Shown in pieces: positions 1 to 44,161 of a stretch of 44,161 nt of DNA. The DNA is from Halocatena pleomorpha (GTDB taxonomy: Archaea > Halobacteriota > Halobacteria > Halobacteriales > Haloarculaceae). The translations under genes were made by a program, and so were the position numbers. The DNA lies in contig NZ_RRCH01000006.1 of the NCBI RefSeq assembly GCF_003862495.1, positions 1 to 44,161 on the forward strand. Direction: 5' to 3'. The notes beneath the pieces were generated by a model, which did not search any database, was not told where the DNA came from, and saw nothing but the letters and a program-made list of their open reading frames with translations. Positions within the stretch are counted from its first letter, which is position 1; each line of letters begins with the position of its first letter.

Positions 1-60
1 GCGCGAACGAAGTGAGCGACCGTCTCGCGCGGGAGTGGTGGCCAACGGCCACCCGAGCGC

Positions 61-66
61 AAAAAA
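61..66 (-). terminator. T-tract terminator candidate
   Basis: Six consecutive T (minus strand) lie directly after the small zinc-finger ORF. Beyond them is a perfect 6-bp hairpin, GTGGCC/GGCCAC, at about 40-54. Archaeal termination needs mainly a T-rich stretch, so this is plausible but unproven. Confidence 0.35.
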
Positions 67-75
67 GGTGGAGGG

Positions 76-342
76 TCATCGCCGGCCCTCCAGTAATGGA
101 CATCCCACCCGATGCGCGTACCGCGATCGAATCGGCCGCCCGCACCGAGGACATCGCTGGCGCTGTTTAGTTTTCTGATACGATTCGACACCGTTACATG
201 TCTCTGCTTCGTTCCCAATCATGGGTGTTCTGCGAGCTGAGAACCCCAGCGTCGGGTGGTAGTGACACCCGGCGCGTTTCCATGAACGCGCGGCCGCGGT
301 GTGCTGGCGTTCTCGTTTATCGTTGCCTTCCCCTTCACACAT
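76..342 (-). CDS. small putative zinc-finger protein
   Basis: Small ORF whose C-terminal third has the pattern CPRCGRPI...HRVGC, a CPxCG zinc-binding motif common in haloarchaeal micro-proteins. The N-terminal 40 residues look unstructured. An internal ATG at codon 41 (about position 222) may be the true start, leaving a protein of about 48 residues. A run of six T on the minus strand (61-66) lies 10 bases beyond the stop, which fits an archaeal T-tract terminator and supports transcription in this direction. I do not recognise a named family. Only three cysteines and one histidine are close together, so metal binding is an inference. Confidence 0.4.
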   Translation of the reverse strand: MCEGEGNDKRERQHTAAARSWKRAGCHYHPTLGFSARRTPMIGNEAETCNGVESYQKTKQRQRCPRCGRPIRSRYAHRVGCPLLEGRR

Positions 343-546
343 AAAGGTACTGATGCAATGAGTAATGTCGTGTCAAACTGACAACTCGTTCCGCAAGAGA
401 CGTTCTCGGATGGGATCGATCCCGTCCGGCCGATGACCGACTCAATCTGTGACGCCGGCTGCGCTGAGCGAATGTGGAAACTACGCGTTCTTGTTTCATA
501 ATGTTATTGGATCACATTTTACTTCCTCTACCGACTACCTCTGGAT

Positions 547-1080
547 ATGGTCACACACGATACGGTTCGAGATGTGCTCGTGCCCGACTTCGTCGGCGCG
601 AGCGAGAGCGATCCCGTCCCAGCGAGCGCCCGACTGTTACTCAACGAACGCACCGACCACCTCGTCGTGCTTCGGGGTACCGACCCGGTTGGTTTAGTGA
701 GCACACACGATCTCCTCAGACGGTTTCTCACCGGCGACGCAGCCGACGCAACGCTCGGTGATGTCATGACGACCGACTACGAAACTATCACGCCAGACGT
801 GTCCGTGGAGGCAGCCGCCGAGCGGTTCGTTGGTTCCGCACAGCCGCTACTCGTTGTCGAGAACGGCAACCTGATGGGACTGTTGACCGAGCGAGATCTT
901 CTGACCGCTCCACAGGGAGATCCCTACGAAGAAGCGCTCCCGATCGATGAATCGGCGGACAACACCGACATCAACGCCGATGCAGCGAGTCAAGGGATCT
1001 GTGAAGGCTGTGGTGCGTTCACGCGATCGCTCACTGTTGCTGGCGGACGATCGTTGTGTTCGGACTGTCTCGACGTGTGA
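547..1080 (+). CDS. CBS-domain protein with C-terminal zinc ribbon
   Basis: A 177-residue soluble protein. Residues about 5-65 and 70-120 form a tandem CBS pair; the second repeat begins at GDVMTTDYETI and ends with LMGLLTERDLL. CBS pairs usually bind adenine nucleotides and sense energy or redox state. The C-terminal 30 residues contain CEGC and CSDC about 20 residues apart, a two-knuckle zinc ribbon. CBS plus zinc-ribbon proteins recur in haloarchaea and are thought to be regulatory; the target is unknown. The ATG at 547 fits the start of the first CBS repeat. It stands alone, 194 bases before pgk on the same strand. Confidence 0.85.
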   Translation: MVTHDTVRDVLVPDFVGASESDPVPASARLLLNERTDHLVVLRGTDPVGLVSTHDLLRRFLTGDAADATLGDVMTTDYETITPDVSVEAAAERFVGSAQPLLVVENGNLMGLLTERDLLTAPQGDPYEEALPIDESADNTDINADAASQGICEGCGAFTRSLTVAGGRSLCSDCLDV

Positions 1081-1274
1081 CAATTGTCAGCGTCCAAAGA
1101 CGAGCTAGATCTCGGAGGCACCATCCGAAAATCGGCGTTTGTGATAATATCCTGATAAACACGCATCCATCCACAGTCAATCGTTTACTCGTGGTCGAAA
1201 TAAGATGTGTGACGTTCCGCGGAGATCGGGCAGCAAACACAACACCTTTCGTAGACCGCACAGGAACCTCGGGC

Positions 1275-2468
1275 ATGATACGGACGCTCGATGATCTCGA
1301 CGCCAGCGGGACAGCGGTAGGGGTACGCGTCGACATCAACAGCCCACTCACGGATGATGGGCAGTTGGCGGATGACGCTCGACTACGGGCGCACGTCGAC
1401 ACCCTGTCGGAACTCACGGAGCGTAACGCCCGCGTCGCTGTGCTCGCTCACCAGGGCCGGCCCGCGGGTGATGAGTTCATGCCGCTTTCCGCGCACGCTC
1501 GTCGACTCGACGAGTTGCTCGATGCGCCCGTCGAGTACATCGACGCCACGTTCTGCAAGGCGGCCCGAGACCGGATCGAGGCGCTGGAGAATGGATCGGT
1601 GCTCGTGCTCGAAAACACCCGGTTTTACAGCGAGGAGAACATGTCGTTCGACCCGGCGAGCGCAGCCGAGACCCACCTCGTTGACCGCCTATCGATGGTG
1701 CTCGATGTTTTCGTCAACGACGCGTTCGCCGCCGCGCACCGATCCCAGCCGTCGATCGTGGGCTTTGCCGAACGGCTGCCGAGCTTTGGAGGGCGGGTGA
1801 TGGAGCGCGAACTCGAAGCGCTGGGTGAGATCAGAGAGCGCCCGTCTCCTCGGGTGTACGTTCTGGGTGGCGCGAAAGTCGACGACTCGATCGAGATCGC
1901 AGAAACCGTTCTCCAGTCGGGCATTGCTGATACGGTTCTCACAACGGGGGTCGTCGGGAACGCGTTCCTCCACGCCAGTGGGGTATCACTCGGAGCGGAG
2001 ACAGCGTCTGTCGTCACCTCGCGCGCCCGTGATCGACTCGACTTGGCCGCGGACCTACTCGAACGGTATCCAGAGCGCATTCAGACCCCTGTCGATGTCG
2101 CTGTCGAGCGTGATGGTGAGCGCGTCGAGCACTCGATCGAATCACTCCCGGTCGAACAGCCCGCGCTCGACGTGGGACAGGAAACGATCGACGCGTACAC
2201 TGAAGTGTTCGAAGCCGCCGGAACGGTGGTTCTCAACGGGCCGGCCGGGGTGTTCGAGGACGAACGATTCGCCGTCGGGACGACTGAACTGTACAGTGGT
2301 GCTACCGACGCCGGGTTCTCGATCGTGGGCGGTGGCGACACGGCGGCTGCGCTCCGTCAACTCGGATTATCCGGCTTCGACCACGTCAGTACCGGTGGCG
2401 GTGCGGCGCTCGCGCTGTTGACCGGCGAACAGCTCCCGGCGGTTACGGCGCTTGACTCCAAGACCTGA
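1275..2468 (+). CDS. pgk: phosphoglycerate kinase
   Basis: Cytosolic glycolytic/gluconeogenic enzyme that transfers phosphate between 1,3-bisphosphoglycerate and ADP. The 397-residue product has the family landmarks: RVDINSPL near residue 19 (substrate loop), AHQGRP (archaeal form of SHLGRP), the NDAFAAAHR segment, NGPAGVFE, and the nucleotide-binding GGGDTAAA near the C-terminus followed by STGGGAAL. The open frame extends about 70 codons further upstream, but that stretch is not protein-like. The ATG at 1275 gives the family's usual N-terminus. The stop lies 6 bases before an acetyltransferase gene, so the two are probably cotranscribed. Confidence 0.96.
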   Translation: MIRTLDDLDASGTAVGVRVDINSPLTDDGQLADDARLRAHVDTLSELTERNARVAVLAHQGRPAGDEFMPLSAHARRLDELLDAPVEYIDATFCKAARDRIEALENGSVLVLENTRFYSEENMSFDPASAAETHLVDRLSMVLDVFVNDAFAAAHRSQPSIVGFAERLPSFGGRVMERELEALGEIRERPSPRVYVLGGAKVDDSIEIAETVLQSGIADTVLTTGVVGNAFLHASGVSLGAETASVVTSRARDRLDLAADLLERYPERIQTPVDVAVERDGERVEHSIESLPVEQPALDVGQETIDAYTEVFEAAGTVVLNGPAGVFEDERFAVGTTELYSGATDAGFSIVGGGDTAAALRQLGLSGFDHVSTGGGAALALLTGEQLPAVTALDSKT

Positions 2469-2474
2469 TAACGG

Positions 2475-2984
2475 ATGGACATCGACACGCCCGACCGGAA
2501 CGAGGTGGACGTGCTCGCGGACCTGTGGGTGGCGCTCGCTCGCGGGCAACAGGAACACGGCTCACACCTCGCTGCAGAATCCAACCGCACGCCGATCCGG
2601 GAGTCGATTACGCAGCATCTGGTCACTGGTGGACTCCTCGTCGCTCGGGCCGACGACGCTGTCCATCGAACCGAGTTCGATCGGGTCACCGATGTCATCG
2701 GATTCGTGATGTTCAGCGCCCAGTCGGGACGGTACGAGGAGACAACGGCTGCCGGACTGATCGAGAACCTCTATGTGGTTCCCGACCATCGCGGAGACGG
2801 TATCGGCTCGTCGCTGCTCGTGGCAGCAGAAGAGTCGCTACACGAGCAAGGGATCGAGACGATTACGCTCGATGTGATGACAAATAATGCGGGTGCACAG
2901 CAGTTTTACGAGCACCACGGCTACACGGCACACCGGATCACGATGGCGAAACACGAAACCGATATACACTCAAAGGACGAGTAA
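2475..2984 (+). CDS. GNAT family N-acetyltransferase
   Basis: A 169-residue protein with a GNAT fold. Motif A, VVPDHRGDGIGSSLL (about residues 101-115), contains the R-x-x-G-x-G acetyl-CoA pyrophosphate loop, and motif B lies near NNAGAQQFYEHHGY. It should acetylate a small molecule or protein amine; the substrate cannot be read from sequence. It begins 6 bases after the pgk stop, which suggests one transcript. A linked function with glycolysis is not implied. A tRNA-Thr gene lies 20 bases downstream on the same strand. Confidence 0.9.
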   Translation: MDIDTPDRNEVDVLADLWVALARGQQEHGSHLAAESNRTPIRESITQHLVTGGLLVARADDAVHRTEFDRVTDVIGFVMFSAQSGRYEETTAAGLIENLYVVPDHRGDGIGSSLLVAAEESLHEQGIETITLDVMTNNAGAQQFYEHHGYTAHRITMAKHETDIHSKDE

Positions 2985-3004
2985 CTAATAGACAGATACA
3001 CGCT

Positions 3005-3080
3005 GCCAAGGGAGCTTGGGTCCGGTCCAAGCACTCGATTTGTAATCGAGAATTCATGGGTTCAAATCCCATCCTTGGCT
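3005..3080 (+). tRNA. tRNA-Thr (TGT)
   Basis: A complete cloverleaf can be drawn. The acceptor arms are GCCAAGG (3005-3011) and CCTTGGC (3073-3079) with T at the discriminator position, as in haloarchaeal tRNA-Thr. The D arm is GCTT/AAGC. The anticodon stem CTCGA/TCGAG encloses the loop TTTGTAA with anticodon TGT at 3041-3043. The T arm is ATGGG/CCCAT around TTCAAAT. There is no intron and CCA is not encoded. Confidence 0.97.
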
Positions 3081-3178
3081 CTGCTGAAAACTGTCCTCAG
3101 ATTTGTCGCTCTCAAGATTCCCGTACGACACAGCAGACTACATTATTGTACGACGATAAATACTCCTGACCGATCAAT

Positions 3179-4465
3179 TCACTGACTGACGAAATATTCA
3201 GGCTGTTCGAACGGTTCAGTTTCGCCTTCGACGCCGGTCACGTCAAGCGCCGTCACGACGGCGTCCACGTCGAGCAGTCCCGTGAGGCTCGGTTCGGTTC
3301 GTCCCGCATCACTGCTGATGAGTTCTTTGACGTACAGGCCACCCTCCCCGTGGAGTTCGACCGTTGCGTGGCGCTCATCAGTTAGTTCTCCGTCGATATC
3401 GTACACCGTCCGCGTTCGATCGATGTCGGCCCGTCGGTGGTCGACGCGGTTGGGTGTGCGCTGTTCGATTGTCGCGCCTTCGAGCGCGTCGAGTGCGTCC
3501 TGGAACACCGCCGCGTCGATCGGCGTGTCGAATTTCACGTCCATCCGGTACGTCTTCGAGGCGTCCAGTTGCTTGACGCGTTCGACCATTTCGTGTGTGG
3601 CGGCCCGGAGTCCGGACACCTCGACGGCGTCGGCTTGTTCGTTGATCGCCGTTTCGAGCCGGTCGAGATCCACAGATCGCGTGCGCGGCTCGTCGATTTC
3701 GATGACGAACGGCCGCCCGTCCCCGAGCATCCGGGCGTCGACATCCTCGCGTCCAGCGCCGTGAAAGACCGCCTCGCTGCCGTCCATCGCCTCTCGGAGG
3801 ACTGGTGCCGTCTGCTGTTCGACGCTCGTTCCGTACCGATAGCCCGTTCCGTCACACGCTGCACACTGTTCCCCTCGTCGCATGCCTGTCTGCCCACAGT
3901 CCGAACACGGCCACTTGGTTTGGGGCACATCGCGCTTGAGTTTGCGATACCGCCCGTAAACGAACGCCGAGTTCACCTGCAGTTCGATCTCATCAGTCGC
4001 CAGATCGAGAAGAACGAGCGCGTCGGGCCGCTCCAGATCGACATCGGCGTCGATCGCTGCCCCGATCCGCTTTCCGACTTCGCGGTTGAGTTCCCGTTTC
4101 AACGGTGCACCCGCGTCCGCGTCGAGTCCCACGTCCTCGCGCAACAGCCGATCGTTCTCTTCGAGCAGCGGCGGAACGCGGGTTCCGACCTGGTAAGTAG
4201 CGATCTCCCACCCCCTGAGCGCCGCAATCGCCCGCTCTGCGAATGAGTCCACACGGGCGGACTCGCCTTCACACACCCAACACGACGCCTCATCCGCGTG
4301 TGGCTCGTACGGATGATCGTCAACAAGAGCAACAGTGATCCGAAGCGAGCGGCCACGCTGGGAGTTCGTGAGACCGAACCCCCGATCAGCGACGAGTCGG
4401 CCGAGACAGGCGTCACACAGCGGACCGGTGTCCAGTGCCGCCCGAGTAAGCCCAAGAAGATCCAT
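3179..4465 (-). CDS. pus10: tRNA pseudouridine(54/55) synthase Pus10
   Basis: Archaeal Pus10 makes pseudouridine 54 and 55 in the T arm of tRNAs. The 428-residue product has the expected layout. The N-terminal part carries cysteine pairs (CDACLGRL near residue 18, CWVCEG near 62, CSDCG and CAACDG near 190-210) that bind zinc next to a THUMP-like region. The C-terminal catalytic domain contains FHGAGREDVDARML, whose second aspartate is the presumed nucleophile, and the late KELISSDAGRTEPS motif. The ATG at 4465 places the first CxxC at the usual distance. The nearest upstream gene on this strand is a small zinc-finger gene 51 bases away. Confidence 0.95.
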   Translation of the reverse strand: MDLLGLTRAALDTGPLCDACLGRLVADRGFGLTNSQRGRSLRITVALVDDHPYEPHADEASCWVCEGESARVDSFAERAIAALRGWEIATYQVGTRVPPLLEENDRLLREDVGLDADAGAPLKRELNREVGKRIGAAIDADVDLERPDALVLLDLATDEIELQVNSAFVYGRYRKLKRDVPQTKWPCSDCGQTGMRRGEQCAACDGTGYRYGTSVEQQTAPVLREAMDGSEAVFHGAGREDVDARMLGDGRPFVIEIDEPRTRSVDLDRLETAINEQADAVEVSGLRAATHEMVERVKQLDASKTYRMDVKFDTPIDAAVFQDALDALEGATIEQRTPNRVDHRRADIDRTRTVYDIDGELTDERHATVELHGEGGLYVKELISSDAGRTEPSLTGLLDVDAVVTALDVTGVEGETEPFEQPEYFVSQ

Positions 4466-4516
4466 GGTGTTACTCTCACCAATCGCGCCGACGGCTTGTC
4501 CCTTCCGAGTCCAACC

Positions 4517-4684
4517 TCACACGACAGCGTCGTGTTCGTCCCGAGCGTGCTCTCTGAGTTGCTCGGCCGACTCAAACGTCATTCCACAACTGCATCGGTG
4601 TTTTATTTTCACCGTTTTGTCAGACCCGTTGCTAGCCATGTTTCCATCTTGGGCCACACCGCTTTGTACGTTATGTTTTTCCAT
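4517..4684 (-). CDS. small C2H2-like zinc-finger protein
   Basis: A short protein with one finger-like motif, CSCGMTFESAEQLREHARDEH: C-x-C, a 12-13 residue spacer, then H-x4/5-H. Two starts are possible. ATG at 4684 gives 55 residues; it has GGAGG about 12 bases upstream, inside the last codons of the membrane glycosyltransferase gene. ATG at 4639 gives 40 residues and trims the protein to the finger. It lies 4 bases after the glycosyltransferase stop and could be cotranscribed and translationally coupled. Similar haloarchaeal micro-proteins are common and mostly of unknown role. Nucleic-acid or protein binding is an inference. Confidence 0.7.
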   Translation of the reverse strand: MEKHNVQSGVAQDGNMASNGSDKTVKIKHRCSCGMTFESAEQLREHARDEHDAVV

Positions 4685-4688
4685 GCCA

Positions 4689-6533
4689 CTACAGTTCCTC
4701 CGGTGGTGGGGAGCAGGCACCAGTGCGTTCAAGGATCACGGTGTACTGATTCTGACCGAAATCCTGCGGATCGCCGTACTGAATCGACCGGGGATTCACG
4801 CCGACGCCGAGGAGATCCAGCCAAGCATTTTCCTTGGGCGTTTCATCGAGGAACGCCGGGCGAGAACCGAACGTTGCCGCGACGGAGTAGGGATGGGTGT
4901 CCTCAGCGAGCAACGCCCTGTAATACTCGGTCTGTCCCGACAAGGAGAGCCGTTCAGCCCGGACGCTCCAGTCATCCGGAGCGAGATGGAGAATACCGTT
5001 GTGATACGTGAGTTCGATGTACGCCGGACAACGGTTTGGCATCTTCTCTATCCATTCGGTGTAGGCCTCCCGTGCCACAGGATTGCCGTTTTCGTTCATG
5101 TGGTCATATGAGGGGCGACTGACGGTCATCCCGTGAGGGATGGCAGCCTCTTGGGGATCGGCCACGTACGTTTCGACCACCGCGTCCTCGTCGGCGTGTG
5201 TCCGGAGCCAGTCGGTTGCCTCGTCTCGGGGCTGGCTCGCGTAGCCGAGCACGCCGACACCGGCGTACACGCTGCTTGAAACCACGAGCACAGCGATGAT
5301 CGGGCGCGCAAGTGAACGATTGTGATCGTGAAGGCGTGCCAACCACACCCCGACGAGGAGCACGACCAACGGGAACGTTAACAGGAGATGATGGGTTCGG
5401 ATGTAAGACCAGCCAGCGAACACCAGAAGAAGCGTCGTGATACCGACTAGTGACAACACAACGCCGTTGGTTTCGGGTGATCGCTTCCGGAGTCGGGGAA
5501 GGTTCATCACCGTGCTGATGAGTCCCGCACTGAACAATGGCAATCCGAGCCCGTTGAGATAACCACGAAGAAGCCACCACCAGCTTGGTCTGTCGAGCCA
5601 GCCGTAAACGTTGCTCTTGTTCGACGTACCGCGTTGCATCCGGTGAATGATCCGTTCGATCCCGTCACCGAACACGCTGGGATAGCCGACGACGATGACC
5701 GTCACACCGATGATCAGTCCGAGACTCAGTAGGCCCGGCCGTATCAGCGCGTCACTCCACTCCGTCTCCGGTTCGAATCCGTATAGGACGTACGCGATGC
5801 CGAGCAAAATCACGCCAATGCCGGCGGTGAGTTTGAACGCGATGCCCAGTGCTCCGAACACACAGCCGGCCAGAAACACCGCCCGATCGCCAGTCTCGGC
5901 GTACCGAAGCCCACAGTACACGACGAGCAAGAAACACAGCAGCGCTGGAGCGTCCTCTCCGATTTCGTGGGCCATGACGAGGACCCCCCACGTGACTGTC
6001 AACAGAAGCGCCGACAGCCGTCCAGCCAGCCGGTCACGCATCGTAACCCCGATCCGGTAGGTGACGTAGACGCACGCGACGACCACCACGACGTTGATGA
6101 GACGCGCGAACAACAGTCCCCACGTCCAGATCCAGCGCGGTGTATCGAGCCAGTGTGCCCACAGGCCGACCGCTTGTTGCTCGGGTAGCGTCGTGAACGC
6201 CTCAAGCTGTCCGAATATGAGAGCTGCGGCGAACACCGGCAACAGGGCGACACCGAAGAGATAAAACGACGCTCCGTACGCTCGTCCCCGCGCAATCCCG
6301 TCGAGAAACGATTCAAGCGTCGGCTCTTCGACGTAGTACCCGACCGCAACCATCACGTTGTTGATGCGCCACCGCTCATCGCGTGTTGCGAAGTTCGGAA
6401 TTCGGTGCCAGAACCAGAACCCCGCGAGCACTGTTGCCACTATAAGAATATACGGCAAATACGGATCACTTCTGAAGTCATCGATGAACTGCCGTTTCGT
6501 CCGCCCCAGCAGTTCACCCGTCGCACGCCACAT
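4689..6533 (-). CDS. multi-spanning GT-C-type membrane glycosyltransferase
   Basis: A 614-residue integral membrane protein. A hydrophobic helix at residues 27-44 is followed by an acidic first outside loop (ATRDERWRI), the usual place of catalytic acidic residues in GT39/PMT-like enzymes. About ten further membrane helices run to residue about 430, and a soluble outward-facing domain of some 180 residues ends in a proline-rich tail. Enzymes of this class move sugars from dolichyl phosphates to lipids or proteins at the outer face. The acceptor cannot be told, and no oligosaccharyltransferase WWDYG motif is visible. Divergent from trkA with about 130 bases between. Confidence 0.8.
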   Translation of the reverse strand: MWRATGELLGRTKRQFIDDFRSDPYLPYILIVATVLAGFWFWHRIPNFATRDERWRINNVMVAVGYYVEEPTLESFLDGIARGRAYGASFYLFGVALLPVFAAALIFGQLEAFTTLPEQQAVGLWAHWLDTPRWIWTWGLLFARLINVVVVVACVYVTYRIGVTMRDRLAGRLSALLLTVTWGVLVMAHEIGEDAPALLCFLLVVYCGLRYAETGDRAVFLAGCVFGALGIAFKLTAGIGVILLGIAYVLYGFEPETEWSDALIRPGLLSLGLIIGVTVIVVGYPSVFGDGIERIIHRMQRGTSNKSNVYGWLDRPSWWWLLRGYLNGLGLPLFSAGLISTVMNLPRLRKRSPETNGVVLSLVGITTLLLVFAGWSYIRTHHLLLTFPLVVLLVGVWLARLHDHNRSLARPIIAVLVVSSSVYAGVGVLGYASQPRDEATDWLRTHADEDAVVETYVADPQEAAIPHGMTVSRPSYDHMNENGNPVAREAYTEWIEKMPNRCPAYIELTYHNGILHLAPDDWSVRAERLSLSGQTEYYRALLAEDTHPYSVAATFGSRPAFLDETPKENAWLDLLGVGVNPRSIQYGDPQDFGQNQYTVILERTGACSPPPEEL

Positions 6534-6629
6534 ACTGGCGCTTCAACGAGGAGTACATATAAACGATGTTAGTTTGACTTTTCGGCTCCACGACTTCGAT
6601 TCCGATAATGACGGAATAGGTCGGACGAA

Positions 6630-6640
6630 CGTTTTTATTA
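6630..6640 (+). promoter_or_regulatory. TATA-box candidate for trkA (leaderless)
   Basis: The AT-rich run GTTTTTATTA lies 22-32 bases before the trkA ATG. That is the distance expected when transcription starts at or next to the start codon, the usual leaderless haloarchaeal arrangement. No Shine-Dalgarno sequence is present before the ATG. Confidence 0.5.
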
Positions 6641-6661
6641 TCAGTTGTTCTTTCCCACCGT

Positions 6662-7315
6662 ATGAGGTTCGTAATTGTGGGCTACGGACGGGTTGGAATC
6701 AGAACCGCAGACATCCTTCGGTTAGAAGATCACGAGGTAGTGATCGTCGATACTGATCCAGAGAAGGTCGAGCGCGCCAAAGAAGAAGGGTTTGAGGTGT
6801 ACGCAGGGAGTGGAGACGCGGAGTCAGTGCTGATGGAAGCCGGCGTTGAGTCGGCCGACGCGGTCGGTGGGTTGACCGGCGATCTGAACGTGAACCTCAG
6901 TGCGTGCGTTATCGCGGACCAATACGACTGTCGAACGGTGCTTCGAATCGACGACGACTACCACGCCGACATCTACGAGAAGTATGCCGCAGAGGTGGAC
7001 GAAGTCGTCTATCCTGAGCGGCTCGGCGCGGCAGGAGCGAAAACCGCCCTCCACGGCGGTGATTTCGACGTGCTCGGGGCGCTGACGGAAAACCTGTCTG
7101 CCGGCAGCGTCACCGTCGGGGACGACGCAGCTGTCGTTGGGGAACGCGTCATAGGTGTCGATTTGCCCGGAGAGTCGCTCATCTACGCCCACGGCCGGGA
7201 AGACGAGTCAATGACGATCCCGCTCCCACAGACGACGATTGAGTCCGGGGACACGATCGCGTTCATGGCTGATCCCGATCTCGTTTCTGAGGTTCGCGGA
7301 CTGCTCAGCGGCTGA
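6662..7315 (+). CDS. trkA: TrkA-type potassium transport regulator (RCK)
   Basis: Cytoplasmic NAD(H)-binding regulator that gates Trk potassium channels; potassium control is central in salt-in haloarchaea. Residues 1-120 form the TrkA-N Rossmann domain, with GYGRVG at 8-13 and the acidic end of strand two, VIVDTD. Residues about 140-217 form the TrkA-C ligand-binding domain. At 217 residues it is a single RCK unit, as is common for archaeal TrkA. No TrkH membrane partner is encoded beside it. The promoter suggests a leaderless transcript. Confidence 0.93.
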   Translation: MRFVIVGYGRVGIRTADILRLEDHEVVIVDTDPEKVERAKEEGFEVYAGSGDAESVLMEAGVESADAVGGLTGDLNVNLSACVIADQYDCRTVLRIDDDYHADIYEKYAAEVDEVVYPERLGAAGAKTALHGGDFDVLGALTENLSAGSVTVGDDAAVVGERVIGVDLPGESLIYAHGREDESMTIPLPQTTIESGDTIAFMADPDLVSEVRGLLSG

Positions 7316-7367
7316 GCACGCTTGCGTGACCGATGGACGTTTGGACGTAGAGAACGACTGGAAACGT

Positions 7368-7460
7368 ATGGGCTGGGAAGCACTGTTCGACCGTGCCGAG
7401 GCGTACGACGTGTCTGTCGAGGAGATCGAGTCTGCGCTCAGTGCTCGTCGAGATGACTGA
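7368..7460 (+). CDS. 30-residue ORF overlapping PIN-like gene
   Basis: A 30-codon ORF (begins MGWEALFDRAEAYD) predicted to form two short acidic helices. Its stop overlaps the start of the PIN-like gene by 8 bases, typical of translational coupling. Codon use and acidic character match haloarchaeal coding. A GTG at 7326 would extend it by 14 residues. I do not recognise the family. The order, small acidic protein followed by an overlapping PIN-like gene, resembles toxin-antitoxin pairs, but no DNA-binding motif is visible, so this is only a suggestion. Confidence 0.5.
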   Translation: MGWEALFDRAEAYDVSVEEIESALSARRDD

Positions 7461-7914
7461 GATAACGCGAATCGTCGCTGACAGCGACGTGCTCACAGCG
7501 GATCTCCTCATCGGGGGGAGTGCCCGCGAGGCGCTTGACATCGTCCGGTCGCATTCGTGGCTCGAATTGGTAGCGAGCGATCCCCTCCTTGCTGACGCAC
7601 AGGCAGTCATCGCGGAACTCGCTTCAGAGGAACTCGCCACGGTGTGGCACGAGACGATCGACGCCGAACGGATCGCCGTTGATAATCCATCCGGAGACCA
7701 CCCAGCACTCGCCTCAGCGTACCACGGAAACGCGGCACACGTCCTTTCCTTTGATGATCGCCTCAGGAGTGCGAAAACCGGGATCGAGATCAGGAAACGA
7801 ATGAAAGCGAGCGTCAAATCCCCCGACGCGTTCGTCGCCCTCTTCGATCCCGAACGCTTCTATGAAACCGCCTTCGACGAGCCGTATCCGGGACCGGACT
7901 CCGACTCGCGCTGA
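7453..7914 (+). CDS. PIN-like domain protein
   Basis: A 153-residue soluble protein with features of the PIN nuclease fold: VADSDVLTADLL near residue 7 (first acidic cluster), an acidic residue in AVIAELASEEL, and HVLSFDDRLRS near residue 97 (third acidic cluster, DD). PIN domains are Mg-dependent ribonucleases found in toxins and in rRNA processing factors. The ATG at 7453 overlaps the preceding 30-codon ORF. The C-terminal 40 residues (DAFVALFDPERFYE) are extra to the minimal fold. The fold assignment is moderate. Ribonuclease activity is an inference. Confidence 0.72.
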   Translation: MTEITRIVADSDVLTADLLIGGSAREALDIVRSHSWLELVASDPLLADAQAVIAELASEELATVWHETIDAERIAVDNPSGDHPALASAYHGNAAHVLSFDDRLRSAKTGIEIRKRMKASVKSPDAFVALFDPERFYETAFDEPYPGPDSDSR

Positions 7915-7937
7915 TGGGTCGATCACGCTTGCCGATC

Positions 7938-8582
7938 TCAACGCTCCGCAAACCACTCGGAAAACGTGGCGAGCGCCCGCCCACGGTGTGAGACGGCGTT
8001 TTTCTCATCAGTGGACATCTCCGCGAATGTGGTGCCATCGTGTTCGAAAATGGGATCGTAGCCGAAGCCGCCAGTACCCCGTGGCTCGACGATCCGGCCG
8101 GGAATCACCCCCTCAAACAGTTTCACTGGTACGCCCGCCGTATCGACGGTATCGTCAGTCGTCGCGGTGGCGCGCTCCTCGACAGCCAGATCATCCCCGC
8201 GCCGACCCTGATCGACCGAGTCGGGCGTGGCCGAGAACGGCTCACCGTCGCAGTAGGCGATCACACACCGAAACGTGGCCCGACTCGCTCCGGCGTCGCG
8301 GGCGAGTCGGCCGACGCGCTCGACGCCCAAGGTGTCTTCTGCGAACGCGGAGTACGGACCGGGAAAGCCATCGAGACCGTCGATGAACAGGCCAGCGTCG
8401 TCAACGATCACCGGCTCACCGACGTGATCAAACGCCGCGCGCGCGCCGTGGGCGGCGATCGGAGCGAGCGTTTCGGACTGGATTTCGGGATAGTCGTAGT
8501 CGAACGCAGTCACTGCGTCGTCACCGAGATACTCGCGTGCCTCTCGAACCTTCCCGGGGTTCGTCGTCACGTAATGGAGCAT
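7938..8582 (-). CDS. rdgB: XTP/dITP pyrophosphatase (HAM1/RdgB)
   Basis: House-cleaning enzyme that hydrolyses non-canonical purine triphosphates to monophosphates. The 214-residue product starts MLHYVTTNPGKVREA, containing the T-x-N-x-x-K substrate loop. It carries the catalytic VIVDDAGLFIDGL segment, and near the C-terminus GGFGYDPIFEHDG, FAEMSTDEKNAVSHRGRAL. Between the central strand (CVIAYCDGEPF) and FEGVIPG it has an acidic insertion of about 35 residues absent from the minimal family. The ATG at 8582 gives the family N-terminus; the open frame extends further upstream without similarity. Last gene of the rps24e-kae1 run. Confidence 0.93.
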   Translation of the reverse strand: MLHYVTTNPGKVREAREYLGDDAVTAFDYDYPEIQSETLAPIAAHGARAAFDHVGEPVIVDDAGLFIDGLDGFPGPYSAFAEDTLGVERVGRLARDAGASRATFRCVIAYCDGEPFSATPDSVDQGRRGDDLAVEERATATTDDTVDTAGVPVKLFEGVIPGRIVEPRGTGGFGYDPIFEHDGTTFAEMSTDEKNAVSHRGRALATFSEWFAER

Positions 8583-8628
8583 ACTAACCGCTCGAACCCC
8601 GCTCAGAAAATGACCATCGGTTCCCGGC

Positions 8629-8919
8629 TCAGTCAACGATGACTTCAACCGGCTCGTCGTCGCTCGATATCTCATCCTCCTCGCCGCTTTGCTGGTGGTA
8701 GAACAGAGCGCCCGCTACGGCGAGGACGATCCACGACCGCCAGTTGGAGAGGTTCAGCGTGTATCCGATCCCAAACGGCTTTTCGACCAACATACCTTCA
8801 TCGGGTCGCCAGTAGGCCGACAGCATCCGACCGAGACTCGGACGCTCGAAATTGTATGGCACACCGAACAGTTCACCCGACTGTGGCTTATCGACCATAA
8901 TCTGTGGTATGTCCGGCAT
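8629..8919 (-). CDS. DUF5808-like small membrane protein
   Basis: A 96-residue protein. The segment YNFERPSLGRMLSAYW...VEKPFGIGYTLNL matches what I recall of haloarchaeal DUF5808 proteins. It is followed by a single hydrophobic helix (WIVLAVAGALFYH, about residues 62-76) and an acidic tail. Probably anchored in the membrane with the domain in the cytoplasm. Function unknown. The ATG at 8919 is preferred over a GTG at 8937. It sits between kae1-bud32 and rdgB on the same strand with gaps of 57 and 46 bases, so it may belong to that transcript. Confidence 0.8.
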   Translation of the reverse strand: MPDIPQIMVDKPQSGELFGVPYNFERPSLGRMLSAYWRPDEGMLVEKPFGIGYTLNLSNWRSWIVLAVAGALFYHQQSGEEDEISSDDEPVEVIVD

Positions 8920-8976
8920 GGTTAAACCATTTACCACAACCTATCACTGATTATTAAAATGCGTCAGCCGAGCGAG

Positions 8977-10557
8977 TTAGGACTGATACCGGCCGCGTCC
9001 CTCGATCGTCCGCAGTTGATCAATGACCGCCGGATCACCGGCGTCACGGTAGGATTCTTCGAACGCGCCGAGTAGTGGATCGGGAGTACTCGCGGTTCCA
9101 GCGATGCTTTGGGAGAACACGTGGAGATCCATCGCGTGATCCTCGATCGCCTCGGAGTAGTAGGCGAGTCCGAAATCGATGAGCCACGTTCGGTTGCCGA
9201 CGCGGACGTTTCTGGTAGTGGGATCGCCGTGGACGATGTCCGCCGCGTGAAGCGTGGCGAGGAGACGACCCACATCCCGCACCTGTGCCTCGGTCGGGTC
9301 GTCTCGGAGGTCTGCGGTGCCGACGTGTTCAAAGACGATCCGAGGCTCGCGTTCGTCGATATCCCGGAGCGCTGGCGTTGACACCCCGAGCCGCCGCGCA
9401 TCGCTCGTCACTCGGGCCTCCGCACGGGTACGCTCCCGACGAAGCCGCTCGTCGAGTTGGGGATGTCTGTAGGCCTTCGGCACCCGTGTTTTGATCACGT
9501 TTCCGTCGTCGATCTCGACGGTCGCCTCCGCACCGCGCTGAGGATCGTCAGTGACTGCGCTCGTTGTTTCTGTCGGACGACGATCGGAGCCAGTCCGCCA
9601 CGTGACAGGCACCTCGTCAGGCCGAAAGTTCGGGCGCACTCGCGACTCCTCGATCGGGATGTCATCACCGGCAGCGGCCATTTTCGCCCCGAGCACCGCG
9701 ATCATGCCGGCGTTGTCCCGGAGAAAGCGTGGTTCCGGGGCATAAAAGGACGCGCCTCGGGCAGCGCACATCGTTTCAAGCATGTCCCGAAGGCGGCCGT
9801 TCTGTCCGACGCCACCGCCGAGAACGAGTTCATCCGCCCCAGTCAGCGACAGCGCTCGTTCCGAGACCTCCGCGAGCATCGCAAAGATCGTTTCCTGAAG
9901 CGAAAAGCAGACATCCTCGATCGCCACGCCGTCGTCGTATGCCTCTTTGGCCGCGCTCATGATCCCCGAGAAAGAGAAATCCATTCCCTTGACCACGTAG
10001 GGCAGATCGGCGTATTCGCCGTCGGCCGCCGCGGCTTCGACCTTTGGACCGCCGGGGTGTGACCAGCCGACGTGGCGAGTGAACTTATCGATCGCGTTGC
10101 CGACACCGGTGTCCATCGTCTCACCGAGCACGCGATACCGACCGTTGTGATAGCCGAGAATGTGGGCGTTGGCACCGCTCGCATTCAAACACACCGGAGC
10201 ATCGAACCCCGACCGGTGGCGACCGATCTCGAGATGAGCGAGCATGTGGTTGACGCCGACAAGCGGAACGTCAAGCGTTCCCGCCAGCGCCCGCCCGGCA
10301 GTCCCGACAATACGGAGACACGGCCCGAGTCCCGGACCCCGAGAAAAAGCGACAACATCGATCTCGTCGGTCGAATCGCGGGCGCGGCCAACCACCTCGG
10401 GGATCGCCTCGCGCATGTGCTCTGCGGCCTCGCGGGGGTGAATACCGCCGCTCTCCGGTTGATACTCGTCGGTGAAAATCGACACCGTTTCGGCCGTCGA
10501 ATCGTACACCGCGGCACTCGCGGCCCACGCTGTTCCCTCAATACCGAGAACGCGCAT
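8977..10557 (-). CDS. kae1-bud32: Kae1-Bud32 fusion, KEOPS tRNA t6A synthesis
   Basis: Fused KEOPS subunits needed for N6-threonylcarbamoyladenosine at position 37 of ANN-decoding tRNAs. Residues 1-325 are Kae1/TsaD: it starts MRVLGIEGTAWAAS, has the metal-binding HMLAHLEIGRH, GVGNAIDKFTRHVG, the FSFSGIMSAAK segment and GGGVGQNGRL. A variable linker rich in D, E and T (about 325-360) leads to Bud32, a small RIO-like kinase/ATPase, with the catalytic loop HGDPTTRN and metal-binding IDFGLAYYS, then the conserved IEDHAMDLHVF tail. The fusion is known from several archaea including haloarchaea. It begins 24 bases after rps24e. Confidence 0.97.
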   Translation of the reverse strand: MRVLGIEGTAWAASAAVYDSTAETVSIFTDEYQPESGGIHPREAAEHMREAIPEVVGRARDSTDEIDVVAFSRGPGLGPCLRIVGTAGRALAGTLDVPLVGVNHMLAHLEIGRHRSGFDAPVCLNASGANAHILGYHNGRYRVLGETMDTGVGNAIDKFTRHVGWSHPGGPKVEAAAADGEYADLPYVVKGMDFSFSGIMSAAKEAYDDGVAIEDVCFSLQETIFAMLAEVSERALSLTGADELVLGGGVGQNGRLRDMLETMCAARGASFYAPEPRFLRDNAGMIAVLGAKMAAAGDDIPIEESRVRPNFRPDEVPVTWRTGSDRRPTETTSAVTDDPQRGAEATVEIDDGNVIKTRVPKAYRHPQLDERLRRERTRAEARVTSDARRLGVSTPALRDIDEREPRIVFEHVGTADLRDDPTEAQVRDVGRLLATLHAADIVHGDPTTRNVRVGNRTWLIDFGLAYYSEAIEDHAMDLHVFSQSIAGTASTPDPLLGAFEESYRDAGDPAVIDQLRTIEGRGRYQS

Positions 10558-10581
10558 CTGTTTCAGGTTCCAGCCGGCAGC

Positions 10582-10896
10582 TCAGGCCTCTTCGGTCTCA
10601 GCGTCCGATTCCATTTCAGCGCCGATCTTGTTTCGATCGAGCATGTACGACTGCTCGACATCTCGGGCGTGTTCGGCAGTCTGATACACTTTGGCGTAGC
10701 CGATGGTTTTGCGCATTCCGTATTTCGTGTCGAGTTTGTGAATAACAACCTCATCGGCGTCTTTGTTCAGCATGGCCGCAAGGCTGTCACGCACCGACAG
10801 CCGCGATGGTGTTGCGTCCTCGTGAACAACCCGAAACCGAACATCCGAACGGTGTAACATCGGATTATCCTCTTCGTTGATGATTTCGATGTCCAT
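10582..10896 (-). CDS. rps24e: 30S ribosomal protein S24e
   Basis: Small ribosomal subunit protein of archaea and eukaryotes. The 104-residue product contains the family core: IINEEDNPMLHRSDVRF at the N-terminus, then SRLSVRDSLAAMLNK and the RNA-binding stretch TKYGMRKTIGYAKVYQT. The C-terminal tail is acidic, a haloarchaeal trait. It is first in the run rps24e, kae1-bud32, DUF5808, rdgB. In archaea rps27ae commonly follows rps24e; here only 24 bases separate it from kae1, so rps27ae is not at this locus. Confidence 0.96.
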   Translation of the reverse strand: MDIEIINEEDNPMLHRSDVRFRVVHEDATPSRLSVRDSLAAMLNKDADEVVIHKLDTKYGMRKTIGYAKVYQTAEHARDVEQSYMLDRNKIGAEMESDAETEEA

Positions 10897-10941
10897 GTTA
10901 CCGATACTTGCCTCCGAAACAGCTAAAAGGATTTCGAAGCA

Positions 10942-11990
10942 CTAACCGTTCGGTCTGATAACGGCGCGGCCCTCGATCTCACCGTGTTCGAGTTTCTCTG
11001 CGACGGTATTGATCTCATCGAGCGGATAGTGGGTGGTGTGGAGCTCGACAGCACCGCGATCAACGAGCGCCATGAGTTCCTGTAACTCGGTGTACCGACC
11101 GACGAGCGCTCCGCGGTAGGCGAGTTCACCATCAACGAGTGCCTGTGCGGGTTGATGGACGTGACCACCGTATCCGACGACGTGGAAATCACCGCCGGGT
11201 GCGACGATGTCCGGACCAGTCGCAGTCGTCTCGTCGCTGCCGACGAAATCGAGCACCTGTGTGGCTCCCGTCCCATCTGTTATCGAATCGATGGCTGAGA
11301 CGAGATTTTCCTCACCCGAATTGATGGTGTGATCGACGCCGAGGCGCTGGGCCAGATCGAGGGCGTCCTGTTTGATATCGACGGCGACAATCGTCGCGGC
11401 CGACATCGCCAAAAGACATTGGACTCCAATGTGACCGAGTCCACCGACGCCGATGACGACGGCAGTCGATCCGGGTACGAGTTCGGTGGTCGCCTTCTTC
11501 ACGGCGTGGTAGGCGGTGATGCCCGCGTCGGCGTGGGGTGCAATCTCTGCCGGATCGACGCCATCTGGAAGCGTGATTACTGACCGTTCGTTGGTGAGCA
11601 GATACTCCGCAAACCCGCCGTCGGTACTCAGCCCAGGAAACGAAAGATTCTCACAATGCATGTCCTCACCCAATCGACACGCCCGACACACGCCACACGT
11701 CCGAACAGGGTGACAGATGACCTGATCACCTTCTACCACCGTTGTCACTCCTGCCCCCCCACTTCGACGACGGTTCCCGCGTTCTCGTGGCCGAGTGTCA
11801 TCGGCAGCTCTTGGGGCACATACTCCGTCCACATCCCTTCGATGACGTGGTTATCGGTTTGACACCACCCCGCCCCCTCGGTCTCGATGAGCAGCGCGGT
11901 GGGATCGGTCACAACTGGCCGATCGATCTCATCGATGGTGAGCGCGGTGCTCATGTCGTCAGTGTAGTCGTGGAGGCGCGCAGCTTGCAT
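10942..11990 (-). pseudogene. zinc alcohol dehydrogenase, frameshifted in a G7 tract
   Basis: Medium-chain, zinc-dependent, NAD(P)-linked alcohol dehydrogenase split over two frames. The first part (from ATG 11990) holds GAGWCQTDNHVIEG (catalytic Cys) and LGHENAGTVVEVG, then stops at a TGA near 11746. The second frame resumes at once with GVTTVVEGDQVICHP. It holds the structural-zinc cysteines (CGVCRACRLGEDMHC), Rossmann GVGGLGHIG, and VAVDIKQ ending the second strand. The break coincides with seven G (minus strand) at 11754-11760; one more G, or two fewer, restores one frame. Everything else looks intact, about 349 residues. It may be a sequencing slip, a recent mutation or phase variation. 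Confidence 0.9.
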
Positions 11991-12068
11991 GATACTGTGT
12001 AACAATCGGTGGGGGACGGGTAAAAAGTATTGTTGGTTATTATACACGATGGCCAGAGGGTCCGTCGG

Positions 12069-12638
12069 TCACTCTTTCCATTTGATCGAACAGCCCCGTG
12101 AGGGACGGAACGCCGTTTCGACCGGTTCGTCAGCGAGCACGGCGTCACTGACGGCGCGCATCTCAAAGCCAGGCTCACCGGATGGATCCTCGTCTGGACT
12201 CATCGCGTCGTCGAGTCGACCGTGGTATGCGAGCGTGAATCCGGCGTCGGTGTTCGAAAACAGGAATGGATCGGGTGTACACGTCGCCCCGTAGGCGCGG
12301 GCGACGGTTTGGCTTTCGTCACGGAGATACGCGTCGTATGCGATCGTTCCCTCCGAAACGAGTTCACGCATTCGTTCGAAGGAGTCACCGGGATACTCCT
12401 CGGCGTCGTTGGGGTTTATGCCGACGACCGCTACCTCCTCGTAATCGGCGGCGATCGCGTTCAGCGCGTCCATTTTGGCCTTCGCGTACGGGCAGTGGTT
12501 GCACGTGAACACCAGCAGTAGGGCCTCATACCCCTCGAAATCCGAGAGCGAATACTGTTCATCGTCCGTTCCCGGTAGTTCGAAATCCGGTGCCTGTTCG
12601 CCGCGTTCGAGTTCCTGTGTTGATTCTTCGAGTGCCAT
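12069..12638 (-). CDS. thioredoxin-fold peroxiredoxin/TlpA-like protein
   Basis: A 189-residue AhpC/TSA-type protein. The N-terminus APDFELPGTDDEQYSLSDF is the usual entry to the fold. CNHCPYAK (about residues 46-53) is the redox CxxC, and CTPDPFLF is the cis-Pro region. It could reduce peroxides or disulfides in the cytosol; no signal peptide is present. The ATG at 12638 is chosen because the frame upstream is low-complexity and contains the GC-rich repeat described separately. It lies 79 bases upstream of the broken alcohol dehydrogenase on the same strand, so shared transcription is possible. Confidence 0.88.
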   Translation of the reverse strand: MALEESTQELERGEQAPDFELPGTDDEQYSLSDFEGYEALLLVFTCNHCPYAKAKMDALNAIAADYEEVAVVGINPNDAEEYPGDSFERMRELVSEGTIAYDAYLRDESQTVARAYGATCTPDPFLFSNTDAGFTLAYHGRLDDAMSPDEDPSGEPGFEMRAVSDAVLADEPVETAFRPSRGCSIKWKE

Positions 12639-12721
12639 ACGAGAACCCTTGGACCCGAGCGGAAAAAACGTGGGCGAAAAAAGCTGCTCGCTCCCGCTCG
12701 CGGTGCTGCGTTTTGTCCGCT

Positions 12722-12759
12722 CCGCCACCGCACCGCGATGCACCGCCACCGCACCGCGA
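12722..12759. repeat. 21-bp tandem GC-rich repeat
   Basis: The 17-mer CCGCCACCGCACCGCGA occurs at 12722-12738 and again at 12743-12759, a 21-bp period, and a degenerate copy follows. It lies in the 280-base gap before the thioredoxin-fold gene and carries no credible ORF. Confidence 0.75.
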
Positions 12760-12922
12760 CCGCACCGCCTCCGCCTGCTAGCAAACATGTTTGTGAGTGG
12801 TGTATTCTGGAGATATCTGTGGGTGGAGACAATAGTTAGGACAGCAGACAGCATAGGGTCCTCTCTAGCTACCATACGAGAATAGTAAACACTCTTTTAC
12901 TTCTACGTCAGAGCGTGTACTG

Positions 12923-13627
12923 ATGCCGTTTACGCTCTACCATCTCGGTCCAGCACTACTGATCGGCCTTCCGCTTCGCCGCTGGATCGATCTCCTGACA
13001 CTCTGCACTGCCAGCGTGGTTCTCGATATCTGGCCGTTGCTTGCGGGGTTGGGAGTGTTACCGGGACCGTACCACAGGGTTGAACACACGTATCTCGGCG
13101 GTGCTGTCGTCGCTGGTATGCTCACAGTCGGGATGGTACTGGGTGCGCACCAGTTCCCAACGCAGTTCGATCGATGGCGATCTGATACAGGCGGCCTCAC
13201 TGGTCTCGTTGTTCCGGGGCTTATCGGCACGCTGCTTCACGTCACGCTCGATAGTGTTACTCATCCAACAATGGATCCGTTCACGCCGATCGCTGGCAAT
13301 CCATTTTCCCACCTCTTCACACTTATGGAATTAACAATTGTTTGTGCAACTCTCTTGTTCATCTGTCTTGCGTGGCTCGTGCTCCTACACACAGCAAGAA
13401 GGCGTAGTTCTGAGGAGAGTTCAGGGTTGTTTGCGATCGGCCCACTGCACATGCTCAGCATCTCATCCAGACACCGGCTAGCTGGAGTCAGCATTGCCGG
13501 CCTCGGCATTATTATGCTTCTATTGGTCAGTCGTACCGACATTTTCATCGCGAAGGTCATATGGGGCGCGTCCGGCGGGATCATCCTGTTCAACGGACTG
13601 TACCTCAACGGCGTCCGGTTTCGATAG
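12923..13627 (+). CDS. membrane-bound metal-dependent hydrolase (YdjM/DUF457-like)
   Basis: A 234-residue membrane protein that opens with MPFTLYHLGPALLIGLPL, a start typical of this haloarchaeal family. Possible metal ligands are spread over the helices: H7, D35/W37 (LDIWPLLA), the H-x2-HTYLGG pair near 51-54, and HVTLDSVTHP near 112. About six membrane helices are visible. Homologues are labelled metal-dependent hydrolases, but the substrate is unknown and no activity can be claimed. Isolated on the plus strand, with an A/T-rich 5' region just before the ATG. Confidence 0.8.
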   Translation: MPFTLYHLGPALLIGLPLRRWIDLLTLCTASVVLDIWPLLAGLGVLPGPYHRVEHTYLGGAVVAGMLTVGMVLGAHQFPTQFDRWRSDTGGLTGLVVPGLIGTLLHVTLDSVTHPTMDPFTPIAGNPFSHLFTLMELTIVCATLLFICLAWLVLLHTARRRSSEESSGLFAIGPLHMLSISSRHRLAGVSIAGLGIIMLLLVSRTDIFIAKVIWGASGGIILFNGLYLNGVRFR

Positions 13628-13765
13628 CAACGCAAACACGATGGTGGTGGCACACCCGACCCCTGTCAAATACAGTGGCATGATGCGCTCTCATCCTCAG
13701 GGAGGCTATGCAGAACGCTCCTCACAGAAAAATGCCGCTATCCACACGCGAAAACTAAAGGAGCG

Positions 13766-13945
13766 TTATTTCGCGGTCACGGGGTCGCTCGCCGGAGCCG
13801 TCGTCTCCCGAACGTCGACACCCTTGCCCCGAAGGCGCTTGTGCATCGTTTCCGGTGTCACACCGGCGTAGCCGGCCGCCTGTTCGAGCGTCAGCGTTCC
13901 CGACTGGTACAATGATATCGCAGCCACGACCGCGTGTTGGCGCAT
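13766..13945 (-). CDS. 59-residue UPF0175-like helix-turn-helix protein
   Basis: A 59-residue protein. It starts MRQHAVVAAISLYQSG, continues LTLEQAAGYAGVTPETMHKRL, and ends with a polar tail. The pattern, a helix reading LYxxGxLTLEQAAxxAG followed by a recognition helix, is that of UPF0175 and related one-unit helix-turn-helix proteins, many of which are antitoxin or regulator components. Stop TAA at 13766-13768. It is transcribed away from the Lrp gene with about 115 bases between. No toxin-like partner is visible on either side. The coding pattern is convincing; the role is inferred. Confidence 0.8.
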   Translation of the reverse strand: MRQHAVVAAISLYQSGTLTLEQAAGYAGVTPETMHKRLRGKGVDVRETTAPASDPVTAK

Positions 13946-14060
13946 ACTTCGTAATGTGTCCCAATACCCTATAAGTATACTGTGAGATTATATCTCATTA
14001 TATGCCGTGGAATCCCATTGTGTAGCAAGGCTTTTTGCCAGCGTCATCGCCAATTCCGGC

Positions 14061-14549
14061 ATGGACACACGCGCCGAACTGCTCGGTCTACTGCGCGAGA
14101 ACGCCCGCTATTCCGTGAGCGATCTCGCGCGTCTCACTGGCCGAGACGAAAACGAGATCGAGGAAGCGATAGCCACCTTAGAACAGGACGGTGTTCTTCA
14201 GGGGTATCAGGCCGTCGTGGACTGGAGTCAGGCCGACTCGGAGCCGGTTCGGGCCACCGTCGAACTCAACGTTGCGCTCGATCGCGAGACAGGGTACGAC
14301 GACATCGCACAGCGGATCGTGAAGTTCGAGGAGGTGCGTTCGCTCCGTCTAGTGAGCGGGGATTTCGATTTCGCCCTCGATGTCGAAGCTGATTCGATGG
14401 GTGCGGTGTCCCGGTTCATCAGCGAACAAGTGGCTCCAGTGCCGGAAGTCACCCAAACGGTTACCCACTACGTGATGGAGAGCTACAAAGAAAACGGGAT
14501 CGAATTCGGTGACGGGCACGACGATGACCGCCTGTCAGTCACGCCATGA
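14061..14549 (+). CDS. Lrp/AsnC family transcriptional regulator
   Basis: A 162-residue protein. Residues 1-50 form a winged helix-turn-helix (LLGLLRENARYSVSDLARL then EIEEAIATLEQDGVL). Residues about 65-145 form the RAM/AsnC ligand-binding domain (VRATVELNV, VRSLRLVSGDFDFALDV). Such proteins respond to amino acids and often control their own neighbours. Its stop overlaps the start of the aminotransferase gene (ATGA), so the pair is an operon, and an amino acid or its keto acid is the likely effector. The ATG at 14061 fits the start of the DNA-binding domain. Confidence 0.93.
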   Translation: MDTRAELLGLLRENARYSVSDLARLTGRDENEIEEAIATLEQDGVLQGYQAVVDWSQADSEPVRATVELNVALDRETGYDDIAQRIVKFEEVRSLRLVSGDFDFALDVEADSMGAVSRFISEQVAPVPEVTQTVTHYVMESYKENGIEFGDGHDDDRLSVTP

Positions 14550-15691
14550 CGGGACCGTCGATCGCTGAGCGCGTTCGTCAGGTTCCCCCCTCGGGGATCC
14601 GTCGGTTCTTCGAGTTGGCCGAGGAGATGGATGACGTGATCTCCCTCGGCGTGGGTGAACCGGACTTCACGGCTCCCTCGCGGGCGCGAGAAGCAGCTAT
14701 CAGTTCCATCGAGCAGGGACGCACCTCGTACACGGCCAACCGGGGGAAGCGAGAACTGCGCGAGACCATTGCAGATCACATCGGAAAGTGGGATCTCACA
14801 TACGATCCAGCCGAGGAGATCCTCGTAACGGCAGGGGCGAGCGAAGCGCTCGATCTGACGTTTCGTGCACTCGTCGATCCAGGCGACATCGTCGCCGTCG
14901 CACAGCCCTCGTACGTCTCATACGTTCCGAGTGCCATTTTTGCGGGCGGAACAGTACGGCCTGTCCAAACGAAGGCCCAAGACGAGTTTGTGCTCACTCC
15001 TGAGGTGCTCGAAGAGGCCGATGCTGGGGATGCCGATCTGCTCGTACTCTGTTATCCGAACAACCCAACCGGCGCAACGATGACGGAAGCGGAACTCGCT
15101 CGGGTGGCCGCGTTCGCCCGCGAGCACGATCTCACAGTGCTCTCCGACGAAATCTACGCGGATCTCACGTACGCCGGAGAACACACTTCCATCGCCAGCT
15201 TCGAGGGGATGAAAGAGCGCACAGTGGTGTACAACGGCTTTTCGAAGGCGTACGCCATGACGGGACTCCGATTGGGGTATGCGCTCGGACCAAGCGAAGT
15301 AATCAACGCGATGAACCGCGTTCACCAGTACACGATGCTGTCAGCACCAACGACCCCGCAGTACGCCGCCATCGAAGCCCTCCAATCGTGTGATGCGTCC
15401 GTCGAAGCGATGCGATCACAGTACGACCACCGACGGAAGTTCGTGCTCTCGCGCTTTTCGGAGATGGGCATCGACTGCTTCGAAGCGACCGGTGCGTTCT
15501 ATGTCTTCCCAGAATGTCCGTGGGACGACGCCGAAGCGTTCGCCCAAGCGCTCCTCGAAGAACAGAACGTCGCCATGGTGCCGGGGACGGCGTTCGGGGA
15601 CAGCGGCTCGGGGCACCTCCGTGTGTCGTATGCGACCGGATTGGAGGAGCTTCGAACCGCGATGAACCGCCTCGAACGGTTCTTGGAGTAG
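14546..15691 (+). CDS. class I/II pyridoxal-phosphate aminotransferase
   Basis: A 381-residue fold-type I aminotransferase. Landmarks: SLGVGEPDF near residue 33, TAGASEALDL (cofactor phosphate), CYPNNPTGATMT (substrate carboxylate and PLP), LSDEIYADLTY (Asp to the pyridine nitrogen), FSKAYAMTGLRLGYA with the Schiff-base lysine, and LRVSYATG with the carboxylate-binding Arg. It resembles aspartate/aromatic aminotransferases, but specificity cannot be fixed. Start overlaps the Lrp gene by four bases, so translation is probably coupled. Confidence 0.95.
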   Translation: MTGPSIAERVRQVPPSGIRRFFELAEEMDDVISLGVGEPDFTAPSRAREAAISSIEQGRTSYTANRGKRELRETIADHIGKWDLTYDPAEEILVTAGASEALDLTFRALVDPGDIVAVAQPSYVSYVPSAIFAGGTVRPVQTKAQDEFVLTPEVLEEADAGDADLLVLCYPNNPTGATMTEAELARVAAFAREHDLTVLSDEIYADLTYAGEHTSIASFEGMKERTVVYNGFSKAYAMTGLRLGYALGPSEVINAMNRVHQYTMLSAPTTPQYAAIEALQSCDASVEAMRSQYDHRRKFVLSRFSEMGIDCFEATGAFYVFPECPWDDAEAFAQALLEEQNVAMVPGTAFGDSGSGHLRVSYATGLEELRTAMNRLERFLE

Positions 15692-15819
15692 TGCATCCGC
15701 TTCTAGTCCTGTCTATTCCATTACTAGCCATGGAATACGTATCAATCGGATATCTTTAAGGAATATTCACCCATTACAGGAAGAGCTTAAATACAACCAT
15801 CGTGGTACTTTGTGACACA

Positions 15820-15918
15820 ATGAGCGATGAAACGCTAAAGGACATATCTCACACACCACCAGCGGGAGAGTCGGTTGAACGGGTATGGACCCGAGGAGAC
15901 GAAATGGACGCCGAGTGA
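15820..15918 (+). CDS. 32-residue ORF of unknown function
   Basis: A 32-codon ORF (begins MSDETLKDIS, ends DEMDAE) preceded at 15785-15793 by CTTAAATAC, a good TATA-like box 27-35 bases upstream, which fits a leaderless transcript. Composition is acidic and haloarchaea-like. Its TGA lies inside the sequence that leads into a transposon-end-like hairpin, so the ORF may be the truncated front of a longer gene. No similarity is recognised. Confidence 0.4.
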   Translation: MSDETLKDISHTPPAGESVERVWTRGDEMDAE

Positions 15919-15950
15919 CATCCTCGCCCGTCCTAAAGGACGGGGCTTCC
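15916..15950 (-). mobile_element. solitary IS200/IS605-like right-end hairpin
   Basis: A perfect 7-bp hairpin, CCCGTCC TAAA GGACGGG (15927-15944), is flanked by TGACATCCTCG. Read on the minus strand it is a stem, TTTA loop, stem, then GAGGATGTCA. This is the layout I know from the right ends of haloarchaeal tnpB elements. The hairpin of the IS605-type element at 43383-43402 has the same TTTA loop. No tnpA or tnpB remnant is visible on either side, so it is a solo end, a MITE-like leftover or an orphan guide-RNA-like sequence. Confidence 0.55.
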
Positions 15951-16061
15951 TACAAGGGAAGCCTCACGTCGAGGGAGATGATGCGGGGTAGCGATCGACA
16001 GCGGAGATAGTTGGGGGTTCGAAGTGGGGAAGTCAAGTGGCCCGGCCGCGTCAGTTCTCGT

Positions 16062-16361
16062 ATGGCCAACACCAACGGATCCGAGCAGTCGACAGAAGAC
16101 GGTGACGTGATCGTCCCGCTTTCGGTGTACAAGATCGTTACCGTTTTCTCGACGCTCATTGCCGGGGCCGCAGTCGTGGCGGGGTTCGCTGTGTTGGATA
16201 CGGCGACCCAGCAGGCCCAAGCCCCTGCAGACGAGATCAACGTTCCGCTCGCCCTGCTTGGAATCGCGGCGATCGTCACCGGATCGGCGGTGTACGTCTT
16301 CTCAACCCGATTCCGGACCGCTGGGATGGGAATGGGAAACGCTAAAGACGACGGTGACTAA
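16062..16361 (+). CDS. small haloarchaeal membrane protein (DUF7315-like)
   Basis: A 99-residue protein with a short polar N-terminus, then two membrane helices (residues about 24-45, ending VAGFAVLDT, and 60-81) and a charged tail. It appears to belong to a haloarchaea-only family catalogued as DUF7315; that label is from memory. It lies 9 bases before another two-helix protein on the same strand, and both converge on a third small membrane gene, so the three may act together. Function unknown. Confidence 0.75.
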   Translation: MANTNGSEQSTEDGDVIVPLSVYKIVTVFSTLIAGAAVVAGFAVLDTATQQAQAPADEINVPLALLGIAAIVTGSAVYVFSTRFRTAGMGMGNAKDDGD

Positions 16362-16370
16362 CAGCCGATA

Positions 16371-16631
16371 ATGGCCGACGAATTCATGAAGGGGTTCGCC
16401 ATCCTCACAACTAGTATGCTCGGGTGGATGGTTATCGCTGGCTGGTACAACACGCCGAGCTTCACTGAGTCCCAGCTTTCGGGGCCAGCACCGGAAAATC
16501 TACAGATGCTCGATCAGCTCGCGCTCACATTCAAAACCGGGCTGCTGTGGTTCGCCCTTCTGGGCGCGCTCACGTTCTGGGTACTCATCCCCGCCGGGCG
16601 AGAGCTGCGAAAGGCGATGGCTACCGAGTGA
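16371..16631 (+). CDS. small haloarchaeal membrane protein (DUF7314-like)
   Basis: An 86-residue protein with two membrane helices (about residues 8-24 and 53-74) separated by a proline-rich outside loop, ending in a basic-acidic tail (RELRKAMATE). It begins 9 bases after the previous small membrane gene, so the two are one operon. Recalled as a DUF7314 member; function unknown. The remaining 130 bases to the next gene hold nothing recognisable. Confidence 0.75.
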   Translation: MADEFMKGFAILTTSMLGWMVIAGWYNTPSFTESQLSGPAPENLQMLDQLALTFKTGLLWFALLGALTFWVLIPAGRELRKAMATE

Positions 16632-16762
16632 GAGCAGTTGTATCGGCTCGATCCACACCGACTCCGTCTTTGAAACTTGGTTGTCGACAGCGGTCGAAAC
16701 ACAACATTCAGGAATAATGTCCAGCCGTGGTGACAGCGCGGATCGCGTTGCACACCACCGAG

Positions 16763-17203
16763 TCACACGATCTGGGACCAGTACGGTTGGATGAGGAAAA
16801 ACACACTGAGGTATCCAGCGTATAAGACAACCAACAGGGAAGCAACGATCGCGCCTTTCGGGCGTTCGATCGGGAGTTCCTGTCGAGCTTCGACCTTTCT
16901 GGACTCGAATTCGAAGAAATCAGTGAGAGCCATACCGAGTACGAGCGTTGAGATCACGATACCGGCGTGATACTCAAGCGTCGTATAGTAGAACACACCG
17001 AGTATGAGCAGTAGGTTCGTCCCGAGGAGCACGGGGTGGCGTTTGATCGCTTCTGCGCCGCCTGATTCGGCCTGACGAACGACCGTTCGATGCCCGACAG
17101 CACGAGCTATGACGTTCACCACTGCAAGAACGAAAAGCACGTGTTCGATCTGCGGACCGATGATCGTGTCGATCGGACCGAACAGCGAAGCCGCTAGTAC
17201 CAT
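16763..17203 (-). CDS. four-helix membrane protein (DUF7313-like)
   Basis: A 146-residue membrane protein with helices near residues 18-35, 59-76, 80-95 and 118-138. Between the second and third pair lies a charged cytoplasmic loop (FFEFESRKVEARQELPIERPKG). No catalytic motif is seen. The gene is 24 bases downstream of the NAD-kinase-like gene and last in a four-gene minus-strand run that begins with hpt. It resembles a haloarchaeal family I recall as DUF7313. Function unknown. Confidence 0.75.
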   Translation of the reverse strand: MVLAASLFGPIDTIIGPQIEHVLFVLAVVNVIARAVGHRTVVRQAESGGAEAIKRHPVLLGTNLLLILGVFYYTTLEYHAGIVISTLVLGMALTDFFEFESRKVEARQELPIERPKGAIVASLLVVLYAGYLSVFFLIQPYWSQIV

Positions 17204-17227
17204 ACCTACATCGGGGGGGTGCTTCCA

Positions 17228-18016
17228 TTAGAGCCTTTCCAATCCTCGTTGGATGTCGATCGTTTCGATCGACGCCACCGACTGCAAACGGAGGGACTCT
17301 GCGGGTGAAACGGTTCCGACCTGACGACCATCAACGCGGAGTTCGACGGCCGTATCGTTTCGATCGACAGTGAGTCGAACATCCGACAGCGAGACCACCC
17401 ACTGGTCGGCGTCGATCGAAAACGGCGCGATGGGAACGACCACACCGACGCCGGTTTCGGCCGCGACTCGTGGACCACCGGCGTCATGGGCGTAGCCGTG
17501 GCTTCCGGCGGGAGTAGCAATCACGACGCCGTCGGCTCGAACGCTCATGATCCGCTGCCGGCGCTCACCGTGAGTAGCGACAACAGTGTACTCCGAAATG
17601 CGCGCCGATTCGACGGTGACCAGTGTCACGTCCGCGAGCGCGTAGACGCGCCCATCGGGTCGGTCGATGCCGATCACCGGGTGAGTGACAGTGAGCTGCC
17701 GGGGATCGGTGTCTGGGTAGTCATCGGTTCGGTTTCGATCGGACGAAAACAGGTCGAGTAGCCAGGGGAGTTCCGTTTGCAGTCGGTCTCTGGAGATCGA
17801 ACTGAGACCGGGCGTATCGATATCGATCGGCAGGATGGGGACTGACGGATCCGGAATGAGCGACCGGAGTGCCGCGTCTTCCACAACGATAATGAACGCA
17901 GGATCGGCGTTCTGTCCGGTGGGACGATCGACGAGCGGAGTCCCGCCATTGGATTCGACCGCGGTTACTATCGGCTCGACCGCATCGCCGACGATACCAA
18001 CTCGTGGGTCGGTCAT
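17228..18016 (-). CDS. NAD kinase-like protein lacking the GGDG motif
   Basis: A 262-residue protein. The C-terminal two thirds follow the NAD kinase fold: DGVVIATPAGSHGYAHDAGGP aligns with the kinase motif GSTAY-LSAGGP, followed by VVPIAPFSID and the beta-rich tail. The N-terminal half lacks GGDGT, whose Asp is essential; in its place is the unrelated IIVVEDAALRSL. It may bind nucleotide without phosphorylating NAD, or be a diverged kinase; a canonical NAD kinase would then lie elsewhere. It sits in the run hpt, M28 peptidase, this gene, membrane protein, with 24-base gaps. Confidence 0.8.
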   Translation of the reverse strand: MTDPRVGIVGDAVEPIVTAVESNGGTPLVDRPTGQNADPAFIIVVEDAALRSLIPDPSVPILPIDIDTPGLSSISRDRLQTELPWLLDLFSSDRNRTDDYPDTDPRQLTVTHPVIGIDRPDGRVYALADVTLVTVESARISEYTVVATHGERRQRIMSVRADGVVIATPAGSHGYAHDAGGPRVAAETGVGVVVPIAPFSIDADQWVVSLSDVRLTVDRNDTAVELRVDGRQVGTVSPAESLRLQSVASIETIDIQRGLERL

Positions 18017-18040
18017 CAGTAGCGTTGTTGGTCCGCCTCG

Positions 18041-19366
18041 CTAAACGACTTTCGAGGACTCATCTTCCGGAAGATCACCGATGAGCGCCAGCCCCTCTGC
18101 TTTATCCTCTCGCCGTAAAGCCGCGATGATATCCGATCGTGGTCGGTGATCGAGTGTTGTGTCATCGCGTGCGAGCAACACGAGGAGTTCAGTGACGAGG
18201 ATTGCGCTCTCGCGGAGCGTTCGTTGTTCCAACTTATCGAGTGTGTCCGCACGAGTGTGCCCCCATCCTCGGCCTCGACTCTTAGTTTCGCTCCGGAGAT
18301 GCAGTCCGGGAACACCACCCGCAAGCACGAACGGCCAGTGATCGCTGTGAGGGTTTTGGTGTGGGATTTTTGAGATCGGATGATCGAATCGATCTGCGAT
18401 CTGATCGAGGGCGTCAGCGAGTCCGGCAAACCCATGGGTGAACGCCGAAATCGTTCGATTCCGTGCGACGCCGTCGTTGTTCACGACGGCTTTGATCCGA
18501 TCGAGATCAGCCTGGCCGGCTTCGTGTTCGGACCCACACAGTCCGACTTCCTCTGCACCGAACGCAACGAACCGCACCCGCGTTTCGAGCTCGTCTTCGC
18601 GCATAGCGAGCGCGGCGGCGAGTTCGACGACCATGGCCGTCCCCATCCCGTTGTCCATCGCTCCCTCAGCGATGTCATGGGCGTCGAGGTGGCTCGTAAC
18701 GAGGATCTCCTCGTCTGTGTCCGGTCCGACTACGGCGTGAACGTTCTGACTGGTCGCGGAACCGACGTTGGCGGTGACATCTACCGTAACTTGCTCGTCT
18801 TCGAAGCGTCGGATGAGCCGTTCACCAACCTCCGTGGACACGCCGACGGCAGGGATCGCACCGATCGGTTCAACAGGCGTTCCGACGCTGCCGGTCGGGG
18901 CGAGACAGCCCTCGATGTGATTTTTGAAAACGAAGCCGGCTGCGCCCGCGTCAACCGCGCGGTAATACTTCTCGCGGCGGTGAATGAACCGATCGTACCA
19001 CTCCGGGACAGTGCTCGACACCAGTACGATCGATCCGCTCAGGTCGGTCTCGAAATCAGTGGGGAGACCGTACCCCAGATCGACCAACTCACCGGTAGCG
19101 CTCTCGGCGGGGCTGCGCGGTAACGCGATGCTTTCGTGGTGACGACCGCCCGCGCGGACGGCGCTTGATTGTCGCTCCCATCCGTGAATATCGAACGCAT
19201 CGAGACGGACATCCCGCGCACCGACCTCTGTGAGCGCCTCGCGGGTCGCCACGGCCGCCTCGCGTTCACCGTCGCTGCCAGCCATCCGGTTGTCGATGTC
19301 GACCAGCCGTTCAAGATGATCCCACCCGACAGTGCTCGTAAACGTCGTACCGATCCAGTCGGTCAT
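18041..19366 (-). CDS. M28 family zinc aminopeptidase with PA domain
   Basis: A 441-residue peptidase. Residues about 95-200 form a protease-associated (PA) domain (GSIVLVSSTVP ... GAAGFVFKNH). The M28 catalytic domain follows with zinc ligands and catalytic residues in SHLDAHD, EGAMDNGMGTA, FGAEEVGLCGSEH and VVNNDG, and a late His (HSDHWPF). It should remove N-terminal amino acids from peptides. No signal peptide is seen, so it is probably cytosolic. The ATG at 19366 is preferred to a GTG three codons upstream. Between hpt and the NAD-kinase-like gene, same strand. Confidence 0.92.
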   Translation of the reverse strand: MTDWIGTTFTSTVGWDHLERLVDIDNRMAGSDGEREAAVATREALTEVGARDVRLDAFDIHGWERQSSAVRAGGRHHESIALPRSPAESATGELVDLGYGLPTDFETDLSGSIVLVSSTVPEWYDRFIHRREKYYRAVDAGAAGFVFKNHIEGCLAPTGSVGTPVEPIGAIPAVGVSTEVGERLIRRFEDEQVTVDVTANVGSATSQNVHAVVGPDTDEEILVTSHLDAHDIAEGAMDNGMGTAMVVELAAALAMREDELETRVRFVAFGAEEVGLCGSEHEAGQADLDRIKAVVNNDGVARNRTISAFTHGFAGLADALDQIADRFDHPISKIPHQNPHSDHWPFVLAGGVPGLHLRSETKSRGRGWGHTRADTLDKLEQRTLRESAILVTELLVLLARDDTTLDHRPRSDIIAALRREDKAEGLALIGDLPEDESSKVV

Positions 19367-19427
19367 ACGGTACACACGACAAACACGATGATAATCAGTG
19401 CGGTGACCGCATTCGAACCGCGAAAAG

Positions 19428-19991
19428 CTATCCGTCGCCGTTTTCGTCGACGATCACAACCGAACCGGAGACGACATCGACGTTAATCAGCGTTTTCACG
19501 TTGTGGTCGTCCATCTTATTCTCTCCGCCGACCTTTTTGATGACCGCAACGATGTCCGCGATGTCTGCGCCGATCTCTTCGAGTGCGCTGGTGATGCTGT
19601 GGAGCGTTCCCCCCGTTGACAGCACGTCATCGAGCAACAGCACCCGATCGTCGGGTTCAACGTCGTTCAGGTACATCTCGTTTTCCGAGTAGCCCGTTAC
19701 TTGCGCGAGCGAAACTTCGCCCTCTAACCCGTACTGGCGCTTCCGAATGACGACGAGCGGGATATCCGTCATTAACGACACGGCTGTCGAAATGTGAATG
19801 CCCATTGCAGCTGGTGTCACGATCTTGTCGACGCCGTCGAGATCCACCTTTCGGATGATTCCGATGACGATTTCCCGGAGCAACTCCGGTTCCAACATCG
19901 GAACCCCGTCACTGATCGGATGGACGAAGTATTCGTACTCCCCCTTTTGGATGATTGGCGCGTCCCGAAGCGACTGAGAGAGCCGTTCCAT
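19428..19991 (-). CDS. hpt: hypoxanthine/guanine phosphoribosyltransferase
   Basis: Purine salvage enzyme that joins hypoxanthine or guanine to PRPP. The 187-residue product has the type I phosphoribosyltransferase core, with the PRPP loop [13 protein letters not shown] near residue 118 and the pyrophosphate loop in [11 protein letters not shown] near 62. It matches the archaeal Hpt/Apt-like family rather than bacterial HPRT, and adenine specificity cannot be fully excluded. First gene of a minus-strand run of four. The divergent gap to the DsbA-like gene is about 230 bases and holds nothing clear besides AT-rich promoter-like sequence. Confidence 0.9.
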
Positions 19992-20221
19992 GCTGCCCGT
20001 ACATGGTGAAGACGTAAAAGTACAGCTTGTTGTAACTCCGTTCGATATCCGTTCTCACATATCGAGCGTTGGTCGATTTTGTTGTGTCTGAATCGTATGA
20101 CTCGGGTGACAGAATTTCTGTGTTCGTCAAATAGGGATAGAATGTAACACAAGAGTTAGAGGGGGACACTGACACTGGGATGTATACAGGAACGGCGATT
20201 CAACGTCGCTCCGAACCAACA

Positions 20222-21013
20222 ATGTCCGATATTCGATCGAACCGGAGACGGACAGTGCTTCGTAGTATGAGCCTCGTGCTTGCTAGCAGCGTTGCGGGCT
20301 GTATGAGTCTCCTGGGCGATAATTCGGATGGATCGATCCCTGAGCAGACGCCGGCGATCAACGAGGCGACCGAATCGACGGTAGCCTCACCGAACGGTGC
20401 GGCACCCTACATGCAGCCGGCGAGTGGGACGACCGACTACGGCGTTGCATTGGATAACAGTCCCGTGATGGGATCGAACGACGCGCCGATCGATATGTAC
20501 TACTGGAGCGATTATCTCTGTCCGTTCTGTTCGAAGTTCACACTGAACATCCATCCGGAGATAACCAGTACCTTCGTTGCAGAAGGATCTCTGCGGGTCG
20601 TCTTCTTGCAACTACCGAACATCGGACCGAATTCCCTGCCGGCTGCCCTTCTCTCGAAATGCGTGTGGAACCAGGTTGTCGACAACGACCCCAATCGGTT
20701 CTGGACGTGGCACCGTACCATCTTCGAACGGCAGGGCGAAGAAAACAGTGGATGGGCCGACATCGAGAACCTCCTCACAATCACAGACAGCGCCGGTTTC
20801 GATACCGATCCGCTCAGGGACTGTATTCAAAATCGACAGGACAGCATCAAAGAAGAGATTCAAGCCGAAATCGATACCGCCGATCAAGCGCACATCAAAC
20901 GAACGCCGGCGTTCGTTTTTGTAAACTATAATACGGACACTACACGGAAGATCACTGGCACCCAACCGTACAACGCGTTCGAAAGTACGGTACAGGCGAT
21001 GAAAAACGACTGA
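20222..21013 (+). CDS. DsbA-like thioredoxin-fold lipoprotein
   Basis: A 263-residue exported protein. The N-terminus has a twin-arginine stretch (NRRRTVLRS), a hydrophobic segment and a lipobox ending SVAGC, so it is a Tat-exported lipoprotein anchored outside the membrane. A polar T/S-rich spacer precedes a DsbA/DSBA-2 type domain. That domain has CPFC in the SDYLCPFCSKFTL segment near residue 99, inserted helices, and TPAFVFVN holding the cis-Pro. It probably forms or reduces disulfides in extracellular proteins. The ATG at 20222 gives the signal peptide; an upstream ATG adds 14 residues. Confidence 0.9.
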   Translation: MSDIRSNRRRTVLRSMSLVLASSVAGCMSLLGDNSDGSIPEQTPAINEATESTVASPNGAAPYMQPASGTTDYGVALDNSPVMGSNDAPIDMYYWSDYLCPFCSKFTLNIHPEITSTFVAEGSLRVVFLQLPNIGPNSLPAALLSKCVWNQVVDNDPNRFWTWHRTIFERQGEENSGWADIENLLTITDSAGFDTDPLRDCIQNRQDSIKEEIQAEIDTADQAHIKRTPAFVFVNYNTDTTRKITGTQPYNAFESTVQAMKND

Positions 21014-21032
21014 ACTGATCTGTCGTCGCTTG

Positions 21033-21230
21033 TCACAAATCGTGTTCGACCTCCTCTTGGTCTGCTTTTTGGATGATGATTTTGTCTTCGCGGACCCGGA
21101 CAAACACCTCATCGCCGATCGACATTCCTGCGACCGTTAACTCGTCCTCGTGTAGATTGAGGTGAGCGTTGTGGTACTGACCGTCTGCATCCTTGGTCCC
21201 ACTGGGACTGAGTTTCTTCTTTCTCACCAT
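21033..21230 (-). CDS. AbrB/SpoVT-like small DNA-binding protein
   Basis: A 65-residue protein. The swapped-hairpin pattern is visible in VRKKKLSPSG...NAHLNLHEDELTVAGMSIGDEVFVRVREDKIIIQKA, the last part with alternating hydrophobic strand residues typical of AbrB-type folds. Haloarchaeal proteins of this type are small regulators or antitoxin-like. It converges with the DsbA-like gene (stop to stop 19 bases) and stands alone on its transcript. Target unknown. Confidence 0.8.
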   Translation of the reverse strand: MVRKKKLSPSGTKDADGQYHNAHLNLHEDELTVAGMSIGDEVFVRVREDKIIIQKADQEEVEHDL

Positions 21231-21323
21231 CGGACTAACCGTTAGCCATTGTCGGGGAAGCGTCCATTTAACTCTTTTTAGGCGATCTCATCTAGATATT
21301 TTCCATTTCGTTCGTGGTCTTAC

Positions 21324-21740
21324 TTACGGCATCGTGGAATGGAACAGTGTCGTAGTTCTATCGCTAGTTGGACTGCGCCAAACGACGAGGATTTCAGTAC
21401 CACTGTCGACGCTCCCGGTGTAGATCGTTTCACCCGCCGTGTATGCCTCGTCGGATCCACCCGGCTCAAGTGCTCCCGACCCGATCGACGATCCATCGAG
21501 AACGATATCCATGGTTCGAACAGCGAGTGCATCCCCGCTATCGTGGCGAAGCGTCACCTGTTCACCGTTGACGGCGAGATCGAGTCGGGCTTGGGGCGGT
21601 TGTTCCTGTTCGCCCCCAAGCCCGAACACGAACGCACCGATGACTGCCGCCAGTATCACAGTTATGGCGACCATCACGATTACACCGATAACTGGCGATA
21701 CCCCCCGTTCCTCCCCGTACAGCAATTGTTTCGTTCTCAT
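21324..21740 (-). CDS. type IV pilin
   Basis: A 138-residue type IV pilin. Residues 1-12 form a short leader ending ERG, followed by [22 protein letters not shown], the conserved haloarchaeal hydrophobic helix cleaved by the prepilin peptidase after the G and used to build the filament core. The remainder is a small beta-rich head. The ATG at 21740 gives the canonical leader; the open frame upstream is Cys/Arg-rich and not protein-like. No assembly ATPase or membrane platform is nearby, so it is a solitary pilin gene. Confidence 0.92.
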
Positions 21741-22186
21741 TGTATCGATGGCTTCGACGTATGGTCCGCCCCCCGACAGACACCAAACAGCCGAGAATCG
21801 CGCGACACAGGAGAGATCCCAGTCGGCCCGTGACGATCTGATACACGGACTGGCTGGATCGACCTCGCAACGCGTCGATCCCCTCCGTTTGCGTTTCGAT
21901 GCCTCTTCAACCCAAAAGGGTGATCGCACATGCGATGAGGACCCACTCACCGTTGCGAGTTGAAACGACCGACTGGGACCGTAAAACGTCGCTCCAGAAC
22001 CGAGTCGACCCGAGTCGACTCGATCGCAACAGCACCGTCGCGTTCCGAAAGGGGACACGATGAGCGTGTCGAAGGATGAATCGATCCGTCGCATGTGCAA
22101 GGCTGAGTGCTCCCGTTTTTCAATATAAACCTTTGTGTCTCGTTCAGTGAGCACAGCCGTCTTTTTGGCGTCAGCGTTGCAACCGA
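21741..22186. other. 446-base gap between coaBC and pilin genes
   Basis: No credible gene is visible on either strand. The only structure noted is a pair of CGAGTCGAC copies at 22001-22009 and 22011-22019 (10-base period, palindromic core GTCGAC), which could be a regulatory site for the downstream pilin. No clear TATA box is seen just before the pilin ATG. Confidence 0.5.
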
Positions 22187-23341
22187 TCAGCGCAGTTCGG
22201 CAACGAGTCGGTCAACGACGGTGAGACCGAGTCCAGTTTTTGATCCAACGTACTCCGTATGGTCGTTTGGCCCGACGAGCAGCGCACGAGTTTGTCGTTC
22301 ACCCAAAACAGTCGTGTCGTTTGCGACGACAAAGGAGAGGTCAGCCCGGTTGAGTGGACCACGAGCTGCGTCGATCAGATCGTCGTCGTTACCACCGCTT
22401 TCGAGTTTGAATCCGACAATCGGGAGCTCCGGATGCGCATCACGGACGGTGTCGATGAGTTTCGGTGTCGGTTCGAGATCGATTGTCAGCTGCTGACCCG
22501 ACCGAACCTTTTCCGAGCGTGTTTCTGTGGTGTAATCGGAGATGGCTGCCGCCGAAACGAGCGCGTCAGCCATCGGAACGTGGCGTTCGACAGCGTCGAT
22601 CATTTCGTCCGCGCTCTCGACGTGCTCGACAGCGGCATACGATACGTCGTCTCCATCGTGGACCAACGTGACGTTCCCGCCACGGACGTAACACGCGCGC
22701 GCGATAGCTCGCCCAGTGCGTCCAGACGCGCGGTTCGTGATTGTCCGGACCGGATCGATCCGCTCGGTCGTTGCACCACTTGTCACGACGATGTGCTTGC
22801 CAGCTAGTGGATCAGCTCCCGTCTGCTTCGCCAGCGACAACACGATCGAATCGTCGGCGGCGATCTTGGCCTTTCCTTCTTCGATGCGGGGAGCAACGAA
22901 CGTCACACCCCACGATTCGATCCGTTCGATGGCTTCGAGGACGCCGGGGTGATCGTACATGGGTTGGTGCATCGCTGGGGCGACGACGATCGGAATGTCG
23001 GTTCCGAGCGCGGTTGTCACACACGTCGTCACCGGCGTGTCGTCGATAGCGGCCGCGATCTTTCCGATCGTGTTTGCCGTCGTGGGTGCGATGAGTACCA
23101 CATCTGCCCACCCGTCGTGTCCACACAACTCGACGTGTTCGACTGATCCGGTGATCTCGGTAACAACAGCATGATCCGTAGCGAATTCGAGCGCCCATGG
23201 ATGGATAATGCCTTGTGCGCTCTCGGTCATCACCGTTCGCACGGTCGCCCCACACCGCCGGAGTTCGTGGGCAAGTTCGACGGTTCGAACCGCCGCGATC
23301 GACCCAGTCACACAGAGCGCGACGTTCACTCCTTCGAGCAT
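22187..23341 (-). CDS. coaBC: bifunctional CoaBC (coenzyme A synthesis)
   Basis: Makes 4'-phosphopantetheine: the C-terminal part joins phosphopantothenate to cysteine and the N-terminal flavoprotein decarboxylates the product. In the 384 residues, CoaC covers about 1-175: [14 protein letters not shown] binds FMN, followed by the His-containing [20 protein letters not shown] and [11 protein letters not shown], where the bacterial motif has PAMN. CoaB follows with [26 protein letters not shown] and late [15 protein letters not shown]. Monocistronic, with 115 bases to the divergent SRPBCC gene. Confidence 0.95.
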
Positions 23342-23456
23342 TGTTCAGTCATGCGTGCTAAACTGTTGTAAATGGTCCCTCTTGCGGGATCGACTCGACA
23401 GCAGGCGCACATCGAGAGAACAGTATACTTAGGAGGATGGCAGATAGACAGGAAGT

Positions 23457-23987
23457 GTGGACGCCGTTGAAGCCAGCACCGTAGTGTATCTGCCGCCCGA
23501 GGAGGTGTACGAGTTTCTCGTGGATTTTCCACGGTACGCGAACTATTCCGAGCACATCACTGAAGTCCGCCAGTACGGCGACGGGAAAACGGGGACGACG
23601 TACGATCTCGTGTTTTCGTGGTGGAAGCTGTCGTACACCGCTCGTTCGGAAGTCACTACACTCGATTCGCCTACCCGCATCGATTGGGAACTGACCAAAG
23701 ACGTTGACGCCCACGGCTACTGGAGGGTCGAACACATACCGGAGCAAGCACCGGACGATGAACCAGACGCCTCGGAGGTCCGCCTTCGAGTGGAGTTCAA
23801 CCCCCATTCAGCGAACAAAGACGCGATCGATCTGCCTGCACTCGTCTCGCTTGATTGGGTGATCGAAAAAGTGACGCCGAAAATCGAAGGGGAGGCGAGA
23901 ACCATCGTTCGGCGGATCGTTGCCGATCTCGAAGGCGAGGAGCGACCCGTAGAGGTCGATATTCACGCTGCGCCCGATTCTGTGTGA
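23457..23987 (+). CDS. SRPBCC/START-like ligand-binding protein
   Basis: A 176-residue soluble protein of the helix-grip fold. The N-terminus EASTVVYLPPEEVYEFLVDF is the classic first strand and helix of polyketide cyclase/coenzyme Q-binding families. Alternating strands follow (YDLVFSWWKLSYTARSEV, RIDWEL) and a long C-terminal helix (EGEARTIVRRIVADL). It probably binds a lipid or quinone-like ligand; the ligand is unknown. The GTG at 23457 is the first start that gives the family N-terminus. Convergent with halocyanin, 15 bases between stops. Confidence 0.85.
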   Translation: MDAVEASTVVYLPPEEVYEFLVDFPRYANYSEHITEVRQYGDGKTGTTYDLVFSWWKLSYTARSEVTTLDSPTRIDWELTKDVDAHGYWRVEHIPEQAPDDEPDASEVRLRVEFNPHSANKDAIDLPALVSLDWVIEKVTPKIEGEARTIVRRIVADLEGEERPVEVDIHAAPDSV

Positions 23988-24002
23988 CCGGCCCGGCGTA
24001 CG

Positions 24003-24791
24003 CTACTGCTCGTAGTCGCCGCCGTACCGAAGGAAGAAGTACGCCAGCCCCAACGTCGAGACCATCGTGGCGAACGTCGCAACCCCGAGGTTTTTCGTGC
24101 CTTGGCTGACAGCCGGCGTGACGGGACCGGCAGGCTCTTTCCGTGGCACCTGACCGACGGCGAGCGCGCCCAACATTCCTTGGCCTTTGTGCGGTTGGCA
24201 GAAGTAGGGGATCACGCCCTTTTCATCGGCAGTGTACTCGAAGGTGCCTTGGCCTTTGGTCTCGCTTTTGAATTGGCCATCCTCGGCTTGGACGTTGTGG
24301 CCGGGGCCCTTCCACTCCCAGATGATCTTCGTGCCGGGATCGACGTGGACCGCCACCGGATCGAACTCGTTCGAGTTGTCCGGACCGACCTTGATAGTGA
24401 CTTCGCTTTTGCCAGTCATATCAGTTGTGCTACCGTCACCCTGCCAGCCGTTCGCGTCCTCCAGATACCCACCGTAGTCGATCGGACCGGAGCCACCACC
24501 GCCCGACCCACCGCCGGACTCGGTGGTTCCATTGCCCGTCTGATTTCCGGTTCCAGTTCCGTTGCCGGTCTGGTTCCCGGTTTGGTTTCCTGTCTGATTG
24601 CCAGTCCCAGTTCCGTTGCCGGTCTCGTTACCGGTCGGTGTTCCGGTTTGGTTTCCTGTCTGGTTCCCGGTGGTGTTGTTCCCTCCTTCTTGGGCGACCA
24701 CAGTGCCGCTCGCACCAGCGACGCCAGCGGTTGCGGAGACGCCGGTCATCCGTAGGAAGTCGCGGCGGTTCATTCCCTCGTCCGTAGTCAT
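24003..24791 (-). CDS. hcy: halocyanin-type blue copper protein
   Basis: A 262-residue membrane-anchored electron carrier. The Tat signal RRDFLRMTG leads a 35-residue signal region, followed by about 55 residues of T/G/N-rich repeats full of N-x-T sequons. The plastocyanin domain (about 110-215) carries the copper ligands: His in GPGHNVQ, then Cys, His and Met in PYFCQPHKGQGML. A C-terminal hydrophobic helix (FATMVSTLGLAYFFL) anchors it. It could deliver electrons to the terminal oxidase encoded at 33771. Start at 24791 or, with the same reading frame, ATG 24773. Confidence 0.94.
   Translation of the reverse strand: MTTDEGMNRRDFLRMTGVSATAGVAGASGTVVAQEGGNNTTGNQTGNQTGTPTGNETGNGTGTGNQTGNQTGNQTGNGTGTGNQTGNGTTESGGGSGGGGSGPIDYGGYLEDANGWQGDGSTTDMTGKSEVTIKVGPDNSNEFDPVAVHVDPGTKIIWEWKGPGHNVQAEDGQFKSETKGQGTFEYTADEKGVIPYFCQPHKGQGMLGALAVGQVPRKEPAGPVTPAVSQGTKNLGVATFATMVSTLGLAYFFLRYGGDYEQ
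24525..24685. repeat. tandem repeat encoding N-x-T linker of halocyanin
   Basis: Imperfect 12-base units encoding N-Q-T-G and N-G-T-G repeat about twelve times. The encoded stretch begins near residue 40 and gives many N-glycosylation sequons. Such repeats often vary in copy number between strains. Confidence 0.75.
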
Positions 24792-24842
24792 GGTGGGGGC
24801 TAGGCAACCGGCCGTAGTGAATACTTTGATTCTCCTATCGGC

Positions 24843-25904
24843 TTACAGGCGGTAGTCGTGCTCGCCGGTTTCGCTCTTCAAAAAGGCCGTCAAGAGGTCG
24901 ATTGTCGCGGTGAGGTCGGCGTGGTGGACGCTCTCGGTAACGGTGTGAAGATACCGCGTCGGCACGGAAATCGCCCCAACCGGCTTAGCTCCGTGCGTGG
25001 TTTGGAACCCAGCGGTGTCCGTTCGTCCACTCGGGAGAATCTCCAGCTGGTGTGGGATCTCCGTCTCTTCAGCGACCGACTGGAGCCGACGGTGGACCTT
25101 CGGGTTCGTGATGACGCCCGAATCTTTGAGTTTGATCGCCGTTCCCTCACCTAGTTCAGTGACGTGTTCTTTCGCTTGATGAGTAGGAACGTCGTTTGCG
25201 ACGGTCGTATCGAGCGCGATGGCTAGATCTGGATCGAGATCGACACCGAGCGCGCTCGCACCGCGCAGTCCGACTTCCTCCTGAACGGTGGCAGCAAAGT
25301 GAATCGTCACGTCGGGCGCGGTGAGCTGCCGGGCAGCGGCCACCATCGCACAGACTGAGACGCGATTATCGATCGCCTTGCCCGTAACGTGGTCACCGAC
25401 CTGCCGCGTGCTCTGGTCCATCGTGATGAGATCACCGACGTTCACGCGCTCTTCAACGGTTTCGGCGTCCAATCCCAGATCAACGTACACGTCCTCGATC
25501 GACTGCTCGTCTGAATCATCGCCGTCCGTGTGTGGCGGCGTCGATCCGATGACGCCCGGTAGATCGCCGTCGTCGGTGTGGACAGTCACCCGCTGGGCGC
25601 GAAGCACGCGCGGATCCCAGCCGCCGAGCGCGTCCATCGTGAGAAATCCCTCATCATTGATGTGCCGAACCATGAACCCGATCTCGTCCATGTGTGTCGC
25701 CACAACGACGTTGTAGTCACTCGTGCCGTCAAGCGTTCCGATCACATTGCCCATCGCGTCGGAGCGAACCGTGTCCGTCGCAGCCGACAGCTCCCGACGA
25801 ACGATCTCCCGAATGCGGTCCTCGTATCCGGGGACACCACTCGCTTCTGTCAATTCCACCAACAAATCGGTATCAAATTCGAAGTCCGTCTCGAACGCAC
25901 TCAT
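24843..25904 (-). CDS. M42 family zinc aminopeptidase
   Basis: A 353-residue tetrahedral-aminopeptidase-like protein of the M42/endoglucanase family. Zinc and catalytic residues are visible: VVATHMDEIGFMVRH (His), GKAIDNRVSVCA (bridging Asp), ATVQEEVGLRGA (catalytic Glu and zinc Glu), AIALDTTVANDVP (Asp) and the late His in RYLHTVTESVHHADL. It should cleave amino acids from peptides produced by the proteasome. The PAN ATPase at 31642 belongs to the same degradation pathway. Monocistronic, 90 bases from the polyprenyl synthase. Confidence 0.94.
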   Translation of the reverse strand: MSAFETDFEFDTDLLVELTEASGVPGYEDRIREIVRRELSAATDTVRSDAMGNVIGTLDGTSDYNVVVATHMDEIGFMVRHINDEGFLTMDALGGWDPRVLRAQRVTVHTDDGDLPGVIGSTPPHTDGDDSDEQSIEDVYVDLGLDAETVEERVNVGDLITMDQSTRQVGDHVTGKAIDNRVSVCAMVAAARQLTAPDVTIHFAATVQEEVGLRGASALGVDLDPDLAIALDTTVANDVPTHQAKEHVTELGEGTAIKLKDSGVITNPKVHRRLQSVAEETEIPHQLEILPSGRTDTAGFQTTHGAKPVGAISVPTRYLHTVTESVHHADLTATIDLLTAFLKSETGEHDYRL

Positions 25905-25993
25905 ATTCCCCCATTAGATGAGCGTTCATATCAGGGTCCCGTATCGAATATGCATCACACTACGAGCAATTGAGAAACGAGAACGCTATCGGT

Positions 25994-27058
25994 TCACACG
26001 TTGCGGTCGATCACGAAGCGTGTGAACGCGGCGAGCTGGTCAACGATATCGGGATCGAGATCAAGTTGCTGTAGGCACGCACGCGCATCATTTGATAGCT
26101 GTCGTGCCTTTTCACGGGCGTAGTCAACGCTACCGGTTTCATAGAGGAGATCAACGACCGCCTCGATCTCCTCTGTGGTGTTCTCTTCGGCCCAAAGAAT
26201 CTCCTCCATACGCGCGACCTGTTGGGGCGAGGCGTTGTTCGCGGCATGGATGACCATCAGCGTCTTTTTCCCCTCACGGATGTCGTTTCCGGCGGCTTTG
26301 CCGAACGCTCCGCCATCTTCGTCGCTCGTCTCGATGTCGAGTATGTCGTCACCGATCTGGAACGCGACGCTCATCAGCTCAGCAAATTCCCCGACGGTTT
26401 GCTCGGTTGCGTCGTCCTGCCCCGTGACGATGGCAGCGAGCCGCGCGACGATGCGCCCGAGACAGCCGGTTTTGCACGCACACATCTCCAGATACTCCGC
26501 TTCCGTGATGTCAATGGTCTGCTTGTTGTGCCAGTAGATATCCATACCCTGCCCGAGATGCGTCCGATTGAGTTCGTGCATCAACATCTCGTAGGCGGAC
26601 AGCCTGCGCTCAGCAGAGAGATCAGCTGGGTTGTGGGTGAGAATCTTCAACGGGAAAAAGTACATAGCGTTTCCCGCGTTGAGTGCGACATCCTTCCCCG
26701 AAATGTGGTGCAAAGCGGGCTCGCCGCGCCGCATATCTGCCTCGTCTTCCACATCGTCGACGATGATCGTTCCGTTGTGGAGGATTTCTGGGATACATGC
26801 GTACTGCAGATATTCGTTGGGATCCTCACCGAATCCCTCGACCAACAGTAAAAATACGATAGCTCGCCACCGTTTCCCACCCCGATCAAGGAGGTTCCAA
26901 ACGGGATCAGACAGGGCACGCTGGATGCCGTTAGAATCATATTCGTAGCGTGCTGAACCGAAGAACTCCGAGAGATACTCCTCGTCGATGGTTCGTGGTA
27001 GCAAACGCTCGATCTCCCTGTCAACGACCGGCCGCCACTCTTCAAACACCTCCCGCAT
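25994..27058 (-). CDS. idsA: polyprenyl diphosphate synthase (GGPP type)
   Basis: Prenyltransferase that extends isopentenyl units for archaeal membrane lipids and carotenoids. The 354-residue product has the first aspartate-rich motif in VDDVEDEADMRRG and the second in QIGDDILDIE, with RWRA upstream binding IPP. Its N-terminal region (SVRYEYD-like SARYEYDSNGIQRALS) matches haloarchaeal IdsA homologues that begin MREVFEEWRP, so ATG 27058 is preferred to ATG 27091. Chain length (C15/C20) cannot be read. Note a single motif of DDxxD spacing. The initiator tRNA lies about 110 bases upstream. Confidence 0.93.
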   Translation of the reverse strand: MREVFEEWRPVVDREIERLLPRTIDEEYLSEFFGSARYEYDSNGIQRALSDPVWNLLDRGGKRWRAIVFLLLVEGFGEDPNEYLQYACIPEILHNGTIIVDDVEDEADMRRGEPALHHISGKDVALNAGNAMYFFPLKILTHNPADLSAERRLSAYEMLMHELNRTHLGQGMDIYWHNKQTIDITEAEYLEMCACKTGCLGRIVARLAAIVTGQDDATEQTVGEFAELMSVAFQIGDDILDIETSDEDGGAFGKAAGNDIREGKKTLMVIHAANNASPQQVARMEEILWAEENTTEEIEAVVDLLYETGSVDYAREKARQLSNDARACLQQLDLDPDIVDQLAAFTRFVIDRNV

Positions 27059-27165
27059 ACCCTGCCCCACTCCGTCCTCGTTCAAAAGCATCGTTATTTC
27101 TCTCCGCCAATGAGTGCAGCAGGACGTTCGGGACCGTGATGACAGAAACAACGAGACCAGAAATA

Positions 27166-27240
27166 TAGCGGGAGGTAGATTTGAACTACCGATCTCCGGG
27201 TTATGAGCCCGGCGGAATCTCCTGGCTATCCCATCCCGCT
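27166..27240 (-). tRNA. initiator tRNA-Met (CAT)
   Basis: Full cloverleaf on the minus strand. Acceptor AGCGGGA pairs with TCCCGCT and begins with the A1-U72 pair. The anticodon arm GGGCTCATAACCC has the three G-C pairs that mark initiator tRNAs. The T arm is CGGTAGTTCAAATCTACC-like. The discriminator is A, there is no intron and CCA is not encoded. Elongator tRNA-Met in haloarchaea carries an intron, which supports the initiator call. Confidence 0.96.
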
Positions 27241-27299
27241 ACTGTCTGTTACTTCGGACACGGTAGTAAGGGTTATGATTCGATCGCCGTCTGGTACAC

Positions 27300-29009
27300 C
27301 TACCCACTCCCCCGATAGGTGATCGGTTGATCGTTCAATAATAAAGAACGGTTCGATGTGGTGTTCGAGCCAGTGGTGTTCGAGCCAGTGGTGTTCGAGC
27401 CGTTAGGAACCGATGTGTCGGTATCGGCGTTGGTCAGTTCGAATACGGCCACACCAGGATTTTTATACTGAAGCGAATATCTCTCTGAGGCGTTCATCGA
27501 ATGGAACAGCCTTGGATTCGCGCTGTACTCATCCCCGTGGACAGTGTACACGTCACGGGGGATGTACACGTAGTCAGGATGGCGGTCTGAAAGGCCGAAC
27601 AGCACGTTGAGACAGTTGACGTTTGAGCAGGTGGCGATATCACGAAACAGTTCGTACTCAGTGTAGTAGCCCGACGTGGTTGTCCATTCTGCGCCCCACG
27701 GGCTGAGGATCACCGTCCGTTCGGAGTAGTAGGGCACCCACTCGGCGGCGTCACTGAGAACCACGAACGTCTCGTTCGGTCCTGTATCGTTTTTGATCCA
27801 CTCCACTGCTCGGAGATCGTCGTCGTCGACCGTCTGTGGCTGCGTCCGACTGTCGTCGTGAACGGTCGTCAGTTCACTGCCCGCAAACCCGATACCAGTG
27901 CCGACCGCGCCGATGACGAAGATGATCGCCAATCCGATCGAGATAAACTTCTTGTAGCCGGTCGGAACCGGAACTGACAGATTATTCACCGTAACTGATA
28001 TCGCTGGAACGATGACCTCGACGATGAGGAGAGCGCTCAGTATGGAGCCAGCCACGAAAGTGAACCGCTGTTTGCCGATGACGTAGCTGGCGAGCACCAT
28101 CCACGTCGGAAGGAAGTACCGTCTCCGAAACAGAGCGTACACCCCGCCCGCGAACGCGACGACGTAAAACGGTGTGACGATATCCATATCCCAGATCGGG
28201 TAGACGAACTGTGACGCAAGGCGGTCGGGACCGCCGAAGAGTCCAGTGTGTGTACCGCTTGCTGAGAGGTAGATGTCCAATCCGTGGGTGGTTACGACCT
28301 GAACCCACCACGGCGCGGTGAGCACGATTCCCCCGATAGCGACGACGGCACCCGCGAGCAGCCCACGCCACGTTCGATCGTAGAAAACGAACAATAGAAG
28401 ATAACTCCCGCCGAAAAACACCGTGTACACAGGATGGGTGAGCATCGTCAAGGAGAACAGCACCGTGCCGAACAGCACCCACCGTCGGTCACCGCTTTGG
28501 AACAGTTTCACCCCGACGTACATCCCGAGTAACGTGAACAACACGGCAACGGCTCGGACGATCCCTCCTGCCGAGATGTGCCACCGGAGCACTGGCGGCG
28601 TGACGGCGAAAAGCATGGTCCCAATACCGGCCGTCTGCGGCGAGCCGACCAGCTCTTTCGCAAGGTAGTAAAACGGAATCAGATACACGATCGCTATCGC
28701 ACCCGGGGCGTACAGTTCGAGCGCCACGGGATCAACACCCGTGACATCGGTGACGATAGCAATGAGATAGAACACCAGCGGTGGATACGCGAACGGGATC
28801 CCTCCTGTGAGGTAATAGGGGATCCGTTCGGGCAACGCGTACCCGTTCTGGATGATCTCCTCAACGAACTGTAGGTATAGACCACCCTCATACGCCGGAT
28901 GGGTGTGGGTCAGAAGATACGCGACGTACACGCCGCTGCCGACGAGCAACGCAGTAGCGAGCCAAAAACGATCATTGAATCGAGAACTAAGTATCATCCT
29001 ATCGCTCAT
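27300..29009 (-). CDS. GT-C-like polytopic membrane glycosyltransferase
   Basis: A 569-residue membrane protein with about twelve helices up to residue 400 and a soluble outside domain after it. The first long loop has acidic and aromatic residues (YEGGLYLQFVEEI) where GT-C enzymes bind lipid-linked sugar. The C-terminal domain ends with a G-S-N-T-T repeat full of N-glycosylation sequons. It sits 91 bases downstream of a GT2 glycosyltransferase on the same strand, so the two probably act on one surface glycan. Family assignment is by topology, and the reaction is inferred. Confidence 0.65.
   Translation of the reverse strand: MSDRMILSSRFNDRFWLATALLVGSGVYVAYLLTHTHPAYEGGLYLQFVEEIIQNGYALPERIPYYLTGGIPFAYPPLVFYLIAIVTDVTGVDPVALELYAPGAIAIVYLIPFYYLAKELVGSPQTAGIGTMLFAVTPPVLRWHISAGGIVRAVAVLFTLLGMYVGVKLFQSGDRRWVLFGTVLFSLTMLTHPVYTVFFGGSYLLLFVFYDRTWRGLLAGAVVAIGGIVLTAPWWVQVVTTHGLDIYLSASGTHTGLFGGPDRLASQFVYPIWDMDIVTPFYVVAFAGGVYALFRRRYFLPTWMVLASYVIGKQRFTFVAGSILSALLIVEVIVPAISVTVNNLSVPVPTGYKKFISIGLAIIFVIGAVGTGIGFAGSELTTVHDDSRTQPQTVDDDDLRAVEWIKNDTGPNETFVVLSDAAEWVPYYSERTVILSPWGAEWTTTSGYYTEYELFRDIATCSNVNCLNVLFGLSDRHPDYVYIPRDVYTVHGDEYSANPRLFHSMNASERYSLQYKNPGVAVFELTNADTDTSVPNGSNTTGSNTTGSNTTSNRSLLLNDQPITYRGSG
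27358..27402. repeat. three 15-bp tandem repeats in glycosyltransferase gene
   Basis: Units starting GTGGTGTTCGAGCCA at 27358, 27373 and 27388 (the last ends G) encode three G-S-N-T-T repeats at the C-terminus of the membrane glycosyltransferase. Exact 15-bp units keep the frame. Confidence 0.9.
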
Positions 29010-29099
29010 ATGAGACCTTCGCTTCCGATTGCGTTCACGGTCACTTTCTCGTTTCGATTCGCTGTGACGTTCTCTCCCAAGCGACGAACGCAGGAGAGC

Positions 29100-30467
29100 T
29101 CACCGGGGATGACTCTGACTTTGGTCCGACCGCGAGGTAGTCACGTAGATGCTGTCTTTGTCGAGAATGAACTCGTCAATGAATGCGGCCACGAACACGG
29201 CGGACTGGAACACGAGATACGGCCAAAGAGTGAACGCAGCGATGTATTCGGAAAGGTGGTGCGACTCTCCATCCCGCCAATCCTGTAAGAAGATGATATA
29301 CGATACGATGATGGGAGCGATCGATATGAACGTCCATATAGCCCAGCCATTGGGAATGAGCGTCGTCGTCGAAACGCCGGACAGTCCATTGAACAACGGC
29401 ATTGGGAACACAAGAATGAACAACACAGGAAGAATCGCGTAAACGAAGGTGTACACGGCGTCGATCTTCTTCCGGGTTGAGACCGCCCGCTCCTGGGGCA
29501 AAAGCGGGAGATACCGAACTGCTACCTGCATCCAGCCCCGCGCCCACCGTTTGCGCTGATTCCACCACGCAGACAGCGTCGCAGGGTTCTCTTCGTAGGT
29601 GATCACCTGCGGATCGACGTGCAGTTCCTTGCCGAACTGATGGATCTTCGAAGACATATCGATGTCCTCAACGAGAATCTCCTCATCGAACTCACCGAGT
29701 TCGTCGAACACCTCCGCACGGAAGAACGCCTGTCCCCCACCGAAGATGGTGAATCCGTCCACTACCTCCCGAGCGAACAGATCGGCCTTCTCAGCGATGT
29801 GGCGCTCAACAGTTGCGTGGAGCGCCAACAACGAGTCTGTCGGATTGTGTCCGTAACATCGCCCTTTCACACACCAGGTGTCGTCGTCCGCGAGGAACCA
29901 CGCTACTGCGCGCCGGATTGCGTTGGGTTTGAACTGGTGGTCGGCGTCAATACTGGCAATGATGTCTCCAGTGGCGTGTTTCAGAGCGTAGTTCGTTGCC
30001 TTAGCCTTTCCACCACCCGGCTCATCGCGCTCAACAGCTACGAATCGGGGATCGTCGTCGGCAGCTTGCTGGGCGATTTCGGCGGTTCGGTCCGTCGAGC
30101 CCGCTTCATAGCAGAGCACCACCTCCAACTTCTCTTCTGGGTAGTCCACCTGCTTGCACGCCTCAACCGTCCCCGGCAACACCGGTTCTTCGTTGTAGGC
30201 TGGTATCACCACTGATACAGTGGGTAACGCTGCGTCGTCGTTGATTTCCGGCGGATCCGCTCTCGAAAACGCGAGCACTGCAGACAGAAGCGTTCGTCCA
30301 ACGAGTCCGATCAATCCAACCAGCAACACCGTATTGAGTACGCTACCGTATCCCTCAACGTACGGAATCGGGAGCAAGATGCCGACAACGAGTAGCCCCG
30401 TTATCGTCGCATACGTCGTCATTTTTTTGAGAGATAACGACGTCTCTTCGACCGTCTTGACTTCCAT
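29100..30467 (-). CDS. processive family 2 glycosyltransferase
   Basis: A 455-residue membrane GT2 enzyme. Two N-terminal helices (about 18-35 and 38-58) precede the cytosolic catalytic domain: VSVVIPAYNEEPVL, the UDP-binding Asp in SIDADHQF, the EDIDMSSKIHQF acidic motif, and QRKRWARGWMQ, the (Q/R)xxRW motif of chain-extending synthases. Four further helices follow. It resembles cellulose/hyaluronan-synthase-like proteins, which build a polysaccharide and pass it through the membrane. The sugar is unknown. The downstream GT-C-like gene suggests a shared surface-glycan role. Confidence 0.9.
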   Translation of the reverse strand: MEVKTVEETSLSLKKMTTYATITGLLVVGILLPIPYVEGYGSVLNTVLLVGLIGLVGRTLLSAVLAFSRADPPEINDDAALPTVSVVIPAYNEEPVLPGTVEACKQVDYPEEKLEVVLCYEAGSTDRTAEIAQQAADDDPRFVAVERDEPGGGKAKATNYALKHATGDIIASIDADHQFKPNAIRRAVAWFLADDDTWCVKGRCYGHNPTDSLLALHATVERHIAEKADLFAREVVDGFTIFGGGQAFFRAEVFDELGEFDEEILVEDIDMSSKIHQFGKELHVDPQVITYEENPATLSAWWNQRKRWARGWMQVAVRYLPLLPQERAVSTRKKIDAVYTFVYAILPVLFILVFPMPLFNGLSGVSTTTLIPNGWAIWTFISIAPIIVSYIIFLQDWRDGESHHLSEYIAAFTLWPYLVFQSAVFVAAFIDEFILDKDSIYVTTSRSDQSQSHPR

Positions 30468-30750
30468 AGGAAAGAAAGCAACCGCTTACCTAATAAATCA
30501 GTGAAATCGTTCCGGTTCGTTGCATGCTCGAAGCGTCGTTGCAGACCGTTTCGTCACCTCGTATAAGTTTTCTAAGATAAGAATGTCCGCATCGGCGTAC
30601 ATCCACAGACGCCAAGGTACCACGGATAACCACCTATTAATGCGATTACGGTGTCGATAAACACCGACGAATATGATCTAGTACTGATATTATACAGAGA
30701 TGTGTGAATGATCGTGACGATACCGCCCAAGAAATATCAAAAATTATATA

Positions 30751-30996
30751 TTAGCTGTGAACGACAACCGTTTCGGAATCAGTGTGGTCAGTCTCTAAGT
30801 ACATTGGAATGTACTCACGACGCTCGTAGGTTTCACGCTCGTCCTCCGTTCCAACCGTACACCACAACTGAACCCGTTCGGGACCGTGCCAGTCGCCTTG
30901 TCGTTTCACCGAAAAACAGACGACCTCCTCCTCGTCGTACTCGATGACTGCGTCTTTTCGGATGCCGGGATCCCCATCGATGATGAGATGCTTCAT
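30751..30996 (-). CDS. HAH_0734-family small protein
   Basis: An 81-residue acidic protein. It starts MKHLIIDGDPGIRKDAV and has the conserved CFSVKRQGDWHGPERVQLWC stretch of a small haloarchaeal family that I recall as HAH_0734. Strands alternate with polar turns; no catalytic motif is apparent. Role unknown. About 280 bases upstream on this side and 130 downstream hold no further gene. Confidence 0.85.
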   Translation of the reverse strand: MKHLIIDGDPGIRKDAVIEYDEEEVVCFSVKRQGDWHGPERVQLWCTVGTEDERETYERREYIPMYLETDHTDSETVVVHS

Positions 30997-31123
30997 GTTC
31001 GTTCTCGATCCAGCGTCGGATTAAACTTTACCAAGGAGAATTCCGGTATTCCACGCAGACTGAATACGACGGCCGCCCGCCACAGCACCGTGTTGATGGA
31101 GAAATCCGCCAACAAGAGGCGTT

Positions 31124-31378
31124 TCACTCCGTTCTGAGGCTGTATACACGTTTTCTGGCGTCGGTAAAGGAAAACCGTGAGTGGACGAGACCGATCTCAT
31201 CCAGTTGCGAGACCGCATATCGAACCGTCCGCGTCGGCAACAGCGTCTCTTCAGCGAGTTCCTGCTGAGTGAGCGGTCCGTCGTATTCGAGTACCTTCGC
31301 TACCAACTTCGCACTCGGTGGACAGTCCTGCAGCGTCCCTCCACCGATCTCTTCGTCTCGATCCTCTGTGGCGCTCAT
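31124..31378 (-). CDS. winged-helix transcriptional regulator
   Basis: An 84-residue protein whose central part (SAKLVAKVLEYDGPLTQQ, then ELAEETLLPTRTVRYAVSQL) is a helix-turn-helix with a wing (EIGLVHSRFSFTDARKRVYSL). This matches small haloarchaeal MarR/TrmB-type one-domain regulators. A DNA-binding role is likely; targets unknown. Transcribed away from pan with a 263-base gap that holds both promoters. Confidence 0.85.
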   Translation of the reverse strand: MSATEDRDEEIGGGTLQDCPPSAKLVAKVLEYDGPLTQQELAEETLLPTRTVRYAVSQLDEIGLVHSRFSFTDARKRVYSLRTE

Positions 31379-31603
31379 ACCGTCAGTTAATAATGCAACT
31401 ATGTAATATTTTCCATTTCAAAATTACCAATAGTAATCTGGAAATGGACATTCGTTATCAAGAGCGAGAGTCAACGAGGATGTCGCCTCACTGTCGTTCG
31501 ATGCTCTCAGTCTGATATTAGAGCGCTGAAGGACACCTCTGGAAGACCGTCGTGACTGTGTTCAGGTGCTCCTCGATACTGACCAAATACGGTGTAGACG
31601 ACC

Positions 31604-31618
31604 CGAAACCTCTTATGA
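31604..31618 (+). promoter_or_regulatory. BRE/TATA candidate for pan
   Basis: CGAAACCTCTTATGA, a purine-rich BRE-like stretch followed by a TATA-like core, ends 24 bases before the pan ATG, the right distance for a leaderless transcript. Confidence 0.4.
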
Positions 31619-31641
31619 GAACGACCGCTACTCCTGTGTAG

Positions 31642-32856
31642 ATGACCGACATCGTTGACGACGTCGAGTGGCCTTACGAACCCGACGCGTCACAACAAGA
31701 AAAGATCGAGTCACTTCAAGAACGGCTCGAAATACTTGAAGGGCAAAACGAGGAGATGCGGGACGAACTCCTCGACGCAAACGCTAAGAAAAACAAATAC
31801 CAGCAGAAGCTGGAGCGGCTGACGCACGAGAACAAGAAGCTCAAACAGTCGCCGCTGTTCATAGCGACGGTACAGGAGATCTCCGAGGACGGTGTCGTGA
31901 TCAAACAGCACGGCAACAATCAGGAGGCGCTCACTGAGGTTACGCAGGAGATGCGCGAACAGCTCGAACCTGATGACCGCGTCGCGGTGAACAATTCCCT
32001 ATCGATCGTTCGTGTGCTCGACGCTGAGACCGACGTTCGCGCGCGGGTAATGCAAGTAAACCACGAGCCAGAGGTGGCGTATGAAGATATCGGTGGTATC
32101 GGTGAACAGATCGAGGAAGTCCGTGAGACTGTCGAGTTGCCGTTGACCAGTCCGGACCGGTTCGACGCGGTGGGGATCGAGCCGCCGTCGGGGGTGTTGT
32201 TGCACGGTCCACCAGGAACAGGTAAGACGATGCTAGCCAAAGCGGTCGCCAACCAGACCGAAGCGACGTTCATCAAGATGGCTGGCTCGGAGCTCGTCCA
32301 CAAGTTCATCGGTGAGGGCGCGAAGCTCGTCCGGGATCTGTTCGAACTCGCTCGCCAGCATGAGCCAGCAGTGTTGTTCATCGACGAGATCGACGCGATC
32401 GCCGCAAAGCGCACCGATTCGAAAACCTCCGGGGACGCTGAAGTCCAGCGCACCATGATGCAGTTGCTCTCGGAGATGGACGGCTTCGACGACCGTGGTG
32501 AAATCAGCATTATCGCCGCCACCAACCGCTTTGACATGCTTGATCGCGCCATCCTCCGTCCCGGACGGTTCGACCGCCTCATCGAAGTCCCGAAACCGGA
32601 TCACGAGGGCCGAGAGATGATCTTCCGCATCCACACCCGTTCGATGAACGTTGCGGACGACGTGGATTTCGAAGCGTTAGCCGACGACACCGGAAACGCC
32701 AGCGGTGCGGACATCAAAGCGATCTGTACCGAAGCAGGGATGTTCGCAATCCGCGACGACCGGAAAACGGTCTCCCGTGCGGATTTCGAGAACGCGTGGG
32801 AGAAGATCAACGACGAGGAAAACGGCGGTAACGAGATCAGCCAGACGTTCGCCTGA
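31642..32856 (+). CDS. pan: proteasome-activating nucleotidase PAN
   Basis: Hexameric AAA+ ATPase that unfolds proteins for the 20S proteasome. The 404 residues comprise an N-terminal coiled coil (about 15-60), an OB-like domain (70-140) and one AAA+ module: Walker A GPPGTGKTML, pore loop KFIGEG, Walker B LFIDEIDAI, sensor ATNRFD and arginine-finger region AILRPGRFDR. The C-terminus ends QTFA, where PAN proteins usually end with hydrophobic-Tyr-X to dock into the proteasome; here Phe takes the place of Tyr. No proteasome gene is beside it. Confidence 0.96.
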   Translation: MTDIVDDVEWPYEPDASQQEKIESLQERLEILEGQNEEMRDELLDANAKKNKYQQKLERLTHENKKLKQSPLFIATVQEISEDGVVIKQHGNNQEALTEVTQEMREQLEPDDRVAVNNSLSIVRVLDAETDVRARVMQVNHEPEVAYEDIGGIGEQIEEVRETVELPLTSPDRFDAVGIEPPSGVLLHGPPGTGKTMLAKAVANQTEATFIKMAGSELVHKFIGEGAKLVRDLFELARQHEPAVLFIDEIDAIAAKRTDSKTSGDAEVQRTMMQLLSEMDGFDDRGEISIIAATNRFDMLDRAILRPGRFDRLIEVPKPDHEGREMIFRIHTRSMNVADDVDFEALADDTGNASGADIKAICTEAGMFAIRDDRKTVSRADFENAWEKINDEENGGNEISQTFA

Positions 32857-32928
32857 TCGTTTTTGATTCCGATCGCGTGATAGGTGTCGTATCGACGTTC
32901 ATTTGAACGCGTGTTCCGTAGCCGCTGT

Positions 32929-33354
32929 ATGGACGATCAACCGGGATTGAGCGATCAGTACCGGATGTCGAGTCCGTGGCCGGTTTTCGTCGCGCTTGGA
33001 CTCGTCCTTTCGGAACTCGGGGTGCTGTTCGGGATCATTCCGCTGTCCGTTGGGGGATTGCTGTTGTTCGCGGGATCGACTGCAGGCATTCTCACCGAAT
33101 CCGGCTACACCTCCGATCTGTGGCGGGTCATGGGTGGCATCGGTGCGGTGCTGGTCGTGCTCGGTGCGATACTCACCGGGACGCAACTTGGGCTATCCGC
33201 GCCTAGTGCGATCGTATCGGAGTTGATCGCCGCGTTCGGTGGGCAGCCGAACGGAATCATCATCCGAGGAGTGTCGATCGTCGCTGCAGGCGTGATTACA
33301 ATCGGTGTGGGTGCTATCGCGCCGTTCGTACAGTCGGATATAGAGACACCGTAG
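32929..33354 (+). CDS. four-helix membrane protein of oxidase cluster (DUF7541-like)
   Basis: A 141-residue membrane protein. A polar start (MDDQPGLSDQYRM) is followed by four hydrophobic helices with short loops. It belongs to a haloarchaeal family, recalled as DUF7541, usually found next to terminal oxidase genes. It precedes a two-helix protein and oxidase subunit I on the same strand. The ATG at 32929 gives the normal N-terminus; the open frame upstream is not protein-like. Assembly or stability role is inferred from place only. Confidence 0.8.
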   Translation: MDDQPGLSDQYRMSSPWPVFVALGLVLSELGVLFGIIPLSVGGLLLFAGSTAGILTESGYTSDLWRVMGGIGAVLVVLGAILTGTQLGLSAPSAIVSELIAAFGGQPNGIIIRGVSIVAAGVITIGVGAIAPFVQSDIETP

Positions 33355-33398
33355 CGAAAAATCGACACTCTATTTACCCATCCACCCGGAAGCCCGAT

Positions 33399-33635
33399 AT
33401 GGCATCGAGCGTTTTCGACCGTGAAGCACTACTCGATCTCACGGTCAACATCATCCCGCTAGGTATCCTCTTGTTTTTCATCGCGGTGTTCGCCATCCTA
33501 CCGGGATTCGGGTACGATCCGTTCGTAACAACAATCCAGATGAGTTTGTTAGTGATCCCGTTCATCGGACTGGCAGCCCTCACGTACGTCTCCGGGAAGG
33601 CGATCACACAAGCAGAACGAGAGCTCGAAGAGTGA
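33399..33635 (+). CDS. two-helix membrane protein of oxidase cluster (DUF6684-like)
   Basis: A 78-residue protein with two helices: residues about 15-37 (VNIIPLGILLFFIAVFAIL) and about 46-68. It ends in a charged tail (AERELEE). Recalled as a DUF6684 member, a family seen beside haloarchaeal oxidase genes. It lies 44 bases after the DUF7541-like gene and 135 bases before the oxidase subunit I. Function unknown, probably oxidase assembly or accessory. Confidence 0.8.
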   Translation: MASSVFDREALLDLTVNIIPLGILLFFIAVFAILPGFGYDPFVTTIQMSLLVIPFIGLAALTYVSGKAITQAERELEE

Positions 33636-33770
33636 CCGTCGCGGGTGTCCAAGACACAACGAACTGGATCGAATGGGCAGCGTGAGAGGGTCGTAGCGAA
33701 CGAGTGTGGCAGGAAGCGCCCCGTGATAGTTCCATAACCTTTCTAATCACCCGGTGCCGATAGGTCGTAT

Positions 33771-35566
33771 ATGGACCTATCAGCACAGCTCGCGCTGACT
33801 GTTTTGATGGGGTTATTTCTCGCTGCTGTAGCGATGGCCCTGTCGCGCATAGAGGACTGGCGGTCGTACACGCCGCTTGCGGGCGGGGGAGCCGCAGTAG
33901 GCGGGGAGACGGGATACGTCTCCAAAGAGAAACCCGCCGGACTCACGCGTTGGTTGACATCAGTCGATCACAAAGACATCGGGATACTGTATGGTGTGTT
34001 CGCAGTCATCTCCTTCGGGTGGGGTGGCCTCGCCGTCCTGTTGATGCGAGCGGAGCTTATGACGCCCGCGATGGATGTGCTCGCCGGACTCGGTGGTGAG
34101 AACTTCTACAACGGGCTGATGACCAGTCACGGCATCACCATGCTGTTTCTGTTCGGGACGCCGGTGATCGCGGCGCTCGGAAACTACTTCATTCCGTTGC
34201 TCATCGGAGCCGACGACATGGCGTTTCCCCGGATCAACGCGATCGCCTTTTGGCTGCTGCCGCCGTCTGCCCTCCTCATCTGGGCGGGCTTCTTCCTCGA
34301 TCCGATGACGGGCGGGGCCATTCAGGCGTCCCAGACGAGCTGGACGATGTACCCACCGCTTTCGGCCGCACAAGCCAACCCGGGTGTAGATCTGTTCTTG
34401 TTGGGACTGCACCTTTCGGGTATTTCGACCACGATGGGCGCGGTCAACTTCATCGCAACCATCTTCACTGAACGCGCTGAGGACGTGAACTGGGCCAACC
34501 TCGACATCTTCTCGTGGACGATGCTCACCCAGTCGGGACTGATCCTGTTTTCATTCCCGCTGTTGGGGAGCGCGCTGATCATGTTGTTGTTGGACCGCAA
34601 CTTCGGGACGACCTTCTTCGCCGTCGAGGGCGGGGGACCGTTGCTGTGGCAACACCTGTTTTGGTTCTTCGGCCACCCCGAAGTGTACATCCTCGTCTTG
34701 CCGCCGATGGGGGTAGTGAGCCTCATCCTCCCGAAGTTCTCGGGGCGGAAGCTGTTCGGTTTCAAGTTCGTCGTCTACTCGACGCTTGCCATCGGTGTGC
34801 TTTCCTTCGGCGTGTGGGCACACCACATGTTCGCGACGGGATCGATCCCCGCATCCGGCTGAGTTTCATGGCGGTGTCAATGGCGATCGCCATTCCGAGT
34901 GCGGTCAAGACGTTCAACTGGATCACCACGATGTGGAACGGTGATATCCGGTTGACGGCACCGATGCTGTTCTGTATCGGCTTCGTCTCGAACTTCATCA
35001 TCGGTGGCGTGACTGGGGTGTTCCTCGCGTCCATTCCGGTCGACCTCATCTTACACGACACGTACTACGTGGTCGGTCACTTCCACTACATCGTCATGGG
35101 CGCGATCGCTTTCTCCGGCTTTGCGGCCATGTACTACTGGTATCCGATCTTCACGGGTCGCATGTACCAGCGGACGCTCGCTCGATGGCACTTCTGGCTG
35201 TGGATGCTCGGTTCCAACATCACCTTCTTCGCGATGTTGCTGTTGGGCTATGAGGGTATGCCGCGCCGGTACGCGACGTACACACTTTCCGGAGGCGGTC
35301 CGTTCTCGGTGATCATCCAGAACCTCCACGTGATCGCCACCGTTGGCGCATTCCTCATGGCTGTCGGAACGGTCATTTGGCTGTGGAACTTCGTTGTCTC
35401 GTGGTACGAAGGGCCAAAGGCGGGCGAAGATCCGTGGGATCTCCGTGAATACGGCATGGAAGCCCGTGAATTCGAATGGCACGCCAACCGGATCAAAACG
35501 ACCGTCACTGATGGCGGTGAGGAGGAACTCCGGACCGACGGCGGAACTGAGTCTTCCGAAGAGTAA
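33771..35566 (+). pseudogene. coxA: haem-copper oxidase subunit I, frameshifted
   Basis: Catalytic subunit of an aa3-type cytochrome/quinol oxidase that reduces oxygen and pumps protons. Haem and copper ligands are all present: His in MTSHGITMLF, HPEVYIL (Cu-B His and cross-linked Tyr), WAHHMF, and HFHY in GHFHYIVMG. At 34840/34841 the frame breaks: ...FATG reads into SIPASG-stop, while the next frame continues ..GIDPRIRLSFMAVS, the expected sequence. One base added after ACGGG restores one frame of about 598 residues. Either a sequencing error or a recent mutation; the rest is intact. No subunit II is adjacent. Confidence 0.93.
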
Positions 35567-35659
35567 TCCGGCTTCCAGAACCGACTGATTTTCCTCGTGA
35601 ATGAGAGCGAGCTTTCGAAACTCGAACGGATGAGACGCACGTCTCTCCGAGCGGATAGC

Positions 35660-36130
35660 ATGAGAACGCCGGATATTCGACAGGCGACCGTCGAAGACGC
35701 TAATGCACTCGCGGCAGTGTACCGGAGTGCGTACCAAGAGAACCGTGAACTCGGATTTCCCGCAAGCGCGGGGTCTGTATCACCAGTTACCGTCGCGGAT
35801 TGGATTCGGGAGAATGAGGTCTCCGTCGCTGCGATTGACGGCGAGATTGTCGGCGGTGTACGACTCGAACGGGAAACAACGCATCGCGCAAAACTCAGCC
35901 GGTTCGGTGTTCACGAGGAGTACAAGGGTGACGGGATCGGAAGTGAGTTGCTTGCGCACGCGGAGGAACAGGCCGCTGACCGTGGCTACACGACGATCCG
36001 TCTCACGACCCCCGAGAGACATCCTTATCTCCCCGTTTTCTATCGGAATCGCGGATACGAGAAAACGGGTGACCATCCGCTCGACAATCGTTCCTACGAC
36101 GAGATCATCATGGAAAAACAGCTTCGGTAG
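35660..36130 (+). CDS. GNAT family N-acetyltransferase
   Basis: A 156-residue acetyltransferase. Motif A, FGVHEEYKGDGIGSELL, has the Q/R-x-x-G-x-G-like acetyl-CoA loop; motif B lies near PVFYRNRGYEKTGDHPLD. Substrate unknown. The ATG at 35660 (MRTPDIRQATVED) matches the usual N-terminus, although the frame opens at 35597. Downstream of the oxidase gene with about 90 bases between; a functional link is not evident. Confidence 0.9.
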   Translation: MRTPDIRQATVEDANALAAVYRSAYQENRELGFPASAGSVSPVTVADWIRENEVSVAAIDGEIVGGVRLERETTHRAKLSRFGVHEEYKGDGIGSELLAHAEEQAADRGYTTIRLTTPERHPYLPVFYRNRGYEKTGDHPLDNRSYDEIIMEKQLR

Positions 36131-36146
36131 CCGTTAGGTCCACACC

Positions 36147-36242
36147 TCAATACGCGGCGTTTGTGATGAGTACGATGCCGGTGATAAACATCAACACAGC
36201 GATCACAGCGAGGACGAGGATGAGGAGATCCTTTTCGCGCAT
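36147..36242 (-). CDS. 31-residue single-helix membrane peptide
   Basis: A 31-codon ORF (starts MREKDLLILVLAV, ends TNAAY) forming one hydrophobic helix with positive residues on the N-terminal side, so the C-terminus should face outside. It is divergent from the DUF7520-like gene (58 bases apart) and close to the oxidase cluster. Size and topology resemble the single-helix accessory subunits of ba3/aa3 oxidases, but no sequence signature proves this. The reading frame is haloarchaea-like. Confidence 0.6.
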   Translation of the reverse strand: MREKDLLILVLAVIAVLMFITGIVLITNAAY

Positions 36243-36300
36243 ACGGTGGGTTGTAGACGCAGGACAAAAGGCTAATCGTACCGGTGGTCGTAGCACTACC

Positions 36301-36573
36301 GTGAGTCACGACGGTTCTGCCTACGACGGCCAGCGATTCGTCATTGGCATGTATCTCGTTATCGTCGGTATCGCCGCTCTGGCTGGATACATCATCGGCA
36401 CACTCCGAATCGAGGGAATGGATCCCGAGCTGTTTGGAGTCCTCCAGCTCCCCCCGACGGCGATCGGGATGGCCCTGTATGGAGGGATCACAGTCGGAAC
36501 ACTACTAGGTGTGTTGTTAGTCGTGATGATCGTCGTTTCAAACCGGTATGCTGATCCCGACGGAGGATCGTGA
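36301..36573 (+). CDS. two-helix membrane protein of oxidase cluster (DUF7520-like)
   Basis: A 90-residue protein. After a polar start (GTG at 36301: VSHDGSAYDGQRFVIGMYLV) come two helices (about residues 13-32 and 60-80) and a short polar tail. It matches a haloarchaeal family recalled as cox cluster protein/DUF7520. The GTG is used because no ATG gives a credible N-terminus. It is probably expressed with the oxidase genes; function unknown. Confidence 0.75.
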   Translation: MSHDGSAYDGQRFVIGMYLVIVGIAALAGYIIGTLRIEGMDPELFGVLQLPPTAIGMALYGGITVGTLLGVLLVVMIVVSNRYADPDGGS

Positions 36574-36616
36574 TTCTTTCCCCGACGTTAAACGACAGTG
36601 ACCATTGTGTTCGTTC

Positions 36617-37006
36617 ATGTATCACATCGTTACAGGGATCGGTCCCGAGGATTCACAGGTTTGCTCGAAGGTGAACGCCATCACTGAGCTGCCCGCTGTC
36701 TCCGAGTCCGTTTCGGTGACGATCGTCCACGTGACTGACGAAGAAACCGATCTCCTGACGATTCCGACGGTCGCGGCGGCCCACGAGCGCCTCACCGATC
36801 ACGAGATCGACGTATCACTGCGTACTGCGGACGGAACGCCCCTGAACGCCGTGCTCTCGGTGGCCGACGACGAAGACGCGGACCTCATCTGTATCGGGGG
36901 ACGCCACCGCTCTCCGGCGGGTAAAATGCAACTCCGCAGCGGCTCAAAGGCGGTCGTGCTCAACACCGACCGGCCTGTGTTGATCGCCGGGAGCGACGAA
37001 GAGTAA
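36617..37006 (+). CDS. universal stress protein (UspA family)
   Basis: A 129-residue Usp protein. The first strand MYHIVTGIG, the switch VTIVHVTDEE and the late G-G-R-H-R-S-x9-G-S loop (IGGRHRSPAGKMQLRSGSKA) form the ATP-binding alpha/beta fold, followed by the VLNTDRPVLIAG strand. Role unspecific: stress tolerance. The ATG at 36617 is used although the frame opens four codons earlier. Separated by about 130 bases from gcvPA. Confidence 0.9.
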   Translation: MYHIVTGIGPEDSQVCSKVNAITELPAVSESVSVTIVHVTDEETDLLTIPTVAAAHERLTDHEIDVSLRTADGTPLNAVLSVADDEDADLICIGGRHRSPAGKMQLRSGSKAVVLNTDRPVLIAGSDEE

Positions 37007-37139
37007 CACTATTTAATACGATGGTCTCCGTGTGTAAAAATCACCCATCACGGAACATCCGCAAAATCGCGGGTCTGATATGCCCGGGCGCAAAATTCTC
37101 CCCTACTGGGGTGTCGACGGACACCGATCGACGCACACA

Positions 37140-38468
37140 ATGACGAACCACGATACCGGCAGCCCCTTCGCACCACACACACCCTCTGAGACGGCAGCGA
37201 TGCTCGCTGCCGTGGGGGTGGACAGCGAGGAGGAGCTGTTTGACATTCCGGAGAACGTACTGTTCGGCGGCGAGTTTGGCATCACTCGTCGGTCAGAACA
37301 GTCAGTGATCGAAGAGACAACAGAACTACTGGGCGAAAACGACGATCTGACGGAGTTTTTGGGTCGTGGCCATTACGACCACTACGTTCCGTCGTGGGTC
37401 GACCACATCGCAGACCGATCAGAGTTTCTCACGAGCTATACGCAGTATCAACCCGAAATCGCTCAGGGATTCCTGCAAGCCTTGTTCGAGTACCAGTCGA
37501 TACTCGTCGAGTTAACGGGACTGCCCATAGCGAACTGCTCGATGTACGACGCCGCCACCGCACTCGGGGAGGCCGCAACCCTCACAAGTCGCGTTCGCAC
37601 AGCGACAGGCGAGACAGTGCTCGTTCCCGAATTGCTCGATGCGCGCCGTCGGGACGTGCTGGAGAACTACGTGGCTGGAACCGAGTTGAACGTCGAGACG
37701 TACCCGATGAACGACGGGAACGCTGACCTGACAGCGCTCGAACGCCGGATGGACGAAGACGTTGCGCTGTTGTACGCCGAAACGCCGACCGTTCGAGGCA
37801 CCATCGAGGAACAACTGTCCGAACTCGGCCGGCTCGCACACACAGCCGACGCCCTGTTCTGTTTAGGAACTGATATTGTCGCGCTCGCGCTGGTAGAAGA
37901 GCCTGCAGGCGTCGGTGCGGATATGGTCGTCGGAGAGGCTGGTTCACTCGGACTGTCCACCAGCTACGGGATGGGTCTTGGGCTGTTCGCGTGTCGGGAG
38001 CAGTTCCTGCGGCAAGTACCGGGGCGGCTCGTCGGTGCCAGCACTGACGAGACCGACAGACGGGCGTACACGCTCACGCTTCAGACGCGGGAACAACACA
38101 TCCGACGAGAACGCGCGACGAGCAACATCTGTACGAATCAGGCGTGGGTCGCACTCCGCACCGCGATGTGTGTCGCGTCGCTCGGTCCCGACGGACTGGT
38201 CGAACTCGCAAACGACTGCGTGAGTGGGGCGCGAGAACTCGCTGACAGACTGAACGCCATCGATGGCGTTACAGCCCCGGTACACGACCGACACCACTTC
38301 CGAGAGTTCCTCGCTCGCGTTGCGGACGCACCGGATGTACGAAAACGACTGGAGACGCGCGGGTTCGCCGTTCACGCCATCGACGACCACCATCTACAGG
38401 TGTGTACGACCGAGACGAACGCGGACGAACGCGGCCGTCTCTGCACAGCCATGGAGGACGCCGTATGA
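37140..38468 (+). CDS. gcvPA: glycine dehydrogenase (decarboxylating) subunit 1
   Basis: N-terminal half of the split P-protein, which decarboxylates glycine in the glycine cleavage system. In 442 residues it has [38 protein letters not shown] and [10 protein letters not shown], all family signatures, and the PLP-enzyme-like C-terminal domain that lacks its own lysine. The ATG at 37140 follows the usual N-terminus. It overlaps gcvPB by 4 bases (ATGA), so translation is coupled. gcvT and gcvH are not in this window. Confidence 0.96.
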
Positions 38469-39904
38469 AGTACGACCAAGCGCGGTGGACCGAAGACGAG
38501 GATCGATACGAACCACTGCTCGCAGAAAAGCGATCGACAACGGTCGATGTCGGCGGAACGGAGTCGGCGCTCCCGGAAGATCTAACGCGCGACTCGGTCA
38601 CGCTGCCCGATCTCTCCGAGCCGGAGCTGACCCGACACTACACCCGGCTGTCAGCGATGAACTACGGGATCGAGAACGGGCCGTTTCCGCTCGGTTCCTG
38701 TACGATGAAGTACAATCCCTCGTTCACCGAAGATGTCGCAGCACTCCCGAGTGCGAGCGTTCATCCTGATCGATCCCAAGCAAGCGTCCAAGGAACGCTC
38801 GAACTCCTGTATCGATTGCAGGAGTATCTCGGCCGGATCGGCGGGATGGACGCGGTTACCGTACAACCGCCGGCAGGAGCGGCAGGGGAGTTCACCGGGA
38901 TCCTCGTCGCCAAGGCCTATCACGACGCTAACGGCAACGACAGGACCGAGGTGATCATTCCGGACAGCGCCCACGGAACGAACTTCGCCAGCGCCGCACT
39001 CGCAGGGTACGACGTGGTGAGTCTCCCCGGTGGCGAGGACGGGCGGGTCGATCTCGACGCACTCTCGGCGGCCGTTAGCGAGGATACCGCCGCGCTGATG
39101 TTGACGAACCCGAACACGCTGGGGCTGTTCGAACGCGATATCACTGAGATTGCGGATATCGTGCACGACGCTGGAGGGCTGTTGTACTACGATGGCGCAA
39201 ACCTGAACGCGCTGCTCGGACGAGCACGCCCTGGTGATATGGGCTTTGACGTGATGCACTACAACGTTCACAAGACGTTTGCGACGCCCCACGGTGGTGG
39301 TGGACCTGGAGCTGGTCCCGTCGGCGTTACTGAGGAGCTCGCGGAGTTCCTTCCAGAGCCGCGGGTGAGACAGACGGACGAACACGGTAACGACTTCGAA
39401 CTGTTCACCCCTGAGCGGTCGATCGGACGTGTTCACGGCTATCAGGGCAACTGGCTCGTGTTGCTCAAAGCCTACGCGTACATCGCCCGGCTCGGTGACG
39501 CCGGCCTTCGGGACGCGAGCGCCAAGGCGGTGCTGAACGCGAACTACCTCGCCAGTCAGATCGAATACGAGGTTCCGTTCGGGCCGTTCCACCACGAATT
39601 CGTTGCCAGTGCGACGAACGACGCCGCCGACGTGGCCAAACGGATGCTTGACCACGGTGTCCATCCACCGACGACGAAGTGGCCCGAAGCCGTTGAGCAA
39701 GCACTGATGACCGAACCGACCGAAATCGAAAACCGACGAACACTCGATCAGCTCGCAGAAGCGTTCAACGCCGTCACCGCCGAAGACGAAAACACGATCG
39801 AGACAGCACCGCAACGCACCGCCGCCCGACGGATCGACCAAGCCGCTGCCGCCAGAACCCCGCGACTATCGTGGCAGGCGCTGGCCGAACACGACAAACA
39901 GTAG
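38465..39904 (+). CDS. gcvPB: glycine dehydrogenase (decarboxylating) subunit 2
   Basis: C-terminal half of the split P-protein, 479 residues. The catalytic PLP-lysine is in [18 protein letters not shown]. Family blocks include [20 protein letters not shown] near residue 62, [11 protein letters not shown] (substrate), [18 protein letters not shown] and [19 protein letters not shown]. Works with GcvPA, GcvH and GcvT to feed one-carbon units into folate. Convergent with the downstream zinc-ribbon gene. Confidence 0.96.
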
Positions 39905-39934
39905 AGCGAGACCGCCGAATCACGGCTCCGGGGA

Positions 39935-40243
39935 TCACTCCCATCCTATCGCTGGGAGGCGACGAACGCAGTTCCGACAGTACGTGTAGATCGGATCGTT
40001 TTCCGTGCCGCAGTGAGGACACGTGATCAGCGCCGGGTCAATCTCCGAGGACGAGGTGCCGCCATCGAACGACAGCATCGGCTGTGGATCGTTCGGATCG
40101 ATCCAATAGGGGTTTGTGGCAGGGGTTGGGACATCGTCATCGGGATCGTCCTCTTCCAGACGGCGAGCGACGTAGATGAGTATTGGGATCTGGAGCAAGG
40201 GAAAGACCGCGAGGACGAGAAGCCCCCACACCAGCGTACTCAT
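39935..40243 (-). CDS. single-helix protein with zinc ribbon (DUF7577-like)
   Basis: A 102-residue protein. An N-terminal membrane helix (residues 3-25) is followed by an acidic, proline-rich linker and a C-terminal zinc ribbon TCPHCGTENDPIYTYCRNCVR (two CxxC knuckles). The ribbon faces the cytoplasm if positive-inside holds. This architecture matches what I recall as DUF7577. The role could be as an assembly adaptor; no evidence. Divergent from the next small membrane gene. Confidence 0.8.
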   Translation of the reverse strand: MSTLVWGLLVLAVFPLLQIPILIYVARRLEEDDPDDDVPTPATNPYWIDPNDPQPMLSFDGGTSSSEIDPALITCPHCGTENDPIYTYCRNCVRRLPAIGWE

Positions 40244-40348
40244 AAACCTACTACGTTAGCTAATGACTTACACATTACGGTGTTTTTATACTTCTATTCG
40301 GGATGAACGGCGATAATCGTATAGTGATAGAACAACACACTACACGTT

Positions 40349-40549
40349 ATGCCAGCAGAATCGGTCGTCTCGCTCGGATCGATCGGTGGCGTCACGGTTG
40401 GATTAGGCGTCCTGTTGATCGGCGTCGCCAGTCATGGGGGCGAACTGCTCCAAACCGTCGGCGGTGCGGTGGTGGTACTTAGCGTCGGTGCGCTCGCTAT
40501 GTCACTATCCAGACTAGACAGTTCGACAGAACCGATCGAGAAAGGGTAA
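40349..40549 (+). CDS. two-helix small membrane protein (DUF7470-like)
   Basis: A 66-residue, glycine-rich protein with two hydrophobic helices (about residues 7-25 and 31-54, LLIGVASHGG between them) and a short polar tail. Recalled as a small haloarchaeal DUF family. Function unknown. An AT-rich stretch at 40280-40300 lies in the divergent gap to the zinc-ribbon gene. Confidence 0.65.
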   Translation: MPAESVVSLGSIGGVTVGLGVLLIGVASHGGELLQTVGGAVVVLSVGALAMSLSRLDSSTEPIEKG

Positions 40550-40583
40550 CGCTATTGTACTGCCAGGAACAACCCACGTGTGC

Positions 40584-40688
40584 AGTCCCGTGGTGTAGCG
40601 GCCAATCATAATGGCCTTTGGACGTGAAACGGCACCGGCCGATCGCGGAAGACAGCCATTGACCCCAGTTCGAATCTGGGCGGGACTA
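40584..40688 (+). tRNA. tRNA-Gln (TTG) with intron
   Basis: Acceptor AGTCCCG pairs with CGGGACT, followed by A. The anticodon stem is ATGGC/GCCAT with loop C T TTG G A; anticodon TTG at 40618-40620. The T arm is CCCAG/CTGGG around TTCGAAT. A 32-base intron at 40622-40653, after the base following the anticodon, separates the exons at the canonical 37/38 position. Introns in tRNA-Gln(TTG), tRNA-Trp and elongator tRNA-Met are typical for haloarchaea and are cut by the splicing endonuclease at a bulge-helix-bulge. Confidence 0.95.
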
Positions 40689-40765
40689 TCGGACTGTTCG
40701 TTTCTGTCGTGTTCTGCTCACGGATCAGCTAGTGACTCGCGGAAAAACTGGATCAGAGACGCTTG

Positions 40766-41494
40766 CTACAGATACGCTGCGTCCCATCGAGTCGCCTTGC
40801 GTTGGTTTCCACACTGGTTACATTCGGCGCGGCCCATTGCGTCCATGGCAATGTCGAGACTATCACAGTTCGAGCAGAAATAGCCGTAGCGATTGGTTCG
40901 CTCCGTGTCGTTGTAGGCAGCGAAAAACGGCGCGACGCTGCCCCGTTCTGCGTCGTCGTAGTCGATGTGTACCCCACCGTTCTCGGACGTGATGGTTTCG
41001 ATATCTGTCAGCTCGTCTTCAACGTAGATGTTTTCGACGTACTGAGTACCGTCGATGTCGACGTGCTCATCGCCGGCTTTGACGAGATCGTGCTGCTCGT
41101 AGAAGTCATTGCCACTGTGGTTGTCCCGGAGCACCCGCCCACGAAGCCGCGCCGCGCCCATCGTCATCAACCGATCGTAAATGGCGTCGTACAGACGCTC
41201 GCCAACGCCGTTACCCCGGTAGTCAGGGTCGACGTGCAACCAGAGCAGATCACCGTCACCGCCTGATTCCACGACAACACCCTCCGCAAATCCAGCGATG
41301 GTTTCCCCTCGTTCTGCAACCAACACGACGTACTCGGACTCCTCAAGTTTGTTGGTGAGTTCCTCCTCGTTGTACCATTGTGTCACCGCGCTTTCGATGG
41401 CTTGCGGACTGAGTGAATAAGAAGTCTCAAGTGATCGACGCGCAACCGCACGAACCGCTGCTCCGTCCTCTAGTTTTGCTGTTCGTATGTTCAT
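40766..41494 (-). CDS. GNAT acetyltransferase with C-terminal zinc ribbon
   Basis: A 242-residue two-domain protein. Residues 1-155 form a GNAT acetyltransferase (motif A VDPDYRGNGVGERLYDAIY, motif B NHSGNDFYEQHDLVKAG). After a linker, residues about 205-235 form a zinc ribbon with YFCSNCDSLDIAMDAM and CNQCG. The ribbon may bind the substrate protein or RNA. The start MNIRTAKLEDGAAVRA is standard for the family. Alone on the minus strand with long gaps on both sides. Confidence 0.9.
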   Translation of the reverse strand: MNIRTAKLEDGAAVRAVARRSLETSYSLSPQAIESAVTQWYNEEELTNKLEESEYVVLVAERGETIAGFAEGVVVESGGDGDLLWLHVDPDYRGNGVGERLYDAIYDRLMTMGAARLRGRVLRDNHSGNDFYEQHDLVKAGDEHVDIDGTQYVENIYVEDELTDIETITSENGGVHIDYDDAERGSVAPFFAAYNDTERTNRYGYFCSNCDSLDIAMDAMGRAECNQCGNQRKATRWDAAYL

Positions 41495-41852
41495 ATTATG
41501 CTAAACTCATTCTGGGACAATAAACCCCCCTGCCGGTGGCGAATATCCGACAGCCACTCAGTAAGAGACCGAGGGATTTCTCCGGAAAGACGCCATAAAA
41601 CCCGGAGAACGATCATTGTCTGTTCCCATGATGTGAAAATATGACATCGGTAATTATAGTGAACAGCTAAACGCAGTCGTTCACACCGCTGGATCTGTGT
41701 AAGGACTTCATTTCTATTTCTAGATGCTGGGAAACGCGTCTGTTCGCGAGTTGGAGGGACTGAGCGTCCCCTTTGTCACCCCGTAACCCTCAAGACTGTA
41801 ACACCACTATCCACGTGCAACATGAATATTTGGCGGTACAGGGGGCGGTACT
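41495..41852. other. 358-base gap without gene
   Basis: No credible gene is visible. An imperfect inverted repeat, GTGAAC (41659-41664) and GTTCAC (41679-41684), lies in AT-rich sequence and could be a promoter or terminator element. The first ~40 bases near the GNAT start and the last ~40 near the HD gene probably hold their promoters. Confidence 0.45.
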
Positions 41853-42548
41853 GTGGGGGTTGAGATACGCGAAAATCCCGTTACCGACGACGATTTCGAG
41901 GAAATGAAACAGTTCGTCCACGATTATCTCACTGCGAGTGTAGAAGGTGAAGAGGACGGCGGCCGGATGCGGTGGTATCCGTGGCATTCAGCGGAGTACC
42001 GGTTCAACCATATCCTCAACGTCGTGTCGATCGCGACACACATCGCAGAAAAAGAAGGTGCGAACGCAGATGTCGTTCGTGTGGCGGCACTGTTCCACGA
42101 CATTGCGAAACTCGAAGTCGATCAGGACGTTCACGCTGACGCCGGCGCTCGCATCACGCGGGAGTATCTCCGGAGTCACTGCGAGTATCCGATCTCGTTC
42201 GTGGACGAGGTGTGCGATTCGATCAAAAACCACTCGTATCAAGGGCCGCTCACGGATCTACCACTGGAAGCGCGTTGTCTCATCGAAAGCGATCTCCTCG
42301 ATAAGGTCGGTGCCAACGGGATGACGCTCATTCTTCTTCGGATGGGCTATGAGGCCCGAACCCACACGGACGCCCCGGAAATGATCAATCGAATTGTCGA
42401 GCGCGGTGAAAACGTGGTCGAGCGCATCGTGAGCGACACCGCAGAGAGCATCGCCCATCAGCGTCTGAAGCGCGTTCGGTGGTTCCGTGAATGGCTCATC
42501 TCGGAGATAGCACAGTTGGAACCGAACGACTCGGAAGCGATCGAGTAG
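41853..42548 (+). CDS. HD-domain phosphohydrolase
   Basis: A 231-residue protein of the HD superfamily. Metal ligands: His in EYRFNHILNVV, HD in LFHDIAKLEVD, His in NHSYQG and an Asp in LIESDLLDKVG. Such enzymes cleave nucleotides or cyclic nucleotides. The specificity is not readable. The start is a GTG at 41853 (VGVEIRENPVTDDD); no ATG gives a better N-terminus. It converges with the LysE gene, whose stop is 8 bases away. Confidence 0.88.
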   Translation: MGVEIRENPVTDDDFEEMKQFVHDYLTASVEGEEDGGRMRWYPWHSAEYRFNHILNVVSIATHIAEKEGANADVVRVAALFHDIAKLEVDQDVHADAGARITREYLRSHCEYPISFVDEVCDSIKNHSYQGPLTDLPLEARCLIESDLLDKVGANGMTLILLRMGYEARTHTDAPEMINRIVERGENVVERIVSDTAESIAHQRLKRVRWFREWLISEIAQLEPNDSEAIE

Positions 42549-42556
42549 CGTTCGAG

Positions 42557-43225
42557 TCAGCCAATCAACAGCGTGGCTGCGTCGACAAGAAAGTAAACGC
42601 CGAACCCACCGAGGACGACCGCGCTCGCGGCAGCGGTAAGCGGTGCGAACGAATCCATCCGTTTTCGTGCGGCGATGAGTACTGCCGGAAAGCCGACGAC
42701 CCAGAGCATGATACCACCGAACAGCCCAACGAGAAGTAGCGGCGTTCCGGTTTGAACGACGAACCACCCGGCGAGCGCTGTTGACAGCGGTGCGAGTACG
42801 TCGACTGTGCCCGGATCAAGCAGCGCGACACCGGCAGTCAGCCAAAACAGGATCTGATACGGATTCGTGATCGCCAGCACGAACGCCCGACGAAAGCCAC
42901 GGTCCGCTCCAGCAGCGTCTGCCGTCCGGAAGCCGCTTTGGAGATCGGTAGCTGTGTCATAGGCGAAGTACAGCATCAACACACCACCGATAGCGACCAT
43001 CGCGGCCCGGAGCGTCGGCAAACGTTCGATGGCTGCTACCACGCCTAACAGTGCACCGACAAAAAAACAGATATCCGCCGTCATCGCTCCCAGACCGGCA
43101 CGGACGCCCGACCGCCACCCGTGGGCAACGCTCTCCTCAGCGATGACGGCGTTCATCGGTCCCGGCGGCGCAGCGAGCGCGATCCCGAACACCACGCCCG
43201 CAACGAACGTTACTACCTCGGTCAC
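42557..43225 (-). CDS. LysE-family amino-acid exporter
   Basis: A 222-residue membrane protein with about six helices. The first helix carries the family motif GIALAAPPGPMNAVIAEE, and the fourth region has LAITNPYQILFWLT (N-P-x-x-x-x-x-W). LysE/RhtB exporters remove excess amino acids. Which one is unknown. Start GTG 43225 gives VTEVVTFVAG, the normal N-terminus; upstream the frame is arginine-rich and not credible. Monocistronic; about 155 bases separate it from the insertion element. Confidence 0.88.
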   Translation of the reverse strand: MTEVVTFVAGVVFGIALAAPPGPMNAVIAEESVAHGWRSGVRAGLGAMTADICFFVGALLGVVAAIERLPTLRAAMVAIGGVLMLYFAYDTATDLQSGFRTADAAGADRGFRRAFVLAITNPYQILFWLTAGVALLDPGTVDVLAPLSTALAGWFVVQTGTPLLLVGLFGGIMLWVVGFPAVLIAARKRMDSFAPLTAAASAVVLGGFGVYFLVDAATLLIG

Positions 43226-43382
43226 AGAGAGTGTAGGATCGAAACTGCGAAAAAACGAACGGATATCGATGAGTTGTCGTGTGGACGAGCATCGCTGTGA
43301 CCGGTAGCGTCGAATCCGAGAATGAGAGAACGCTCTCCCCGATGGTTCACATATCAACCACTGATACAGTTACGAGCGCATA

Positions 43383-43402
43383 CCTGCGTCTTTAGGCGCA
43401 GG
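43383..43402 (+). mobile_element. left-end hairpin of IS605-type element
   Basis: CCTGCGTC TTTA GGCGCAGG folds into an 8-bp stem (one T-G pair) with a TTTA loop, about 100 bases before tnpA. Subterminal hairpins of this size are bound by the TnpA of IS200/IS605 elements. The exact element boundary upstream is not visible, so only the hairpin is marked. Confidence 0.75.
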
Positions 43403-43504
43403 TCAAGCGGACCATAGCGTACACAACCACATTCGATAGCTCTACTGGATTTCCAACGTTCTTTCGGTGGTTTTATAGTCGCTCAGGGTATAGTGTGCAG
43501 TACG

Positions 43505-43894
43505 ATGAAGACCACACGGCACGCGACCTACAACCTCAACTACCACATAGTGTGGATACCGAAGTACCGCCAATCGGTACTTGTCGGTGAGGTTGCGCGC
43601 CATGTGGAAACCATTCTCCACGAAATAGCCGACGATAAGGGATTGGAGATTATCGACCTCACCATCCAACCCGACTACGTTCACCTGTTCGTCAGTAGCC
43701 CACCGAAACACGCTCCATCGCTCCTTGCCAACTGGTTCAAGGGGATTTCGTCACGGAAGTACAACCACCGTCACGTTACTCGTGACAGTGACAAAATACA
43801 GTGGGCACGTGGCTACTACGCAGGAACGGCAGGCCACGTCTCCAGCGAGACTGTCCAAGAGTACATCCAACGTCACGCGGTGAACGAACCGTGA
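43505..43894 (+). CDS. tnpA: IS200/IS605 family transposase TnpA
   Basis: A 129-residue Y1 single-strand transposase. The start KTTRHATYNLNYHIVWIPKYR is typical. The metal site appears as DYVHLFVS, where the first His of the usual H-x-H pair is Tyr, and VQEYIQRH near the C-terminus holds the probable catalytic Tyr. It cuts and pastes the top strand of the element using the end hairpins. ATG 43505 is the canonical start; the frame opens 4 codons earlier. Stop overlaps the GTG of tnpB. Confidence 0.95.
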   Translation: MKTTRHATYNLNYHIVWIPKYRQSVLVGEVARHVETILHEIADDKGLEIIDLTIQPDYVHLFVSSPPKHAPSLLANWFKGISSRKYNHRHVTRDSDKIQWARGYYAGTAGHVSSETVQEYIQRHAVNEP

Positions 43895-44161
43895 CGGAAG
43901 TCACTGAGACGTTGGAACTGAAACTTGTAGACCCGAATACCCACAAGCATCGTAAACTCTGCGAGACGAAAACTGCCTACCAGCGTGCGCTCAGTGCCGC
44001 ATTCAACGCGAACTGTACCACGCAGTCCGCGACGAACGACATCGTGGTTGACTACGACCTGAGCGGCTACGCGAAGAACGCGCTCAAAAAGTACGTCCCA
44101 CAACTCTGTGGCGGGAGTTACGACGCGAAAGAGTTGTCCGACGACCACCCAGTTCGATTCA
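43891..44161 (+). CDS. tnpB: TnpB (IS605-type), truncated by window end
   Basis: The first 90 codons of an RNA-guided nuclease-like transposon protein. It starts at GTG 43891 inside the tnpA stop (GTGA), reads VTEVTETLELKLVDPN, then TKTAYQRALSAAFNAN and AKNALKKYVPQL, the known N-terminal layout of haloarchaeal TnpB. The catalytic RuvC and zinc-finger parts lie beyond the window, so intactness cannot be judged. Confidence 0.88.
   Translation, partial: MTEVTETLELKLVDPNTHKHRKLCETKTAYQRALSAAFNANCTTQSATNDIVVDYDLSGYAKNALKKYVPQLCGGSYDAKELSDDHPVRF

Follow-up and report, generated by a model that had tools for sequence, protein, structure and literature searches.

A transposase-free IS605-type mini-element probably inserted antisense at the end of an intact haloarchaeal microprotein gene, over its stop codon

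Results

Genes and features of the locus

The DNA analysed (the window) is a 44,161-nucleotide stretch of the Halocatena pleomorpha genome, in which a short open reading frame (ORF) adjoins a hairpin. The genes and features around the hairpin are as follows.

14546-15691, + strand: gene for a class I/II aminotransferase, 5' of the microprotein gene (PF00155, E = 1.1e-71)
15787-15793, + strand: TATA-like box TTAAATA of the microprotein gene, read by eye
15820-15918, + strand: complete 32-codon microprotein gene, MSDETLKDISHTPPAGESVERVWTRGDEMDAE, with its stop TGA supplied by the element tip
15915-16006, - strand: full extent (92 nt) of the terminal-only IS605-type element as preferred here; right end set by the conserved tip, left end inferred from CTAT
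15915-15978, - strand: part homologous to the right ends of tnpB elements (matches of 95, 92 and 90% to C30, G003, and C18 and C19)
15927-15944: near-terminal palindrome CCCGTCC-TAAA-GGACGGG, seven uninterrupted base pairs closed by a TAAA loop
15944-15963: second stem-loop of the right end, GGCTTCC/GGAAGCC, from RNA folding; base 15944 is common to both stems
15979-16006, - strand: possible left-end remnant, 28 nt, inferred; the stretch is unique in the genome
16007-16010, - strand: candidate target CTAT (A-TAG on the + strand), the putative displaced original stop, from joining the flanks
16062-16361, + strand: DUF7315 gene, the downstream synteny anchor for the empty site (PF23997, E = 2e-27)

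The 32-codon ORF is very likely a real microprotein gene. Its product has matches in 19 of the 59 genomes searched, its own included (E ≤ 0.001), and in all six congeners. A haloarchaeal core, KDVSHTPPxGExVxxVWxRG, runs through the window protein (15820-15918) and those of loci L017-L035; none of the Pfam and NCBIfam models matches it. Congeneric orthologues are 31-41 codons long: 32 in G003, where the protein ends D-V-E-stop and no hairpin follows, 31 in G005, and 41 in both G001 and G004. The same DUF7315 gene lies downstream in G003 and G005. At two other loci of the genus (L017, L022) the gene follows an aminotransferase gene, as in the window, while a form of it lies between ketol-acid reductoisomerase and aconitase-family genes at L032 and after ketol-acid reductoisomerase at L034.

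The hairpin is present at 15927-15944 as the sequence-only reading had described it, and TGACATCCTC forms its left flank on the + strand. No other such hairpin occurs in the window, even with up to three mismatches allowed; none arose in 100 shuffles, and the exact form CCCGTCC-NNNN-GGACGGG occurs once in the 3.65-Mb genome (61 contigs). The GGCTTCC/GGAAGCC stem is also present in tnpB right ends. Folded as a 113-nt minus-strand RNA, in which the second stem-loop precedes the hairpin, the segment reaches -39.1 kcal/mol (z = -2.25).

The right end of a tnpB element, without tnpB

Read from the other strand, the segment had been taken for the right end of a tnpB element, and comparison with the rest of the genome bears this out. 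Over 63 nt it shows 95% identity to C30:15769-15831, where a tnpB element of the same genome ends. The ends of the tnpB elements on contigs C18 and C19 match it at 90% over 60 nt; a copy in the congener G003 has 92% identity and no detectable TnpB. Because these three tnpB elements of its own genome (90-95% identity) share the end, the hairpin with its flanks does have genomic counterparts. The window and C30 copies differ at 4 of 64 positions, two of which are the two sides of one hairpin base pair.

The element lacks a transposase gene, again as first described: the hairpin segment is too short to encode one, none adjoins it and no TnpB-like sequence lies within 1500 bases on either side. 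Elsewhere in the genome the TnpB domain (PF07282) has matches, at 14 places in all. The minus strand also matches the Rfam family HgcC (RF00062; E = 2.4e-4, model positions 1-130), but with 30 bits it does not reach the gathering score of 50 bits for membership. Genome-wide, the model gave 30 matches at E ≤ 1, all below the gathering score, and nine of them, the window included, have no TnpB-like sequence in the surrounding DNA; one of the nine, on C15, is weak (E 0.6). The match on C4 has only a marginal TnpB match nearby. Our literature search found no paper that treats HgcC together with TnpB.

The element on C30 (C30:15769-17389) is an intact tnpB element, and its left-end palindrome resembles its right-end one; such like palindromes at both ends are raw material for deletion of the core. 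Two contigs start within right ends of this kind (C5:26 and C21:26); it thus seems that the assembly breaks at these repeats, which probably leaves full copies undercounted.

Sister elements, target site and extent of the element

Short copies in the same genome consist of CTT..., one palindrome, then GAGGATGTCAC, and nothing else. At least six copies of this mini-element of about 48 nt, with its single palindrome and TCAC tip, were found (loci L188, L191, L193, L197, L199 and L201, on contigs C1, C21, C23, C22, C11 and C14, respectively). Empty sites in relatives were fully aligned for three of them (C11, C14 and C22), and in all three the element stands exactly 3' of CTAT, with no target duplication. 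Ungapped reading across other right ends gave TCAT (C19, C30), CTAC (C35, C39, C5), TTAC (window, from G003) and CCAT (C45), among others, and no readable target at C2, C18 and C23. Since the relatives behind several of these targets may have mutated since insertion, and three sites were unreadable, the consensus YYAY is provisional.

The right tip of the window element is TCAC at 15918-15915. The sequence-only reading had placed the TGA of the ORF inside the element, and indeed it lies at 15916-15918, within the tip, so that GAG-TGA (15913-15918) spans the element boundary. At the other end, 15979-16006 starts with CT, as the sister elements do, and is otherwise dissimilar to known left ends. 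We also considered a left boundary at a CTAC just right of 15986 (in G005, TAGCG follows the last sense codon); the CTAT at 16007-16010 was preferred because the three fully aligned sister sites all show CTAT. A CTAT could occur by chance within about 60 nt, and the window element is possibly a truncated remnant. The unit was found once in its genome; a terminal-only IS605-type element (PATE) may be single-copy.

Deleting 15915-16006 in silico leaves the identical 32 residues, followed by TAG. At the hairpin-free site G003 reads GAG-TAA and G005, which is one codon shorter, GAG-TAG. In the comparison with the empty site in relatives, suggested at the outset, the orthologues lack the hairpin and the 3' flank is too diverged for a clean join.

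A probable exchange of stop codons and its other cases

The complement of CTAT is A-TAG and that of the tip TCAC is G-TGA, so antisense insertion into NNA-TAG always yields NNG-TGA, and under the genetic code the change from NNA to NNG is synonymous for all sense codons but ATA. More generally, the provisional target YYAY, mostly CTAT or TCAT, reads in complement as a purine plus a stop, and TCAC at the tip reads as G plus TGA in that frame; an antisense landing at a gene end would therefore renew the stop and, as a rule, leave the last codon synonymous. In IS608, the target is TTAC and the right cleavage site TCAA; their complements likewise contain TAA and TGA in a common frame.

Every CTAT or TCAT target produces a stop triplet in that frame, so we counted a case only where a real gene ends there. 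By this rule 4 of the 18 TCAC right ends found at the loci examined in the genome lie antisense on the stop of a real gene: the microprotein gene, ndk, a DUF3054 gene and cutA. For ndk the genome has GAG-TGA and G003 GAA-TAG (PF00334, E 2.8e-57), for the DUF3054 gene TCG-TGA against TCA-TGA in G003 (PF11255, E 5.3e-24), and for cutA GAG-TGA against GAG-TAG in G005, with the stop at the same position (PF03091, E 1.3e-6). The cutA gene, at L179 on C35, stands beside a tnpB element and is 64 codons long with an internal part missing; it has about 100 codons in G003 and G005. The other 14 right ends end no real gene and, judged by eye, some of them seem to lie inside opposite-strand genes and others to be intergenic. 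Four further frames were rejected as cases. Those at C21:26 (115 codons), C39 (177 codons) and C14 (108 codons) look by eye like antisense shadows of genes on the other strand, and the C39 frame is open for only 7 codons in G003; that at C5:26 (17 codons) is too short for a convincing gene.

Frequency of landings on stop codons

A second set comprised all 46 places outside the window's own genome among the matches listed for one right-end pattern in a search of 243 genomes. The antisense frame ending in the tip's TGA was open for more than 100 codons at 13 of the 46, and the other two frames at 3 and 8 (13/46 against a pooled 11/92: one-sided Fisher p = 0.018). Codon-position G+C looked gene-like by eye in 10 of these 13 frames; eight of the ten had a Pfam match at E ≤ 0.001, some of them weak, and in two the domain reaches the profile end near the C-terminus (TauE, residues 94-352 of 358; FilR1, 126-254 of 265). 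Two of the ten, L239 and L262, have CTAT 99 and 52 bases before the element end and no TnpB match. About 10 of the 46 right ends would thus be stop landings.

As a yardstick we used a crude gene map of the 44-kb window and counted sites that are non-genic or at stops. Antisense stops made up 2 of 41 such CTAT sites and 31 of 339 YTAY/TCAY sites, an expectation of 5-9%. Against these two rates the combined 14 of 64 gives p = 2e-6 or 0.002, and the window's own genome alone (4 of 18) p = 0.01 or 0.08. As genes were called with the data already in view and the yardstick map covers 44 kb, the excess is a lead and not proof. It would arise equally from a preference for stops and from selection against landings elsewhere.

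Discussion

Origin of the element

Our analysis indicates that the hairpin belongs to a transposase-free, terminal-only (PATE-like) derivative of an IS605/IS1341-type tnpB element, which probably landed antisense on the stop codon of an intact microprotein gene. A Y1 transposase acting in trans would have inserted a single-stranded copy of the element on the 3' side of a YYAY target (either CTAT or a variant of it), whose complement consists of a purine and a stop codon. With GTGA as the complement of the tip, TGA would have replaced the original stop, by the preferred reading TAG, and the Glu codon would have stayed a Glu codon. Such an insertion would be neutral for the protein and so able to persist, and it would have left two stem-loops in the 3' untranslated region of the microprotein gene. 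Several observations count against this account. No homology to other left ends can be recognised in the left end, and its CTAT may be a chance occurrence; the site reads GTAA or GTAG, instead of ATAG, in the two nearest hairpin-free copies; the HgcC match stays below its gathering score; and most other read-across insertions lie off the stops of clear genes, some of them seemingly within genes.

The strongest rival, which we consider plausible if somewhat less than likely, is that the segment is a decayed 3' remnant of a full tnpB element that lost tnpB and its left end in place. In its favour, the 28 nt past the homologous part are unlike any known left end, and other such remnants seem to exist: two places without detectable TnpB (G003 C1:894528 and C2:4433 of the window's genome) carry, by eye, sequence like the 3' part of tnpB elements. 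What speaks for a complete element instead is a CTAT exactly where such an element needs its target, and joined flanks that restore the exact gene end. The stop exchange would be valid under deletion in place as well.

The sequence-only reading had also raised the possibility that the hairpin was captured as a terminator. The hairpins stand directly at the stop codon and the + strand of the region folds to -46 kcal/mol, which would suit a terminator or a 3' stabiliser of the microprotein mRNA; the z-score of that fold is only -1.83, however, no U-tract was seen by eye after the hairpins, and orthologues in relatives do without a hairpin. We therefore regard such a capture as unlikely. Slightly less likely still is an orphan guide (omega) RNA, in which a minus-strand transcript would associate with a TnpB from another source, such as the C30 element. 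That TnpB would cut insertion-free alleles, and the element would thereby maintain itself in a polyploid cell. RNAs of this type are expressed from tnpB elements in Halobacterium, according to the accessible text of PMC12558985. The 95% match with an intact tnpB element at the right end, the good fold and the hairpin base pair that is changed on both sides relative to C30 are all consistent with a guide, but the accompanying tnpB gene is gone and no obvious minus-strand promoter for the segment was seen by eye. Finally, that the insertion shortened a longer gene, as first proposed from the TGA inside the element, is ruled out by the hairpin-free orthologues, which are about as long, and has a negligible probability: the ORF is complete and conserved, so the element did not truncate the gene and would only have exchanged its stop codon.

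Relation to known elements and possible significance

The nearest known counterparts are the terminal-only PATEs of Haloquadratum walsbyi, such as the 52-bp derivatives of ISHwa23 and HqIRS46; in the accessible part of PMC3119063 these 52-bp palindrome elements are said to have arisen from IS605-type transposons through loss of the core. As far as they are described there, they share with the window element a haloarchaeal host, the absence of a transposase, an IS605-like near-terminal palindrome, the absence of inverted terminal repeats and an origin from tnpB transposons. The 48-nt sister elements fit that description closely, whereas the window copy has both right-end stem-loops and no clear left palindrome. 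IS1341-type tnpB elements with omega RNA (sotRNA) right ends share the 63-nt right end at 90-95% identity, but here tnpB is absent. A PATE-like element of Halanaerobium hydrogeniformans likewise combines a complete right end with a left-end remnant and has no transposase gene; according to PMC7290912 it differs in being bacterial and in its length of 271 nt, which includes 58 nt of tnpB and a hairpin at the left end. IStrons, too, are derived from insertion sequences and insert harmlessly into host genes, through RNA splicing according to the available sections of PMC4227781, whereas the window element would do so by renewing a stop codon.

We found no description of this stop exchange in a literature search that took in few subscription journals, and the accessible parts of PMC3119063, PMC7290912, PMC2817692 and PMC4227781 do not mention it. 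The window element itself is one more copy of a relic type that is already known, and it is its manner of becoming harmless that may be new: the rules of target and tip ensure that a stop codon hit antisense remains a stop and that the last residue nearly always stays the same. Harmlessness of this kind would help to account for the persistence of tnpB elements and their relics in dense genomes, and would predict where to look for them. We tentatively propose, as a minority possibility, that stop codons serve as safe harbours for haloarchaeal IS605/IS1341-type elements and their mini-derivatives, with the pairing of target and tip shaped, or at least kept, by its harmlessness.

At one of the loci outside the window's genome, L239, the palindrome loop of a mini-element seems by eye to contain another inserted palindromic sequence, which may be likened to the SMR insertions reported in Haloquadratum.
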